A DNA stretch of 53,233 nt from Sulfurimonas sp. Its GTDB lineage: Bacteria > Campylobacterota > Campylobacteria > Campylobacterales > Sulfurimonadaceae. The stretch spans positions 1-53,233 of the forward strand of contig JALSUU010000260.1 in NCBI GenBank assembly GCA_027071075.1, written 5' to 3'. Under the pieces are notes generated by a model, which was given only the letters and a program-made list of their open reading frames with translations, searched no databases and was not told the origin of the DNA. Made by a program: the position numbers and the translations under genes. This document shows, in pieces, positions 1 through 53,233 of the stretch (its first letter is position 1; each line of letters starts with the position of its first letter).

Positions 1-962
1 ATATTATCATGAACCTCTTTATGCGGTGCAGCCATTTTAGAGTAACTTGGACACTTCCCAAATTTCTCTTTTCCAATACCTTCACTATACCATTTACCAA
101 GTCGACATTCACTCTCTGTTGCAAAATGATCTTTTGCCTCCCCTGTAAACACTGTTTTGTATCCACCCGCTTTAAAAAGAAGGTGATCTAACTTGCTTAG
201 TACCATAAATACAGAATATGTAATATCTTTGTTCTCCATAGAGATGACCTCTGCATTTTGGGAAAGAAGATTCATTTTTTCTTGAAAGACAAGCATCTGT
301 TCATTTGAATGGTTTGAGAGCTTTTCCATAGATTGCGAATGTTCATGTACTTCTTGCGTATTTTGCTTGAGCGAAGAGACAGAAATCTCTACTTCACTTG
401 TAGCCTTTTGTGTACGCTCTGCTAGTTTACGAACCTCATCTGCTACAACAGCAAAACCACGACCATGCTCCCCTGCTCTCGCTGCTTCAATAGCAGCATT
501 GAGTGCTAACAGATTTGTTTGATCAGAAATATCTTTAATGAGAGTAATCACATTTGTAATACTATCAACATTTGTATTAAGTATATTTACTTGCTCGTAA
601 GTGTTTGTAATATGATTTAGTAAAGACTCCATAGTAGCAGAGAGTATTTCTATCTCGTTATTACAAGCTTGGACATGCTCATTGTTTTCAGAGTTTCGTA
701 CATCTACACCATCCAATGCCTCTAAATTCACTTCTAAATCAGACTGAATAATATGCATATCTCTATCACATCCTGCTGTTAAACCTTGTGTCAATGACTT
801 AATGAGCTTATTCATCACTTCATTTGATGTAGCATATCTCGCTTCTTTTTGGAGTGTTTCATTTTCATTCTTCAATGCTTCTACTTCTGCTTGTAGTTCT
901 GAAATTTCATTTTTTTGTAATTCTATCTCTTTTTGCAACTTTTTATCATTTGAAAAGAACAT
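1..962 (-). CDS. Soluble methyl-accepting chemotaxis protein with C-terminal CZB domain, cut by window edge
   Basis: About 320 codons are visible; the 3' end lies outside the window. There is no membrane segment, so this is a cytoplasmic chemoreceptor. An N-terminal coiled coil (about residues 5-40) is followed by the receptor signalling hairpin, whose conserved tip [20 protein letters not shown] lies near 147-166. The C-terminus is a CZB (chemoreceptor zinc-binding) domain with candidate zinc ligands His260, Cys286 in CRLGKWY, His314 and His318. CZB receptors are known to respond to zinc or hypochlorous acid in other bacteria; here that is inference. The start is ATG at 960-962, with an AAAGG ribosome site just before it. 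It lies 74 bp after midA on the same strand and probably has its own promoter. Confidence 0.9.
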
Positions 963-1036
963 TTAAAACCTTTTTGATATTTTACTTAGATACTATTCCA
1001 ACTTTTATTAATTAAAACTGAAACGAAAAAATTCTA

Positions 1037-2053
1037 TTACTTTTCAGAGACATTTTTTCTAAACTTTATCATTTTAAAGCGTTCCCCTAAAAAATCTGGC
1101 AAGATAAGGGTTTTTACCTTTTCAAGTTCTTGCTTATAAATTTTTTCATCTACCTTCTCTTTAAGCATCTCAAGCAGTTCTAAAATACCTGCATCGATAA
1201 GTGTTACCATCTGTGTTTTACACTCAATAAACTCTACTCCAGCCTCTGCATAGGCATTTTTGACATGAGAAAAATTTACATCATAGGTAATATCCGACTT
1301 AGAAAACAACTCTTCCCTTGGAATAAAATCTTCATTATCTTCAGGAATAAAAAATGGCAGTACCTTATGTTTTGTATAGACTCTCAGTGAAAAATCAGGG
1401 CGTGCTTGCATATCTCCATAGTCAAAACTCATAAACTCAAACTTCTCACAGGAATCAGCCATCTCTTGAGCAAACGCTTCATAGCCTATAGCTATCTCAC
1501 CTCTATCTTTGAAGTACTTTGTAGCCTTTTCTTCTACCCATGCATCATCACTGTCAAACGCAACATTGTGTCTAGTAACACTTGCTGTTTTACCTTTAAA
1601 GTACAACTCACAAGGAAAGGCATCAAAAATCTCATTTGCTATAAAAAAGGCATTTTTACACTTGAGTTCACTTAAAGATTTATAGTGTGTTAGGGGAACT
1701 ACATCTCCAAAACTCTCACTAAAGTACTCTCTTTGTTGTCTCTGAAGGTCATCAAATCGCTCGATGATTACAAAGTCAAAACTACTTAAGAGTTCCGGTC
1801 GGAGCGTGTAGAGAAACTCACATACATCTGCTAAAAAGTACCCATGATGCGCACCAATCTCACAAATAGTTGCATCAGGTGCTAAAAAGCCCTCATCCAC
1901 TAAAGAGATGATATGCTTTGCGATAGTCCCACCAAAGAACTTACTCGTGCTAACAGCCGTGTAAAAATCTCCACTTTTTCCTATGTTTTTATAAGTAGCA
2001 TAGTAACCATCTTCACCATACAACCACTTACCCATATACTCACTAAACTTCAT
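1037..2053 (-). CDS. MidA/NDUFAF7-like SAM-dependent methyltransferase (COG1565)
   Basis: A 338-residue protein of the family that includes mitochondrial NDUFAF7/MidA, an arginine methyltransferase for respiratory complex I assembly; the bacterial role is little known. The SAM-binding loop ICEIGAHHGYF is near residues 63-73 and FFIANEIFDAFP follows later, both typical of the family. I chose ATG at 2051-2053 because GGAGAG precedes it at good spacing; an in-frame GTG at 2063-2065 would place the start inside the end of the tolC-like gene. Its start codon is one base after that gene's stop, so the two are probably translationally coupled. It is the last gene of the minus-strand operon beginning near 7013. 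Confidence 0.8.
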   Translation of the reverse strand: MKFSEYMGKWLYGEDGYYATYKNIGKSGDFYTAVSTSKFFGGTIAKHIISLVDEGFLAPDATICEIGAHHGYFLADVCEFLYTLRPELLSSFDFVIIERFDDLQRQQREYFSESFGDVVPLTHYKSLSELKCKNAFFIANEIFDAFPCELYFKGKTASVTRHNVAFDSDDAWVEEKATKYFKDRGEIAIGYEAFAQEMADSCEKFEFMSFDYGDMQARPDFSLRVYTKHKVLPFFIPEDNEDFIPREELFSKSDITYDVNFSHVKNAYAEAGVEFIECKTQMVTLIDAGILELLEMLKEKVDEKIYKQELEKVKTLILPDFLGERFKMIKFRKNVSEK

Positions 2054-2054
2054 T

Positions 2055-3281
2055 TTACTCTCCACTGTTTACATACATCTCATAGAGATTTAAAAGCTCT
2101 AGCTGTTTATCTATGGCATAGACTTTCGTATCAAGATTTTGGATTGCTAAAGAGTTCTCTAAAGTATCTAAATCATACTGCGTTTTATACCCAGCCTTAA
2201 AAAGCTTTTGTGTATCATCACGCAGTCTTGTATATATATCTATATTTTCATTACTCAAAGCTATCTTTTTATCGTAATTTTTAATATTGTGCATCACCTG
2301 TTCAAAAAGTGCTACAAGTTCTCTCTTCTTATCTTCAGAGATAACTTGTGACTTTAAAAAATCAACCCTAGAGGACTCTATATCTCGAAAAACATTTATA
2401 TCTAAAGGCATAGATACTTTTGCACCATAGTTATAAAAATGGTACTCATTACTAAAAATCCGAAAATTAGGGTCAAACTGTTGATCTGCTTTTGTCCAAC
2501 TATATCCAGCCGTAAGACTCACACGGGGAAGATACTTCGACCTTGTAACATCTGTATAGTATCGACTTTTCTCTATCTCTGCTTCTTTTTGTTTAAGAAC
2601 AATATTATGCTTTATAAACTCCTCACTATTTATAAGCTCTAAGTGAGGAATTTTAGCTGTTTTATAATCCAAATCACTTAGAGTATGAAACTGTGTTATC
2701 AACTTCTCTTTTGTCGTTTGAATATTGTACAAGGCTTCTATCACTATATTTCTTTGAATAATAGCATTATCTAAAAAGCCTGAATCTAATTGACCATTTA
2801 AGTACTGCTCTTTTTTTTGTGCTAAGTTTATCTCAGCATTTTTTATCTGTAGCTCTTGTGCCTCTTCTTTGAGTATAGTCTGCTTAATCTGCATCAAGAG
2901 ACTAATAGTCTCTTTTATCATCTTTCTTTTAGCCACATCAATACTATAATCAGAGTAGCGTTTACTCGCGTTTGCAAACTTGATGCCATAGTAAATACCC
3001 CCACTTTGAAAAATAGGCTGATCCATTCTAATAGCTGCACTTTGATTCGTTAGTTCATCGTTAAATGGCTTGTTTCTTGAGTAAGTATAGCCAAGTTGCA
3101 GTGGAGCTATCCATGCATCATGAAGCTTAGAACTCTCCGCTTCATTCTTCTCATAGTCATACCCAAACTGCTCTTTTTTCAAGTCTGATATATAACTATC
3201 TAAAGTAGCATTGTTCTCATTTGCAAAGGAAAGAGTACTAAAGGTGAGACATAGCAGTGCTGAGAGCTTTAAAACCTTCAT
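2055..3281 (-). CDS. TolC-family outer-membrane efflux channel
   Basis: About 408 residues with a signal peptide (about 1-20, ending near SFA-NE). Long alpha-helical stretches alternate with YTYSR and GYSWTKA-like segments, the pattern of TolC/OEP channels. Members form trimeric outer-membrane tunnels for export systems. The gene starts inside argD: ATG at 3279-3281 is preceded by GAGGAA, so argD and this gene overlap by 44 bp; the TTG one codon upstream is less likely. Together with the HlyD-like gene at 6207-7013 it could form two parts of an export machine, but no inner-membrane pump is encoded in the operon. Substrate unknown. Confidence 0.85.
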   Translation of the reverse strand: MKVLKLSALLCLTFSTLSFANENNATLDSYISDLKKEQFGYDYEKNEAESSKLHDAWIAPLQLGYTYSRNKPFNDELTNQSAAIRMDQPIFQSGGIYYGIKFANASKRYSDYSIDVAKRKMIKETISLLMQIKQTILKEEAQELQIKNAEINLAQKKEQYLNGQLDSGFLDNAIIQRNIVIEALYNIQTTKEKLITQFHTLSDLDYKTAKIPHLELINSEEFIKHNIVLKQKEAEIEKSRYYTDVTRSKYLPRVSLTAGYSWTKADQQFDPNFRIFSNEYHFYNYGAKVSMPLDINVFRDIESSRVDFLKSQVISEDKKRELVALFEQVMHNIKNYDKKIALSNENIDIYTRLRDDTQKLFKAGYKTQYDLDTLENSLAIQNLDTKVYAIDKQLELLNLYEMYVNSGE

Positions 3282-4419
3282 CAATTTCCTCTTTTGTAAT
3301 CGTTAATGGTGGTAAAAATCTAAGTGTATTTCTTCCCGCTTTAAGAACCATAACACCACTCTCTTTTGCACTTGTCATAATAGCCGAAAGTGTTTGGGCA
3401 TCTTTAACTCGCAGACCACACATCATACCAATACCCACTTTTTGCGTAAAAAACTCTTTATATTGGGCATAAAAACTATCTAGTGCCTTATTAAACAACA
3501 AAGAGGTAATCTCTAAGTCACCACTCTTTTTGAGCTCATCTAAGATAGAAACAACCTCACAAACAGCCGCTGAACTTAAATAGTTTCCTCCAAAAGTAGA
3601 ACCATGATCTCCAGCAGAGAGAACATTTTTTAACGAGGTCATCACTATTCCTACTGGAACACCACCACCTACACCTTTGGCAAGGGTAATTATCTCAGGT
3701 TCTATCTCATACACCTGTGATGCAGTGAACTCACCCGTTCTATAAGCCCCCGTTTGTACTTCATCTATTATAAGTGGTATCTCTTTTTCTTTAAGAAGTT
3801 TGGCTAAAGTTTGTACCTTCTCTTTATCTTGAGGTTCAACCCCACCTTCTCCTTGAATAAGCTCTATCATTACAGCCGCAGTATGATCATCTAAAAGTGC
3901 TTCTATAGACTCTATATTATCAGCATAGACAAAACCATCAGGAAAAGGACCAAAGTAGTTATGCATAGACTCTTGACCAGTTGCTTTTACAGTAGTAATA
4001 GTTCTTCCATGAAAAGAGTGTTGCAGAGTGATAATCTTGTATCTTTTTATCTCTCCATCTCTCTCACCATGTTTTCTTGCGATTTTAATAGCACCCTCAT
4101 TCGCTTCAGCACCACTGTTTCCAAAGAAACATTGCATATCATATCCACTTGCTTCTACTACCTTTTGAGCAGCTTTTGCTTGAGGTGCGATATGATACAG
4201 ATTTGAGATATGTGTGATGTTTGCAAGTTGCGTACAGATTGCATCATTTACTCTCTTGTTAGCATGTCCCACACTCACAACACCTATACCTGATGTAAAA
4301 TCAATATATTTTTTTCCATCCACATCTGTTAAAGTAGCATTCTCTCCACTTACAAACTCAACATCTCCACGCCCATAAGTAGGCAGTACATATTTTTTAT
4401 CTAACTCTTTTGTATTCAT
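3238..4419 (-). CDS. argD: Acetylornithine aminotransferase (class III aminotransferase)
   Basis: A 393-residue PLP enzyme that would make N-acetylornithine from N-acetylglutamate semialdehyde in arginine synthesis, and may also act on succinyl-diaminopimelate. Visible hallmarks are FGNSGAEANE (about 99-108), which binds the PLP phosphate, SFHGRT (135-140), the IIDEVQTG segment with Asp219, and the PLP lysine Lys248 in TLAKGVGGG. Length and motifs fit ArgD of this phylum. GAGG precedes the ATG. It lies 13 bp after the molybdopterin oxidoreductase gene and overlaps the tolC-like gene. No other arginine gene is adjacent, so its place in this operon is unexplained. Confidence 0.9.
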   Translation of the reverse strand: MNTKELDKKYVLPTYGRGDVEFVSGENATLTDVDGKKYIDFTSGIGVVSVGHANKRVNDAICTQLANITHISNLYHIAPQAKAAQKVVEASGYDMQCFFGNSGAEANEGAIKIARKHGERDGEIKRYKIITLQHSFHGRTITTVKATGQESMHNYFGPFPDGFVYADNIESIEALLDDHTAAVMIELIQGEGGVEPQDKEKVQTLAKLLKEKEIPLIIDEVQTGAYRTGEFTASQVYEIEPEIITLAKGVGGGVPVGIVMTSLKNVLSAGDHGSTFGGNYLSSAAVCEVVSILDELKKSGDLEITSLLFNKALDSFYAQYKEFFTQKVGIGMMCGLRVKDAQTLSAIMTSAKESGVMVLKAGRNTLRFLPPLTITKEEIDEGFKALSTAMSHL

Positions 4420-4432
4420 TGTTTTTCCTCGT

Positions 4433-6214
4433 TTATATTTTTTCTATTGTTACTTTTTCTTCTTGATAGACTGCATTTTTTCCCTCATACGAGTGAACAC
4501 TTGATGTCAGGTTATTTACACCTGCTGTTCCACTATAGATAAGCACCGTATCTTGCCTTAATGCATCACTTACAAGCACCTCAAGTTCAACACTTCCTAC
4601 ACTCGAAGTTATCCGTATCCTATCTCCTGTAACATAGCCAAGCTCACTAGAAAGATAAACAGACTTTTCTCTTTGAAATTGAGAGTTTAAACTCTTTGGA
4701 CTTTTTGGAGTTATCAAGTAAAGTTCACTGCTTACTTTTCTCTTTTTATGTCTGTTTTTTGTTAATATGATTTTATTTGCCGAGCGATCTATCTCTGTCT
4801 CTTCTAAAAATAGAAATTCATTATCATCTCTGTCAAAACCATCTCTATAGGGTATATTTTCACGACCCTTCACACAAAAAGTTCCATCATCTAAAACTTC
4901 TGCAAAACTTTTAAAGTGCTCAAGGTACTCTTCTTCAGGTTTTATCTCTATATCATACGCTTTACAAAGATAAGCACTTAAATCATACTCACTTATTCCA
5001 ATATCACTCTCTTGAAGTTGTGGCATCTCTAGGAAGGCATGGTGTCCATACGAGGTACGAATATCACTCTTTTGCAAAAATGTTTTTGCTGGAATTACTA
5101 AATCCGCCATGGCACTTGTTTCATTCTCATAGAGACCAAAATAGACTACATTCTCTGTTTGTGAGAGTGATTGTTTTACTCTTTGTGAGTTTGGCATTTG
5201 TGAGAGAGGATTTGCTCCTTGAATAAAGACCGTTTTAAAGGCATCAAACTCGGTATCAACTTTAGAGACTCGTGCAGATTTTGTCTTAAAAGGCGACACT
5301 ATCCCCTCTTTAGAGTTTCCAAGATAAGCAACACCAGACCCCTCTTTTCCAAAGAGACCCAAATGCACAGCAATAGCATCAATACTACGCATAATATCAG
5401 CACCATCTCTATACTTTTGAATACCTACACCACAAACTATCGCTACTTTTTTATCAACTATCATCTCAAGTATAGTTCCAACCTGCCCTAAACTCACGCC
5501 AATATTTTCAAGCATAGACTTGATGCGTACAGTTTGCGTTAGCTCATAGTACTCCTCGGATTCACTCGCATACTCTTGTAAATAATCATCATCACAATAG
5601 TTATTTATATGCAAAAAACGCACGATTAACAGAGCTAAATACATATCAGTATGTGGCTTTATCTGTATAAAAAGATCCGCCATTTTTGCTACTTGTGTCT
5701 CAACAGGATCTATAACTATAAGTTTTTTACCCTTTAAGAGTGGTAAAAGATGGCTTGAAGTTGTATGCGGATTTCGCCCCCAAATGATAACTACTTCGCT
5801 CTTAGCTATCTCAGACATTGGCATATTTTTATTGCTTCCACGCCCTTCAACTATTCCCGCTTCACCCGCACCATCGCAAAGGCTTCCATCTGTCAGTTTT
5901 GCACCCATTTGTGCAAAAAAATGATCTGTTACCTCTTGCATCAAAGCAAAGTTTCCACTTCCTCTATAATGTAACAGTTCACTTTTATAGTTTGCATCAA
6001 TCATCTCTTTGAGTTTAGTAAGAGCTGCATCCAGAGTAATCTCTTCACCCCTGTATCTTGGTGTAGTTATTCTACTCTGTTGTTCATAATGATTGAGATG
6101 TGGACATAAAAAACCTTGAGTATGCCCTCCATTTGTTCCTTTTAAAACCCCATCTTTATACGCAACGGAGCAGGCATCAAAACAGTCAAGTGGACATGCT
6201 GTAATCTTATTCAT
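4433..6214 (-). CDS. Molybdopterin-guanine dinucleotide oxidoreductase (DMSO reductase superfamily)
   Basis: A 593-residue catalytic subunit. An N-terminal 4Fe-4S motif, CPLDCFDAC (Cys7, Cys11, Cys15), with a later Cys near 37 in GFLCPH, marks the family. SLCDGAGEAGIVEGRG and the following VVIIWGRNPHTTSSHLLP are typical of the MGD-binding region; the Cys in SLCDG is a candidate molybdenum ligand (inference). A short C-terminal beta-barrel domain (GYVTGDRIRITSSVGSVEL) is molydopterin dinucleotide-binding-like. There is no twin-arginine signal, so it should be cytoplasmic. No partner iron-sulfur or membrane subunit is adjacent. The start overlaps the end of the HlyD-like gene by 8 bp. Substrate cannot be predicted; it is a loose formate dehydrogenase relative. 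Confidence 0.8.
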   Translation of the reverse strand: MNKITACPLDCFDACSVAYKDGVLKGTNGGHTQGFLCPHLNHYEQQSRITTPRYRGEEITLDAALTKLKEMIDANYKSELLHYRGSGNFALMQEVTDHFFAQMGAKLTDGSLCDGAGEAGIVEGRGSNKNMPMSEIAKSEVVIIWGRNPHTTSSHLLPLLKGKKLIVIDPVETQVAKMADLFIQIKPHTDMYLALLIVRFLHINNYCDDDYLQEYASESEEYYELTQTVRIKSMLENIGVSLGQVGTILEMIVDKKVAIVCGVGIQKYRDGADIMRSIDAIAVHLGLFGKEGSGVAYLGNSKEGIVSPFKTKSARVSKVDTEFDAFKTVFIQGANPLSQMPNSQRVKQSLSQTENVVYFGLYENETSAMADLVIPAKTFLQKSDIRTSYGHHAFLEMPQLQESDIGISEYDLSAYLCKAYDIEIKPEEEYLEHFKSFAEVLDDGTFCVKGRENIPYRDGFDRDDNEFLFLEETEIDRSANKIILTKNRHKKRKVSSELYLITPKSPKSLNSQFQREKSVYLSSELGYVTGDRIRITSSVGSVELEVLVSDALRQDTVLIYSGTAGVNNLTSSVHSYEGKNAVYQEEKVTIEKI

Positions 6215-7013
6215 CTCTGAGTTCCACTTTTACAAGTTTAGAAAAGAGTTTTGGTGCTTTTATAATAATCTGCGCCTTATATTTTGAAATATTTTTACTA
6301 TCTGCAATATTTAAAACTCTATCTAATTTATAATTACTCTTTTTGCCATCAATATAAACAGATAAATTATCTCTGTTTTTTAAATCATTTTCATCAAGAT
6401 ATATCGTTAAGATAGCTTTACTTGTATCTACAACTGTGGCTAAAGGCGTTGCCTTATTTACAACCTGTCCTACTTTCACATCTAAAGAGTAGAGAGTAAA
6501 TCCCTCAGCTTGGAGTACTTTATCACTGAGATTTCTCGTAAGTTGTGCTTTTCTAAATGATAAGTCAGTCATCTGATTATGAAGTGTATCAATCTCTTTT
6601 TGTGTCGCTAAAGATGTATTTTCACTTGCTACTAGGTCATAAAATTCTCTATCCTTTTCAACACTCGACTTTATTTTCATCTCTTTGACTCTCTCATAAT
6701 TCGCTCGTTTTTTTTCTAAAGAGTCTTTGAGATTTGTTAAAATTTTCTCATTTGTATCAAGAATATCTTGCATATATCTAAGTTTTGAATTTATCGCTTT
6801 AAGTTCCTCTTTATCAAGCGTAGCATCGATGATAATAAAAGCATCCTTTGAGAGTTTTCTTCCAAGCATATCTTCATTTACACTCAAAATTATTCCACTC
6901 ACATCTGAACTTATTTTTCTCACCTCGAAAGGTTCCACTCTTGAGTAGTACTCACTGGCATTTAAACTCAATAGAGAAATAAAGAACAGTATAATAATTT
7001 TAAATAAGTTCAT
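6207..7013 (-). CDS. HlyD-family periplasmic adaptor (membrane fusion) protein
   Basis: A 268-residue exported protein: hydrophobic N-terminus (about 5-19), then EPFEVRKISSDVSGIILSV, the first half of a lipoyl-like domain, a coiled-coil hairpin (about 75-165), the second lipoyl half (FTLYSLDVKVGQVV) and a beta-barrel. This order is that of membrane fusion proteins linking an inner-membrane pump to TolC. It is shorter than typical MFPs. AAAGGAAAG precedes the start. It is first in the operon that also holds the TolC-like channel at 2055-3281, but the pump is missing here and may be encoded elsewhere. Confidence 0.75.
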   Translation of the reverse strand: MNLFKIIILFFISLLSLNASEYYSRVEPFEVRKISSDVSGIILSVNEDMLGRKLSKDAFIIIDATLDKEELKAINSKLRYMQDILDTNEKILTNLKDSLEKKRANYERVKEMKIKSSVEKDREFYDLVASENTSLATQKEIDTLHNQMTDLSFRKAQLTRNLSDKVLQAEGFTLYSLDVKVGQVVNKATPLATVVDTSKAILTIYLDENDLKNRDNLSVYIDGKKSNYKLDRVLNIADSKNISKYKAQIIIKAPKLFSKLVKVELRDE

Positions 7014-7033
7014 ATTTTCATCTTTCCTTTTAT

Positions 7034-7039
7034 ATTATA
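7034..7039 (-). promoter_or_regulatory. Candidate -10 box for the HlyD-like operon
   Basis: Read on the minus strand the bases are TATAAT, 20-25 bp before the start codon of the HlyD-like gene. The predicted start of transcription would fall very near the ribosome site, so an upstream TATATA-rich stretch at about 7045-7055 is an alternative. The divergent cheV gene shares this 129-bp spacer. Confidence 0.35.
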
Positions 7040-7108
7040 GTCTAACACTTATATACCTATTTTATCATTTCATTATTAATATTCAAGCAAATTTCATTTG
7101 ATTTTCGC

Positions 7109-7114
7109 TATTAT
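7109..7114 (+). promoter_or_regulatory. Candidate -10 box for cheV
   Basis: TATTAT is preceded by the T-rich ATTTTCGC, resembling the epsilonproteobacterial pattern of a T-rich element before the -10. It lies 29 bp upstream of the cheV start, leaving room for the AAAGGG ribosome site at 7131-7136. A second box, TATACT at 7122-7127, would place the transcript start at that site and is less likely. Confidence 0.4.
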
Positions 7115-7142
7115 GACAAAATATACTATAAAAGGGTAATGA

Positions 7143-8081
7143 ATGTCTGTTTTAGATAATGTAGATGCGGCAACAAACCTCGCAAAAAACAATGAACTCC
7201 AACTTTTGGTTTTTAGAATCAGTGATAAAGAGGACTCTGCATACTATGCAATTAATGTCTTTAAAACAAGAGAAGTTGTTGAATCAAAAAACCACTTTTT
7301 AACGCAAATACCTTCTGCTCATCCACTGCTTGAAGGAACTATTATGCTCCGTGGTCTACAAATTCCACTCCTTAATCTTCCCTCTTGGTTAGGTACGACC
7401 TTAACAAAAGAGGAGATACAAAAATCAAATATCTTAATCTGTGATTTTAATGGTATCATTATTGGTCTAAGAATAATGTCAGCATTCCGTGTTATAAAGA
7501 AAAACTGGAATGAAATGCATGCACCTGATAGTTATAGACTTAAAGAAGATGGTGTAGTTATGAATGATACACGCCTTGAAGATGGTAGCCTTTGTTTAAT
7601 CCTAGATTATGAGAAACTTTTAGCAGATGTAATTCCTCAAGCAATGGTCGATGTTACAACTGCTAAGCATGATTTAGATGGATTAGTAATTCCAGATAAG
7701 TTAAAACGAGGTACAGTTTTAATAGCAGAAGATAGTAAAACTGCACAAAGACACCTTATCCAAATTTTCAACAATGCAAATCTTGATATGAAACTCTTTG
7801 ATAATGGTAAAAAACTTGTTGACTACATAGATGCACTCCAAGAAAAAGCAAGTGAAATTCCTGCAATTATTACAGATATTGAGATGCCAGAGATGTCTGG
7901 ATTTACCGTTATAAAAACCCTCAAAGCCAATCCAATGACAAAAAATATTCCTATCATTGTAAACTCTTCTATGACTGGTGATAACAACAAGCGTGAAGCA
8001 GAAGTTTTAGGAGCAAATGGTTTCATAGATAAAACAAAAAGCCATAATGTTATTCCTCTTATTGTTTCAGTAATGAAATAG
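7143..8081 (+). CDS. cheV: Chemotaxis adaptor CheV (CheW domain plus receiver)
   Basis: A 312-residue cytoplasmic coupling protein that links chemoreceptors to CheA and can be phosphorylated for adaptation. The N-terminal CheW domain (about 15-170) contains YYAINVFKTREVVE and TIMLRGLQIPLLNLP. The C-terminal receiver (about 190-312) has the acidic pair in IAEDS, phospho-acceptor Asp245 in TDIEMPEMSG, the NSSMTG switch residue and the conserved lysine in FIDKTK. All receiver residues needed for phosphorylation are present. AAAGGG precedes the ATG. It is monocistronic, with a strong hairpin terminator after it. It is near the CZB receptor gene but not in one operon with it. Confidence 0.95.
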   Translation: MSVLDNVDAATNLAKNNELQLLVFRISDKEDSAYYAINVFKTREVVESKNHFLTQIPSAHPLLEGTIMLRGLQIPLLNLPSWLGTTLTKEEIQKSNILICDFNGIIIGLRIMSAFRVIKKNWNEMHAPDSYRLKEDGVVMNDTRLEDGSLCLILDYEKLLADVIPQAMVDVTTAKHDLDGLVIPDKLKRGTVLIAEDSKTAQRHLIQIFNNANLDMKLFDNGKKLVDYIDALQEKASEIPAIITDIEMPEMSGFTVIKTLKANPMTKNIPIIVNSSMTGDNNKREAEVLGANGFIDKTKSHNVIPLIVSVMK

Positions 8082-8107
8082 ATTTTATAACTTAAAAACA
8101 CTTCAAA

Positions 8108-8132
8108 ATATAGGAACTTTCAGTTCCTATAT
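8108..8132 (+). terminator. Hairpin terminator after cheV
   Basis: An 11-bp perfect stem (ATATAGGAACT paired with AGTTCCTATAT) with a TTC loop, followed by ATTTCTTTTTC. It starts 26 bp after the cheV stop and has a T-rich tail on the plus strand. Confidence 0.8.
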
Positions 8133-8192
8133 ATTTCTTTTTCCCATCTCTCATTCTTTTTCAATAAATAATTTAACACTGCTATAGAAGTA

Positions 8193-8296
8193 TAAAGTTT
8201 AAAGAGTGGTGTAGATTCAAGAAGCATAGTGAGGAAGCACACTAATGTGTGTGACGAGCGTAGCGACGCAGAAGATGCGTCGCTATTTAAACTTTA
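8193..8296. repeat. Nested inverted-repeat element at the 3' side of the oad operon
   Basis: A perfect 11-bp outer inverted repeat (TAAAGTTTAAA at 8193-8203 and its complement at 8286-8296) encloses two hairpins. One is GCACAC-TAAT-GTGTGT near 8237-8252. The other is a 9-bp GC-rich stem, AGCGACGCA with complement, loop GAAGA, at 8262-8284. The right outer arm ends 3 bp before the oadB stop. The GC-rich hairpin could stop transcription of the oad operon, although it has no T tract. The nested layout resembles a three-way junction, so a structured RNA or a repetitive extragenic element are both possible. Confidence 0.55.
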
Positions 8297-8298
8297 GA

Positions 8299-9624
8299 TT
8301 ATTTGAAGAGGGAGATTAGTACACCTGCCGCAACCGCTGAACCAATAACACCTGCAACATTTGGACCCATTGCATGCATTAGAAGCATATTTGTACGGTC
8401 ATACTCCATACCTACCTTATTAGATACACGCGCTGCCATTGGGACTGCTGAAACTCCAGCTGAACCAATTAATGGATTGATTTTATGACCTGGGAAAAGG
8501 TTCATAAACTTCGCCATTAAAACACCTGCTGCAGTACCTACAGAGAATGCAACAATACCAAGAACCATAATAAACATAGTCTCAGGAACTAAAAACTGAT
8601 CTGCTGCTAGTTTAGAACCAACACCAAGACCTAAGAAAATAGTTGTAATGTTAATTAAAGCATTTTGAAGCGTATCATTCAAACGCTCAACAACACCAGA
8701 CTCTTTTAAAAAGTTACCAAACATAAATGCACCAATAAGTGGTGTAGACTCTGGTAAAACTAAGATAGCAAGAGTAAGAACCATAATAGGGAAAATAAGT
8801 TTCTCTAAACGAGAAACATGACGCAGCGTTGTCATTTTCATCTTACGCTCTGCTTCAGTAGTCAATGCCTTCATAATCGGAGGCTGAATAATTGGAACCA
8901 TAGCCATATAACTATACGATGCAACCGCAATAGCACCTAAAAGTTCAGGCGCAAGTTTTGTTGCGATAAAGATAGATGTCGGACCATCCGCTCCACCAAT
9001 AATAGAGATAGCTGATGCTTGTTGAAGTGTAAAATCAACAAAACCTGCTTGATGTAGTGCAACTGCACCAACAAGTGTTCCAAAGATACCAAACTGAGCA
9101 GCTCCACCAAGAAGTGCTGTTTTAGGGTTTGAGAGAAGTGGACCAAAGTCAGTCATTGCACCAACACCCATAAAGATGATGATTGGAAACATCTCATTTG
9201 AGAGACCCATTTGATAGATAACTCCCAAGAAACCATCAGGACCTGCAATCCCAGCAACTGGGATATTGGCGAGTAGTCCACCAAAAGCAATTGGTAGCAG
9301 TAGCAGTGGTTCAAAACCTTTTCTAATTCCTAACCAAAAGAGGAAAAAAGTCACAAGAATCATAATGATACGACCACCAGACTTATGGAAATCACTCATT
9401 TTTTCCCCAGTTGCACTTAGCTCATTAGGATTAGGACTAATAAAAGCACTAATACCTGTTGACTCTAAAAAACCACCAATCATTTCCATAAAAGGTTTTG
9501 TTTGGTATGTTTCCTCTTTGTGCGCACTATTAGCACCCTCTGAGGAGTGTGCTTCATTTGCACTTAAAGTTGTAAAGCTAAACACCATAAATAGCGCAAG
9601 TAATTTTAAAACAATAAATTTCAT
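8299..9624 (-). CDS. oadB: Sodium-pumping oxaloacetate decarboxylase, beta subunit
   Basis: A 441-residue inner-membrane protein of the family that couples decarboxylation of the carboxybiotin on OadA to sodium export. It has an N-terminal hydrophobic leader (about 5-22), a short polar segment, then many membrane helices. Family hallmarks are [12 protein letters not shown], the long [13 protein letters not shown] motif carrying the conserved Asp, and [13 protein letters not shown]. The C-terminal [18 protein letters not shown] is also conserved. It is the last gene of the oadG-oadA-oadB operon, 4 bp after oadA. The extended N-terminus of about 70 residues before the first core helix is longer than in enterobacterial OadB. 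Confidence 0.93.
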
Positions 9625-9628
9625 ATGC

Positions 9629-11422
9629 TTATCCTAATACGGCTACGACTTGACCTTCTACAACCTTATCGTTTGTAGCTACAGTTATAGACTTCACTAC
9701 TCCACCTTTAGGAGCAACTACATCAATTTCCATTTTCATAGATTCTAAAATCATGATTACATCGCCTTCATTTACACTTTGACCCGGATTTGCTACAATT
9801 TTCCAAACATTACCTGGAAGAAGTGCTTTGATTTCTATGTCATTTCCTGAGGCTACTGGTGCTGGAGTAGAAGCTGCCGCTGATTCACCATTTACTGCTG
9901 TAACTTGAATATCTGCATCACCCTCTGCTACTTGAACACTAAACTTTTCACCATTTACTACTACTGTATAACTACCACTACCCATTGAATCTCCTTCACA
10001 ATCTTTTTTCATTTCTGATATTTTTCTTATGCTTAACTCACCCTTACCTTCTAAGAATGCGATACCTTTTTCTTGACATGCAGCTGCAATGAAGATGTTC
10101 TCTTCAGTAATCTCTAAATCAACTTTTTTCAGTTCATCTATAGCATGTTGTAAAGATTTTGTTTCATCTGCATCAGCAAGTGATAAAGCAGTTTCAGTTG
10201 TAGGCTCTAAACCTAACTTTTCTGAAGCTATTTTTACAATCTCTGGATCTGGAGCAACTGGTGTTTTACCAAAATAACCAAGAACCATTTTTCCATATCC
10301 TGGAGCTATGGCTTCCCATGGACCTTGCATAACATTGTTAAGTGCTTGTTGAAAGTAAAACTGTGACACAGGAGTTACAGATGTACCATAACCACCTTTC
10401 TCAACTACCTCTTGCATAGCCGCAATAACCTCAGGAAATTTATCCATGATGTCACTATCACGCATCATTTGCGTATTTGCAGTTAATGCACCCCCTGGCA
10501 TTGGTGAAAATGGAATAATTGGAGAGACCATTGTCGCTTCAGGTGGAACGAAATAATCAGAGAGGCATGATTGAAGCTCTTTTTCATAAGTAAGAATCTT
10601 CCCAATCTCTAAACCACCAAGATCAAAGTTCATTCCCTTTGTTGCATGTAACATAGTTAAGATATCGGGTTGAGAAGTTCCACCACTCACAGGAGAAGCT
10701 GCCATATCTATACCATCAATACCCGCTTCTAAAGCTGCCATATAAGCAGAAACAGAAACACCAGCAGTCTCATGAGTATGAAGACGAAGATGTGTACCCT
10801 CAGGAACTAAACTACGAGCCATTTTAATCGTTTCAAAAACTTTTTGAGGATTTGAAGTACCCGATGCATCTTTAAAACAGATACTATCATGTGGAATACC
10901 TGCATCCAAGATATCTCTTAAAGTTTTTTCATAAAACTCTACATTATGAGCACCTTGACATCCTGGTGGTAAATCCATCATAGTAACAACTACTTCATGT
11001 TTTAAACCATGATGCGCAATTCTTTCACCTGAGTATTTTAGATTTTCAACATCATTGAGTGCATCAAAATTACGAATAGTTGTTGTTCCGTGTTTCTTGA
11101 ACATCTTAGCATGAAGATCAATAAGTTCCCTAGAACCTGTATCTAACATAACTGTGTTTACACCACGAGCTAATGTTTGAAGATTTACATCAGGACCAAC
11201 AATTTTTCTAAATTTATCCATCATTTCAAATGCATCTTCTCGTAGGTAGAAGTATAAAGATTGAAATCTTGCTCCTCCACCAAACTCGTAATGCGTTATT
11301 CCAGCAGTTTTCGCAGCTTCAACAGCTGGAAAAAAATCTTTCATAAGTACACGACCACCGAATACTGACTGAAAACCATCTCTAAAAGTTGTATCCATTA
11401 CATCTATAAACTTTTTAGCCAT
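9629..11422 (-). CDS. oadA: Oxaloacetate decarboxylase alpha subunit / pyruvate carboxylase subunit B type biotin protein
   Basis: A 597-residue carboxyltransferase. The N-terminal HMGL-like barrel starts with [11 protein letters not shown] and carries the metal-binding [17 protein letters not shown] holds the catalytic lysine. A conserved carboxylase domain follows, then a linker with [10 protein letters not shown] and a biotinyl domain ending in ESMKME, with biotin on Lys563. The family includes both OadA and PycB, which are hard to tell apart. The adjacent gamma and beta membrane subunits favour a sodium-pumping oxaloacetate decarboxylase. It starts 2 bp after oadG. Confidence 0.92.
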
Positions 11423-11424
11423 TC

Positions 11425-11661
11425 TTACCCTTCTCTATGATGTTTAATTGCTGCAGTAATTGCCGCAATAACTGTTTTATTATCTTGCTGTGGAGCTGCC
11501 GATGAAGTTGGCGCTACAGTTGCTTCTGGTTCAGGAAAAAATTTATGAATGATGTATGACATAAGATTCATACTAAATATCATCACGACTAAAAAAAGAA
11601 AAACTGTTCCCATTCCTAGTCCCATAAACTTAAACCCTTCTATTACAAGGTTAGTTTCCAT
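11425..11661 (-). CDS. oadG: Oxaloacetate decarboxylase gamma subunit
   Basis: A 78-residue single-pass membrane protein that anchors the alpha subunit to the beta subunit. One helix (about 8-32, LGMGTVFLFLVVMIFSMNL) is followed by a Pro/Ala-rich stretch and a basic C-terminus ending KHHREG; histidines there bind zinc in known OadG. I chose ATG at 11659-11661 (METNLVIEGF) because AAAGG precedes it and it gives the usual OadG length. A longer frame reaching 11730 lacks support. It is first in the oadGAB operon. Confidence 0.85.
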   Translation of the reverse strand: METNLVIEGFKFMGLGMGTVFLFLVVMIFSMNLMSYIIHKFFPEPEATVAPTSSAAPQQDNKTVIAAITAAIKHHREG

Positions 11662-11873
11662 TAAATTACCTTTATTCATAATTTGTGGGCTTAGTATAGT
11701 GTAAAGATGTTTAAAAAATAATTTTCTCATCCTCTTAATTGGTATTATTTTTGTTATTGTTACTTTTTAGTAATCATTCTTTTTAGAGGTGCTCCTTATA
11801 TAAAAGAACTAAACAAAATTAAAACTATATTTAGATAAAATACGCTTAAATATTTAACTTCTAGGATATAACT

Positions 11874-12185
11874 TTGATAATAGCAGGAATGTACGAACAG
11901 GATTTTATAGCATATATGATTTTTGGGCTTATTTTAAATTTTGCTTTTTCAATAATGTTTGGTATTTACCTCTCAAACAACATTGGAATGCAAGAGATGA
12001 TAACTTCAAAAGGAGAAAAAGATCAATCTCTCTTAGTAAAGGTGAGCCTTTTTATTCCTTTTGCAAAAATGCTTATTACACTTTATCGTGTTACTATCTT
12101 GCAGCTTTTCTTTTTAAACAAAGGCTACTCACATAAAGAGTTCTGGATTTATATGACACATGATAAGAACAGTAAAGATATCTAA
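11874..12185 (+). CDS. Small membrane protein of unknown function
   Basis: 103 residues from a TTG start with AGGA seven bases before it; ATG at 11889 is possible but its AGGA touches the start codon. Two membrane helices are visible (about 12-33 and 53-82), with short polar ends and a basic C-terminus. I recognise no family. A TAAAAT -10-like box lies at about 11836-11841. It is followed directly, with no gap, by the 55-residue frame at 12186, and the pair forms a tiny membrane-protein operon. Confidence 0.6.
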   Translation: MIIAGMYEQDFIAYMIFGLILNFAFSIMFGIYLSNNIGMQEMITSKGEKDQSLLVKVSLFIPFAKMLITLYRVTILQLFFLNKGYSHKEFWIYMTHDKNSKDI

Positions 12186-12353
12186 GTGGATGATTTTAAG
12201 TTAAAGCTTATTTTGAGTGCCTTGGGGGGAATAGTATTTTCATTTATATTTATTTTTCTTGCTTTTGCTTTACCTGTAAAGAAAAAAGAGATAACTTATA
12301 GTAAACCAAAAGGGAAGTTAGAAATAATCTCTCACTCTTTGAGGAAAGATTAA
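12186..12353 (+). CDS. Very small single-pass membrane protein (55 aa)
   Basis: A GTG start immediately follows the stop of the gene before, so translation is probably coupled. The 55-residue product has an N-terminal polar segment (VDDFKLKL), one strong helix (about 9-29, rich in Phe/Ile) and a basic tail with KKKEITYSKPKGK. No family recognised. Its stop overlaps the end of the convergent gene at 12350 by 4 bp. It is short enough to be missed by standard gene finders. Confidence is moderate because of size and a weak ribosome site. Confidence 0.5.
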   Translation: MDDFKLKLILSALGGIVFSFIFIFLAFALPVKKKEITYSKPKGKLEIISHSLRKD

Positions 12354-12829
12354 AAAGTACTTTTAATCTCAATAATCTTGATAGTGTTGTATGCACATTC
12401 AGGACTTAGTCTAATTGCACAGGCACGCAAAACTTCAATACACTTAAAAAGATACTCTAAATCATCCTGTTTCATTAAGTCATTGAGCACAATTTCAGAA
12501 TCTTTGATTCTTAAGTTTCTAGCCACACCTAAGTTTTTATGTGCCAATTCTCGGAACTCAGTATAATCAACCTCTTCTTTAACATCAACCTTTGACTGCA
12601 TATCATAAAGTAAGTTTTCAAAGAGCATCACAGACTTAATGATTTGTGCAACATAATCTTCAATAAGCTGATGAATCAACTCCTCATCAAGTCCAAGTTC
12701 ATCCACGGCTTCTGCATCATCATATCTATACTCTTCTTTAAAAAAAGCATTGCATACACTAATCGCTTTAGCAGCTAAACTACGAACGGCTAAGTTCTTT
12801 TTTTGTCTTCTTTCTTCTTTCATAAGCAT
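12350..12829 (-). CDS. Conserved-looking helical cytoplasmic protein, function unknown
   Basis: 159 residues, largely alpha-helical and acidic, without signal or membrane segments. It starts with a basic stretch (KEERRQKKN) and ends with LSPECAYNTIKIIEIKS. It has four cysteines but no CxxC pair. I do not recognise the family. It lies 75 bp downstream of htpG on the same strand, with a TTTTTGCTTAGAT promoter-like sequence in the gap, so it may be transcribed on its own or with htpG. The start could be the first ATG or the one two codons later. Confidence 0.65.
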   Translation of the reverse strand: MLMKEERRQKKNLAVRSLAAKAISVCNAFFKEEYRYDDAEAVDELGLDEELIHQLIEDYVAQIIKSVMLFENLLYDMQSKVDVKEEVDYTEFRELAHKNLGVARNLRIKDSEIVLNDLMKQDDLEYLFKCIEVLRACAIRLSPECAYNTIKIIEIKSTF

Positions 12830-12903
12830 AAGGTAACATTATTTATATAAATCTAAGCAAAAAGATAAAAATTATATAAAAATGTTTCCCTTATAACACC
12901 TAA

Positions 12904-14799
12904 TTAGATAGCTTTTGTCATAATTCTGTTGAGTCTTGAGATAAAACCAGCAGTATCTTCCAACTCTTGTCCATCAAAAAGTTTTGCCTGATCTAAAAGT
13001 ACATGTGCTGCATCATTTACAAGGTTTGTATCTGAAGAGTCATTGAGTTTTTTGATAAGCTCATGATTTGGATTTATCATCAAAATAGGTGCTGGTTCTG
13101 GAGTATCTCCACCTTGACCCATCTGCTTCATCATCTGTGCCATCATATAACTTGGATCTTCTTTATCTACTTTTATAGCTACTGGAGACTCCGTAAGCTC
13201 AATAGTTGTCTCCACTGATTTTACTGCATCACCGAGTGTCTCTTTGAACTCTTTTGCAAGCCCCTCATAAGTTTTCGCAACTTCTTCTTCTTTTGCTTTT
13301 TCCTCTTCACTCTCTTCAAATTTTGCATCAGCAACTGCAACAAGTTTAAAATCTTTATACTCAGTTACCATTGGGAAGATAATTGTATCTACCTCTTCAT
13401 TTAAGATAAGTACATCAATATCTCTTGCTTTAAATCTCTCTAACGCAGGAGAGTTTTTAAGCATTGCTAATGAAGTTTTACCAGTTAGATAATAAATCTC
13501 TTTCTTTTCCTCATCTACATTTTTAACGAAATCTTCAATCATCACTGGAGTTTCAGCATTAAGTGTGTTAAACTTTAGAAGTTCTAAGATTTTTTCACGA
13601 TTATCAAAGTCATTATAAAGCCCCTCTTTAAGAACATTTCCAAATTCTGTGTAAAAAGTATCATATTTTGCACTATCTTTCTTCGCCATTTTAGCAAGTT
13701 CAGAGAGTACTTTTTTCACAGATGCTTTTTTGATTTTCGCCATTACTGCATTTGATTGTAAAATCTCACGAGAAACATTCAGTGGAAGATCTTTAGAGTC
13801 TATCACACCACGCAAGAAACGAAGATATGTTGGCATCAACTCTTTCTCATCATCTGTAATAAACACACGGTTGATATAGAGTTTAATACCCGTTTGATAA
13901 TCAACTCTATAAAGATCCATAGGTGCCTTAGATGGAATGTAAAAAAGTGTAGTATATTCAACTGCACCCTCCGCTTTGTTATGCATCCAAGTTAATGGTT
14001 CTTCACTTGAGTGAGCAATAGAGCTATAAAAATCTTTGTACTCTTCTTCTGTTATATCTTTTTTTGCCATTGTCCACAGCGCATTTGCACGGTTAATTTG
14101 CACATTTTCAATCTCACTGCGAGATGGTTCTAGTTCCTCTTTTCCCTCATCATCCATAACTGCTGGAATGTGTTTCTCTTTATCCATAAAGATTGGAAAT
14201 GGAATGTGATTAGAGTACTTTTTAATAATAGTTTCTATTCTATGTGTCTCTAAAAACTCATCTTCATCTTCTTTAAGGTACATAACTATTTGAGTACCAT
14301 GATCTTCCATAGTTGCATTTTCTAACTCAAAACTACCATCACCTCTGCTTGTCCAGATAAATGCCTGCTCTTCACCCGCCTTTTTAGTAGTCACCTCAAC
14401 CTTATCGGCAACCATAAAACAAGCATAAAAACCAACACCAAACTGACCAATAAGGTTAGAATCTTCTTTCTGATCCCCAGTTAAGTTCTCTAAAAATGCT
14501 TTTGTGCCTGACTTTGCAATAGTACCAAGGTTATTCATAAGGTCTTCCTCATTCATACCGATACCAGTGTCTTTAATTGTTAATGTTTTTGCTTCTTTAT
14601 TTATAACTATATCTATACGAGGTGAGAATGTAACATTTTTGTATTTTTCATCTGTTAAAACGAGCATATTGAGTTTATCAAGTGCATCCGATGCATTTGA
14701 AACTAACTCACGAACGAAAATCTCTTTGTTTGAGTAGAGAGAGTGTATCATTAAGTGTAATATTTGATTTGCTTCTGTTTGAAACTGATGTTTTGCCAT
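12904..14799 (-). CDS. htpG: Chaperone HtpG (Hsp90)
   Basis: A 631-residue Hsp90. The N-terminal GHKL ATPase shows YSNKEIFVRELVSNASDALD, IKDTGIGM and GQFGVGFYACFMVAD. The middle domain carries LPLNVSREILQ with the catalytic arginine. The C-terminus ends in a dimerisation domain without the eukaryotic MEEVD tail. It assists folding and remodelling of client proteins. AAGGA precedes the start. The promoter at 14830-14835 fits the epsilonproteobacterial sigma-70 pattern very well; no clear HspR or CIRCE element was seen. Confidence 0.98.
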   Translation of the reverse strand: MAKHQFQTEANQILHLMIHSLYSNKEIFVRELVSNASDALDKLNMLVLTDEKYKNVTFSPRIDIVINKEAKTLTIKDTGIGMNEEDLMNNLGTIAKSGTKAFLENLTGDQKEDSNLIGQFGVGFYACFMVADKVEVTTKKAGEEQAFIWTSRGDGSFELENATMEDHGTQIVMYLKEDEDEFLETHRIETIIKKYSNHIPFPIFMDKEKHIPAVMDDEGKEELEPSRSEIENVQINRANALWTMAKKDITEEEYKDFYSSIAHSSEEPLTWMHNKAEGAVEYTTLFYIPSKAPMDLYRVDYQTGIKLYINRVFITDDEKELMPTYLRFLRGVIDSKDLPLNVSREILQSNAVMAKIKKASVKKVLSELAKMAKKDSAKYDTFYTEFGNVLKEGLYNDFDNREKILELLKFNTLNAETPVMIEDFVKNVDEEKKEIYYLTGKTSLAMLKNSPALERFKARDIDVLILNEEVDTIIFPMVTEYKDFKLVAVADAKFEESEEEKAKEEEVAKTYEGLAKEFKETLGDAVKSVETTIELTESPVAIKVDKEDPSYMMAQMMKQMGQGGDTPEPAPILMINPNHELIKKLNDSSDTNLVNDAAHVLLDQAKLFDGQELEDTAGFISRLNRIMTKAI

Positions 14800-14829
14800 A
14801 ATTAAATCCTTTTTTTATTTATTTGAAAA

Positions 14830-14835
14830 ATTGTA
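14830..14835 (-). promoter_or_regulatory. Sigma-70 type -10 box for htpG
   Basis: On the minus strand the bases read TTTTTTTTGCTACAAT. This matches the Campylobacter-type promoter, where a T-run and TTTTGC sit directly before a TANAAT box. It lies about 31 bp upstream of the htpG start. Confidence 0.7.
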
Positions 14836-14941
14836 GCAAAAAAAAGTTAATAAATACTTATTACATCAAGAAAGTTTAGTCTACTAAGCTAAAGTTTCTT
14901 TAGTTGATATAAAATATTAATAAGAAAAACAAATTATCTGA

Positions 14942-14947
14942 TATAAT
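14942..14947 (+). promoter_or_regulatory. Candidate -10 box placing transcript start at the ATG of the next gene
   Basis: TATAAT ends 6 bases before the A of ATG at 14954, so transcription would begin at or next to the start codon. No purine-rich ribosome site lies upstream of that ATG. This suggests a leaderless message or a wrong start call. Confidence 0.4.
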
Positions 14948-14953
14948 TATCTC

Positions 14954-15268
14954 ATGCAAACAGATTTTATAAACCAAATAGAACCAACCCCTAAGCTTAA
15001 AACAAAAAAGTGTCAAATGATATCGCTTCTATTGAGAATATTTTTACAATTCACTCCTTATGTAGTTGCTCTCGTTAGTTGGTACTACTATGACTATTTC
15101 ATTGCTATTGGTCTTTTTCTTCTCAGTTTCTTAGTGATGGGCATCATCCGTGCTAGATTGAGAAACTCCGTTATTCCAAAAAGCCAACAAGAGTATAACT
15201 ACAACAATCAAGGCATAGCAGATTGGTATACAGCGCGTGAGTTATGCATAGAACTTGGAGGCGATTAG
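14954..15268 (+). CDS. Small two-helix membrane protein of unknown function
   Basis: 104 residues. A polar N-terminus of about 20 residues is followed by two membrane helices (about 24-45 and 50-70), then a hydrophilic tail with YNYNNQGIADWYTARELC. I recognise no family. No ribosome site precedes the ATG and a TATAAT box lies directly upstream, so the message may be leaderless. It abuts the DUF808 gene at 15269 with no gap, and GGAGG near its end serves that gene. The two are very likely co-transcribed. Confidence 0.6.
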   Translation: MQTDFINQIEPTPKLKTKKCQMISLLLRIFLQFTPYVVALVSWYYYDYFIAIGLFLLSFLVMGIIRARLRNSVIPKSQQEYNYNNQGIADWYTARELCIELGGD

Positions 15269-16138
15269 ATGTCCGTAGGTTTTTTTGCTGTATTTGATGA
15301 TATTGCTACTCTTTTAGATGATGCTGCTGTTATGAGCAAGGTAGCGGCTAAAAAAACTGTTGGCATCTTGGGCGATGACTTAGCAGTAAATGCTCAAAAA
15401 GCTTCAGGTTTTGCAGCTTCAAGAGAGCTTCCTGTCTTATGGGCTATAACAAAAGGCTCTTTTAAAAACAAACTTATCATTTTACCCTTAGCTTTTTTAT
15501 TGAGTGCTTTTGCTCCTTGGGCAATTATACCTATACTTATGATGGGTGGTATCTATCTCGCCTACGAGGGAGCTGAAAAAGTTTTAGAGTACTTTAGCCC
15601 TCATACTCATAATACAGATAAAGAAGAACTCATCCCAAAGAGTGAAGAAGAGATATTAGAGATAGAAAAAAAGAAAGTAAAGTCAGCAATTTTAACCGAT
15701 TTTATTCTCTCTATTGAGATAGTTATCATGGCACTTGGAACGGTGATAGAGCAGACACTTCCCATTCAAATAATTGTAGTAACGCTAGTTGCTTTTTTAG
15801 CGACTATTGGTGTTTACGGTATTGTAGCACTTTTGGTTAGAATGGATGATTTTGGATTTAAACTTATAGATATCGCAAAAGATACAAAACCACTTCTCAA
15901 AAAAACGGGTGAACTTTTAGTAAAAGCACTTCCTAAAGTAATAAGAGTCCTCACTTTTCTTGGAACTCTCGCTATGTTTTTAGTAGCAGGTGGCATTTTT
16001 ATGCACAATCTGCATCAACTCCATGAATGGCTTCATTTTATACCAAGCATACTAGGGGAACTTTTTATTGGTGGAGTAGTAGGCTTTATTGCTGTAAGCT
16101 TTCAAATTATATTTTTAAAGATAAAAAATTTAAGCTGA
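15269..16138 (+). CDS. DUF808 / YedI-family inner-membrane protein
   Basis: A 289-residue multi-pass membrane protein. The opening SVGFFAVFDDIATLLDDAAV, then KVAAKKTVGILGDDLAVNA and AYEGAEKVLEYF, is the signature of the YedI/DUF808 family, whose function is not known. Membrane helices lie near 70-100, 145-165, 170-195, 225-250 and 260-283. GGAGG precedes the ATG at good spacing. It is co-transcribed with the small membrane protein just upstream. Confidence 0.85.
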   Translation: MSVGFFAVFDDIATLLDDAAVMSKVAAKKTVGILGDDLAVNAQKASGFAASRELPVLWAITKGSFKNKLIILPLAFLLSAFAPWAIIPILMMGGIYLAYEGAEKVLEYFSPHTHNTDKEELIPKSEEEILEIEKKKVKSAILTDFILSIEIVIMALGTVIEQTLPIQIIVVTLVAFLATIGVYGIVALLVRMDDFGFKLIDIAKDTKPLLKKTGELLVKALPKVIRVLTFLGTLAMFLVAGGIFMHNLHQLHEWLHFIPSILGELFIGGVVGFIAVSFQIIFLKIKNLS

Positions 16139-16197
16139 TAAGCCCCTATTAACCACTCACTTGCTATGATTTCAAAAACCAATATAAGTTAATAATT

Positions 16198-18147
16198 ATG
16201 GCACTCATAGATCTACAAAACATCTCGAAACACTACTCTGCTCAAAAGATTCTCATTGATGTGAACTTTCATGTTGATGCAGGGGAGCGTATCGTTATTA
16301 TCGGAAAAAATGGGAGTGGAAAATCTACTCTTATGAAGATAGTCAACGGTACTCTTATGCAAGATGCAGGCCATCGTATTACTAAAAATGACTTAGAAGT
16401 AAAGATGTTAGATCAAAGACCAAACTTTATAGATGGTCATAATGTCCGCCAAGCAGTAGAGCATGGTCTTCATGAGCTTAATGCCGCAAAAGAGCGATAC
16501 AATGAACTTTCACTACAACTTGCTGATGACTTTGAGAACAGACTCCTTTTAGATGAGCATGAAAAACTCTCCCGTTATATAGAACACCACAATGCTTGGA
16601 ACTTAGATGATAAGATAGAACGCATCATACAGCACTTTGATTTAAAACGCTATGAGGATAAACCCATAGATCTTTTAAGTGGTGGGGAACAGCGTCGTGT
16701 AGCACTTGCATCACTACTCCTACAAAAACCAGATGTACTGCTCCTTGATGAGCCTACCAATCACCTTGATGTTTATATGGTTGAGTTCTTAGAGGAGTTA
16801 CTTTTAAAAGAGAAGTTTACTCTTGTGTTCATCTCGCACGATAGATACTTCATAGATAGAATCGCTACAAAATCAGTGGAAGTGGATGATTGTACTTTAA
16901 AAGAGTATAGCGGTGGGTACTCAAACTATCTTACACAAAAAGCAGAGTTTATCAGAACACTTCAAAAACAGCATGATAACCTTTTAGGTGTTTTAAAAAG
17001 AGAAAATGAGTGGTTTGCTCGTGGGGTTCGTGCAAGGCTCAAAAGAAATGAGGGCAGAAAAGAGCGTCTGATGCAACTGCGTGAAGATGCAAAAACAAAC
17101 CCTGCAAAAATCCGTAAAATGAGTGTAGAACTCCAAAGAGAGGCAAAACACTTTAATCGTGACAAGAGTATAAACAAACAAAAGATGCTCTTTGAAGTAG
17201 AAAACCTTGGGCTTACTCTTGGAGATAAAGAGTTACTCAAAAACTTTACAACGCGTATATTGCAAAAAGATGTCATAGCCATAGTTGGACCAAATGGAAG
17301 TGGAAAATCAACACTTTTAAAAGCCCTACTTGGGAGAATAGAACCGACAACTGGAACTATAAAACGAGGTGAATTTACTATAGGGTACTTTGACCAGCAT
17401 AGAGAGATGCTAGATGATGATAAAAATCTTATTGAGACTTTTTGTCCGCATGGTGGAGATAGAGTTCAGGTAAGAGGGAGTGATCTACATGTGTATGGTT
17501 ATCTCAAAAACTTTCTCTTTCCTCGTGAGTTTTTAGACAAAAAAATAGGCGTTTTAAGTGGTGGAGAGAAGAACCGTGTAGCACTCGCCCTACTCTTTAC
17601 AAAAAATGTAGATATCCTCATTTTAGATGAGCCTACGAATGACTTGGATATTCCTACCATCAATATTTTAGAAGAACAACTTACAAACTTTGCAGGTGCT
17701 GTTATTATTGTGAGTCATGATAGATACTTTGTCGACAAGATTGCTAAAAAACTCTTTATATTTAAAGCAGATAAGACCATAGAGGAGTCACATCAACAGT
17801 ATAGTGAATATCTTGACTTAGAAAAAGAGATAAAAGAGCTAAACTCTATGGAAGAAGAAGCAAATAAAGCACCTAAAGTTGTCGAAGTCAAAAAAGAGAA
17901 AGCAAAACAATTGCGACTTACATTTAAAGAAAAAATAGCCTTAGAAAAACTTCCTCTTGAAATAGAAGAACTTGAAAATACTATAGAAGAGAAAAACAGC
18001 TGTTTAGCCGATCCGAAATGTTATGAAGCAATTGGAATCACTGCTTTAGCACAAGAACTTGCAGAGATAGAAGAGCTTTATGAAGCAAAAATGGAAGAGT
18101 TATTTGCAATAGAAGAGAAACTTGAAGAAATTAATTCTCACTCTTAA
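16198..18147 (+). CDS. ABC-F family ATPase, Uup-like
   Basis: A 649-residue protein with two ABC domains and no membrane segments. Domain 1 has GKNGSGKST, LSGGEQRRVALA and LLLDEPTNHLD; domain 2 has GPNGSGKST, LSGGEKNRVALA and LILDEPTNDLD. They are joined by a charged helical linker (about 250-320) with many Arg/Lys. A C-terminal coiled coil (about 555-645) is like that of Uup. ABC-F proteins act on the ribosome or, for Uup, on branched DNA and ribosome assembly. A TATGAT -10-like box at 16165-16170 precedes it; the ribosome site is weak. Confidence 0.9.
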   Translation: MALIDLQNISKHYSAQKILIDVNFHVDAGERIVIIGKNGSGKSTLMKIVNGTLMQDAGHRITKNDLEVKMLDQRPNFIDGHNVRQAVEHGLHELNAAKERYNELSLQLADDFENRLLLDEHEKLSRYIEHHNAWNLDDKIERIIQHFDLKRYEDKPIDLLSGGEQRRVALASLLLQKPDVLLLDEPTNHLDVYMVEFLEELLLKEKFTLVFISHDRYFIDRIATKSVEVDDCTLKEYSGGYSNYLTQKAEFIRTLQKQHDNLLGVLKRENEWFARGVRARLKRNEGRKERLMQLREDAKTNPAKIRKMSVELQREAKHFNRDKSINKQKMLFEVENLGLTLGDKELLKNFTTRILQKDVIAIVGPNGSGKSTLLKALLGRIEPTTGTIKRGEFTIGYFDQHREMLDDDKNLIETFCPHGGDRVQVRGSDLHVYGYLKNFLFPREFLDKKIGVLSGGEKNRVALALLFTKNVDILILDEPTNDLDIPTINILEEQLTNFAGAVIIVSHDRYFVDKIAKKLFIFKADKTIEESHQQYSEYLDLEKEIKELNSMEEEANKAPKVVEVKKEKAKQLRLTFKEKIALEKLPLEIEELENTIEEKNSCLADPKCYEAIGITALAQELAEIEELYEAKMEELFAIEEKLEEINSHS

Positions 18148-18207
18148 GAATCATTAGATATTGTTATGTTATCATATCCTCTAAGTTTTGATTAGGGGGT
18201 AGTGAAA

Positions 18208-19179
18208 ATGTTTAAATATATACGAAAAAGTATTGATCTCATAGAGAATAATAAAGAAGAGATTCTTGATTTATGGATGCGATATGAAATTGTGCAAGAA
18301 AAACTTAAAAAAAATACTTTTGATATTGATTTTTTTAAAGATAAATTTGCTTCTAAAGTTTTTGATTATGCACTGAGTGTTGTAAATGAAAAGAACAAAG
18401 CAGAAAATTGTCCTGTTATAGGTGTTCTTCTTATGCTCTTTAAAAAGAAAAATATTCCACTAAGTGACATCTTTATAATCTGTGTACATCTTAAAAACTC
18501 ACTCCTCCATTTTGCCTATAAAAACTCATTTTTAAACCATGATACTATCAAGGAGATATCTCTCTTAATGGATTATAGTTTTGAGGGTGTTATAAATGAA
18601 TATGTTGTACTTTATTATAAAGATGATTTAATTTCCAATAAAGAGAAAAGTGAAGATGAAAAGAAAAAAACAGTAGAACTAAAAAAACAGGTTATAAACA
18701 CTAAACTTGAAACTGCTTCACATACATCTGCTGAACTCTATTTTCAAGAAGTTGATGTAGATATGGATACTATTGAAGAACTTGATGAACTAGAGGGGGA
18801 TACGCTAGATGCTCTTAGTGCCCAAGTAGCACTTAATCAGAACTCACTTGATGAATCATCAAATCTCTTTTTCAAGTATTCAAGTGTACTAGGGACTATG
18901 ATTGAGTTTGAAGAGCTTTCTTATACACTCAAACTACTTTCCGATCTTTTAAGAGAAACAGAGTGTGAGAGCATGAGTGAAGATACAAAATTCATGGTAG
19001 ATATCTATCTTAAAGCGATTATTAGTGATTTAAAAAGTTGGAGAAAGGCTATATTTATCCAGATGGAAGCTGAAGATATCCACTATCTCGATAAGACTCT
19101 TTTAAGTAGTATTGCTCAAATACAGATGACTCTACTCCCAGAAGAAGAGAGTCAAGATGAGGAGATAGAGTTCTTTTAA
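18208..19179 (+). CDS. Helical cytoplasmic protein of unknown function, RsbR-like N-terminus possible
   Basis: 323 residues, soluble and almost all alpha-helical. I chose ATG at 18208 because AGGGGG lies eight bases upstream; the GTG two codons earlier is too close to that site. The N-terminal 145 residues (IENNKEEILDLWM, then SDIFIICVHLKNSLLHF) loosely recall RsbRD-type sensory domains, but this is weak inference. A charged linker (about 148-165, EKSEDEKKK) and an acidic helical C-terminal part follow. A hairpin terminator overlaps its stop. Monocistronic and convergent with aroG. No firm family. Confidence 0.6.
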   Translation: MFKYIRKSIDLIENNKEEILDLWMRYEIVQEKLKKNTFDIDFFKDKFASKVFDYALSVVNEKNKAENCPVIGVLLMLFKKKNIPLSDIFIICVHLKNSLLHFAYKNSFLNHDTIKEISLLMDYSFEGVINEYVVLYYKDDLISNKEKSEDEKKKTVELKKQVINTKLETASHTSAELYFQEVDVDMDTIEELDELEGDTLDALSAQVALNQNSLDESSNLFFKYSSVLGTMIEFEELSYTLKLLSDLLRETECESMSEDTKFMVDIYLKAIISDLKSWRKAIFIQMEAEDIHYLDKTLLSSIAQIQMTLLPEEESQDEEIEFF

Positions 19180-19196
19180 AACTCTATTATTTTTTC
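19165..19196 (+). terminator. Hairpin terminator at the end of the 18208 gene
   Basis: An 8-bp stem (ATAGAGTT with AACTCTAT) and a 7-base loop containing the stop codon, followed by TATTTTTT. It overlaps the end of the convergent DAHP synthase gene. The T tract is on the plus-strand side only. Confidence 0.6.
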
Positions 19197-20536
19197 GCTT
19201 CTTTAAGAGAGTCGGCTATTAAAAATGCAAGTTCAAGAGATTGATCTGCATTGAGGCGTGGATCACAGTGAGTATGGTATCTTGAAGATAAATCTTCCTC
19301 AGTTACAGTAAAACTACCACCAATACACTCAGTTACATTTTTACCAGTCATCTCCAAGTGAACACCGCCACCGAATGTACCCTCAGCTTTATGTACTTGG
19401 AAAAACTCTTTCATCTCTGTGAGTATTGCATCCACAGGACGCGTTTTATAGTTGTTTGAAGATTTTATAGTATTTCCATGCATAGGATCACATGACCATA
19501 ACACTTTTTGACCTTCTCTCTCAACCGCTTTGATAAGAGCAGGTAGACCATCACCAACTTTTCCAGCACCCATACGAACGATAACATTTAAGCGACCCGC
19601 TTCATTTTCTGGGTTTAGCTTCGCACACAGTTTCACTAAATCCTCAGGATCCATACTTGGTCCAGCTTTTACACCAATAGGATTTTTCACACCACTTAAG
19701 AACTCTACATGAGCACCATCAAGTTGACGCGTTCTATCACCTATCCATAGCATATGAGCCGATGTATCATACCAATCATCAGTAATAGAATCTTTTCTAG
19801 TAAATGCTTCTTCATATGGAAGTAAAAGCGCTTCATGAGAAGTATAAAAATCAGTCTCTCTTAAAGTTCTATATGTTTTAGAAGTAACGCCACATGCTTC
19901 CATAAATTGGAGTGATTTTTCAATCTCTTGGGCAAGTGCCTCATACTTTTTGCTTACAGCACCTTGGTGAGCAAAGTCTAAGGTCCATTTATGTACTTGA
20001 TGCAGGTCAGCTAAACCACCCGATGCAAAAGCACGGAGTAAGTTTTGTGTAGCGGAAGCTTGGTTATATGCTCTTACAAGACGCTGAGGATCAGGTACTC
20101 TAGCACCCGCTGTAAACTCTGTACCGTTGATAATATCTCCACGATAAGAGTTAAGTGTAACACCATCAAATGTTTCAGTATCACTTGAACGAGGTTTTGC
20201 AAACTGTCCGGCCATACGACCAACTTTTACAACAGGAAGACCTCCCGAGTAAGTCATTACAACTGCCATCTGCATCATTGCTTTAAATGTATCACGAATA
20301 TTATCTGCATGAAATTCGCTAAAACTCTCAGCACAATCTCCACCTTGAAGTAAAAATGCATTTCCATTTGCAACATTTGCAAGTTGTGCTTTTAATGAAC
20401 GAGCTTCACCAGCAAAAACTAAAGGTGGATAGTTCTTTAACTCTGAAAGAACACTCTCTAATGCTGTTTGATCTGGATAAGTTGGTTGTTGTAATATTGG
20501 TTTATTTTTCCAACTAGATGGATTCCAAGTACTCAT
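19187..20536 (-). CDS. 3-deoxy-7-phosphoheptulonate synthase, class II
   Basis: A 449-residue class II (plant-like) DAHP synthase that joins phosphoenolpyruvate and erythrose 4-phosphate, the first step to chorismate. Hallmarks are [11 protein letters not shown] at the N-terminus, [39 protein letters not shown] and [10 protein letters not shown]. The metal-binding Cys, His, Glu and Asp are all within these blocks. AAAAGG precedes the start, and a TAGAAT -10-like box lies at 20565-20570 on the minus strand. It feeds the same pathway as trpE and aroE further along. Monocistronic. Confidence 0.95.
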
Positions 20537-20643
20537 ATAAAAACCTTTTATATTATTTTTTGAAATTCTATCTAAAAAGAGTTAAAATTACTATGTTTAT
20601 AGAGTACTTTTTTTTATAAAAGTTTTTTTTATGCTTAAAAGTG

Positions 20644-20649
20644 TATAAT
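20644..20649 (+). promoter_or_regulatory. Sigma-70 type -10 box upstream of the inverted-repeat element
   Basis: TATAAT is preceded by two T8 runs about a helical turn apart (20609-20616 and 20623-20630), the usual epsilonproteobacterial promoter layout. The predicted start, near 20655-20657, falls 2-4 bp before the element at 20659, so the element would form the leader of the diguanylate cyclase transcript. Confidence 0.65.
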
Positions 20650-20658
20650 TTGCATAAA

Positions 20659-20927
20659 TAGACTTCTTTCATAACCTAGATATATCTCAGAGGGAAGAAA
20701 AAAAGATGAGATTGTGTAAAATCTTTTTCTTAGCGTAGCCGTAGCTACGGTAATAATAAGTTTTATGCAAGGTCGCTTTTTTTATCCCTCCCTACGGGCA
20801 CTTTATAGAGAGTTTTACTCAGCGTTAGATAACCTTCACCGTAGCTACAGCTACGCTGAAGAACATCTGCCTTGATTAAAATTCTCTATAAAGTGCTGAG
20901 ATATATCTAGGTTATGAAAGAAGTCTA
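20659..20927. mobile_element. 269-bp MITE-like element with perfect 32-bp terminal inverted repeats
   Basis: The ends are exact complements: 20659-20690 (beginning TAGACTTCTTTCATAACC) and 20896-20927. Both outermost dinucleotides are TA, so a 30-bp inverted repeat flanked by a TA duplication is also consistent, as for IS630/Tc1-mariner-type elements. No open frame lies inside. Two further inverted pairs are internal: 20731-20751 with 20838-20858 (19 of 21), and 20798-20817 with 20877-20896 (19 of 20). These pairs interleave, so they cannot both form in a simple fold. A CCGTAGCTACGG palindrome lies at 20739-20750. The 400-bp gap between aroG and the cyclase gene holds only promoters and this element. 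Confidence 0.85.
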
Positions 20928-20936
20928 ATAACTTTT

Positions 20937-21878
20937 ATGGAGTGCTTTCATTTGAATAAATCTGACCTTAAATCTCTTGTAACACAGATGTATGAAGACC
21001 TACTCTCAAGTATTGATAATCAGGAGTATGCAAATAAAGATGATGTAGTCCATTATCTTCAAGATGCGGTAAATACTATCTCTTCTATTGATACAGAAAG
21101 TATTGACTCACTTGAGCAAGCACGCGCTGCATTTACAAACACCTTTAAAGAGATTGCAAAAAAAAGTATTTCAGAGTATAGTAGCACCAATGGTCGATTT
21201 AAAGAGCTTACACAAGAGCATCAAAAAACTATTGAAGAGTGTAATGATGTTCACATAGATTTATCTTCTATAACACATAAATTTAATGATATACAAGATC
21301 ATATGACCCAAGAGGTTGGAAGAGCCAACCAAGTTATCACAGACTTAAGTAATAAAATTCAAGTTTTGGAAAGAAGTTCTAACTTAGATTCTCTTACGCG
21401 TGTTCTTAATAGAAGAGCATTAACAACTTATTTGCAAAAACTTTGTCAAAGAAAGACTATTAAAGATGAACTGCATCTTCTTATTCTAGATATTGATGAT
21501 TTTAAAGTAGTGAATGATACTTATGGGCATATAGCTGGGGATAAAATTCTTATTTTTATTGCAAATATTTTGAGAAAAACACTTCGAGATGGAGACAAAG
21601 TTTTTAGATATGGTGGAGAAGAATTTATTATCATTTTAAATCGTATTGAGTCTGATGCATGTGTTGAGATATCAAATAGAATTTTAAAAATCATCAGTTC
21701 AAATCAACTTATTTATAAGGGTGAATCTCTAAAAGTCACTATGAGTATAGGCGCTACTAAGTTTTATTCTGGAGATACACCTGATTCACTTATTCATAGA
21801 GCAGATACAGCCCTTTACAAATCTAAAAAAGCAGGAAAAAATCAAATGAACTCGGAGTTAAAACCAGATGGACATTAA
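20937..21878 (+). CDS. Diguanylate cyclase (soluble, GGDEF domain)
   Basis: About 313 residues. A helical N-terminal part (1-145), coiled-coil near 110-145, precedes a GGDEF domain (about 148-305). The active site is GGEEF at 226-230 and an inhibitory-site RDGD lies at 217-220, exactly five residues upstream, so product inhibition is expected. It makes cyclic di-GMP. The start is unsure. ATG at 20937 has no good ribosome site and abuts the mobile element. TTG at 20952 (LNKSDLK) has GGAG nine bases upstream and may be the real start. It overlaps cvpA by 11 bp and opens the cvpA-fur-lysS group. Confidence 0.9.
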   Translation: MECFHLNKSDLKSLVTQMYEDLLSSIDNQEYANKDDVVHYLQDAVNTISSIDTESIDSLEQARAAFTNTFKEIAKKSISEYSSTNGRFKELTQEHQKTIEECNDVHIDLSSITHKFNDIQDHMTQEVGRANQVITDLSNKIQVLERSSNLDSLTRVLNRRALTTYLQKLCQRKTIKDELHLLILDIDDFKVVNDTYGHIAGDKILIFIANILRKTLRDGDKVFRYGGEEFIIILNRIESDACVEISNRILKIISSNQLIYKGESLKVTMSIGATKFYSGDTPDSLIHRADTALYKSKKAGKNQMNSELKPDGH

Positions 21879-22479
21879 CTACTTTGACTTAGTCTCTGCA
21901 ATAATTATACTTTTACTTGGATTAAAAGGCATTTTAAATGGCTTTTTCAAAGAGGTTTTTGGACTTGTTGGAATTGTTGGCGGTATCTTTATCGCTTCAA
22001 GATTAGGAAACACAGTGGGAGAGTATCTCAACAATCTCATCTTTAACTTTTCAAGCCCTGCCGCTGTTAAATTTCTTGGATTTTTAACTACTTTAGCACT
22101 CTTTTGGCTTCTCATGGTTATAGTTGGTCAACTCTTTAAAAAGTTGAGTGCATTAAGTGGTTTAGGTCCAGTAGACAGAATCTTAGGCTTTGTAGTTGGT
22201 GCGAGTAAGTTTTTCTTAATTGCATCTGTTCTTGCATACTCTGCTTACAATATTAAACCTATTAGATCATCTTTAGACTCTATGTTAGAAAATAGTCTGA
22301 TTTTTCCAATTATGGTAACGACAGGTGATTATATTATTCAGATAGACCCTGTAAATATGAGTGAAGATCTTAATAAGACAATAGAAAAAAGCACACAAGT
22401 GATTAAAGAAAAAGCGCAAAAGCAAGTAAATGAACATATTTCAGAAATTCAAAAAGAGATAGAGAAAAAAGAGAATTAA
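21868..22479 (+). CDS. cvpA: CvpA family membrane protein
   Basis: A 203-residue inner-membrane protein related to colicin V production protein CvpA. Four helices are visible (about 8-25, 28-45, 64-86, 103-125), with ILLLGLKGILNGFFKEVFGLVGIVGG typical of the family at 11-36. The C-terminus is charged and helical (KEKAQKQVNEHISEIQ). In enteric bacteria CvpA is linked to envelope and bile resistance; the role here is unknown. It starts inside the diguanylate cyclase gene and its stop overlaps the fur start (TAATG). Confidence 0.88.
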   Translation: MDINYFDLVSAIIILLLGLKGILNGFFKEVFGLVGIVGGIFIASRLGNTVGEYLNNLIFNFSSPAAVKFLGFLTTLALFWLLMVIVGQLFKKLSALSGLGPVDRILGFVVGASKFFLIASVLAYSAYNIKPIRSSLDSMLENSLIFPIMVTTGDYIIQIDPVNMSEDLNKTIEKSTQVIKEKAQKQVNEHISEIQKEIEKKEN

Positions 22480-22958
22480 TGCCAAAGATAAATACAAACT
22501 TCAATGACAAAACAATAGAGTATGAGCAGTTGCTGATAGATTTTAAGAAACTGCTGAAAAAGAATAATCTCAAGTTCACTATCCAAAGAGAAGTAATCTT
22601 AGAGACACTTTATAATTCAGATGAGCATCTAACACCTGAGGGTCTGCATCATCTTATTCAAGCAAAACAACCTGATTTAAAGACTGGAATTGCCACTGTT
22701 TATAGAACACTTGCTTTGCTTGAAGAGTCAAATGTTGTTACATCTTTATCTTTTGGTGCACAAGGAAAAAAGTATGAACTCGGTGCAAAAGAGCACCATG
22801 ATCATCTTATTTGTACGGAGTGTGGCAAGATTACAGAGTTTGTTGATGCAGAGATAGAAGAGCGTCAACATGCTATAACTGATGCACTTGGATTTAAAAT
22901 GAGTGATCACTCTATGCAGATTTATGGTATCTGTGCAGAGTGCCAAAAAATAAACTAA
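22479..22958 (+). CDS. fur: Ferric uptake regulator Fur
   Basis: A 159-residue metal-dependent repressor. The winged-helix N-terminus contains [20 protein letters not shown] and [19 protein letters not shown], the DNA-recognition helix. The metal sites include [17 protein letters not shown] and a C-terminal CAEC, giving the two CxxC pairs of the structural zinc site. It controls iron uptake and storage genes with Fe(II). It is one base-overlapped with cvpA and 22 bp before lysS, as in the fur locus of Campylobacter. No Fur box was identified near it. Confidence 0.95.
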
Positions 22959-22980
22959 TAAAACTACACAAGGAAAATTA

Positions 22981-24501
22981 TTGATTTTTGATAATAAATT
23001 TATTCAACAAAGAATAGAAAAAGCGAAACTACTTAAAGAAGCTGGATTTAACCCATACACAAACGAATCCAAGAGAAACTGTAGCATTGAAAAGTATCTC
23101 AATGTAAATTCAGATATTGCTGAGAGTGAAGAAAAAAGAGATGAAAATCGTCACTATATAGTAAGTGGTCGTATTAAACTTCTTCGTATTATGGGAAAAG
23201 CTTCTTTTGTAAAGATAGAAGATGAAAGTGGCATGTTACAGATTTATGTAGCAAGAGACAACCTTCCTGAGGGCTTTTACAACACTATGTTTAAGAAAAA
23301 CATAGAAGTTGGTGATATTATTGAAGTTGCTGGTTTTCCTTTTGTTACAGGACAAGGTGAGTTATCACTTCATGCTGATAGCTTAACTCTTCTGACAAAA
23401 GCAATTAGTCCACTTCCTGAAAAATTTCATGGAATCACAGATAAAGAGATTCGTTATAGAAAGCGTTATCTTGATTTGATTATGAATGCTGAAGTGCGTA
23501 AAACATTTCAAACACGCTCAAAAGTTATCTCTTTGACGAGACGATTCTTTGAGGACAAGGGCTTTTTAGAGGTTGAAACTCCAATGATGCACCCTATTGC
23601 AGGTGGAGCTAATGCGAAACCATTTGTTACACATCATAATGCTTTAGGAATTGATAGATTTTTAAGAATCGCTCCAGAGCTTTACCTCAAGCGTTTAATT
23701 GTTGGTGGATTTGAAGCTGTATTTGAGATAAACAGAAACTTTAGAAATGAAGGTATGGATACTACACATAATCCAGAATTTACATCTATTGAGTTTTACT
23801 GGGCATATAAAACATACAAAGACCTTATAGAAATCACAAAAGAGTATTTTCAGTATCTTTTTGAGCATCTAAATCTTCCGACAATGCTTCCTTATGGAGA
23901 TATAGAAGTAAACTTTGCAAACTTTCAAGAGATTCCACTCATTGAGTCACTTACTACTGTTGGTGGTGTCCCTGCTGAGTCTTGTAATGATAAAGAGTCT
24001 ATTATAGCTTACCTAAACTCAAAAAACATTACTGTAAAACCGGGTATGAATCTTGGTCAACTTCAAGGGGAACTTTTTGATGAGTTTGTTGAAGAAAAAC
24101 TAATAGACCCTACTTTTATTACAGAGTACCCTGTTGAAATCTCTCCTCTTGCTCGTAGAAGTGATGAAAATCCAGCGATAACTGAAAGATTTGAGCTTTT
24201 TATCGCTGGTCGTGAGATAGCAAATGCTTTTAGTGAGTTAAATGATCCAATTGATCAACTTGAAAGATTTGAAGGGCAAATGGCTGCAAAAGATAGTGGT
24301 GATGATGAAGCACATGAGATGGATAGTGATTTTGTTGAAGCACTTAGTTATGGTATGGCGCCAACTGCTGGTCAAGGAATAGGTATAGATAGACTTGTTA
24401 TGCTTCTTACAAATGAGCATAGTATTCGTGATGTTCTACTCTTTCCTGCTATGAAACCTTTAAATGGTGACGAAGCAGAGATGCAAACTGAAGAAAACTA
24501 G
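22981..24501 (+). CDS. lysS: Lysyl-tRNA synthetase, class II
   Basis: A 506-residue class II synthetase that charges tRNA-Lys. An OB-fold anticodon-binding domain (about 55-150) is followed by the catalytic core: motif 1 near [17 protein letters not shown], motif 2 [20 protein letters not shown] and motif 3 [11 protein letters not shown]. The start is TTG with AGGA seven bases upstream; the next ATG would cut into the OB fold. Length is usual. It belongs to the conserved fur locus. Confidence 0.97.
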
Positions 24502-24575
24502 GAATAAAAGTAACACACTCATAAACATATTAATAATGGTTATACTAGTAAAAGATTTTTTTATTATCTATTATG

Positions 24576-24581
24576 TACAAT
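24576..24581 (+). promoter_or_regulatory. Candidate -10 box for the decayed hybrid kinase gene
   Basis: TACAAT lies 18 bp before the ATG at 24599, after a T-rich stretch (GATTTTTTTATTATC). An AAAGGG ribosome site follows at 24587-24592. The leader would be very short. Confidence 0.35.
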
Positions 24582-24598
24582 GAGACAAAGGGTTTTAG

Positions 24599-26680
24599 AT
24601 GTATATAAAAATTTTACTAATAACTATTATTGCTTCACTTCAACTACATGCTTCACTTGATATTAACTTAGAAAATGTTGATACTCAAAGTGATGATTTT
24701 ACTATGTGGATTGCCTTGTTTGGCTTAGGCTTGGTAGGTTTTTTTGCACTTTTTATATCTTCAAAACAGACACAGTCTCTCAAAAAAAAATTTGAAGAGA
24801 AAGAGCAAGAAGAGAAAAAAGAGCATGAGACACAGGATGATATTATCTCTAAAATGGGAGAGAGTATCTACGATATAGCAAAAGACAAAAAAGCCCTCCA
24901 TTCAGAAACTCAACTCCTTGCAATGACAACAAATCTCATAGAGTTCTTACGCATTAAATCTAAAAAGGTTACAGTAACAAATGAAAAATTAAAAATTTCT
25001 AACCTTCTCAATGATGTTTCAGGTACACTTAAAGCAAATATTAAAAATCGAAAGCTCGAACTGATTTATAATGTAAATTCAGAAGTATCTAAAGTAATCA
25101 CTTCTGATACACTCAACTTAAGTAAAATTCTTACAAATATTTTTATCTACTGTGTAGAAAAAGAGTCTAAATATATCACACTTAATATAGATATAAACTC
25201 CCTCTCATCAAAAAATGACCAACTCTTTTTTACTATAAACAGCCATATGAAGATAAATGAAGAAGAAGAAGAAGATATTTTTGACTCTAAGTATAATGAG
25301 AAAACAGATACCTACGATAGCCTAGGACTTTTTATTGCAAAAGAGTTATCACTCCTTATGCATGGGGACTTAATAGCAAGAAATACGAAAGACGAATACC
25401 TAGAGTTTGTCTTAAATATTCCCTACAAAGAAGAGAAACAAACAGCTACAACAACCCACTTTGAAAAAGAGAATATCTTAGTTATAGACTCCTCTTTGAA
25501 TACAGCCGAGTATATCCAATCAGTACTGCAAAGCCTTGGTCATAAGGTTACTATTATTAGTAAAAAAGAGTATCTATATGATTTGCCAATTTTTCATAAG
25601 TTTGATATTATCTTTTTAGAAGAGAACCTTTTTGCTGATGATGCAATGCTACAACTACAAAAAGTAGATGCACAGATAGTTGCAACTTACAATATATTTC
25701 ATAAAGCCCAAGAGTTTGAAAACGCAAAAATTGCTGATATGAAAGTTTCAAAACCACTTACTCACTGGCAACTTTCAGATATTTTACAGCAACTATCAGT
25801 AGATAAAAAAGAGAAAGCCTTACATACTCAGACAACAATAAACTCGGGAAATGTACTAGTTCATAGAAACTCATTTCAGATGACTCGCAATGTCACTCTT
25901 GGAAAATTTATACAGTTTAAAGAGAAGAAGATTCTTTTAGTGGAAGATAATTTGATTAATCAAAAAGTATTTATCGGAATGCTTGGAAAATCAAAGATGT
26001 CTATTAAAGTTGCCAACAATGGGCAAGAGGCTTTAGATATTCTCAAAGAGGATAAAAGTTTTGATATCATCTTTATGGATATCAATATGCCAACAATGGA
26101 TGGATACACTGCATCGATAAAAATTCGTGAAAAGAGTGAGTATGATGATATTCCAATTATAGCACTCAGTGCACTCACTTCTAATGATGAGATATCAAAA
26201 ATGTTTACATCAGGGATGAATGCCTATATCGCTAAACCACTCAAAAAAGAGATACTTTTTACAGTCTTTTTAATCTTTATAGAGAACACAAGAGTCCCTC
26301 ATGCACGAGAGATTGAGTCTGATGATAATGGACTTGCTCAACTTGATGGATTAAACATTGAACTTGGTATCTCAAAATCTGCCTATAACGATATTTTCTA
26401 TAAAGAGATACTTATAGAGTTTAAAGATGCTTACCAAACGAGTAACCTCATATTTAATAAACTCATGAGTGATTTTAGATATGAGCAACTAAGGATTCTC
26501 TGTTTAGATATCAAAGGTTTAAGCGGCACTATTGGTGCAGAAGAGTTACACCAAATCATCACAAATATTATAAAAGCTATTATATTGAAAAAATATGACT
26601 CTCTACCGACTTTAATCCAAAAATATACGGATGAACTCAAAAAAGTAAATGCTTCTATAGAGAAGTATTTAAGCATATAA
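24599..26680 (+). CDS. Degenerate hybrid sensor kinase: pseudo-kinase, pseudo-receiver, intact receiver, Hpt-like domain without histidine
   Basis: 693 residues. A signal-like segment (1-18), about 15 exposed residues and a membrane helix (35-53) lead to a coiled coil (58-95). Residues 100-280 align with a kinase core, but no phospho-accepting His box is seen, the N-box reads IFIYCVEKES and the G1 motif is gone; only a G2-like SLGLFIAKELSLLMHGDL remains. A first receiver (291-400) has Glu341 at the phospho-Asp position. A second receiver (445-560) is complete, with Asp494 in MDINMPTMDG and Lys546. The C-terminal Hpt-like helix reads CLDIKGLSGTIGA, with Leu636 where His is expected. The gene sits between lysS and glyA and is full length, so it is probably a phosphorelay acceptor or scaffold, not a kinase. 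Confidence 0.8.
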   Translation: MYIKILLITIIASLQLHASLDINLENVDTQSDDFTMWIALFGLGLVGFFALFISSKQTQSLKKKFEEKEQEEKKEHETQDDIISKMGESIYDIAKDKKALHSETQLLAMTTNLIEFLRIKSKKVTVTNEKLKISNLLNDVSGTLKANIKNRKLELIYNVNSEVSKVITSDTLNLSKILTNIFIYCVEKESKYITLNIDINSLSSKNDQLFFTINSHMKINEEEEEDIFDSKYNEKTDTYDSLGLFIAKELSLLMHGDLIARNTKDEYLEFVLNIPYKEEKQTATTTHFEKENILVIDSSLNTAEYIQSVLQSLGHKVTIISKKEYLYDLPIFHKFDIIFLEENLFADDAMLQLQKVDAQIVATYNIFHKAQEFENAKIADMKVSKPLTHWQLSDILQQLSVDKKEKALHTQTTINSGNVLVHRNSFQMTRNVTLGKFIQFKEKKILLVEDNLINQKVFIGMLGKSKMSIKVANNGQEALDILKEDKSFDIIFMDINMPTMDGYTASIKIREKSEYDDIPIIALSALTSNDEISKMFTSGMNAYIAKPLKKEILFTVFLIFIENTRVPHAREIESDDNGLAQLDGLNIELGISKSAYNDIFYKEILIEFKDAYQTSNLIFNKLMSDFRYEQLRILCLDIKGLSGTIGAEELHQIITNIIKAIILKKYDSLPTLIQKYTDELKKVNASIEKYLSI

Positions 26681-26722
26681 CTCCCCTTTTTTAAGTTCAG
26701 TATTTTATTATTTATTTTTTAG

Positions 26723-26728
26723 TATAAT
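26723..26728 (+). promoter_or_regulatory. Sigma-70 type -10 box for glyA
   Basis: TATAAT follows the T-rich ATTTATTTTTTAG. The start of transcription would be near 26735, with an AAGGA ribosome site at 26743-26747 ahead of the ATG at 26759. Confidence 0.7.
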
Positions 26729-26758
26729 CACTACAATTTTAACAAGGAATTTTATAAG

Positions 26759-28006
26759 ATGAGTTTTTTAAAAGAGTATGATAGTGAGATATTTGATTTA
26801 TGTGAGAAAGAGTTAGAGCGTCAAACAGACCATTTAGAGATGATTGCCTCTGAAAACTTTACTCTTCCAGCAGTAATGGAAGCAATGGGTTCAGTATTTA
26901 CAAATAAGTATGCTGAAGGCTATCCACAGAAACGCTACTATGGTGGTTGTGAATATGCTGATCAAGTTGAGCAGTTAGCTATAGATAGAGCTTGTGAACT
27001 TTTTGGATGTAACTATGCAAATGTTCAACCACACTCAGGAAGTCAAGCAAATGGTGCAGTCTATGCGGCACTATTAAAAGCTGGAGATAAACTTTTAGGG
27101 ATGGATTTAAGCCATGGTGGTCACTTAACACATGGTTCTAAGCCTTCTTTTTCTGGTAAAAATTATCACTCATTTACTTATGGTGTAGAGCTTGATGGTC
27201 GCATCAACTACGATAGAGTAATGGATATCGCTCAAATAACACAACCAAAGATTATCGTTTGTGGTGCTTCTGCATATGCTCGTGAAATCGACTTTAAAAA
27301 ATTCCGTGAAATTGCTGATGCAGTTGGGGCAATTTTATTTGCTGATATCGCACATATCGCTGGTTTAGTTGCAGCGGGTGAGCATCCTAGTCCATTCCCT
27401 TATGCTGATGTTGTTACAACAACTACGCATAAGACACTTGCTGGACCTCGTGGTGGTATGATTATGACAAATGATGAAGATATCGCAAAGAAGATAAACT
27501 CTGCTATCTTCCCGGCCCTTCAAGGTGGACCACTTGTTCATGTTATCGCTGCAAAAGCTGTAGGTTTTAAGTACAACCTTTCACCTGAGTGGAAAGAGTA
27601 TGCTAAACAAGTAAAAGCGAATGCAAAAGTACTTGCACAAGTAATGGTAAAGCGTGGCTATGATGTAGTTTCAGGTGGAACAGATAACCATCTTATACTT
27701 GTAAGTTTTGTAGGAAAAGAGATTAGTGGAAAAGATGCAGATGCTGCGCTTGGAAATGCTGGAATCACTATCAATAAAAATACAGTTCCAGGTGAGACAA
27801 GAAGTCCATTTGTAACCTCAGGTATTCGTGTTGGAAGCCCTGCACTTACTTCTCGTGGTATGAAAGAGAAAGAGTTTGAACTCATTGCTAATAGAATGGC
27901 TGATGTATTAGATGATATTAACAACAATGAGCTTCAAGCAAAAATCAAAGAAGAGTTAAAAGCCTTGGCACAAAACTTTGTAATTTATAACCAAGCAACT
28001 TACTAA
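26759..28006 (+). CDS. glyA: Serine hydroxymethyltransferase
   Basis: A 415-residue PLP enzyme converting serine and tetrahydrofolate to glycine and methylene-tetrahydrofolate. Visible hallmarks are [28 protein letters not shown], the [13 protein letters not shown] segment and [13 protein letters not shown], which carries the PLP lysine. Length and order are standard for the phylum. It has its own promoter and lies 16 bp before the DUF1882 gene, as in other members of the order. Confidence 0.98.
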
Positions 28007-28022
28007 AGAGAGGAGATTAGCT

Positions 28023-28565
28023 ATGACATCTATGGATCTAAAACTTATTAAAATGGTCAGCGACCACTACTGGATTAAGAGAGATACTGTAGTTGACAAG
28101 CTAAGCTTTAAAGGGCGTACTTTTTTTAATAAATATGAAAAAGTAAATGCTCCTTTATCACAGTCTATTATCAATCAACATCTTAAGGGTGAAATAACTG
28201 TTGCACACTCTCTTGTAAATAAGCACAATAAGGTTGAAAATATAGTTATAGACTATAATGGTAGAGATCCTGAAAGATTTTACCATAAAACACAACTTCT
28301 GCTTCGTGAAGAGGGTTACATTAACTTTACTGCATACAAAACAAAAACAGAGGGTCATCTTCATGTTTATATACATAAGGGTCATACTACACTTCAAGAA
28401 GCTATACAACTTGGAAAAATGTTGAGTATGAAACTTGCTTCTAAACAGCCAAAACAGTGGCGTATGTTTCCTAATGCAGATATGCCTGAAGAGTACAACA
28501 TACTCGCTCTGCCTTATGAAGTATATGCAAAAGAACGGGGAGCTTCTTGGTCAAAACACATGTGA
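28023..28565 (+). CDS. DUF1882-family protein (next to glyA in the phylum)
   Basis: 180 residues, cytoplasmic, found beside glyA in Helicobacter and Campylobacter as I recall (HP0184/Cj0403-like). It opens with [20 protein letters not shown] and contains [20 protein letters not shown], reminiscent of a primase-like or RNA-binding fold, but the biochemical role is unknown. AGAGGAG precedes the ATG at 28023. A terminator hairpin follows 12 bp after its stop, separating it from the SPOR gene. Confidence 0.75.
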
Positions 28566-28577
28566 GAAAGCGTAAAA

Positions 28578-28602
28578 AAAATGCCAACTGCTTGGCATTT
28601 TT
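28578..28602 (+). terminator. Intrinsic terminator after the DUF1882 gene
   Basis: A 10-bp stem (AAAATGCCAA with TTGGCATTTT), loop CTGC, ending in TTTTT. It is the clearest intrinsic terminator in the window and would end the glyA transcript. A second hairpin, GAGTG-AT-GCAC-GAA-GTGC-CACTC, follows at 28617-28639 without a T tract. Confidence 0.85.
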
Positions 28603-28692
28603 AGCTTTCGAATCAAGAGTGATGCACGAAGTGCCACTCGCGAAGAACCATTTGCAAAGAACCACCTAAAAAGAAGATAAAAGGAAAACAAT

Positions 28693-29367
28693 ATGAACGA
28701 AAACAATGAACTCAATGATATAATACTCAACAAAAACACAACTACGAACTCAAATAAAAAAATAATTTTAGCAGTAGCGACTTTGGGTGTTATCCTTATA
28801 GTAGTCGTTATGCTTATGAACTCTTTAAGTTCAAATGGTACAGATAATCTCCCTCAAGCGGTACTCCCTCCTGAGCCACAAACGCAAGCAACTACTGATC
28901 AAGAGCCTCTTTTTGAAGATATCGAAGTAGAGGAAGAAGCAAGTAGCAGTGATGCAGATTTAGATAAGATTGCTCAAAAGCTCAAACAAGAGAGTTTAGA
29001 AGAGCCAAAAGAAGATGAAATTGTTGAAGAAGAAGTTGTAGTCAAAGAGATTAAAAAAGCAACTCCTAAGGCAAAACCAACAAAGCATATCGAGAAGAAA
29101 AAAGTTGTTAAAAAAGTGCATCCACCTAAAACAAAAGCGGTAGCAAGTGGCTCTTACTATATCCAAGTTGGATCTTTTTCAAGGTATGAACCAAACTCTA
29201 AGTTTTTAAACTCTATTACAAAACTAGGCTTTAACTATAAGTTTCATAAAGCAAACAAGGTAAATAAAGTTCTTGTTGGTCCATTTAGAACTTCAAAAGA
29301 GGCAAAAAATGCGAGACGCGTTCTTCGTTCAAAAGTAGAGCCAGGAGCTTTTTTAATTAAACTATGA
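28693..29367 (+). CDS. SPOR-domain membrane protein
   Basis: A 224-residue bitopic membrane protein. After a cytoplasmic N-terminus, one helix (about 24-43, KIILAVATLGVILIVVVMLM) is followed by an acidic then Lys-rich linker (about 60-150) and a SPOR domain (about 151-224, GSYYIQVGSFSRYEPNSKFL). SPOR domains bind denuded peptidoglycan at division sites, so a cell-wall or division role is likely. AAAAGG precedes the ATG. Its stop overlaps the start of trpE by 4 bp. It corresponds in position to the SPOR gene of the Campylobacter fur locus. Confidence 0.88.
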   Translation: MNENNELNDIILNKNTTTNSNKKIILAVATLGVILIVVVMLMNSLSSNGTDNLPQAVLPPEPQTQATTDQEPLFEDIEVEEEASSSDADLDKIAQKLKQESLEEPKEDEIVEEEVVVKEIKKATPKAKPTKHIEKKKVVKKVHPPKTKAVASGSYYIQVGSFSRYEPNSKFLNSITKLGFNYKFHKANKVNKVLVGPFRTSKEAKNARRVLRSKVEPGAFLIKL

Positions 29368-30773
29368 TTTACTCTAAACAATTTACACTAGACCAACTTG
29401 CACCAATTGCTGTTTACGCAAAACTCAAGGCTCTATTTAAGGGTGAGATTACTTATCTTTTTGAGAGTGCTGGAGGGAGTGAAGGGAACTATAGTTTTAT
29501 CTGTATTGGAGCGAGAGAAAGACTTCAGTACATTAATGAAGAAACTATCTACACTGATGCAAATGCAGTCAAACACACAAAAAAAGAGTCACCTTTTCAG
29601 TTTTTAAAAGAGTACTATAAAAATATAGACACTACCATCTATAAAGAAGCAACAAAAGAGTTGAAAGTCGGATATGTCGATGGATTTATTGGCTATATTG
29701 CTTATGATATGGTGAAGGTATTTGAGCCAAAACTTGGTTCAAGTATGGATCATTTAAAAGATGAACTACATACTCCTGACCTTGATTTAATTCTTCCAAA
29801 GATGATTTTAGTCTATTCACATAAAAACCACCAAATCACTCTTGTATCTACTTTAGAAGAGTATAGCCAAAAGTTTACAGAGGTTCATGATGACCTTAAA
29901 GGCTCATATACCTATCAACATAGAGTGCATAACATAGGAGATGATGCAGGAAGTTTTGCACACTCTAAGAGCAAATTTTTTGAGATGATAGACAAATCAA
30001 AAGAGATGATTAGAAGTGGTGATGTTTTTCAAATACTGATGACAAACCGTTTTACAAGAAACATCAAAGTAGATCCTTTTAGTTTTTACCGTATCCTTCG
30101 TGCTAAAAACCCATCTCCCTATATGTTTTTAATGGAGTATGAAGATTTTAGCATCGTTGGAAGTTCTCCTGAAGTTATGGTTCGACTAGAAGAGAATGAA
30201 CTTCTCCTTCGCCCAATCGCTGGAACTCGAAAACGAGGTGCTACAAAAGAGCTTGATAAAGCGCTTGAAGAAGAACTTTTAGCTGATCCTAAAGAGCTTG
30301 CTGAACACTTAATGCTTATTGATTTGGGTCGTAATGATGTAGGTCGTGTTGCAAAAACAGGAACAGTAAAAGTAGAAGATATGATGCACATTGAAAGATT
30401 TTCTCATGTTATGCATATTGTCTCAGATGTTACAGCCCAACTGAGTGAAGATAAGGATATGTTTGATCTTTTTATGGCTACTTTTACAGCGGGAACTATG
30501 ACTGGTGCTCCAAAAATTCGTGCAATGGAACTCATTGCAGAGTACGAAGGTCTCAAGCGTGGTTTTTATAGTGGAAGCATAGGATACTTTGGTTTTGATG
30601 GAAATATGGATAGTGCGATTACTATTAGAACGGCTATGGTAAAAGAGGATAAGGTTGTGCTTCAAGCTGGTGCAGGCATCGTTGCAGATAGTGTAAAAGA
30701 ATCAGAGTACTTAGAAGTTGAAAACAAACTTGGTGCACTTATTCACTCACTCCAAGACCTCGATAAGAAGTAA
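29364..30773 (+). CDS. trpE: Anthranilate synthase component I
   Basis: A 469-residue chorismate-using enzyme. The catalytic part (about 205-465) has SGDVFQILMTNRF, SSPEVMVRLEENELLLRPIA followed by GTRKRG, DLGRNDVGRVA and FTAGTMTGAPKIRAME. PIAGT is typical of TrpE, whereas PabB usually has PIKGT. The N-terminal ITYLFESAGGSEG resembles the LLES element for tryptophan feedback. It needs a TrpG glutaminase, which is not nearby. It overlaps the SPOR gene by 4 bp and lies 3 bp before aroE. Confidence 0.9.
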   Translation: MIYSKQFTLDQLAPIAVYAKLKALFKGEITYLFESAGGSEGNYSFICIGARERLQYINEETIYTDANAVKHTKKESPFQFLKEYYKNIDTTIYKEATKELKVGYVDGFIGYIAYDMVKVFEPKLGSSMDHLKDELHTPDLDLILPKMILVYSHKNHQITLVSTLEEYSQKFTEVHDDLKGSYTYQHRVHNIGDDAGSFAHSKSKFFEMIDKSKEMIRSGDVFQILMTNRFTRNIKVDPFSFYRILRAKNPSPYMFLMEYEDFSIVGSSPEVMVRLEENELLLRPIAGTRKRGATKELDKALEEELLADPKELAEHLMLIDLGRNDVGRVAKTGTVKVEDMMHIERFSHVMHIVSDVTAQLSEDKDMFDLFMATFTAGTMTGAPKIRAMELIAEYEGLKRGFYSGSIGYFGFDGNMDSAITIRTAMVKEDKVVLQAGAGIVADSVKESEYLEVENKLGALIHSLQDLDKK

Positions 30774-30776
30774 AGA

Positions 30777-31571
30777 GTGAAAAAACTTTTCTCCATCTTT
30801 GGAAACCCAGTTTCACACTCGCGCTCACCTCTAATGCATAACTCTGTATTTAAAGCTTTAGCGTATGATGCATGTTATACCAGAACGCATCTCCTTGATG
30901 GTGCAAAACTCAAAGCTACTTTTTTTGATCTTGGTCTCTCAGGAGCAAATGTAACAGTTCCGCATAAAGAAGCCGCTTTTCAAGCTTGTGATGCAGTACG
31001 CGGTTTTGCAAAAACAGTAGGTGTTGTCAATACACTTATAAATGAAAATGGCAAACTTATAGGCTATAACACCGATGCAGATGGTTTTATGTATGCAATT
31101 AGTGAATTTAATTCGATTCAAAATATTTTAATCATTGGTGCGGGTGGTACTGCAAAAGCATTGGCAGCAAAGTTTAAAGAAGAAAATATAGATGTAACCG
31201 TTCTTAATAGAAGTGAGGGTCGCCTCCCCTACTTTAAAGAGTTAGGATGTCAAACCTACTCTTGGGAAAACTTTGAACTCTCAAAATATGACCTTGTGGT
31301 AAATACTACAAGTGCTGGACTCAAAGATGAAGAGTTTCCTTGTCCCAAAGAGTTACTCGTAAATATTTTCGATGCTACATCTTATGTAGCTGATGCCATA
31401 TATGGAAAACTCACCCCCTTTCTCTCACTTGCAAAAGAGAAAAACATCATTTATAAAGATGGTGCAGATATGCTTTTAGGACAGGGTGTTTTAGCAAATG
31501 AACTTTTTGTAAACTTTGCATTTCCTAAAGAGTCTATAAAAAAGGCGATGTCTCATAGTTTTGAGATTTAA
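30777..31571 (+). CDS. aroE: Shikimate dehydrogenase
   Basis: A 264-residue NADPH enzyme reducing 3-dehydroshikimate to shikimate. The substrate site shows FGNPVSHSRSPLMHN and ANVTVPHKEAAF with the catalytic Lys; NTDADGF follows. The nucleotide loop is IIGAGGTAKALAAKF and the C-terminal DGADMLLGQGV is conserved. The start is GTG three bases after trpE. It converges with recR, the stops overlapping by 4 bp. Confidence 0.95.
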   Translation: MKKLFSIFGNPVSHSRSPLMHNSVFKALAYDACYTRTHLLDGAKLKATFFDLGLSGANVTVPHKEAAFQACDAVRGFAKTVGVVNTLINENGKLIGYNTDADGFMYAISEFNSIQNILIIGAGGTAKALAAKFKEENIDVTVLNRSEGRLPYFKELGCQTYSWENFELSKYDLVVNTTSAGLKDEEFPCPKELLVNIFDATSYVADAIYGKLTPFLSLAKEKNIIYKDGADMLLGQGVLANELFVNFAFPKESIKKAMSHSFEI

Positions 31572-32137
31572 ACCTTTACTCTATCTTCTAAAGCACGGGT
31601 AAGCGAGAGCAAATCAATGTTTTCTAAACTCACTCCAGTTGGAACACCCTGTGCAATTTTAGAGAAGTTTACACTATAAGGAGCTAATTTATCTTCTATA
31701 TAGAGTATAACTGCATCATTCGCTATTGAGGGTGTAAGTGCAAACAAAATCTCTTTCGCACCATTTTCTACTAACTCCTCAAGTTTTGAAATACTCAACT
31801 CTTCTAAAGAATCAAGTACAAAATATTTTCCATCAAAAAGACCATTCTCCTCTAAAAGTAAAATATCTTTTGCATTTTCAACGATACATAAAACACGGGA
31901 ATCTCGTCCATCATCTGTACAAATATAACAGAGTTCATCTTCACTCATACCACCACAATCTCTACACTTTTTCAAACTTCCAAGTGCATCTTCTATTGCA
32001 TGAGAGATACGCATTCCAACAAAAGTATCATTCATTATCATATGATAGGCTAAACGAGTAGCTGATTTTTTTCCAATAGTTGGTAGTTCTTGGAGTGAAT
32101 CTACTAAACGGTTAAACTTTTCTAAAGATCTATTCAT
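31568..32137 (-). CDS. recR: Recombination mediator protein RecR
   Basis: A 189-residue DNA repair protein that helps load RecA with RecF/RecO. It has an N-terminal helix-hairpin-helix (LQELPTIGKKSATRLAYHM), a four-cysteine zinc finger (CRDCGGMSEDELCYIC) and a Toprim domain (SRVLCIVENAKDILLLEENG, then LTPSIANDA and KIAQGVPTG). The usual TEGE-like element is diverged to LTPSI here. It starts one base after mltA's stop, so the two minus-strand genes form an operon. Confidence 0.95.
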   Translation of the reverse strand: MNRSLEKFNRLVDSLQELPTIGKKSATRLAYHMIMNDTFVGMRISHAIEDALGSLKKCRDCGGMSEDELCYICTDDGRDSRVLCIVENAKDILLLEENGLFDGKYFVLDSLEELSISKLEELVENGAKEILFALTPSIANDAVILYIEDKLAPYSVNFSKIAQGVPTGVSLENIDLLSLTRALEDRVKV

Positions 32138-33232
32138 TTATAAACTTTTCCCTTTTGGCATCAATATCCATAACTTTAAGTTAGCTTTTAATCTTCCAGC
32201 ACTCTGCATAGCTGCATCACCAGACCCTAAAAAGAAGTCTGCACGAACAGCACCTTTAATAGCCCCACCAGTGTCTTGAGCGAATACAATACGGTTTTCT
32301 TTTCTTTCATTTACTTTAGCACTCAGATAAAGCATACTTCCAAGAGGTATAAAACTTCTATCTACTGCGACTGAACGCTTCGGTGTTAATTCCAAACCAA
32401 GTGCTCCTGTTGCACCCTGATTTCGCTCTTTAAAGTAGACAAGTGATTGATTATAATTAAGTACTTCATCTACTCTTTTAGGATTCTTCTTAAGCCATGC
32501 TTTGATACTTTGCAGAGAGACTTCTTCAGGTTTCAAAGCGCCTATCTTTACTAAATAACGCCCAATAGCCTTATATTTATGCCCATTTTGATTAGCATAA
32601 CCTATAAAGAGAGTTTTACCATTATCAAGTGTAACACGCCCTGAACCTTGAATCTCCAAAAAAAATCTATCTATCTTTGAATCACAATAACAGATAACAC
32701 CAGCGTTCACACCCTTTTTTTTACTTTGCGCTCTTGTATCATATGGTACTAACTTATTTCCCCTCACTCTTCCTCTGAGTCTATACTTTTTTAAATCAGG
32801 ATATATGGAAGAGAGGTCTACTATTATGAGATCTTGGGGTGTTTCATATATTGGATAGTGATATTGTTTTGATTTTTTCATTGATGCATGTAAAGAAGCC
32901 TCATAGTAGCCAGTTAAAAGTCCTGCAGTTTCACCCTCCTTTGTACTTATCATATAGGGAGAAAAATGAGCAAGCAGAAACTCTTTTGCATTTTTCACAC
33001 TCTTTGCCTCTTCACATAAAGAGCCATAGATTTTTTTACTCTTTTTTGTTCTACAGTTATTTTTAAAGTTTTCAAGTACTGCATCAAAATCTTCATTTTC
33101 AAAATTTGGTAGATTTTCAAAACTACTCTCATAAAGATAAGTATTAGGCAGAGAATCAAAAAGGACTTGTGGCTTCTTAGTACAGCCAAAAAAGAGTGTT
33201 ATGATAAATATAATATATATACTTCGTTTCAT
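32138..33232 (-). CDS. mltA: Membrane-bound lytic murein transglycosylase A (lipoprotein)
   Basis: A 364-residue lipoprotein cutting peptidoglycan. The signal peptide ends in a lipobox, LFFGC, with Cys17. An MltA domain (about 105-260: ETAGLLTGYYEASL, VNAGVICYCDSKIDRFFLEI and later QGSGRV) is followed by the C-terminal 3D domain with FAQDTGGAIKGAVRADFFLG, holding the catalytic Asp. It would be anchored to the outer-membrane inner leaflet. First in the mltA-recR pair. Confidence 0.93.
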   Translation of the reverse strand: MKRSIYIIFIITLFFGCTKKPQVLFDSLPNTYLYESSFENLPNFENEDFDAVLENFKNNCRTKKSKKIYGSLCEEAKSVKNAKEFLLAHFSPYMISTKEGETAGLLTGYYEASLHASMKKSKQYHYPIYETPQDLIIVDLSSIYPDLKKYRLRGRVRGNKLVPYDTRAQSKKKGVNAGVICYCDSKIDRFFLEIQGSGRVTLDNGKTLFIGYANQNGHKYKAIGRYLVKIGALKPEEVSLQSIKAWLKKNPKRVDEVLNYNQSLVYFKERNQGATGALGLELTPKRSVAVDRSFIPLGSMLYLSAKVNERKENRIVFAQDTGGAIKGAVRADFFLGSGDAAMQSAGRLKANLKLWILMPKGKSL

Positions 33233-33406
33233 AATGCGATTATACCATTTTCTATAATGTTCTCGTTAACGCAAAATCATTTCAAATTGAAATATAGTTA
33301 AGTTCTTTTTGTATTTTTTCTAATAAAAAGAAAATTTAGCTGTTGTTGCGTATGAAAAAGTTATGTATTGTCTCTTACTTATATTAAAAGTTTATTTTTT
33401 TTATGA

Positions 33407-33412
33407 TAAAAT
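33407..33412 (+). promoter_or_regulatory. Candidate -10 box for the 33444-36708 operon
   Basis: TAAAAT follows the T-rich GTTTATTTTTTTTATGA, a good match to the T-rich epsilonproteobacterial promoter. The transcript start would be near 33419. The 211-bp spacer from mltA holds this and an unassigned AT-rich stretch. Confidence 0.55.
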
Positions 33413-33443
33413 GAACAATTAAAAAAAAACTGGGACTAAATAG

Positions 33444-33728
33444 ATGTTTCAAAAGAAAATTTCAAAATTGTTTCTAGTGTTAATTTTACTAATAACTGTA
33501 AATATACATGCAGAGGATGCTTCTCTGTCTCCACAACAAATTGCAAAAAAACTCCACCTTATACCTGCATCAAAAGCAATCATGCAATGGGAAAGAGTTT
33601 TTAAATCTGAGCGAAAAATAAAAAGATACAAAATCGACACCTTATGTAAAGAGCAACAAAATCAACTTAAAGAGTATCTCATTGAACATGCCATAGATTC
33701 AGACCAACCAACAGTAGCAGGAGTTTAA
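33444..33728 (+). CDS. Small exported protein of unknown function
   Basis: 94 residues with a clear signal peptide (about 1-23, ending NIHA-ED), leaving a 70-residue periplasmic protein. The mature part is helical and basic (KSERKIKRYKIDTLCKEQQN) with one cysteine. No family recognised. It opens an operon with a DUF3373-type outer-membrane protein and an HD-GYP phosphodiesterase, spaced by 2 bp each, so it may be a periplasmic partner of either. Confidence 0.65.
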   Translation: MFQKKISKLFLVLILLITVNIHAEDASLSPQQIAKKLHLIPASKAIMQWERVFKSERKIKRYKIDTLCKEQQNQLKEYLIEHAIDSDQPTVAGV

Positions 33729-33730
33729 AA

Positions 33731-35158
33731 TTGAATAAACAACTATTAACCTTTTTTGCAGTAACACTTTCTTTATCCGCAAACAATAACGACAATACTC
33801 TTTTATTACAATCTTTAACTCAAGAGGTAAAAAGTCTTAAACAAGAAGTCACGACTCTTAAACAATCCCAAATTCAAAATAGCACAAGTATAGATAATAT
33901 ATATGAAAATATAGATAGTGTTGAAGCAGAAAAGTTACAAGACAAAATTAATTTTGGACTTGGATTTAAAACAAACCTTGATAACTTTACAAAAACCTAT
34001 GCAGATACTCATAAAGTCTCTAACAATAATATCTGGAGCAATAAACTTATGCTCCAGATAAAAGCTAACATTACAGATAACATGAACTTTTATGGAAGGC
34101 TCTCTATGTATAAATATTGGGGAAGTAGTTATATTCACCCTTATACTTATTACGACAACATGCAAGGGCGTGTCCCATCAGACAGTACTCTTTATGTAGA
34201 AAGAGCTTATCTTAACTGGTTTTTATTTAAAGACACCCTCTTACCTATTGCTTTTACTATTGGGAGACAACCTAGTTCAGATGGACCAAGTAATCAGTTC
34301 AAAGACAATACAAAACGAAAAGGGACATACTCAGCACTATTATATGATGGAGCAGCTGATGGTGCTGTTCTTACCGCTAATATTTCAAAACTTATTAAGC
34401 TTCCAAAAAGTTATTTACGCTTTGGATATGCGAAAGGATTTGGATACAGTGAAACTTCTCAAAATGTTGGTAATGCCTTTATAGGTGCATCGAATAATGA
34501 CATCAAAGATACTAATGTCGCAGGTTTCTTTTTAGATACTACAGTACCACATATGCAAAATTCTCTTATTCAAATCAGTTACTCCAAGATGATGAATATT
34601 GTCGCAAACCCACTTGAGAAAAATAGCTCAACAAACAAAAATATTGGAGATGTAGATCTTTATGGGATAATGATTGAGCTCTCAAATATTAATAATACTC
34701 ATCTCGATCTTTTTGCACAATATGGATACTCTCATGCAATACCAAATAACAATAGTTACTTAAATTATGGTGGATTACTAGGAGACTCAGGTGATACTAA
34801 AACAAAAGATGGTGATTCATTTTGGATTGGTTCACGCTATGGTTTTGGACAAAAACAAAGATACAAACTTGGACTTGAATATAACCAAGGAAGTAAAAAC
34901 TGGATAAATCTTACGCAAGGTTCTTTTGATATATATAACAAGCTTGCAACGCGGGGAAGTGCCTTTGAAGCTTATATAATGTATGTTATAAATAGATATG
35001 CTAATCTTCGTGTTGGTTATGTAAACATAGATTATAAATATACTCGTAGTGGTTGGTTTGTAGGGAAAAGTGAAAAAATCAATACTTCTTTGAAAAATGC
35101 TGAAAATCATGTAGATAAATTAGAGTCTATCTATCTTAAAATGAGTATACATTTCTAA
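33731..35158 (+). CDS. DUF3373-type outer-membrane beta-barrel (porin-like) protein
   Basis: 475 residues. A signal peptide (about 1-17) and a short coiled coil (25-60, QEVKSLKQEVTTLKQSQ) precede a beta-rich domain with alternating aromatic strands: NKLMLQIKANITDNMNFYGR, ERAYLNWFLFKDTLLPIAFT followed by IGRQPSSDGP, ending in KMSIHF with the C-terminal Phe of outer-membrane barrels. It matches what I know as DUF3373 of this phylum. The start is TTG with AGGAG seven bases upstream. Likely a channel; substrate unknown. Middle gene of the operon with the HD-GYP protein. Confidence 0.78.
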   Translation: MNKQLLTFFAVTLSLSANNNDNTLLLQSLTQEVKSLKQEVTTLKQSQIQNSTSIDNIYENIDSVEAEKLQDKINFGLGFKTNLDNFTKTYADTHKVSNNNIWSNKLMLQIKANITDNMNFYGRLSMYKYWGSSYIHPYTYYDNMQGRVPSDSTLYVERAYLNWFLFKDTLLPIAFTIGRQPSSDGPSNQFKDNTKRKGTYSALLYDGAADGAVLTANISKLIKLPKSYLRFGYAKGFGYSETSQNVGNAFIGASNNDIKDTNVAGFFLDTTVPHMQNSLIQISYSKMMNIVANPLEKNSSTNKNIGDVDLYGIMIELSNINNTHLDLFAQYGYSHAIPNNNSYLNYGGLLGDSGDTKTKDGDSFWIGSRYGFGQKQRYKLGLEYNQGSKNWINLTQGSFDIYNKLATRGSAFEAYIMYVINRYANLRVGYVNIDYKYTRSGWFVGKSEKINTSLKNAENHVDKLESIYLKMSIHF

Positions 35159-35160
35159 CT

Positions 35161-36708
35161 ATGGAACAGAGACTCAATAATTTAAAGTTTGTACTTAAAA
35201 TAAATATTACAACACTTATCTCTGTTATAACTATCATTATATTAAGTGCTACTTTTTATTATGCAAATAATTTAGCATTAACTACGATGAGCATAAATAG
35301 TACTTCACAGGAAGTTATAAATAGATTAACTAAAAAAATTCAAATTAGCTTAGAATTGATGAACCATATAACGATTCAAAATTCAATTAAAGAGAATAAA
35401 AATTATAAAAAAGAGAATATTATAGTATATCAAAACCTCATTGAAAGTTTAAATAATGTACAAACCAGTAAATACCTTCAAACTGATACCCAAGCACAAA
35501 AAATTATTTATAATATTAGACAGAGAATTAAGGGCTATAAACTTATTGCAAATGAATTACGCGCTGATGTTCAAGAAGATAGCGAGGATGGTCTCTATTC
35601 AATCCTAGCACTCTCTTCAGCAAGTCAAAAGATAGCTCAAGAGTTAGAGTTACTTAATCAAAAAATTTCACAAATTTTGCAAAGTAATATTAGAGCAATT
35701 CATGCAACTCTATTTCAAATAAATATAGCAACAATTTTTTTCTTACTAGCAACTATCGCTCTTATGTTATATATCAATAGAATTATCATTATTTCTATCA
35801 TACAAAGAATGGAAAAGCTCAAAGAAGAGATTGTCTCCTTTTTTGATTTGCTCTCTCAAAAAAACAGTACTGTAAAACATATAGCCATAAACGGAAATGA
35901 TGAAATAGCTGAAATAATGAAAATTATTGACAACCATATGTATATTGCAGAAAAAATTGTTGCCGTAGAAAGAGATCAAGCCAAAGAAATTAAACTCAAA
36001 GTACAAGAGGGATTAAAAGAGATTACTACACTCAATAATGAAGTAGAGGCGACACAAAGAGAAATAGTCTTTACCATGGGAGCAATTGCAGAGGAACGCT
36101 CAAAGGAGACAGGACAACATGTTCAAAGAGTTGCAGAATACTCTCTAATTTTAGCCCGCTTATATGGTCTTTCTTTAGAAGAATCTATCTTAATCAAAAA
36201 TGCTTCTCCAATGCATGATATAGGAAAAATAGGAATCCCTGATGCTATTTTAAATAAACCAGGAAGATTTACAGATGAAGAGTTTGAGGTTATGAAAACT
36301 CACTCTGAAATAGGTTATCGAATGTTAAAACATTCTACAAAATCTATTTTAAAAGCTGCTGCAATCTTAGCACATCAACATCATGAAAGATGGGATGGGA
36401 AAGGATATCCTCAAGGTCTCGAAGGTAAAAATATTCATATTTATGGTCGCCTTACTGCTATTGCTGATGTTTTTGATGCACTCGGAAGTGAAAGAGTCTA
36501 CAAAAAAGCTTGGTCACTAGAGAAGATACTTCAACTCTTTCAAGATGAACGGGGAAAACAATTTGATCCACTTCTTGTAGATTTATTTCTCAATAATTTA
36601 GAGCATTTTTTAGCTGCTAAAGAGAATATTGAATCAAATAATGGGGAACCATCATTGTCAAGGTATATAGAAAACTTCGAGAAAGTTTCAAATATAATTG
36701 TCAAATAA
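35161..36708 (+). CDS. Membrane-bound HD-GYP cyclic di-GMP phosphodiesterase
   Basis: A 515-residue sensor. Two membrane helices (about 14-36 and 187-212) flank a helical periplasmic domain of about 150 residues, followed by a HAMP-like and coiled-coil linker (215-305). The HD-GYP domain (about 310-490) is intact: GQHVQRVAEYS, HDIGKIGIPD with His352-Asp353, KTHSEIGYRML and HQHHERWDGKGYPQGL (405-420). It should degrade cyclic di-GMP, opposing the cyclase at 20937. It starts 2 bp after the porin-like gene, which suggests it senses something in the periplasm tied to that channel. Confidence 0.9.
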   Translation: MEQRLNNLKFVLKINITTLISVITIIILSATFYYANNLALTTMSINSTSQEVINRLTKKIQISLELMNHITIQNSIKENKNYKKENIIVYQNLIESLNNVQTSKYLQTDTQAQKIIYNIRQRIKGYKLIANELRADVQEDSEDGLYSILALSSASQKIAQELELLNQKISQILQSNIRAIHATLFQINIATIFFLLATIALMLYINRIIIISIIQRMEKLKEEIVSFFDLLSQKNSTVKHIAINGNDEIAEIMKIIDNHMYIAEKIVAVERDQAKEIKLKVQEGLKEITTLNNEVEATQREIVFTMGAIAEERSKETGQHVQRVAEYSLILARLYGLSLEESILIKNASPMHDIGKIGIPDAILNKPGRFTDEEFEVMKTHSEIGYRMLKHSTKSILKAAAILAHQHHERWDGKGYPQGLEGKNIHIYGRLTAIADVFDALGSERVYKKAWSLEKILQLFQDERGKQFDPLLVDLFLNNLEHFLAAKENIESNNGEPSLSRYIENFEKVSNIIVK

Positions 36709-36796
36709 AACAGCTTCATATTTTATGATGCGTAACTCTAGCATCAATAATACCTCTAGGGTTACTAGTATTACAGAATTATTTATTTTTTATGGG

Positions 36797-36802
36797 TATA
36801 AT
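36797..36802 (+). promoter_or_regulatory. Sigma-70 type -10 box for dnaJ
   Basis: TATAAT with an upstream TG three to five bases before it and a T-rich ATTTATTTTTTATG. It lies about 33 bp ahead of the dnaJ start. AGGGAAAC provides the ribosome site. Confidence 0.65.
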
Positions 36803-36834
36803 TCCGAAAATATTTATTAAAAACTAGGGAAACA

Positions 36835-37953
36835 ATGGAAGATTTAAGCTACTATGAAATTTTAGAAGTATCACAAAATGCAGATAAAACAACTATTAAA
36901 AAGGCCTATAGAGCCATGGCAAAAAAGTATCACCCAGATAAAAATCCTGGTGATCAAGAGGCTGAACACAAGTTTAAGCTCTGTAATGAAGCCTACCAAT
37001 GTTTGAGCGATGACCAACAAAGAAGTACTTATGACCGTTATGGAAAAGAGGGTCTTCAAGGTATGGGTGGAGGACGATCATCTGGTGGTTTTGATGATTT
37101 AGGTTCTATGTTTGAAGAGATGTTTAATGGTTTTGGTGGTGGATCTCGCCGTCGTCAAAATCCTGCAGATATGGAAAAATACCCTTTAGATATGAATGTT
37201 GATATCTCTGTTAGCTTTAATGAAGCAATCTTTGGCTGTGAAAAAGAAGTTACATTTAGGTACAAAAAAGCTTGCCAAAAGTGTAAGGGTACTGGTGCCA
37301 AGGATGGTAAACTCTCGACTTGTAAACAGTGTAAGGGTCAGGGGCAAGTTTATATGAAACAAGGTTTTATGACCTTTTCTCAAACTTGTCCAGTATGTAA
37401 TGGAACGGGGAGTGCAGCAACTGACAAATGTAAAAGCTGTAAAGGCTTAGGATATGATGAAGTTAAAGAGAGTGTAACGGTTAAAATTCCTGCTGGAATT
37501 GACACTGGAAATCGTTTACGCGTTTCAGGAAAAGGAAATATTGGTAAAAAAGGGCATCGTGGTGATTTATATGTTACTTTTGATGTACAGCCTGATAAAC
37601 ACTTTATCCGTGATGATAATGATGTATATATTGAAATTCCTGTCTTTTTCACACAAGCCATTACTGGTGAAACACTCTCTATTCCCTCACTTACTGGTGA
37701 ACTAGAGTTAAAACTAGAGGTTGGTACAAGAGACAAACAGCGTTATACTTTTAGAGGTGAAGGTATAGAGGATGTTCATGGTCATGGAAAAGGAAATCTT
37801 ATCGCAGTAGTTGACCTCCAATATCCTACTTCACTCAATGATGAACAATTAGAACTTTTAAATAAACTTCAAGAATCATTTGGAATAGAGTCTAAACCAC
37901 ATGAGGGTCTACTCGACTCAGCAATAGATAAAATGAAAGGCTGGTTTAAATAG
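36835..37953 (+). CDS. dnaJ: Chaperone DnaJ
   Basis: A 372-residue Hsp40, co-chaperone of DnaK. The J domain (about 4-68) has HPD in KKYHPDKNPGD. A Gly/Phe-rich stretch (GMGGGRSSGGFDDLG and on) follows, then four zinc-finger repeats (CQKCKGTG, CKQCKGQG, CPVCNGTG, CKSCKGLG) and two C-terminal substrate-binding domains. Complete and of usual length. It is followed after 6 bp by the aldolase-fold gene. Confidence 0.98.
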   Translation: MEDLSYYEILEVSQNADKTTIKKAYRAMAKKYHPDKNPGDQEAEHKFKLCNEAYQCLSDDQQRSTYDRYGKEGLQGMGGGRSSGGFDDLGSMFEEMFNGFGGGSRRRQNPADMEKYPLDMNVDISVSFNEAIFGCEKEVTFRYKKACQKCKGTGAKDGKLSTCKQCKGQGQVYMKQGFMTFSQTCPVCNGTGSAATDKCKSCKGLGYDEVKESVTVKIPAGIDTGNRLRVSGKGNIGKKGHRGDLYVTFDVQPDKHFIRDDNDVYIEIPVFFTQAITGETLSIPSLTGELELKLEVGTRDKQRYTFRGEGIEDVHGHGKGNLIAVVDLQYPTSLNDEQLELLNKLQESFGIESKPHEGLLDSAIDKMKGWFK

Positions 37954-37959
37954 CCTCAA

Positions 37960-38550
37960 ATGAATAAACAGCATCTCAAACAAAAGCTCACTACTCTAGC
38001 CCTTTCTATGTTTAGAAAGGACTTTTTTGGTATTTATCATGGAAGTATCTCTGCAAAAATAGAGTCAAATCGCTTTATCATAAATACAAAAGAAGCTATC
38101 TTTGATGCATTAGATAATGTGAGTTTAATTGAGCTTTATTTTAAAAAAGATTATAGATGGAATCAAGCTAGCATTGATGCAAATATACACCATAGCATCT
38201 ACTCACAGGTTAGTGAAGCAAAGTTCATCTGTTTTAGTATGCCACAGTTTACTACTGCCTACTCTCTTCAGCATAACACTATAACACCTAGAGACTATTT
38301 TGGACATAAAGAGATTGGAACTATAGAAATTATAGATCCTCGTCAATTTGAGGATTGGTATGATCGCGCTTACAGTGAGATACCCTACTACTTTCAAACA
38401 CATAAAACAAACATTATGGTTATTCGTGGATATGGTGTCTACGCATATAGTCGTGACATTCATGAAATGGCAAAAAAACTTGCCATTTTAGAAAAAAGTT
38501 GCCGACTACTTATGCTTCAAAATCCACAAAATAATTTTGGCTTAGAATAG
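37960..38550 (+). CDS. Class II aldolase/adducin-fold protein, likely a pseudoenzyme
   Basis: 196 residues with the family's overall pattern: FFGIYHGSISAKIESNRFII, a central helix IDANIHHSIYSQ and VIRGYGVYAYSRDIHEMAKK. The three metal histidines of fuculose-phosphate aldolase-type enzymes appear lost: the HTHSP region reads FSMPQ (92-96), and GHG reads GYG (157-159). Glu of the catalytic loop aligns with Asp73. It therefore probably lacks aldolase activity. It starts 6 bp after dnaJ and is likely co-transcribed. Function unknown. Confidence 0.72.
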   Translation: MNKQHLKQKLTTLALSMFRKDFFGIYHGSISAKIESNRFIINTKEAIFDALDNVSLIELYFKKDYRWNQASIDANIHHSIYSQVSEAKFICFSMPQFTTAYSLQHNTITPRDYFGHKEIGTIEIIDPRQFEDWYDRAYSEIPYYFQTHKTNIMVIRGYGVYAYSRDIHEMAKKLAILEKSCRLLMLQNPQNNFGLE

Positions 38551-38564
38551 TACCTCTAAAGTTT

Positions 38565-38972
38565 CTACTTTAAAACTACCTTATTATCTACAACATCAAT
38601 TATCTCAACTTTTTCACCCTCTTTAAAAACAGATAAGTCATTTAAACTATTCCAATAAGTGCCATCAAAGGTAACCATTCCATTTTCAACTACACCAACA
38701 CCCTTCTTATGTGATTTTTCTTCCTCTTTTTGGCTTGGTTTTGAAATTTTTTCAAGTAAAGTATTTCTAAAGAAGTATGCCATAACAAGAGCTATCACAA
38801 AAGCAAGAGCAATTTGAACATAAAGATTATCAAAAAGATAAAATACTGAAATAAGTGCTACAAAAAGAAAACCTATACCAAAGAAAAACAGAACAAACGA
38901 AAACAGTAATACTTCTAAGCCTATAAGTAGTATACCAATAGCAATGAGATATCCTACTGTTATAGCTTCCAT
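38565..38972 (-). CDS. NfeD-family membrane protein
   Basis: 135 residues: two or three membrane helices in the first 75 residues, then a C-terminal OB-fold (about 85-135, GVVENGMVTFDGTYWNSLND and EGEKVEIIDVVDNKVVLK), the standard NfeD layout. NfeD proteins pair with SPFH proteins in membrane microdomain organisation and quality control. It directly follows the SPFH gene with no gap. Confidence 0.9.
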   Translation of the reverse strand: MEAITVGYLIAIGILLIGLEVLLFSFVLFFFGIGFLFVALISVFYLFDNLYVQIALAFVIALVMAYFFRNTLLEKISKPSQKEEEKSHKKGVGVVENGMVTFDGTYWNSLNDLSVFKEGEKVEIIDVVDNKVVLK

Positions 38973-39881
38973 TTATGCTCCTTTGTTAGAGATAAAATCT
39001 TTTAAAATAGAGAGTGATCCTATAAGTTCTGTTGTTTCATACGGAACTATCACCTTATCGTTAGACTCATTTTTTGCTAACTCACTAAAAGCTGCCACTC
39101 TATCTTTGGCTAATAAAAATTCCGCTGCTTGTGGGTTATCTGCCATTGCTGAGTTTATCATCAACATCGCTTTTCGTTGTCCTTCAGCTACTTTTTCTAA
39201 CTCATACTTTTGTGCATCAGCCATTCTCTCAATCGCCTCCGCTTGAAGATATGCTTTTTGTCTCTCTCCCTCTGCTTCACGAATAACAGCCTCTTTATCT
39301 GCCATCGCTTTTAACTCAATAGCACGCTTTTCTCGCTCTGCTTTCATCTGCATATTCATAGCCTCTTCTATCTCTATAGGTACAGAAATATCACGCAGTT
39401 CAACACGCATAGTCTTCACACCCCACTTCCCTGAAGCATCATCAATAGCTGTCAATATTTTACGATTGAGTGTGTCACGAGAAGAGAGTGTTTCATCTAA
39501 GGCTAATTGACCTATCTCAGCACGAAGCGTGGTTGTAGAAAGATTTGCTAAAGCATTTTTAAAATCCACGATGCCATAAGTCGCTTTTTTCGCATCTTCA
39601 ACTTGAACAAATACTATTCCATCCACACTGATATTTACATTATCTCTCGTTATAACATTTTGTTGTGGAATATTTATAATCTGTTCCTGTTTTGTTAGTT
39701 TCTCACGAATTGCATCTAGTATAGGAATAATTATATGAAAACCACCCTCTAAAGTTTTGTTATATTTTCCAAGTCTTTCAATAACATATGCACTTGATTG
39801 TGGAACAATAACAATCCCTTTTATTATTATAATTGCAACGGCTACAATTACTGCTAAACTTACTACGCTTACTGCTTCCAT
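38973..39881 (-). CDS. SPFH/band 7 membrane protein, stomatin-like (QmcA type)
   Basis: About 302 residues. One N-terminal helix (about 5-25) is followed by the SPFH domain: VPQSSAYVIERLGKYNKTL, QNVITRDNVNISVDGIVFVQ, then a long charged coiled coil (AEREKRAIELKAMADKEAVI) and a C-terminal EFLLAKDRVAAFSELA. I set the start at the second ATG (39879-39881) because GAGGG lies nine bases upstream; the first ATG touches it. It forms an operon with NfeD and should assemble large membrane rings. Confidence 0.9.
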   Translation of the reverse strand: MEAVSVVSLAVIVAVAIIIIKGIVIVPQSSAYVIERLGKYNKTLEGGFHIIIPILDAIREKLTKQEQIINIPQQNVITRDNVNISVDGIVFVQVEDAKKATYGIVDFKNALANLSTTTLRAEIGQLALDETLSSRDTLNRKILTAIDDASGKWGVKTMRVELRDISVPIEIEEAMNMQMKAEREKRAIELKAMADKEAVIREAEGERQKAYLQAEAIERMADAQKYELEKVAEGQRKAMLMINSAMADNPQAAEFLLAKDRVAAFSELAKNESNDKVIVPYETTELIGSLSILKDFISNKGA

Positions 39882-40017
39882 ATCAACCATCCCTCATTTT
39901 ATTTTAATTCATTCTACTCATATTAAACTTATTAACAAATTAAATTTTTTTTTTATCAAGTTTTAATGCTAATTTACCTATTATTACGCAAATAACTAAA
40001 GATAAGGTTTTATAGAT

Positions 40018-41484
40018 ATGATTACATGGATGCAGAGACATAAAAAGTGGCTTATAATTACTATTTGGATTTCAACAATCTCTTTTGTTGGAGCGGGTTT
40101 TGTGGGCTGGGGACAGTACTCATATGGTGATAAAGCAGGTGCAGTTGCTAAGGTTGGAGATATTGAAATAAGTCAAGGTGAGCTTCAAAAAGCATACTCA
40201 GGGCTTTATTCTAAATACAACCAAATGTTTCAAGGAAATTTTGATGAAGAGAAGGCAAAACAGTTTGGTCTTCAAAAACAAGCGCTCAATCAACTAACAC
40301 AACAAGCACTTCTTTTAAATCTTGCAAAGTCATATGACCTTGAAATTAGTGATGTTGAGCTTATTGCATCTCTTAAAACACAAAAATACTTTTTTAAAGA
40401 TGGTGTTTTTGATAAAGAGACTTACAAACAAGTTCTTTCTCAAAATAGACTGAGTACAAAAGAGTTTGAAAATGGTCTCAAAAAAGACCTTCTTATTCAA
40501 AAAACTGTAAAACTGCTTCCAGTAGAAGTAAGTCCTAACGAGACAAATATTCTTGAAACTATCATAAGCATCGCTGATAAGATTAACTATAAAGTTCTAA
40601 CACAAAATGACATTACATTAGACACATCTGATGCAGCACTCAAAGCTTTTTGGGAATCAAAACAGTCAAACTTTATGAGTGATATCTCTTATGATTTAAA
40701 GTACATTAAACAAGATAAAATCACAAGTAGTTATGATGATGCAAAAATATCAAAATATTATGCGCAAAACAAGACACACTTTAAAGACAGTGATGGGAAG
40801 ATACTCCCTTTAACATCTGCAAAAAGTGCTATTGTTGATGAGTTAAATGCCAAAGCTACAAAAGACCAAGCATTGAGAACATACATTGCATACAAGAAAG
40901 GAAAGTTAGCTTCTGATGCAAAAATTGAGAGCGTGAGTATCTCTGCTTCAAACAACCCTTACAGTGCTGAAGTTCTTGCAAAAGTAGAGAAACTCTCTCC
41001 TACTGCACCCTATATGAAACCTATATTAATAAATGATATCTACTATACATTTGAGTTAGTAAAAAAGAATCTTGCTACTCCAAAATCATTTGAAGATGCA
41101 AAAGCTGAAGTTTTAGCCACATACACACAAGAGATGAAAAGAAGTAAATTACAAGAGTTGGCAAATGCTACAGTTAAAAACTTCAATGGACAGAACACAG
41201 ATTTCATTACAGTTAGTGATATTACAAAGATAAATGGTTTAGAGACTAAAGAAGCTGGTGAGTTTTTACAAAAACTTTTCAGTAGTGATAAAAAGCGTTC
41301 ATACATTATGCTAAATAGTGGAAAAATTGTTTTATACTATATTTTGGAACAAAAATTGCTTGATAAAACAAACAAAGAATTGGCAGATTCTATGAAAAAA
41401 ATGAAAAGTGGTATATTTAATGAGGCTCTTATCAAGACTCTAGAAAAGAAATACCCAACAGAGATATTTATCCAAGGACTCTAA
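40018..41484 (+). CDS. PpiD-like periplasmic chaperone (SurA N-terminal domain)
   Basis: 488 residues. A single N-terminal helix (about 10-30) anchors it in the inner membrane; the rest is periplasmic. The SurA_N-like region (about 40-185) includes VGDIEISQGELQKAYSGLY and LNQLTQQALLLNLAKSYDLE. A parvulin-like region follows but is diverged, so isomerase activity is unsure. Genes of this kind precede ftsA in Campylobacter too. It may help fold outer-membrane or division proteins. AAGG lies upstream of the ATG; the ftsA start follows one base after its stop. Confidence 0.82.
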   Translation: MITWMQRHKKWLIITIWISTISFVGAGFVGWGQYSYGDKAGAVAKVGDIEISQGELQKAYSGLYSKYNQMFQGNFDEEKAKQFGLQKQALNQLTQQALLLNLAKSYDLEISDVELIASLKTQKYFFKDGVFDKETYKQVLSQNRLSTKEFENGLKKDLLIQKTVKLLPVEVSPNETNILETIISIADKINYKVLTQNDITLDTSDAALKAFWESKQSNFMSDISYDLKYIKQDKITSSYDDAKISKYYAQNKTHFKDSDGKILPLTSAKSAIVDELNAKATKDQALRTYIAYKKGKLASDAKIESVSISASNNPYSAEVLAKVEKLSPTAPYMKPILINDIYYTFELVKKNLATPKSFEDAKAEVLATYTQEMKRSKLQELANATVKNFNGQNTDFITVSDITKINGLETKEAGEFLQKLFSSDKKRSYIMLNSGKIVLYYILEQKLLDKTNKELADSMKKMKSGIFNEALIKTLEKKYPTEIFIQGL

Positions 41485-41485
41485 A

Positions 41486-42838
41486 TTGAGCAGAACTGTT
41501 TTAGCTATCGACATTGGCTCTACAAAAATATGTGCTATCATCGCCCAAATAGAAAATAATGATTCAATTTCTATAACAGGTGCTGGTGTTACAAAAGCTC
41601 AAGGTCTCAAGCGTGGAAGTATCACAAACATTGAACTTGCTTCTAGAAGTATTAAAACTGCGGTAGAGGATGCGAAGCGTGTAGCAGGATTAGATGTGAA
41701 ATCTGCAATAGTTTCTATCAGCGGAGCCTATACGAAAAGTCTCAACTCTAATGGAATTGTAAACATCCAAAGTAAAGAGATAAGCTTTAAAGAGATTGAG
41801 CGTGTTATGCACACCTCTTTATATAACGCTAATATCCCAAATGAATATGAAGTTTTACATGCACTTCCTTTTAACTTTAAAGTTGATGATCAGGATTTTA
41901 TAGAAGATCCTCTTGGTATGAATGCATCAAGACTTGAAGTTGAAACACATATTATCACTACACAAAAATCAAACTTAAACAACCTAAAGAAAGCTGTCTT
42001 AGGTGCGGGTGTTGAAGTGGAAAACATAGTGCTGAACTCCTATGCATCATCTATCGCTGTTTTAAATGATGATGAAAAAGAGTTAGGTGTAGCTGTTATT
42101 GATATGGGTGGAAACACAAGTAACATTGCTATCCACTCAGGAAATTCCATACGATATAACGAGTTTCTCGGTGTAGGTTCAAACCATGTAACAAGTGACT
42201 TATCAATGGCACTCCATACACCACTCAATGTTGCGGATGAAGTAAAACTCACATATGGTTCACTTACAAACCAAAGCAATGACCTTATAGAGATTCCTGT
42301 TATTGGAGATTTAGAGAGTACACATGAGGTCTCTTTAGATGTTGTGCATAATGTTATCTATGCAAGGGTTGAAGAGACTCTTATGATTTTAGCACAGTTT
42401 ATAGAGAACAGTGGAATAAAAGATCAGATTGGTGCAGGGGTTGTTTTAACTGGTGGATTTTCCAAGATGGAAGGTATTCGTGATTTAGCGGTAGCTACTT
42501 TTGGATCTATTCCTGTACGAATTGCTCGTCCTATTGAGATGGATGGGCTTTTTGATAACCTCAGAACAGCTGAGTTTTCAAGTGCTATTGGTTTAATTAT
42601 ATACTCTTCTAAGGCATATACTCCTTATGAAATAGATGCTAACAAACGGGTGAGACATACTAACGAAGTTCCAACTTCACACATAAAACCTGATCTCTCC
42701 TCTATTGAGATACCAACTGCACCAATAGAAGAAGAGCTTAAGCCAAGTATGATAAGCTTAGAAGATAAGAAACAAGAGAAAAAAAGTGGTGAAAGTAGTA
42801 TAAATAAGTTTTGGAACTGGGCAACCCAGTTATTTTAA
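41486..42838 (+). CDS. ftsA: Cell division protein FtsA
   Basis: A 450-residue actin-like protein that tethers FtsZ to the membrane. The ATP site shows LAIDIGSTKICAIIAQ (4-19) and AVIDMGGNTSNIAIHSG; GVVLTGGFSKMEGI completes it. The SHS2/1C domain spans about 85-165. The C-terminus ends in the amphipathic helix INKFWNWATQLF that binds membrane. The start is TTG with AAGGA seven bases upstream. Next to ftsZ, 12 bp apart. Confidence 0.97.
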   Translation: MSRTVLAIDIGSTKICAIIAQIENNDSISITGAGVTKAQGLKRGSITNIELASRSIKTAVEDAKRVAGLDVKSAIVSISGAYTKSLNSNGIVNIQSKEISFKEIERVMHTSLYNANIPNEYEVLHALPFNFKVDDQDFIEDPLGMNASRLEVETHIITTQKSNLNNLKKAVLGAGVEVENIVLNSYASSIAVLNDDEKELGVAVIDMGGNTSNIAIHSGNSIRYNEFLGVGSNHVTSDLSMALHTPLNVADEVKLTYGSLTNQSNDLIEIPVIGDLESTHEVSLDVVHNVIYARVEETLMILAQFIENSGIKDQIGAGVVLTGGFSKMEGIRDLAVATFGSIPVRIARPIEMDGLFDNLRTAEFSSAIGLIIYSSKAYTPYEIDANKRVRHTNEVPTSHIKPDLSSIEIPTAPIEEELKPSMISLEDKKQEKKSGESSINKFWNWATQLF

Positions 42839-42850
42839 AGGAGTAGGATA

Positions 42851-43978
42851 ATGGAACCATTTAGAGTTGAAGAGGCGCAAAGCCAAAACGGTGCAAGAAT
42901 AATAGCTGTTGGTGTTGGTGGCGGTGGTGGAAACATGATCGGTCATATGCTTAAAGAGGGTGTTACTGGCATAGAGATGATGCTTATAAACACTGATGCA
43001 CAAGTATTAAATGAAAACTCTGCTGCATCAAAAATACAGATAGGGGCAAAGCTTACTAAGGGTCTAGGTGCAGGGATGAAACCAGAGATTGGTAAAGATT
43101 CTGCACTCGAGAACTATGATGAAATTCGTGCTTCTCTTGAGGGTGCTGATATTGTATTTATCTCTGCTGGTCTTGGTGGGGGAACTGGTACAGGTGCTGC
43201 TCCTGTTATAGCACAGATTGCAAAAGATGTTGGTGCTTTGACTATTTCTGTAGTTACAAAACCTTTCTCATTTGAGGGAAGAAAGCGTCTTAAACTTGCA
43301 GAAGCTGGTTTAGCTGAACTTAAAAAAGAGAGTGATTCTATTGTTGTTATTCCTAACGATAAACTACTCTCTATCATTGATAGAAAACTTGGAATGAAAG
43401 AGAGTTTTAAAATCGTTGATGGTGTTTTAGCACAAGCTGTTAGTGGTACATCAGGTGTTATTCTTTCAAGTGGTGATAACGACATCAACCTTGACTTTGC
43501 TGACTTACAAACTGTTATGAGCCATAAAGGCATGGCACTTATGGGTGTTGGTGAGTATGAAGGCGATAATGCTGCTTATGAAGCAATCAAAGCAGCTATT
43601 GAGTCTCCACTACTAGACAACATGTCTATCAATGGTGCAATGGGTGTTTTAGTACACTTTAATATGCACCCAGAGTTCCCTATGCTTGAGTTAGCTGAAG
43701 CTATGGAAGTTGTTCATGAGAGTGCACATGAAGAGGCAGAAGTTATCTGGGGGACATCTACAAGTGAGAGTGTACCAGAAAACTATATCAAGATTACTAT
43801 AGTTGCTACTGGATTTGAAAAAGAGATTAAAAAAGAAGCGACACCTGTAAATGAGCCTGTAAATACACCAGAGATAAAAGAGCCAACAGTAAAAGTTCGT
43901 CCTCGTTTAGTTGTTGGTGGAAACCTTGATCCAGACTATCTTGATCTACCTGCATATATGAGACAACAACAAGACTAA
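42851..43978 (+). CDS. ftsZ: Cell division protein FtsZ
   Basis: A 375-residue tubulin-like GTPase forming the division ring. Hallmarks are GVGGGGGNMIGHM at the N-terminus, the GLGGGTGTGAAPVIA tubulin signature, PFSFEGRKRLKLAEAGL and the T7-loop region NLDFADLQTVM. A short linker (about 315-355) leads to the C-terminal peptide DPDYLDLPAYMRQ, which binds FtsA. AAAGGAG precedes the ATG. Confidence 0.99.
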   Translation: MEPFRVEEAQSQNGARIIAVGVGGGGGNMIGHMLKEGVTGIEMMLINTDAQVLNENSAASKIQIGAKLTKGLGAGMKPEIGKDSALENYDEIRASLEGADIVFISAGLGGGTGTGAAPVIAQIAKDVGALTISVVTKPFSFEGRKRLKLAEAGLAELKKESDSIVVIPNDKLLSIIDRKLGMKESFKIVDGVLAQAVSGTSGVILSSGDNDINLDFADLQTVMSHKGMALMGVGEYEGDNAAYEAIKAAIESPLLDNMSINGAMGVLVHFNMHPEFPMLELAEAMEVVHESAHEEAEVIWGTSTSESVPENYIKITIVATGFEKEIKKEATPVNEPVNTPEIKEPTVKVRPRLVVGGNLDPDYLDLPAYMRQQQD

Positions 43979-43981
43979 AAA

Positions 43982-44275
43982 TTGTCTACTCCCTACTCCA
44001 AACTTATGAAGGCCAAAACACTCCTTGGTCTTCGCGAAAAATCTTCTCTCAAAGAGATTAAAAACAAATACAAACTTCTTATGAAAAAATGGCATCCTGA
44101 TAAACATAGTGACAATCCTGACAAAGCAACAACAATGAGTATGCAAATAAATGAAGCTTATGAAACAGTTTTAGAATACTGTAGTCAATATGAATTTCCC
44201 TTTGATGAAGAAGCCATCAAAAAAGCAACCTATTCTCCCTCCGAATGGTGGCATGATAAATTTGGTGGACGATAA
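43982..44275 (+). CDS. Minimal J-domain protein
   Basis: 97 residues, essentially one J domain (about 10-75): KAKTLLGLREKSSLKEIKNK, then the catalytic HPD in KKWHPDKHSDNP and NEAYETVLEYCSQY. A short tail ends PSEWWHDKFGGR. It should stimulate a DnaK-type Hsp70. The start is a TTG 4 bases after ftsZ with a weak ribosome site; a downstream ATG (residue 9) would still keep the J domain. It is tightly linked to ftsZ, so a role at division is possible but unproven. Confidence 0.8.
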   Translation: MSTPYSKLMKAKTLLGLREKSSLKEIKNKYKLLMKKWHPDKHSDNPDKATTMSMQINEAYETVLEYCSQYEFPFDEEAIKKATYSPSEWWHDKFGGR

Positions 44276-44276
44276 C

Positions 44277-45236
44277 TTAAAGCCAAACCCCATTTCTAAG
44301 ATAAAAACTCAAAACATAATAACTCACAATAAGAACATAAAAACTATTAAAGAGAAGCGAGCTATTATACCTTTTACTCGTAGTCGCATCATCAAACTCG
44401 ATTAGTCCCAAAACAGTTCCATTAAATGTCCCTAAAAACAAGAAAAGATACAGAACATAACCTATGTAATGATAATCACTCTGTAGCATACAAAATGGAC
44501 AGTGATGGCTTGGTAACTCATAGATATATGTTCCAAAGAAAGAGATAAGTGAGATGAGTGAGATAATCACAAAGAGTATATTTAAAACAGAGAAAAGATA
44601 TTTCTGCTGAAAAAATCGCATCACTACCATCAAAATAAAAGTTCCATAAAAGAGAGTTAATAAGATAGCAGGTGAAAGACTCAATACTTCTGAGAGATAA
44701 CTCCCCTCTGTTGTTGAAAAGATAGCTCCACAACAATTTACTATTTTTTTAATATCTATAGAGTAAAAAAAGTCACTCTCTAAAGCTATCTCTATCACTA
44801 AAAGTAGAAAAAGTAGTAGAAAAAGTATAAATTTCTCTCGCATATAGGGCTGATTCTCTTTGGACATATCTTGTGCATCAAGAACTATCCAGTACGCAAA
44901 AAGATAGATATTTACAATTTTTAAGAGTATAAGTGCTATACCAAAGTCATTTGAGTTTATAACCCCTGCCCCACACATAGCACCAGGAATAACAAAAGAG
45001 AGTTTGTCTAAGACAAAGATAAAAAAGAGGAAGAGCGGCACTTTAATGATAAAAATGTACTTTATGATAGTAGACGCCAAATAACTCTGCTTCTCTAAGG
45101 TGTACTGCTTGGGAGTTGTTGCATTTTTATCGTACCCAAATACTATACCTATACTCATGACAAAGGCTATTGATGCAAAAATAAAAAAAAGTAGATTTAA
45201 GATATCTATAGCTATAATCTCTGGCATTATAAACAT
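44277..45236 (-). CDS. Multi-pass membrane protein with conserved-looking cysteine pairs, unknown function
   Basis: 319 residues with about eight membrane helices. Cysteines are placed near membrane faces: Cys88 in GAMCGAG, Cys168-Cys169 in VNCCGAIF and a CxxC at 246-249 in HHCPFCMLQ. Such spacing recalls redox or metal-handling membrane proteins (VKOR/DsbB-like in spirit only; I see no real match). It begins inside the end of the ABC ATPase gene (10-bp overlap) and ends the NosL/ABC operon. Possibly it handles copper or disulfides with NosL; this is inference. Confidence 0.65.
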   Translation of the reverse strand: MFIMPEIIAIDILNLLFFIFASIAFVMSIGIVFGYDKNATTPKQYTLEKQSYLASTIIKYIFIIKVPLFLFFIFVLDKLSFVIPGAMCGAGVINSNDFGIALILLKIVNIYLFAYWIVLDAQDMSKENQPYMREKFILFLLLFLLLVIEIALESDFFYSIDIKKIVNCCGAIFSTTEGSYLSEVLSLSPAILLTLFYGTFILMVVMRFFQQKYLFSVLNILFVIISLISLISFFGTYIYELPSHHCPFCMLQSDYHYIGYVLYLFLFLGTFNGTVLGLIEFDDATTSKRYNSSLLFNSFYVLIVSYYVLSFYLRNGVWL

Positions 45237-45889
45237 GAGAGTATCTTCGCCTTTTGTACTTCTATCACTCTATCAACAAAATCCAGATTAAAAAAGAGTG
45301 GGTCATGTGTCGCTACAATTATAGTTCTATTTTTAGACTTCATAGCTCGAAGCATCTCTATAAACTCTAGGGAGAGTTTTTCATCAAGATTTGCTGTTGG
45401 TTCATCTGCTATGATTATTTTTGGGTTATTTACAAGAGCTCTTGCTATAGCTACACGCTGTTGCTCTCCTCCTGAGAGATTTTTTACAAGACTCTTCTCT
45501 TTTGCTTTTATATTGAGACTACTTAAAGTTTTTTCTAAAAGTGATTCTAACTCTTCTCTTGGTAAATTCATCGGGACAAGAGGAAGTAATACATTTTCTT
45601 TTACACTCAAATCGGCTATAAGATTATACTTTTGAAAGATAAATCCAATATTGTCTCTTCTGTAGAGTGCAGCAAAATGATCAGGGAGTTTAGAGATTTT
45701 TTTACCATCGACTACTACCTCTCCACTTGTTGGTTTCAAGAGTCCAGCTATTAGAGAAAGTATGGTACTTTTACCACTACCACTCACCCCTTTTAAAACA
45801 ACCAACTCCCCCTCCTCTAACTTAAGACTTACAGAATCAAGTGCAAGGCTATTTCCATACTGTTTCACTACATTTTTAAGAGTTATCAT
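45227..45889 (-). CDS. ABC transporter ATP-binding protein, LolD/MacB type
   Basis: 220 residues, a single ABC domain. Walker A GVSGSGKST, Q-loop FIFQKYNLIADLSVKENVLL, signature LSGGEQQRVAIARAL, Walker B IIIADEPTANLD and the switch His in IIVATHDPLF are all present. The LSVKENV and ALVNNP pattern is that of LolD/MacB/FtsE ATPases, which power mechanotransmission rather than substrate transport through the membrane. It overlaps the permease gene by 4 bp and is clearly its partner. Confidence 0.9.
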   Translation of the reverse strand: MITLKNVVKQYGNSLALDSVSLKLEEGELVVLKGVSGSGKSTILSLIAGLLKPTSGEVVVDGKKISKLPDHFAALYRRDNIGFIFQKYNLIADLSVKENVLLPLVPMNLPREELESLLEKTLSSLNIKAKEKSLVKNLSGGEQQRVAIARALVNNPKIIIADEPTANLDEKLSLEFIEMLRAMKSKNRTIIVATHDPLFFNLDFVDRVIEVQKAKILSCL

Positions 45890-47061
45890 CGCATCACCTC
45901 GTCTGCATCAAGAGTTGCCACTCTCCATGATGGAATAATCGTAGCAGCTATATAGAGAGGAACAGAGACAAAAAAGAGTAAAACAACTGTTTGTATATCT
46001 ATATGAAAGACCAATCTATAATCACTTAATAAAGTATAGTTATTTAAAAAAATCGCTTTGAGATAAGGGGCTTTGAAAATATAAACATATATAAGTGCTA
46101 AAATTATTCCAAATATATACGCACTCAAAGAGATAAGAATACCCTCATAGAGTTTCGCTTTGAGTATATCTTCAACTCTCCATCCTATTGCTTTAAGTAT
46201 ACCTATTTCTCTTTTTTGCGCACTATTTGGACCACTTAGTTTATCATAGATGATAATGAAAAAGGTAAAAAATGCAATAACAAAAACCGTAAGAAAAAAA
46301 CCACTTCTAAAGTTATAGATATTTTCATACTCTCTCAATAAGTCTTCTTTGAGCGTTATTTTAGCATTTGGAAACTCCTCTTGAAGTTTCCCTGCTATAA
46401 ACCCTATCTCCTCTCTGTTTTGTACCATAATCGCTATATCTGTAAACTCGGATTTTTTAAAGCCAAAAATTTTACGCACTAATTCATTGGGCATAACAAT
46501 CAAGTTTGCATCAGCACTACTCTTTGGAGTATAAAAAGTATCTGCTATCTGTACTTTTTGCCTACTCCCATCCTCTTTGATAAAATTAAAGTACTCTTTG
46601 TAATAATTTTGCTTTAAAATTGTTGCGACACTTGAGGAAACAAGCATAGCATTATCATCTAAAGAGTACTTTTTGTTTAACTTATTCAAAAGAGGATTTG
46701 CATAGTTCTCAAAAGCATCAATACCAAGAAGCGTAAAAACAGTCTCAGCCTGAGAAAAAGCGTACTTACCATAGACGCGTCCAACTGTACTACTTACACC
46801 TGAGAGGTTTAAAACCCTGTTTACAACATCAGTATTATATGGAATATCTTGCATAGCTCTTTGGTTTGTGAGAACAATATCTGGATAATTTTTGATAAGT
46901 TGATGATACTCTGCTCTCATTGATGCAGAGAGAAAAAAGGTCGATGCCAAAAGTGCCACAAGAAGAGAAAATACAATGAAGATAAAAATATTTTTTGATT
47001 TATCTCTCAGAAGAGACTTCAGGGCATATCCAGCAAGATAAAAGTTTATATCTTTAATCAA
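45886..47061 (-). CDS. ABC transporter permease, FtsX/MacB type
   Basis: 391 residues. One N-terminal helix (about 23-45), a large periplasmic domain (about 50-255, MacB_PCD-like) and three C-terminal helices (about 258-280, 305-335, 345-375) are the FtsX/MacB topology. QKREIGILKAIGWRVEDILKA is the conserved cytoplasmic motif of this family. It overlaps the NosL gene by 8 bp. With the ATPase it likely works on lipoproteins or a periplasmic partner; NosL beside it hints at copper delivery. Confidence 0.88.
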   Translation of the reverse strand: MIKDINFYLAGYALKSLLRDKSKNIFIFIVFSLLVALLASTFFLSASMRAEYHQLIKNYPDIVLTNQRAMQDIPYNTDVVNRVLNLSGVSSTVGRVYGKYAFSQAETVFTLLGIDAFENYANPLLNKLNKKYSLDDNAMLVSSSVATILKQNYYKEYFNFIKEDGSRQKVQIADTFYTPKSSADANLIVMPNELVRKIFGFKKSEFTDIAIMVQNREEIGFIAGKLQEEFPNAKITLKEDLLREYENIYNFRSGFFLTVFVIAFFTFFIIIYDKLSGPNSAQKREIGILKAIGWRVEDILKAKLYEGILISLSAYIFGIILALIYVYIFKAPYLKAIFLNNYTLLSDYRLVFHIDIQTVVLLFFVSVPLYIAATIIPSWRVATLDADEVMR

Positions 47062-47716
47062 TAGAACGAACCATTTTTTCAGTTAAAGCCTTAAAAGAGA
47101 GTGGTGACTTTCCACGATGATCTAAAGAGAAAGTAGTAGCACTTTTTTTATCTCTAAAGGGAATAAATTCATTGCCCATTGGACCTAAAACATCACTTCG
47201 AATGACATAAAAAGCTTCTCTTGCATCAATAGTTTTGAGCGTATAGTAATCTTTTACCAATATGACTGTGATACCTTTTTTATGGTTAAAATAAAACTGC
47301 ATCATGTCTTTGATACCATCAAACTTATAGACCTCTCCCTTGGGATAATCTATCTCACATACCCAGTTTGGATAGTAGTGGAGATACATGCCACACACTT
47401 GACACTTATCCTCTTTGCTTATTTTTATCTCTTGTAAAGCATCTATTTTTTCAACTCTTTTTATATCCCATAGATACAGAGCTAAAGCTTGTGAATATTT
47501 TGTATTTAAAGTGCCACAGGCACTGTGATTTTGAAGAGCTTTAAGTAGCTGCTCATAACTCTTGTAGTTATTTACCTCTAAGTTTGGACATTTTTTTGTA
47601 AAGATTTTTTCACCCATAGGGTAGAGTTTTTTCTCTTTAATAGCTTGGGAAATTTCAGCACTAAAAGCAAAGGGTGAAAGAAGAAGTAAAAGGAAAAATA
47701 GTTTTGAGAAAGACAT
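47054..47716 (-). CDS. NosL-family (copper chaperone-like) exported protein
   Basis: 220 residues with a signal peptide (about 1-20, PFAFSA-EI). The C-terminal half is a NosL domain: CQVCGMYLHYYPNWVCEI (105-122), with the CxxCxM type copper site, then YKFDGIKDMMQFYF and GNEFIPFRDKKSA. NosL delivers Cu(I) to nitrous oxide reductase in denitrifiers. No nosZ or NosDFY is in this window; instead it heads an operon with a MacB-type ABC pair. The N-terminal 100 residues (KKCPNLEVNN, HSACGTLNTK) are extra and hold two more cysteines. GAGG precedes the ATG. Confidence 0.82.
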   Translation of the reverse strand: MSFSKLFFLLLLLSPFAFSAEISQAIKEKKLYPMGEKIFTKKCPNLEVNNYKSYEQLLKALQNHSACGTLNTKYSQALALYLWDIKRVEKIDALQEIKISKEDKCQVCGMYLHYYPNWVCEIDYPKGEVYKFDGIKDMMQFYFNHKKGITVILVKDYYTLKTIDAREAFYVIRSDVLGPMGNEFIPFRDKKSATTFSLDHRGKSPLSFKALTEKMVRSID

Positions 47717-47771
47717 AGAGTACCTCTTTTGTAAATAAAAGAAATAGTACCCTAAAAGTGTTAAAAAAATG

Positions 47772-48248
47772 TTAAATTTTAAGAAGCATCAAACGACGAA
47801 CAAAGAGAACAACTAAAGCAACTGCTAAGATTTTGAAGTCTATCTCACTTGCTATATGGATGTTATTAAATGTATCACTCTGTGTAGCTTCTCTTCCCAT
47901 AGCCTGCATCTCTAAAATCTTTGGAGAGTATATTGCACTAAACATTAAAGAGGAGAAAAGTACAGTTACACTTGCTCCAAAAGCGATGGAATCTCTCTGT
48001 CCCATCTTATATGCTGCCGCTTCATAAATTCCTACAAAAACAGCCAAGAAATAAACCCAGTATGAAAACCTATGAAATATCTCACCCATAATGATTCCTG
48101 CATTATAGTGATCTATAAGCAGGTCAGATACAATCCTATCCGTATGAAAAATCACTGGCGCAACTATGGCACCTAAAACTATAACAGCACCAAATGATGC
48201 AGCTAAAACAATAAAATAACTAAAATCTATATATATATTTCTTTTCAC
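47772..48248 (-). CDS. DUF4149-family membrane protein
   Basis: 158 residues with four membrane helices (about 9-33, 57-77, 87-109, 135-153). The segment FGAVIVLGAIVAPVIFH and AYKMGQRDSIAFGASVTV fit the DUF4149/TMEM205-like family. Function unknown. It starts one base after the prmC stop and ends the operon that begins at 49855. Confidence 0.75.
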   Translation of the reverse strand: MKRNIYIDFSYFIVLAASFGAVIVLGAIVAPVIFHTDRIVSDLLIDHYNAGIIMGEIFHRFSYWVYFLAVFVGIYEAAAYKMGQRDSIAFGASVTVLFSSLMFSAIYSPKILEMQAMGREATQSDTFNNIHIASEIDFKILAVALVVLFVRRLMLLKI

Positions 48249-48249
48249 A

Positions 48250-49077
48250 TTATACCTTTAGTGTAAAGCCTCTATCAAAATCACTATAATCTTTATAGAA
48301 CTCTAAACTCTTGAAATTTTTATCTTTTAAATAGCTCTGTATTTTATCCTTTTGGTCATAACCCATCTCACAACTAAAACAGTTAATCCTCTGCTTTAAG
48401 ACTGCATCAAGGAGTTCTTTTATGATTTCATCACCAATCTCTCCACCAAAAAGAGCATTCTGTGGTTCATAAGAGAGATTTGATTCTAAAACTACTCCAT
48501 CTTCTATATAGGGAGGGTTTGAAACAAGATAATCTATCTGCTCATCTATGGGTTCTAAGAGTGAACCAAGTCGTAGCTCTATTCTATCACTGAGAGAAAA
48601 GTTTTCTATATTTACAGCTGCTATATCAAGTGCAGCTTGAGAAATATCTACGGCTATAAATTTCGCATTTTTATAACGCTTTGCTAAAATGATAGAGATA
48701 ATGCCACTCCCCACTCCAACCTCAACAAAGGTTACCTCTGCATCAAAGTTTGGAAAGTTTTTAAATACATCATCTATAAGAAGTTCTGTCTCAGGGCGAG
48801 GAATTAAAGCACCCTCTTTTATGAAAAAAGTTTCACTATAAAAACTCACCCTGTTTGTTATATACTCAAAAGGTTCATTCTCTTTGCGTCTCTCTACCCG
48901 TGAAAAAAGTTTTTCACTTTTCTTTACGACTGAGCTTTGATGCGTTATAAGCCAAAGATCATCAACATCTAAGTGTGCCATCAAAAGAAGTTGTGCTTCT
49001 CTTGAGGCTCTTGGTATATGAGGGTTTAAAATCTTTGTTATTGCACTTAAAGTCTCTTTTACTGTTTTATCTTGCAT
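48250..49077 (-). CDS. prmC: Release factor N5-glutamine methyltransferase PrmC
   Basis: A 275-residue SAM enzyme that methylates the GGQ glutamine of RF1/RF2. An N-terminal helical domain (1-80) is followed by the catalytic domain with IPRPETELLID, FVEVGVGSGIISIILAKRY and the catalytic SNPPYIEDGV. Length and motifs are standard. It is the middle gene of a three-gene minus-strand operon. In Helicobacter and relatives, as I recall, an M48 peptidase gene is adjacent to it; here that gene lies past an accessory block. Confidence 0.93.
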   Translation of the reverse strand: MQDKTVKETLSAITKILNPHIPRASREAQLLLMAHLDVDDLWLITHQSSVVKKSEKLFSRVERRKENEPFEYITNRVSFYSETFFIKEGALIPRPETELLIDDVFKNFPNFDAEVTFVEVGVGSGIISIILAKRYKNAKFIAVDISQAALDIAAVNIENFSLSDRIELRLGSLLEPIDEQIDYLVSNPPYIEDGVVLESNLSYEPQNALFGGEIGDEIIKELLDAVLKQRINCFSCEMGYDQKDKIQSYLKDKNFKSLEFYKDYSDFDRGFTLKV

Positions 49078-49087
49078 AAGGTCCTAA

Positions 49088-49855
49088 TTAAAAAAAGCTT
49101 TTCAAAAGATTTGCTGCTTTATCTATGTTAATCTTCTCTTGATTCTCTTCACTCTCATTAGCGTGACTCTTTTTTCGTTTCTCTTCTTCTTTTTTATAGT
49201 TCTCGGCAGCTTTATTTATTTTTTCATTAATCTCTTGCGATGTTGGAATATGCTGTTTTTTTGCAGTTGTTGGTAGTTTATACGCATCTGCACTCACACT
49301 TTTCTCTTGAAAAGATTTAAGTTGCATCTCTCCAGACTTAATGATGACATACCCTTTTTCAAGTTCAAGCTTATCACTTGATTCTTCTGCACCCATCATA
49401 CTTGTAAAGAGCTTACTCATAGCACGAACAGCCACTACTATATCTGAGTCATTTGTTACAACAACTTCTTCTTTAAAAGATTCACCATCCTCAGAACCAC
49501 TAATAATCCACACTTGACCTGAAACACCTGCTACTTTTACGCGTTTAGAAGTTTTTTTGATTTTAAAAGATGGCATAGCATTTTCTATATGTTCTGCAGG
49601 GTTATATCCAAAGGAAGTTGCCATTGCCCGCATCTCATCAACATCAACTATCTTTTGACCTGTCACAATATATGTTTTTTTCCCAATCTTATAAATGCTA
49701 CTCGAATGATCCGAACTATTTACAAGTTTTGCCTTGCCTTCACTATGGTACATAAACTTCTGTACATCATCACCCATCTGATACTCTAGTATATAATCAG
49801 CATTGAGTAGTGATACAAAAGCCATCGTTGAAAGCAGTAATCCTTTTTTAAACAT
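49088..49855 (-). CDS. Exported protein of unknown function
   Basis: 255 residues with a signal peptide (1-19, VSLLNA-DY). The mature part opens with YILEYQMGDDVQKFMYHS and has an Ig/beta-like body, then a highly charged helical tail (about 205-240, KKEEEKRKKSHANE). It resembles DUF4412-like periplasmic proteins in style, but I cannot assign it. GAGG lies before the ATG and a strong extended -10 promoter at 49880-49885. It heads the operon with prmC and the DUF4149 gene. Confidence 0.7.
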   Translation of the reverse strand: MFKKGLLLSTMAFVSLLNADYILEYQMGDDVQKFMYHSEGKAKLVNSSDHSSSIYKIGKKTYIVTGQKIVDVDEMRAMATSFGYNPAEHIENAMPSFKIKKTSKRVKVAGVSGQVWIISGSEDGESFKEEVVVTNDSDIVVAVRAMSKLFTSMMGAEESSDKLELEKGYVIIKSGEMQLKSFQEKSVSADAYKLPTTAKKQHIPTSQEINEKINKAAENYKKEEEKRKKSHANESEENQEKINIDKAANLLKSFF

Positions 49856-49879
49856 GATACAATCCTCTTTTTAGAAACA

Positions 49880-49885
49880 ATTATA
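49880..49885 (-). promoter_or_regulatory. Extended -10 promoter of the prmC operon
   Basis: Minus strand reads ATGCTATAAT: a perfect TATAAT with TGC directly before it. It lies 25-30 bp upstream of the start codon at 49855. Confidence 0.7.
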
Positions 49886-49921
49886 GCATATAGCTATATA
49901 TTTGCCTCACATTTTCCTTCT

Positions 49922-49946
49922 TAAGCACTCGCATCTGCATCAAAAA
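49922..49946. repeat. Short copy of the M48 peptidase gene end
   Basis: These 25 bases match 53017-53041 at 21 positions. On the minus strand they read DADASA-stop, against DADKSA-stop at the end of the M48 gene. The two copies flank the accessory block in direct orientation. Three of the four mismatching positions alter only the KS/AS codons and the stop type. It may be a relic of the gene end left after insertion, or an insertion duplication. Confidence 0.45.
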
Positions 49947-49950
49947 GAAG

Positions 49951-50333
49951 AAACTTTCTCAAACACTCTTTGAACTCTTTACAAAACAACTTCTAATAAT
50001 GGCATAGTTGTGCGTGAAGCTAGTCTTATTGGTGCTTATTTTGTAAATGTGCCAAGATAAAGAAATTTTCGTAAAAATAATGTTGACATTAAGGTAGGTG
50101 CAATCCTTTTAAAATTTACAGAAAAAGATTCTAATAAAAACCGAGTAAGTTATGTCAACAAGACATATATAGACGATGGATGACAATAAATAGTAAACGA
50201 CACTATGGCTATAAAAGTCATGTTAATGAGACGCCCACATAAAAATTATCATAAAGTTTAGTCTTAGTAGTGCAGCAGCTCATGATTCTATAGAATTAGA
50301 AAACCATGTCGATAAGGAGGGATACAGAGATAG
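49951..50333 (+). pseudogene. Wrecked IS5-family transposase
   Basis: Translated pieces in shifting plus-strand frames line up with IS5-type transposases: TLFELFTKQL, then NNGIVVREASLIGAYFVNVP (about 50000-50059), SKLCQQDIYRRWMTINSKRH directly continued by YGYKSHVNE (about 50142-50231), and FSLSSAAAHDSIELENHVDK (about 50257-50316). KRHYGYKSHV is the typical region around the second catalytic Asp, and AAAHDSIELEN a conserved later block. At least three frameshifts and several stops break it. The stretch 49856-50389 holds no other gene. No clear terminal repeats were found. Confidence 0.75.
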
Positions 50334-50340
50334 CCCCCCC
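50334..50340. repeat. C7 homopolymer tract
   Basis: Seven C followed by TCCC, between the transposase relic and the lipase-like gene's 3' end. Long C/G runs are rare in this AT-rich sequence; compare the G8 run at 52856. It lies outside any intact gene. Confidence 0.6.
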
Positions 50341-50389
50341 TCCCTAAGCTTAAACTGTTGTTTTTAGTTTTTCAAGAGTAAGCGATTAA

Positions 50390-51586
50390 TTAGTAAGCTG
50401 TATAACATACTTCTTTAGCTGGAATTTTTTTATAAAAATTATTCCAAAAATTATCTTGAGTAAAACACGATGTTATTGGTGTTGCGAAGTTAATAGTTTC
50501 ACTCACATTATTATCAATTTTATAAACTTGGTCTTCTGCTTTTCCTGACCAACTATCGACTACTTTTGTTCCACCAATACTCGCCTGCACCCAACCTGAA
50601 CCACCTGTTGTATCCATAACATGGTAAAGCTTTTGTCCTGCATTAAAGGGATAAACAGTTTCATTCATTACTATGCTATCATCAAACTTATGTTTTACTT
50701 TCAGGAGAGCATACGATCTGTTATGTCCTCCTGAGGATTTTTTGTATATAGGTATATCAGCCATTTCCCATTGGGATACAGCATAGTCATGCTTGTGTAT
50801 AGCCTTTAAAACATAATCATATATTTTTTGTTTTGAATTCTCTGCTTCCAGATAGCTCTGATAAAAATCATGTGCATCGATAGATGGAAAACCATACTGC
50901 ATAGGGTCTTGCATATTTGATGGTAGAGGGGTGACAGCGTTAATAAAATCATCATGAAATAGTACATATGGTGCAGTTGCATCATCTACTGCATATCCAG
51001 CTACATGATTTGCTGGTATTGCGACTCCTATCATAGAAAAATAGTCTTGCATCCAGTATTCATCTGCCGTTGCATTACTATTTTCATCTTTTAAAAGTTC
51101 ATACGCTTCATTTGTGTAGTAGTTTCCTTGTGAATGAGCCACAACTATCACTCCATGACCTAGTTTTATACTCTCTTTATAAGCTTCGACTTGTTTAGTC
51201 AAATCTGGTATATGTGAATCATATGATTCTTGTACATTAACTGTTTCTAAAAATGTACGAAGCTGTTTTGAGAACTCTTCCCATCCCCATTCATTACTTA
51301 TAGCTTGTTCAGTAGCTTCAAATAGATCATCTAAAAAACCTTGCGAGGCATTGTAAGATATTTTAGCATTTGCTATTTTTTTATATTCTTCTGGGTTTGA
51401 TAAAAATAGCTTCTTAACTGTATCTTTCCATCTTAGTTCATGTTTAGCTTTTGTTATGGTCATATCTATCATAATGCCATTTGCATAATATAAATCTACC
51501 TTAGACTCATCTATTTTTTGTGTATCAGCAAAAAGAGAGATAGATACTAAAAGAAGCAATGAAATGATTTTTAGTAAAGTTTTCAT
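50390..51586 (-). CDS. Secreted alpha/beta-hydrolase, lipase-like
   Basis: 398 residues with a signal peptide (1-20, SISLFA-DT). The segment GHGVIVVAHSQGNYYTNEAY contains the nucleophile motif HSQG with Ser152, as in lipases and esterases. The helical region 45-130 lies before it, and a beta-rich C-terminal part of about 110 residues follows with GGSGWVQASIGGTKV. Later Asp and His of a triad cannot be fixed by eye. Its ATG overlaps the stop of the upstream gene by one base (TAATG), so the two are coupled. Four cysteines lie near the C-terminus. Target unknown. Confidence 0.75.
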   Translation of the reverse strand: MKTLLKIISLLLLVSISLFADTQKIDESKVDLYYANGIMIDMTITKAKHELRWKDTVKKLFLSNPEEYKKIANAKISYNASQGFLDDLFEATEQAISNEWGWEEFSKQLRTFLETVNVQESYDSHIPDLTKQVEAYKESIKLGHGVIVVAHSQGNYYTNEAYELLKDENSNATADEYWMQDYFSMIGVAIPANHVAGYAVDDATAPYVLFHDDFINAVTPLPSNMQDPMQYGFPSIDAHDFYQSYLEAENSKQKIYDYVLKAIHKHDYAVSQWEMADIPIYKKSSGGHNRSYALLKVKHKFDDSIVMNETVYPFNAGQKLYHVMDTTGGSGWVQASIGGTKVVDSWSGKAEDQVYKIDNNVSETINFATPITSCFTQDNFWNNFYKKIPAKEVCYTAY

Positions 51587-52770
51587 TATTTAACTCCTAA
51601 CATTGCATCTACATCAAAGCTACAAGCATCAGCAGTCCAATCAGCTGGACCGCTTCCGTAGGAACCACCACTTAAAGCTAGATTATAATCAAGATATGCT
51701 CGTACTCTTTCCTTCGTGTTATACACATTATTCTCATAAAAATCAATTGCATTTGAAGGTCTCATGTGCAAATCATCTAAATATATCCAACAATCACCAA
51801 TTCGACTTATTTTTTTCTCGTTAATGAGTGCATCTCCAACAGGATTTTCTAAAATCAATTGTCCAACTTCTGCATAATTAAACATAAGTTCAATCTTAAT
51901 CGGTTCTTTGTAAGTCTCAATAATCTTTCTCTCCACATCATCCCGAACACCATTATTATTTACATCTACCCCAAGAAGAGTGGAGTTGTTTATGGTTGGG
52001 TCTGGTTCAGGTGGGAGTTTGTAACCATTTATCTCTTTATATACAGTTACTGAGATTTTTGCTGTTGTTTGACCTTTAAAACTTGCTTGTAGGCTTGTAG
52101 TTCCTTCACTTTTAGGAGTAATTATATTTTTGTCTATAGAGATAATATTTGAGTTACTTAGTATCCACTCTACTTCGTTTGTGATATCTAGAGTTGTGTT
52201 GTCATCATACTTAGCACTTACACTTATGCTAGTTGTATTATCTTCGTTTAGCTGTATGTTTGATTTACTAAGAGTTAGACTTACTACTTTTGGTTTGTTG
52301 TCATCTACACTAAACGAGTATTTTATTGGTTTTGTTTTTACTCTAGTTGCATAGTTGTAGAGTCTACACTCCTTTACATCATCATAGAAGTAAGAACAGA
52401 ACTTTTTTATATATCTTATACTTCTAGTGTTTAGTGTATAGTCTTGTAGATTTATATGTTTTACTGTAACTCTATACTCTCCACTTTTTAACTCTTCATT
52501 TGGAGTAAATAGAAGAGTATTGTTATTTTTTATACTTACCTTTCCTTCTGCCTTTTTATCTTTAGCATTTTGAAGCACTATTGTTCTTTTGTCAAAAGAG
52601 TGTTTAGATATAGCCAAGTCATACCTTATCTCTATAGAGCTGTCTGCTGAAATATCTTGTGCTGAGTCTTGTGGAGAAAGAGAAACTAAGTGTTTTTGAG
52701 AAAGTCCACTCTGTGCTTGAAGAGTAAGTGCAAAAAGTAGAACTAATGTTATTTGTTTGATGATAGACAT
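51586..52770 (-). CDS. Secreted multi-domain protein with Ig-like domains and calcium-loop motif
   Basis: 394 residues with a signal peptide (1-19). An SbsA/Big_5-type Ig-like domain (about 28-105: SPQDSAQDISADSSIEIRYD, FTPNEELKSGEYRVTV) is followed by a cysteine-containing linker, a BIG2-like domain (about 160-245) and a dockerin/EF-like loop DVNNNGVRDDVE (269-280). The last 110 residues, helical at first, are unassigned. AAAAAAGGG precedes the ATG. It is coupled to the lipase-like gene and probably forms a secreted pair with it, as carrier, anchor or partner (inference). Confidence 0.72.
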   Translation of the reverse strand: MSIIKQITLVLLFALTLQAQSGLSQKHLVSLSPQDSAQDISADSSIEIRYDLAISKHSFDKRTIVLQNAKDKKAEGKVSIKNNNTLLFTPNEELKSGEYRVTVKHINLQDYTLNTRSIRYIKKFCSYFYDDVKECRLYNYATRVKTKPIKYSFSVDDNKPKVVSLTLSKSNIQLNEDNTTSISVSAKYDDNTTLDITNEVEWILSNSNIISIDKNIITPKSEGTTSLQASFKGQTTAKISVTVYKEINGYKLPPEPDPTINNSTLLGVDVNNNGVRDDVERKIIETYKEPIKIELMFNYAEVGQLILENPVGDALINEKKISRIGDCWIYLDDLHMRPSNAIDFYENNVYNTKERVRAYLDYNLALSGGSYGSGPADWTADACSFDVDAMLGVK

Positions 52771-52841
52771 GAAAACCCTTTTTTGTTAAAGTTAAACTAT
52801 TTAGGATATTAACATAAATAATTAGTTTTTATTCTCCTTTA

Positions 52842-53015
52842 GTTTAAATTAATCTGGGGGGGGTGATTTGTTACTTTTCGTAATATTTTTCTAAGTTTTC
52901 TCGTGAGAAATCTATCATCAACTATATATCCATTAGCTCCACTTAGTGTTGCTAAGAGTGAAATAAATAGAATTTCTCCTACAGTAAATTTTATATTCTT
53001 TGATTTACAGTGCTT
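52842..53015 (-). pseudogene. N-terminal fragment of an ISAs1-like (DDE_Tnp_1-associated) transposase
   Basis: The minus-strand frame just past the M48 stop codon reads KFTVGEILFISLLATLSGAN, then GYIVDDRFLTRKLRKILRKV, which resembles the N-terminal domain of ISAs1/H-repeat transposases. It has no start codon of its own and ends at a stop at 52839-52841, beyond a G8 run (C8 in this frame). The catalytic DDE part is absent. It occupies most of the 245-bp spacer between the Ig-like gene and the M48 gene. Confidence 0.65.
52856..52863. repeat. G8 homopolymer tract upstream of the secreted pair
   Basis: Eight G (C8 on the coding strand of the pair) lie 86 bp before the start of the Ig-like gene. 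Homopolymeric G/C runs of this length are classic slippage sites in Campylobacterota. It is intergenic, so it could act on a promoter or simply be a scar in the transposase fragment. Confidence 0.6.
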
Positions 53016-53233
53016 CTAAGCGCTCTTATCTGCATCAGAAAAATCTACACCCAACTCTTTGAGTCTCTCTAAGACTGGTGGATGTGTGTAATGAAAGAAG
53101 ATATACAAAGGGTGTGAGAGTGGAAAACTCTTGTTTTCAGTCACTAACTTTTGTAGAGCATTTGCAAGTTCTATCGCCCCTGCTGGACCACCAAGTTCAC
53201 TTCCCATTCTGTCTGCTTCATACTCGTTATGTC
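53016..53233 (-). CDS. M48-family (Ste24-like) metallopeptidase, C-terminal 72 residues
   Basis: Only the 3' end is in the window. The first visible residues, HNEYEADRMGSELGG, are the helix with the third zinc-binding Glu of M48 peptidases (NEYEADRMG). It continues with SHPLYIFFHYTHPPVLERL, where THPP and RL are typical, and ends DFSDADKSA. CAAX-type M48 enzymes are inner-membrane zinc proteases. In relatives it neighbours prmC; here the accessory block 49922-53015 separates them. Confidence 0.85.
   Translation of the reverse strand, partial: HNEYEADRMGSELGGPAGAIELANALQKLVTENKSFPLSHPLYIFFHYTHPPVLERLKELGVDFSDADKSA

Follow-up and report, generated by a model that had tools for sequence, protein, structure and literature searches.

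The inverted-repeat feature upstream of the GGDEF gene dgc in the window, i.e., the whole stretch of 53,233 nucleotides from Sulfurimonas sp. that was analysed, is most probably a 267-bp non-autonomous transposable element of the MITE type, which inserted into a short dgc leader and duplicated the trinucleotide AAT. This identity, deduced from sequence comparisons, is argued for by the dispersed multicopy occurrence of the element, terminal inverted repeats (TIRs) in common with an insertion sequence (IS) of the IS5 family, a 3-bp target duplication, the absence of coding capacity, and the existence of related loci free of the element. The ordinary part of this account, namely, a MITE-type element landed in a leader, is well supported. 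The unusual part is a structured core with exchangeable ends across the class, together with a sense bias in one genus, and the function of this core is unproven.

Architecture of the element and its position before dgc

The inverted repeat reported earlier in the dgc leader region is indeed present at 20659-20927, where perfect terminal inverted repeats of 32 bp enclose two inner hairpin lobes, named A and B. The features of the region, all on the plus strand, are as follows.

20618..20637, +, A/T-rich stretch AAAAGTTTTTTTTATGCTTA upstream of the -10 box, kept in many dgc orthologues without the element
20644..20649, +, -10 box TATAAT of the dgc promoter, conserved in orthologues
20657..20659, +, left copy of the target duplication AAT, assigned from the flanks and the family rule
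20660..20690, +, left terminal inverted repeat, the outer ~18 bp of which are the end of an IS5-family insertion sequence
20691..20789, +, lobe A hairpin with a stem, an internal loop AUUGUG/UGCAAG and the tip TAGCCGTAGCTA, from folds and alignment
20777..20783, +, T7 tract that follows the upper portion of lobe A and resembles a terminator on the sense strand, with an AU-rich base
20790..20798, +, mini-hairpin CCC-TAC-GGG between the lobes, with CCC/GGG pairs, one of them showing double-sided changes
20798..20896, +, lobe B hairpin with the invariant internal loop ACTCnGCGTT / GCCTTGATT, from covariation in 49 copies
20896..20926, +, right terminal inverted repeat
20927..20929, +, right copy of the target duplication AAT
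20939..20942, +, Shine-Dalgarno sequence GGAG, outside the element
20951..21878, +, dgc gene (GGDEF; Pfam GGDEF, E=2.3e-44)

The outer arms (20659-20690 and 20896-20927) are 100% complementary over 32 nt. As RNA, the element folds to -137.6 kcal/mol, with a z value of -17.7 versus dinucleotide shuffles, which places its structure far beyond chance, and it folds far better than shuffles on both strands. Two other pairs of arms, 20798-20821/20873-20896 (24 nt, 92% complementary) and 20732-20751/20838-20857 (20 nt, 95%), had been read as alternative stems. They exist and do cross, because the tips of both lobes bear related palindromes, but each arm is a local palindrome that pairs inside its own lobe, and forced cross-pairing costs ~27 kcal/mol, for an ensemble probability of ~2e-19, so that the crossing stems are not competitive. 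The sequence described as terminator-like, AAAGAT...ATCTTTTT, is likewise present at 20700-20731, although its hairpin is weak (-3.9 to -6.1 kcal/mol). No ORF of 60 amino acids lies within the 267-bp element, and Rfam covariance models gave zero matches to it at the gathering score, and chance-level matches only in E-value mode. An integron attC site was considered and rejected; although GCGTTAGAT is similar to an attC core site, the other cores do not preserve this motif and no paired partner site was seen.

With regard to the dgc promoter, the earlier note had postulated a strong promoter with TATAAT at 20644. The box is there and is conserved in orthologues, but the promoter scores below 9/12 in a sigma-70 scan. 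Campylobacter jejuni promoters display an A/T-periodic pattern with no clear -35 box, and the leaders of this species are mostly 20-50 nt long (PMC3656092); the dgc -10 box and the A/T-rich stretch upstream fit this usual promoter type of the class (PMC3656092). Transcription of dgc would be expected to start near 20655-20657. Being located between the -10 box and the ribosome-binding site, the element should form part of the 5' leader of dgc, in agreement with what had been proposed. Comparison with orthologues indicates that the gene likely starts at the TTG at 20951, rather than at the ATG at 20937. The latter overlaps the dgc ribosome-binding site.

Orthologues of dgc occur in 85 of 100 Sulfurimonas genomes. 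Among the 30 dgc loci that were read, the full element is absent from all except the window locus; the other 29 keep the -10 box, which indicates that the promoter predates the insertion, and the A/T-rich stretch before it is often kept as well. The Shine-Dalgarno/start region adopts an identical fold with and without the element. Of note, the locus of the closest orthologue (L127 in G001, 79% protein identity) carries the 20-nt sequence TAGACTTCTTGCAGAGTCTA right after TATAATTTGCAT, ~30-50 nt upstream of the start, which is probably left over from this insertion or from a second one at nearly the same place.

Copies, exchangeable ends and a conserved core

The genome from which the window originates contains three copies of 98-100% identity (100, 99 and 98%), two divergent copies, and many short TIR-TIR derivatives of 45-55 bp with hardly any sequence between the two terminal repeats. 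Several of these short forms have their junction at CTTCTT, a motif common to the repeat and the interior, and would therefore have arisen from the long form by deletion. Beyond this genome, matches were obtained in 20 of 60 relatives, with hits extending to another family of the order (70% identity), and long copies, which align over their full length, in 36 of 135 Sulfurimonas genomes. The 3-bp target duplication (AAT or ATT, once AGT) is exact in 42 of 83 copies, as compared with 19 of 83 expected with shuffled flanks and a maximum of 31 in 2000 shuffles; AAT is found on both sides of the window copy. The genes downstream of the copies, among which valS, rimO, argH and tatB, have unrelated and partly essential functions. 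At one site in three species (L164, L173 and L051), the element is present in each within related flanks (65-97% identity), and the joined flanks make an open frame, which points to an ancient insertion that was retained or to a spurious ORF. No published description of the family was found in a literature search outside subscription journals.

The outer 18 bp of the element's ends are identical to those of a 908-bp insertion sequence of a sister species (G074:C23:7255-8162), whose IS5-family transposase is encoded in two frames and comprises HTH_Tnp_4 and DDE_Tnp_4 domains. An IS5-family transposase would thus be predicted to move the element via these outer ~18 bp. In the assembly containing the window, no complete transposase of this type was found; a fragment of a related one lies at the end of a contig and shows no terminal repeat, so that the partner may be lost or unassembled. 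This genome has no transposase of the family PF01609.

Some copies keep the core with different ends, AGGGCACCTCTAAAAACC instead of AGACTTCTTTCATAACC, and these second ends occur on another IS5-family insertion sequence of 1260 bp (G074:C167). In the genome G026, the core of L171, which bears a variant of the second ends, shares 95% identity with the core of L167, which bears the first ends; it follows that the ends were swapped on both sides of one core. Additional end types, namely TATTACCGCACCAACT, AACTGACCTTACGCACC and TAAGTAATGAGGCATA, were noticed on elements of the same build at L345-L354 (G360) and L380-L383 (G160), for which no corresponding transposase turned up, and a search for autonomous partners of the ends TATTACCGCACCAACT and AACTGACCTTACGCAC found none. 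The loci L112, L113 and L125 (G063, G074) possess the same IS5-type ends enclosing quite different palindromes, e.g., GATTGCTTC...GCAATGACG and GTCATTCTGAACTTGATTTAGAATC, and it thus appears that several hairpin cargoes wear these ends.

The core itself measures ~215 nt and comprises the two lobes, the helices of which covary around invariant internal loops. In the covariation analysis of homologues, recommended beforehand as a check, 22 of the 33 pairs of lobe B undergo double-sided changes among 49 non-redundant copies, and the strands ACUCnGCGUU and GCCUUGAUU are nearly invariant. A covariance model of lobe B matches 38 of 298 genomes of the class, which represent 15 genera; several genomes hold at least ten copies. 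These class-wide elements again mostly measure 265-276 bp, some with other end types. The lobe B model also recognises the reverse complement of lobe A in certain genomes, at 52-61 bits, and the element therefore looks like an inverted duplicate of one unit. The core is not an evident remnant of the interior of an insertion sequence and would represent a separate conserved module that has acquired ends from two or more insertion sequences. A 25-nt unit, TACCCCAAGGGCATTTCCTGCGGGC, is inserted close to the lobe A tip in L159, L168, L190, L172 and L169, and a related sequence occurs alone in the genome of the window (L204, C97); this unit is a nested small repeat.

Insertion sites, orientation and competing explanations

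The Sulfurimonas copies are distributed as 37 between divergent genes, 43 in tandem, 2 convergent and 9 within called ORFs, counts that include a few copies from one other family. In tandem settings, 36 of 43 copies are oriented in the direction of transcription, and once Sulfurimonas loci with related flanks are joined the sense orientation is found in 32 of 39 (p=7e-5); by end type, the bias amounts to 19/25 and 9/10. The right end of the sense tandem copies is separated from the start codon by a median of 25 nt. An exact TATAAT lies within 24 nt upstream in 10 of 38 copies versus 53 of 516 control sites (p=0.006), and a TATAAT with one mismatch in 25 of 38 versus 196 of 516 (p=0.001), in a comparison whose control sites are not entirely independent and whose genes were delimited with a simple ORF rule. 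The stop codon of the upstream gene is also near in tandem pairs (median 13 nt), so that some copies lie within operons rather than following a dedicated promoter. In a mainly non-Sulfurimonas set, which includes 8 convergent sites, the sense ratio is 14:8 and not significant, and the bias may therefore be local. An outward promoter as the source of the sense bias was rejected, as the TATAAA of the right end is absent from cores with the other ends.

Copies lie 11-63 nt upstream of the start of genes that are unrelated and in part essential, at 14-24 nt in the case of rimO, valS and argH. From this position, the element is either read through at these loci or contains a transcription start, and a strong terminator within it is unlikely, given the short distances to rimO, valS and argH. 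Partial attenuation at lobe A is possible according to the folding models, because on the sense strand this lobe forms a hairpin followed by T7; in the window, the hairpin preceding the T tract reaches -23.8 kcal/mol, with G-C in only 2 of the basal 10 positions.

The earlier note had further suggested that the leader could work as a switch or an attenuator of c-di-GMP synthesis. Its leader position and the succession of lobe A and T7 would suit a device dedicated to dgc, but the 27 kcal/mol penalty leaves no competing antiterminator structure, the full element is missing from the other 29 dgc loci, the same element precedes the unrelated genes cited above, and Rfam offers no match. We consequently regard this proposal as highly improbable. 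The plain MITE view, for its part, does not predict the sense orientation in 32 of 39 tandem loci, nor the invariant internal loops between covarying helices. As a rival explanation, the core could be a functional cis-acting RNA in leaders, acting on stability, processing or partial termination, selected in the sense direction and spread by transposon ends. The 32:7 sense ratio in independent tandem loci, seen with both end types, the 37 divergent versus 2 convergent sites, the covarying stems with their invariant loops, and the enrichment of copies just downstream of exact -10 boxes all speak for such a role, as does the hairpin before the T tract, whose sense-strand version is the stronger one in 32 of 36 copies. 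However, folds of the whole element differ little between strands (sense better in 24 of 36), the ratio outside Sulfurimonas is not significant, and the copies are patchy, with unrelated genes downstream. Furthermore, selection on one RNA strand would make G-U exceptions outnumber A-C exceptions, whereas 70 and 87, respectively, were counted in strand-neutral pairs; these nearly equal numbers give no sign of RNA-strand selection and leave the function of the core unproven. A count of 236 to 44, which had seemed to reveal such selection, was discarded as an artefact of a strand-specific fold, since it is gone with strand-neutral pairs. On balance, we consider a functional RNA core rather unlikely.

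The near equality of G-U and A-C exceptions fits an upkeep at the DNA level, where a protein binding the hairpin or cruciform, or the repair of either arm from the other, would keep the pairing with no RNA role, and where the bias in site and orientation would come from target choice or the loss of harmful insertions. The resemblance of lobe A to an inverted copy of lobe B and the joint change of both arms of the ends are in line with this explanation, which we hold as a tentative one, below an even chance; by itself, it leaves the sense orientation and the strand-specific conserved loops unexplained. As a broader proposal, the elements could constitute a Campylobacteria-wide family of mobile, transcribed double-hairpin modules, whose ~215-nt core swaps IS ends and is kept in sense in leaders as a ready-made 5' untranslated region, a scenario that we deem quite unlikely.

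Returning to the inserted MITE-type element, the dgc transcript would begin a few bases before the left repeat and carry the element as one closed multi-branched hairpin, leaving the fold of the Shine-Dalgarno region unchanged. Its 31-bp double-stranded base could serve as an RNase III substrate, by analogy with the Correia/NEMIS elements. The effect on dgc expression would be modest, through a slight attenuation at lobe A or an altered mRNA stability, and would not amount to an adapted c-di-GMP switch.

Significance and relation to known elements

The usual view of bacterial MITEs is that each derives by deletion from a single insertion sequence. In the present family, a structured core of constant size (elements mostly of 265-276 bp) is associated with at least two sets of IS ends, and probably more, in 15 genera. 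What is new is this presence of a core on at least two kinds of transposon end, along with its covarying helices, its spread over 15 genera and the sense bias in Sulfurimonas. The element thus provides a testable case of either a useful leader module carried by a transposable element or a strong filtering by transcription, and it cautions against annotating such a leader as a riboswitch.

Insertion sequences of the IS5 family are the source of the outer ~18 bp of the element's ends, but carry a transposase gene, which the element lacks. MITEAba12 of Acinetobacter, derived from ISAba12, has a near-constant length and AT-rich targets, is mobilised via ends shared with the insertion sequence, and may affect neighbouring genes (PMC6382973). 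The element resembles it in its constant length, AT-rich target sites and ends in common with an insertion sequence. However, MITEAba12 is ~113 bp long, with a 9-bp target duplication, a weak structure of -24 to -27 kcal/mol and an outward promoter (PMC6382973), whereas the duplication here is 3 bp, the fold reaches -137 kcal/mol, and no conserved outward promoter was seen in the element. Correia/NEMIS of Neisseria are small multicopy MITEs with TIRs, which are cotranscribed with adjacent genes and at whose TIRs RNase III cuts the mRNA (PMC10969869, PMC2229807). The present element is likewise small, multicopy and of the MITE type with TIRs, and cotranscription and RNase III cleavage may by analogy apply to it. 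Compared by description only, Correia/NEMIS differ in measuring about 105-155 bp with a 24-bp paired TIR (PMC2229807), as opposed to ~270 bp, two conserved lobes and several alternative ends. Finally, the RNA of the CIR repeats of Caulobacter and Brucella has been modelled as two linker-joined arms (PMC2229807). These repeats, unlike the element, are without a stem formed by pairing of the two ends and contain the GANTC methylation motif (PMC2229807), and the likeness between them lies in the two-arm RNA.
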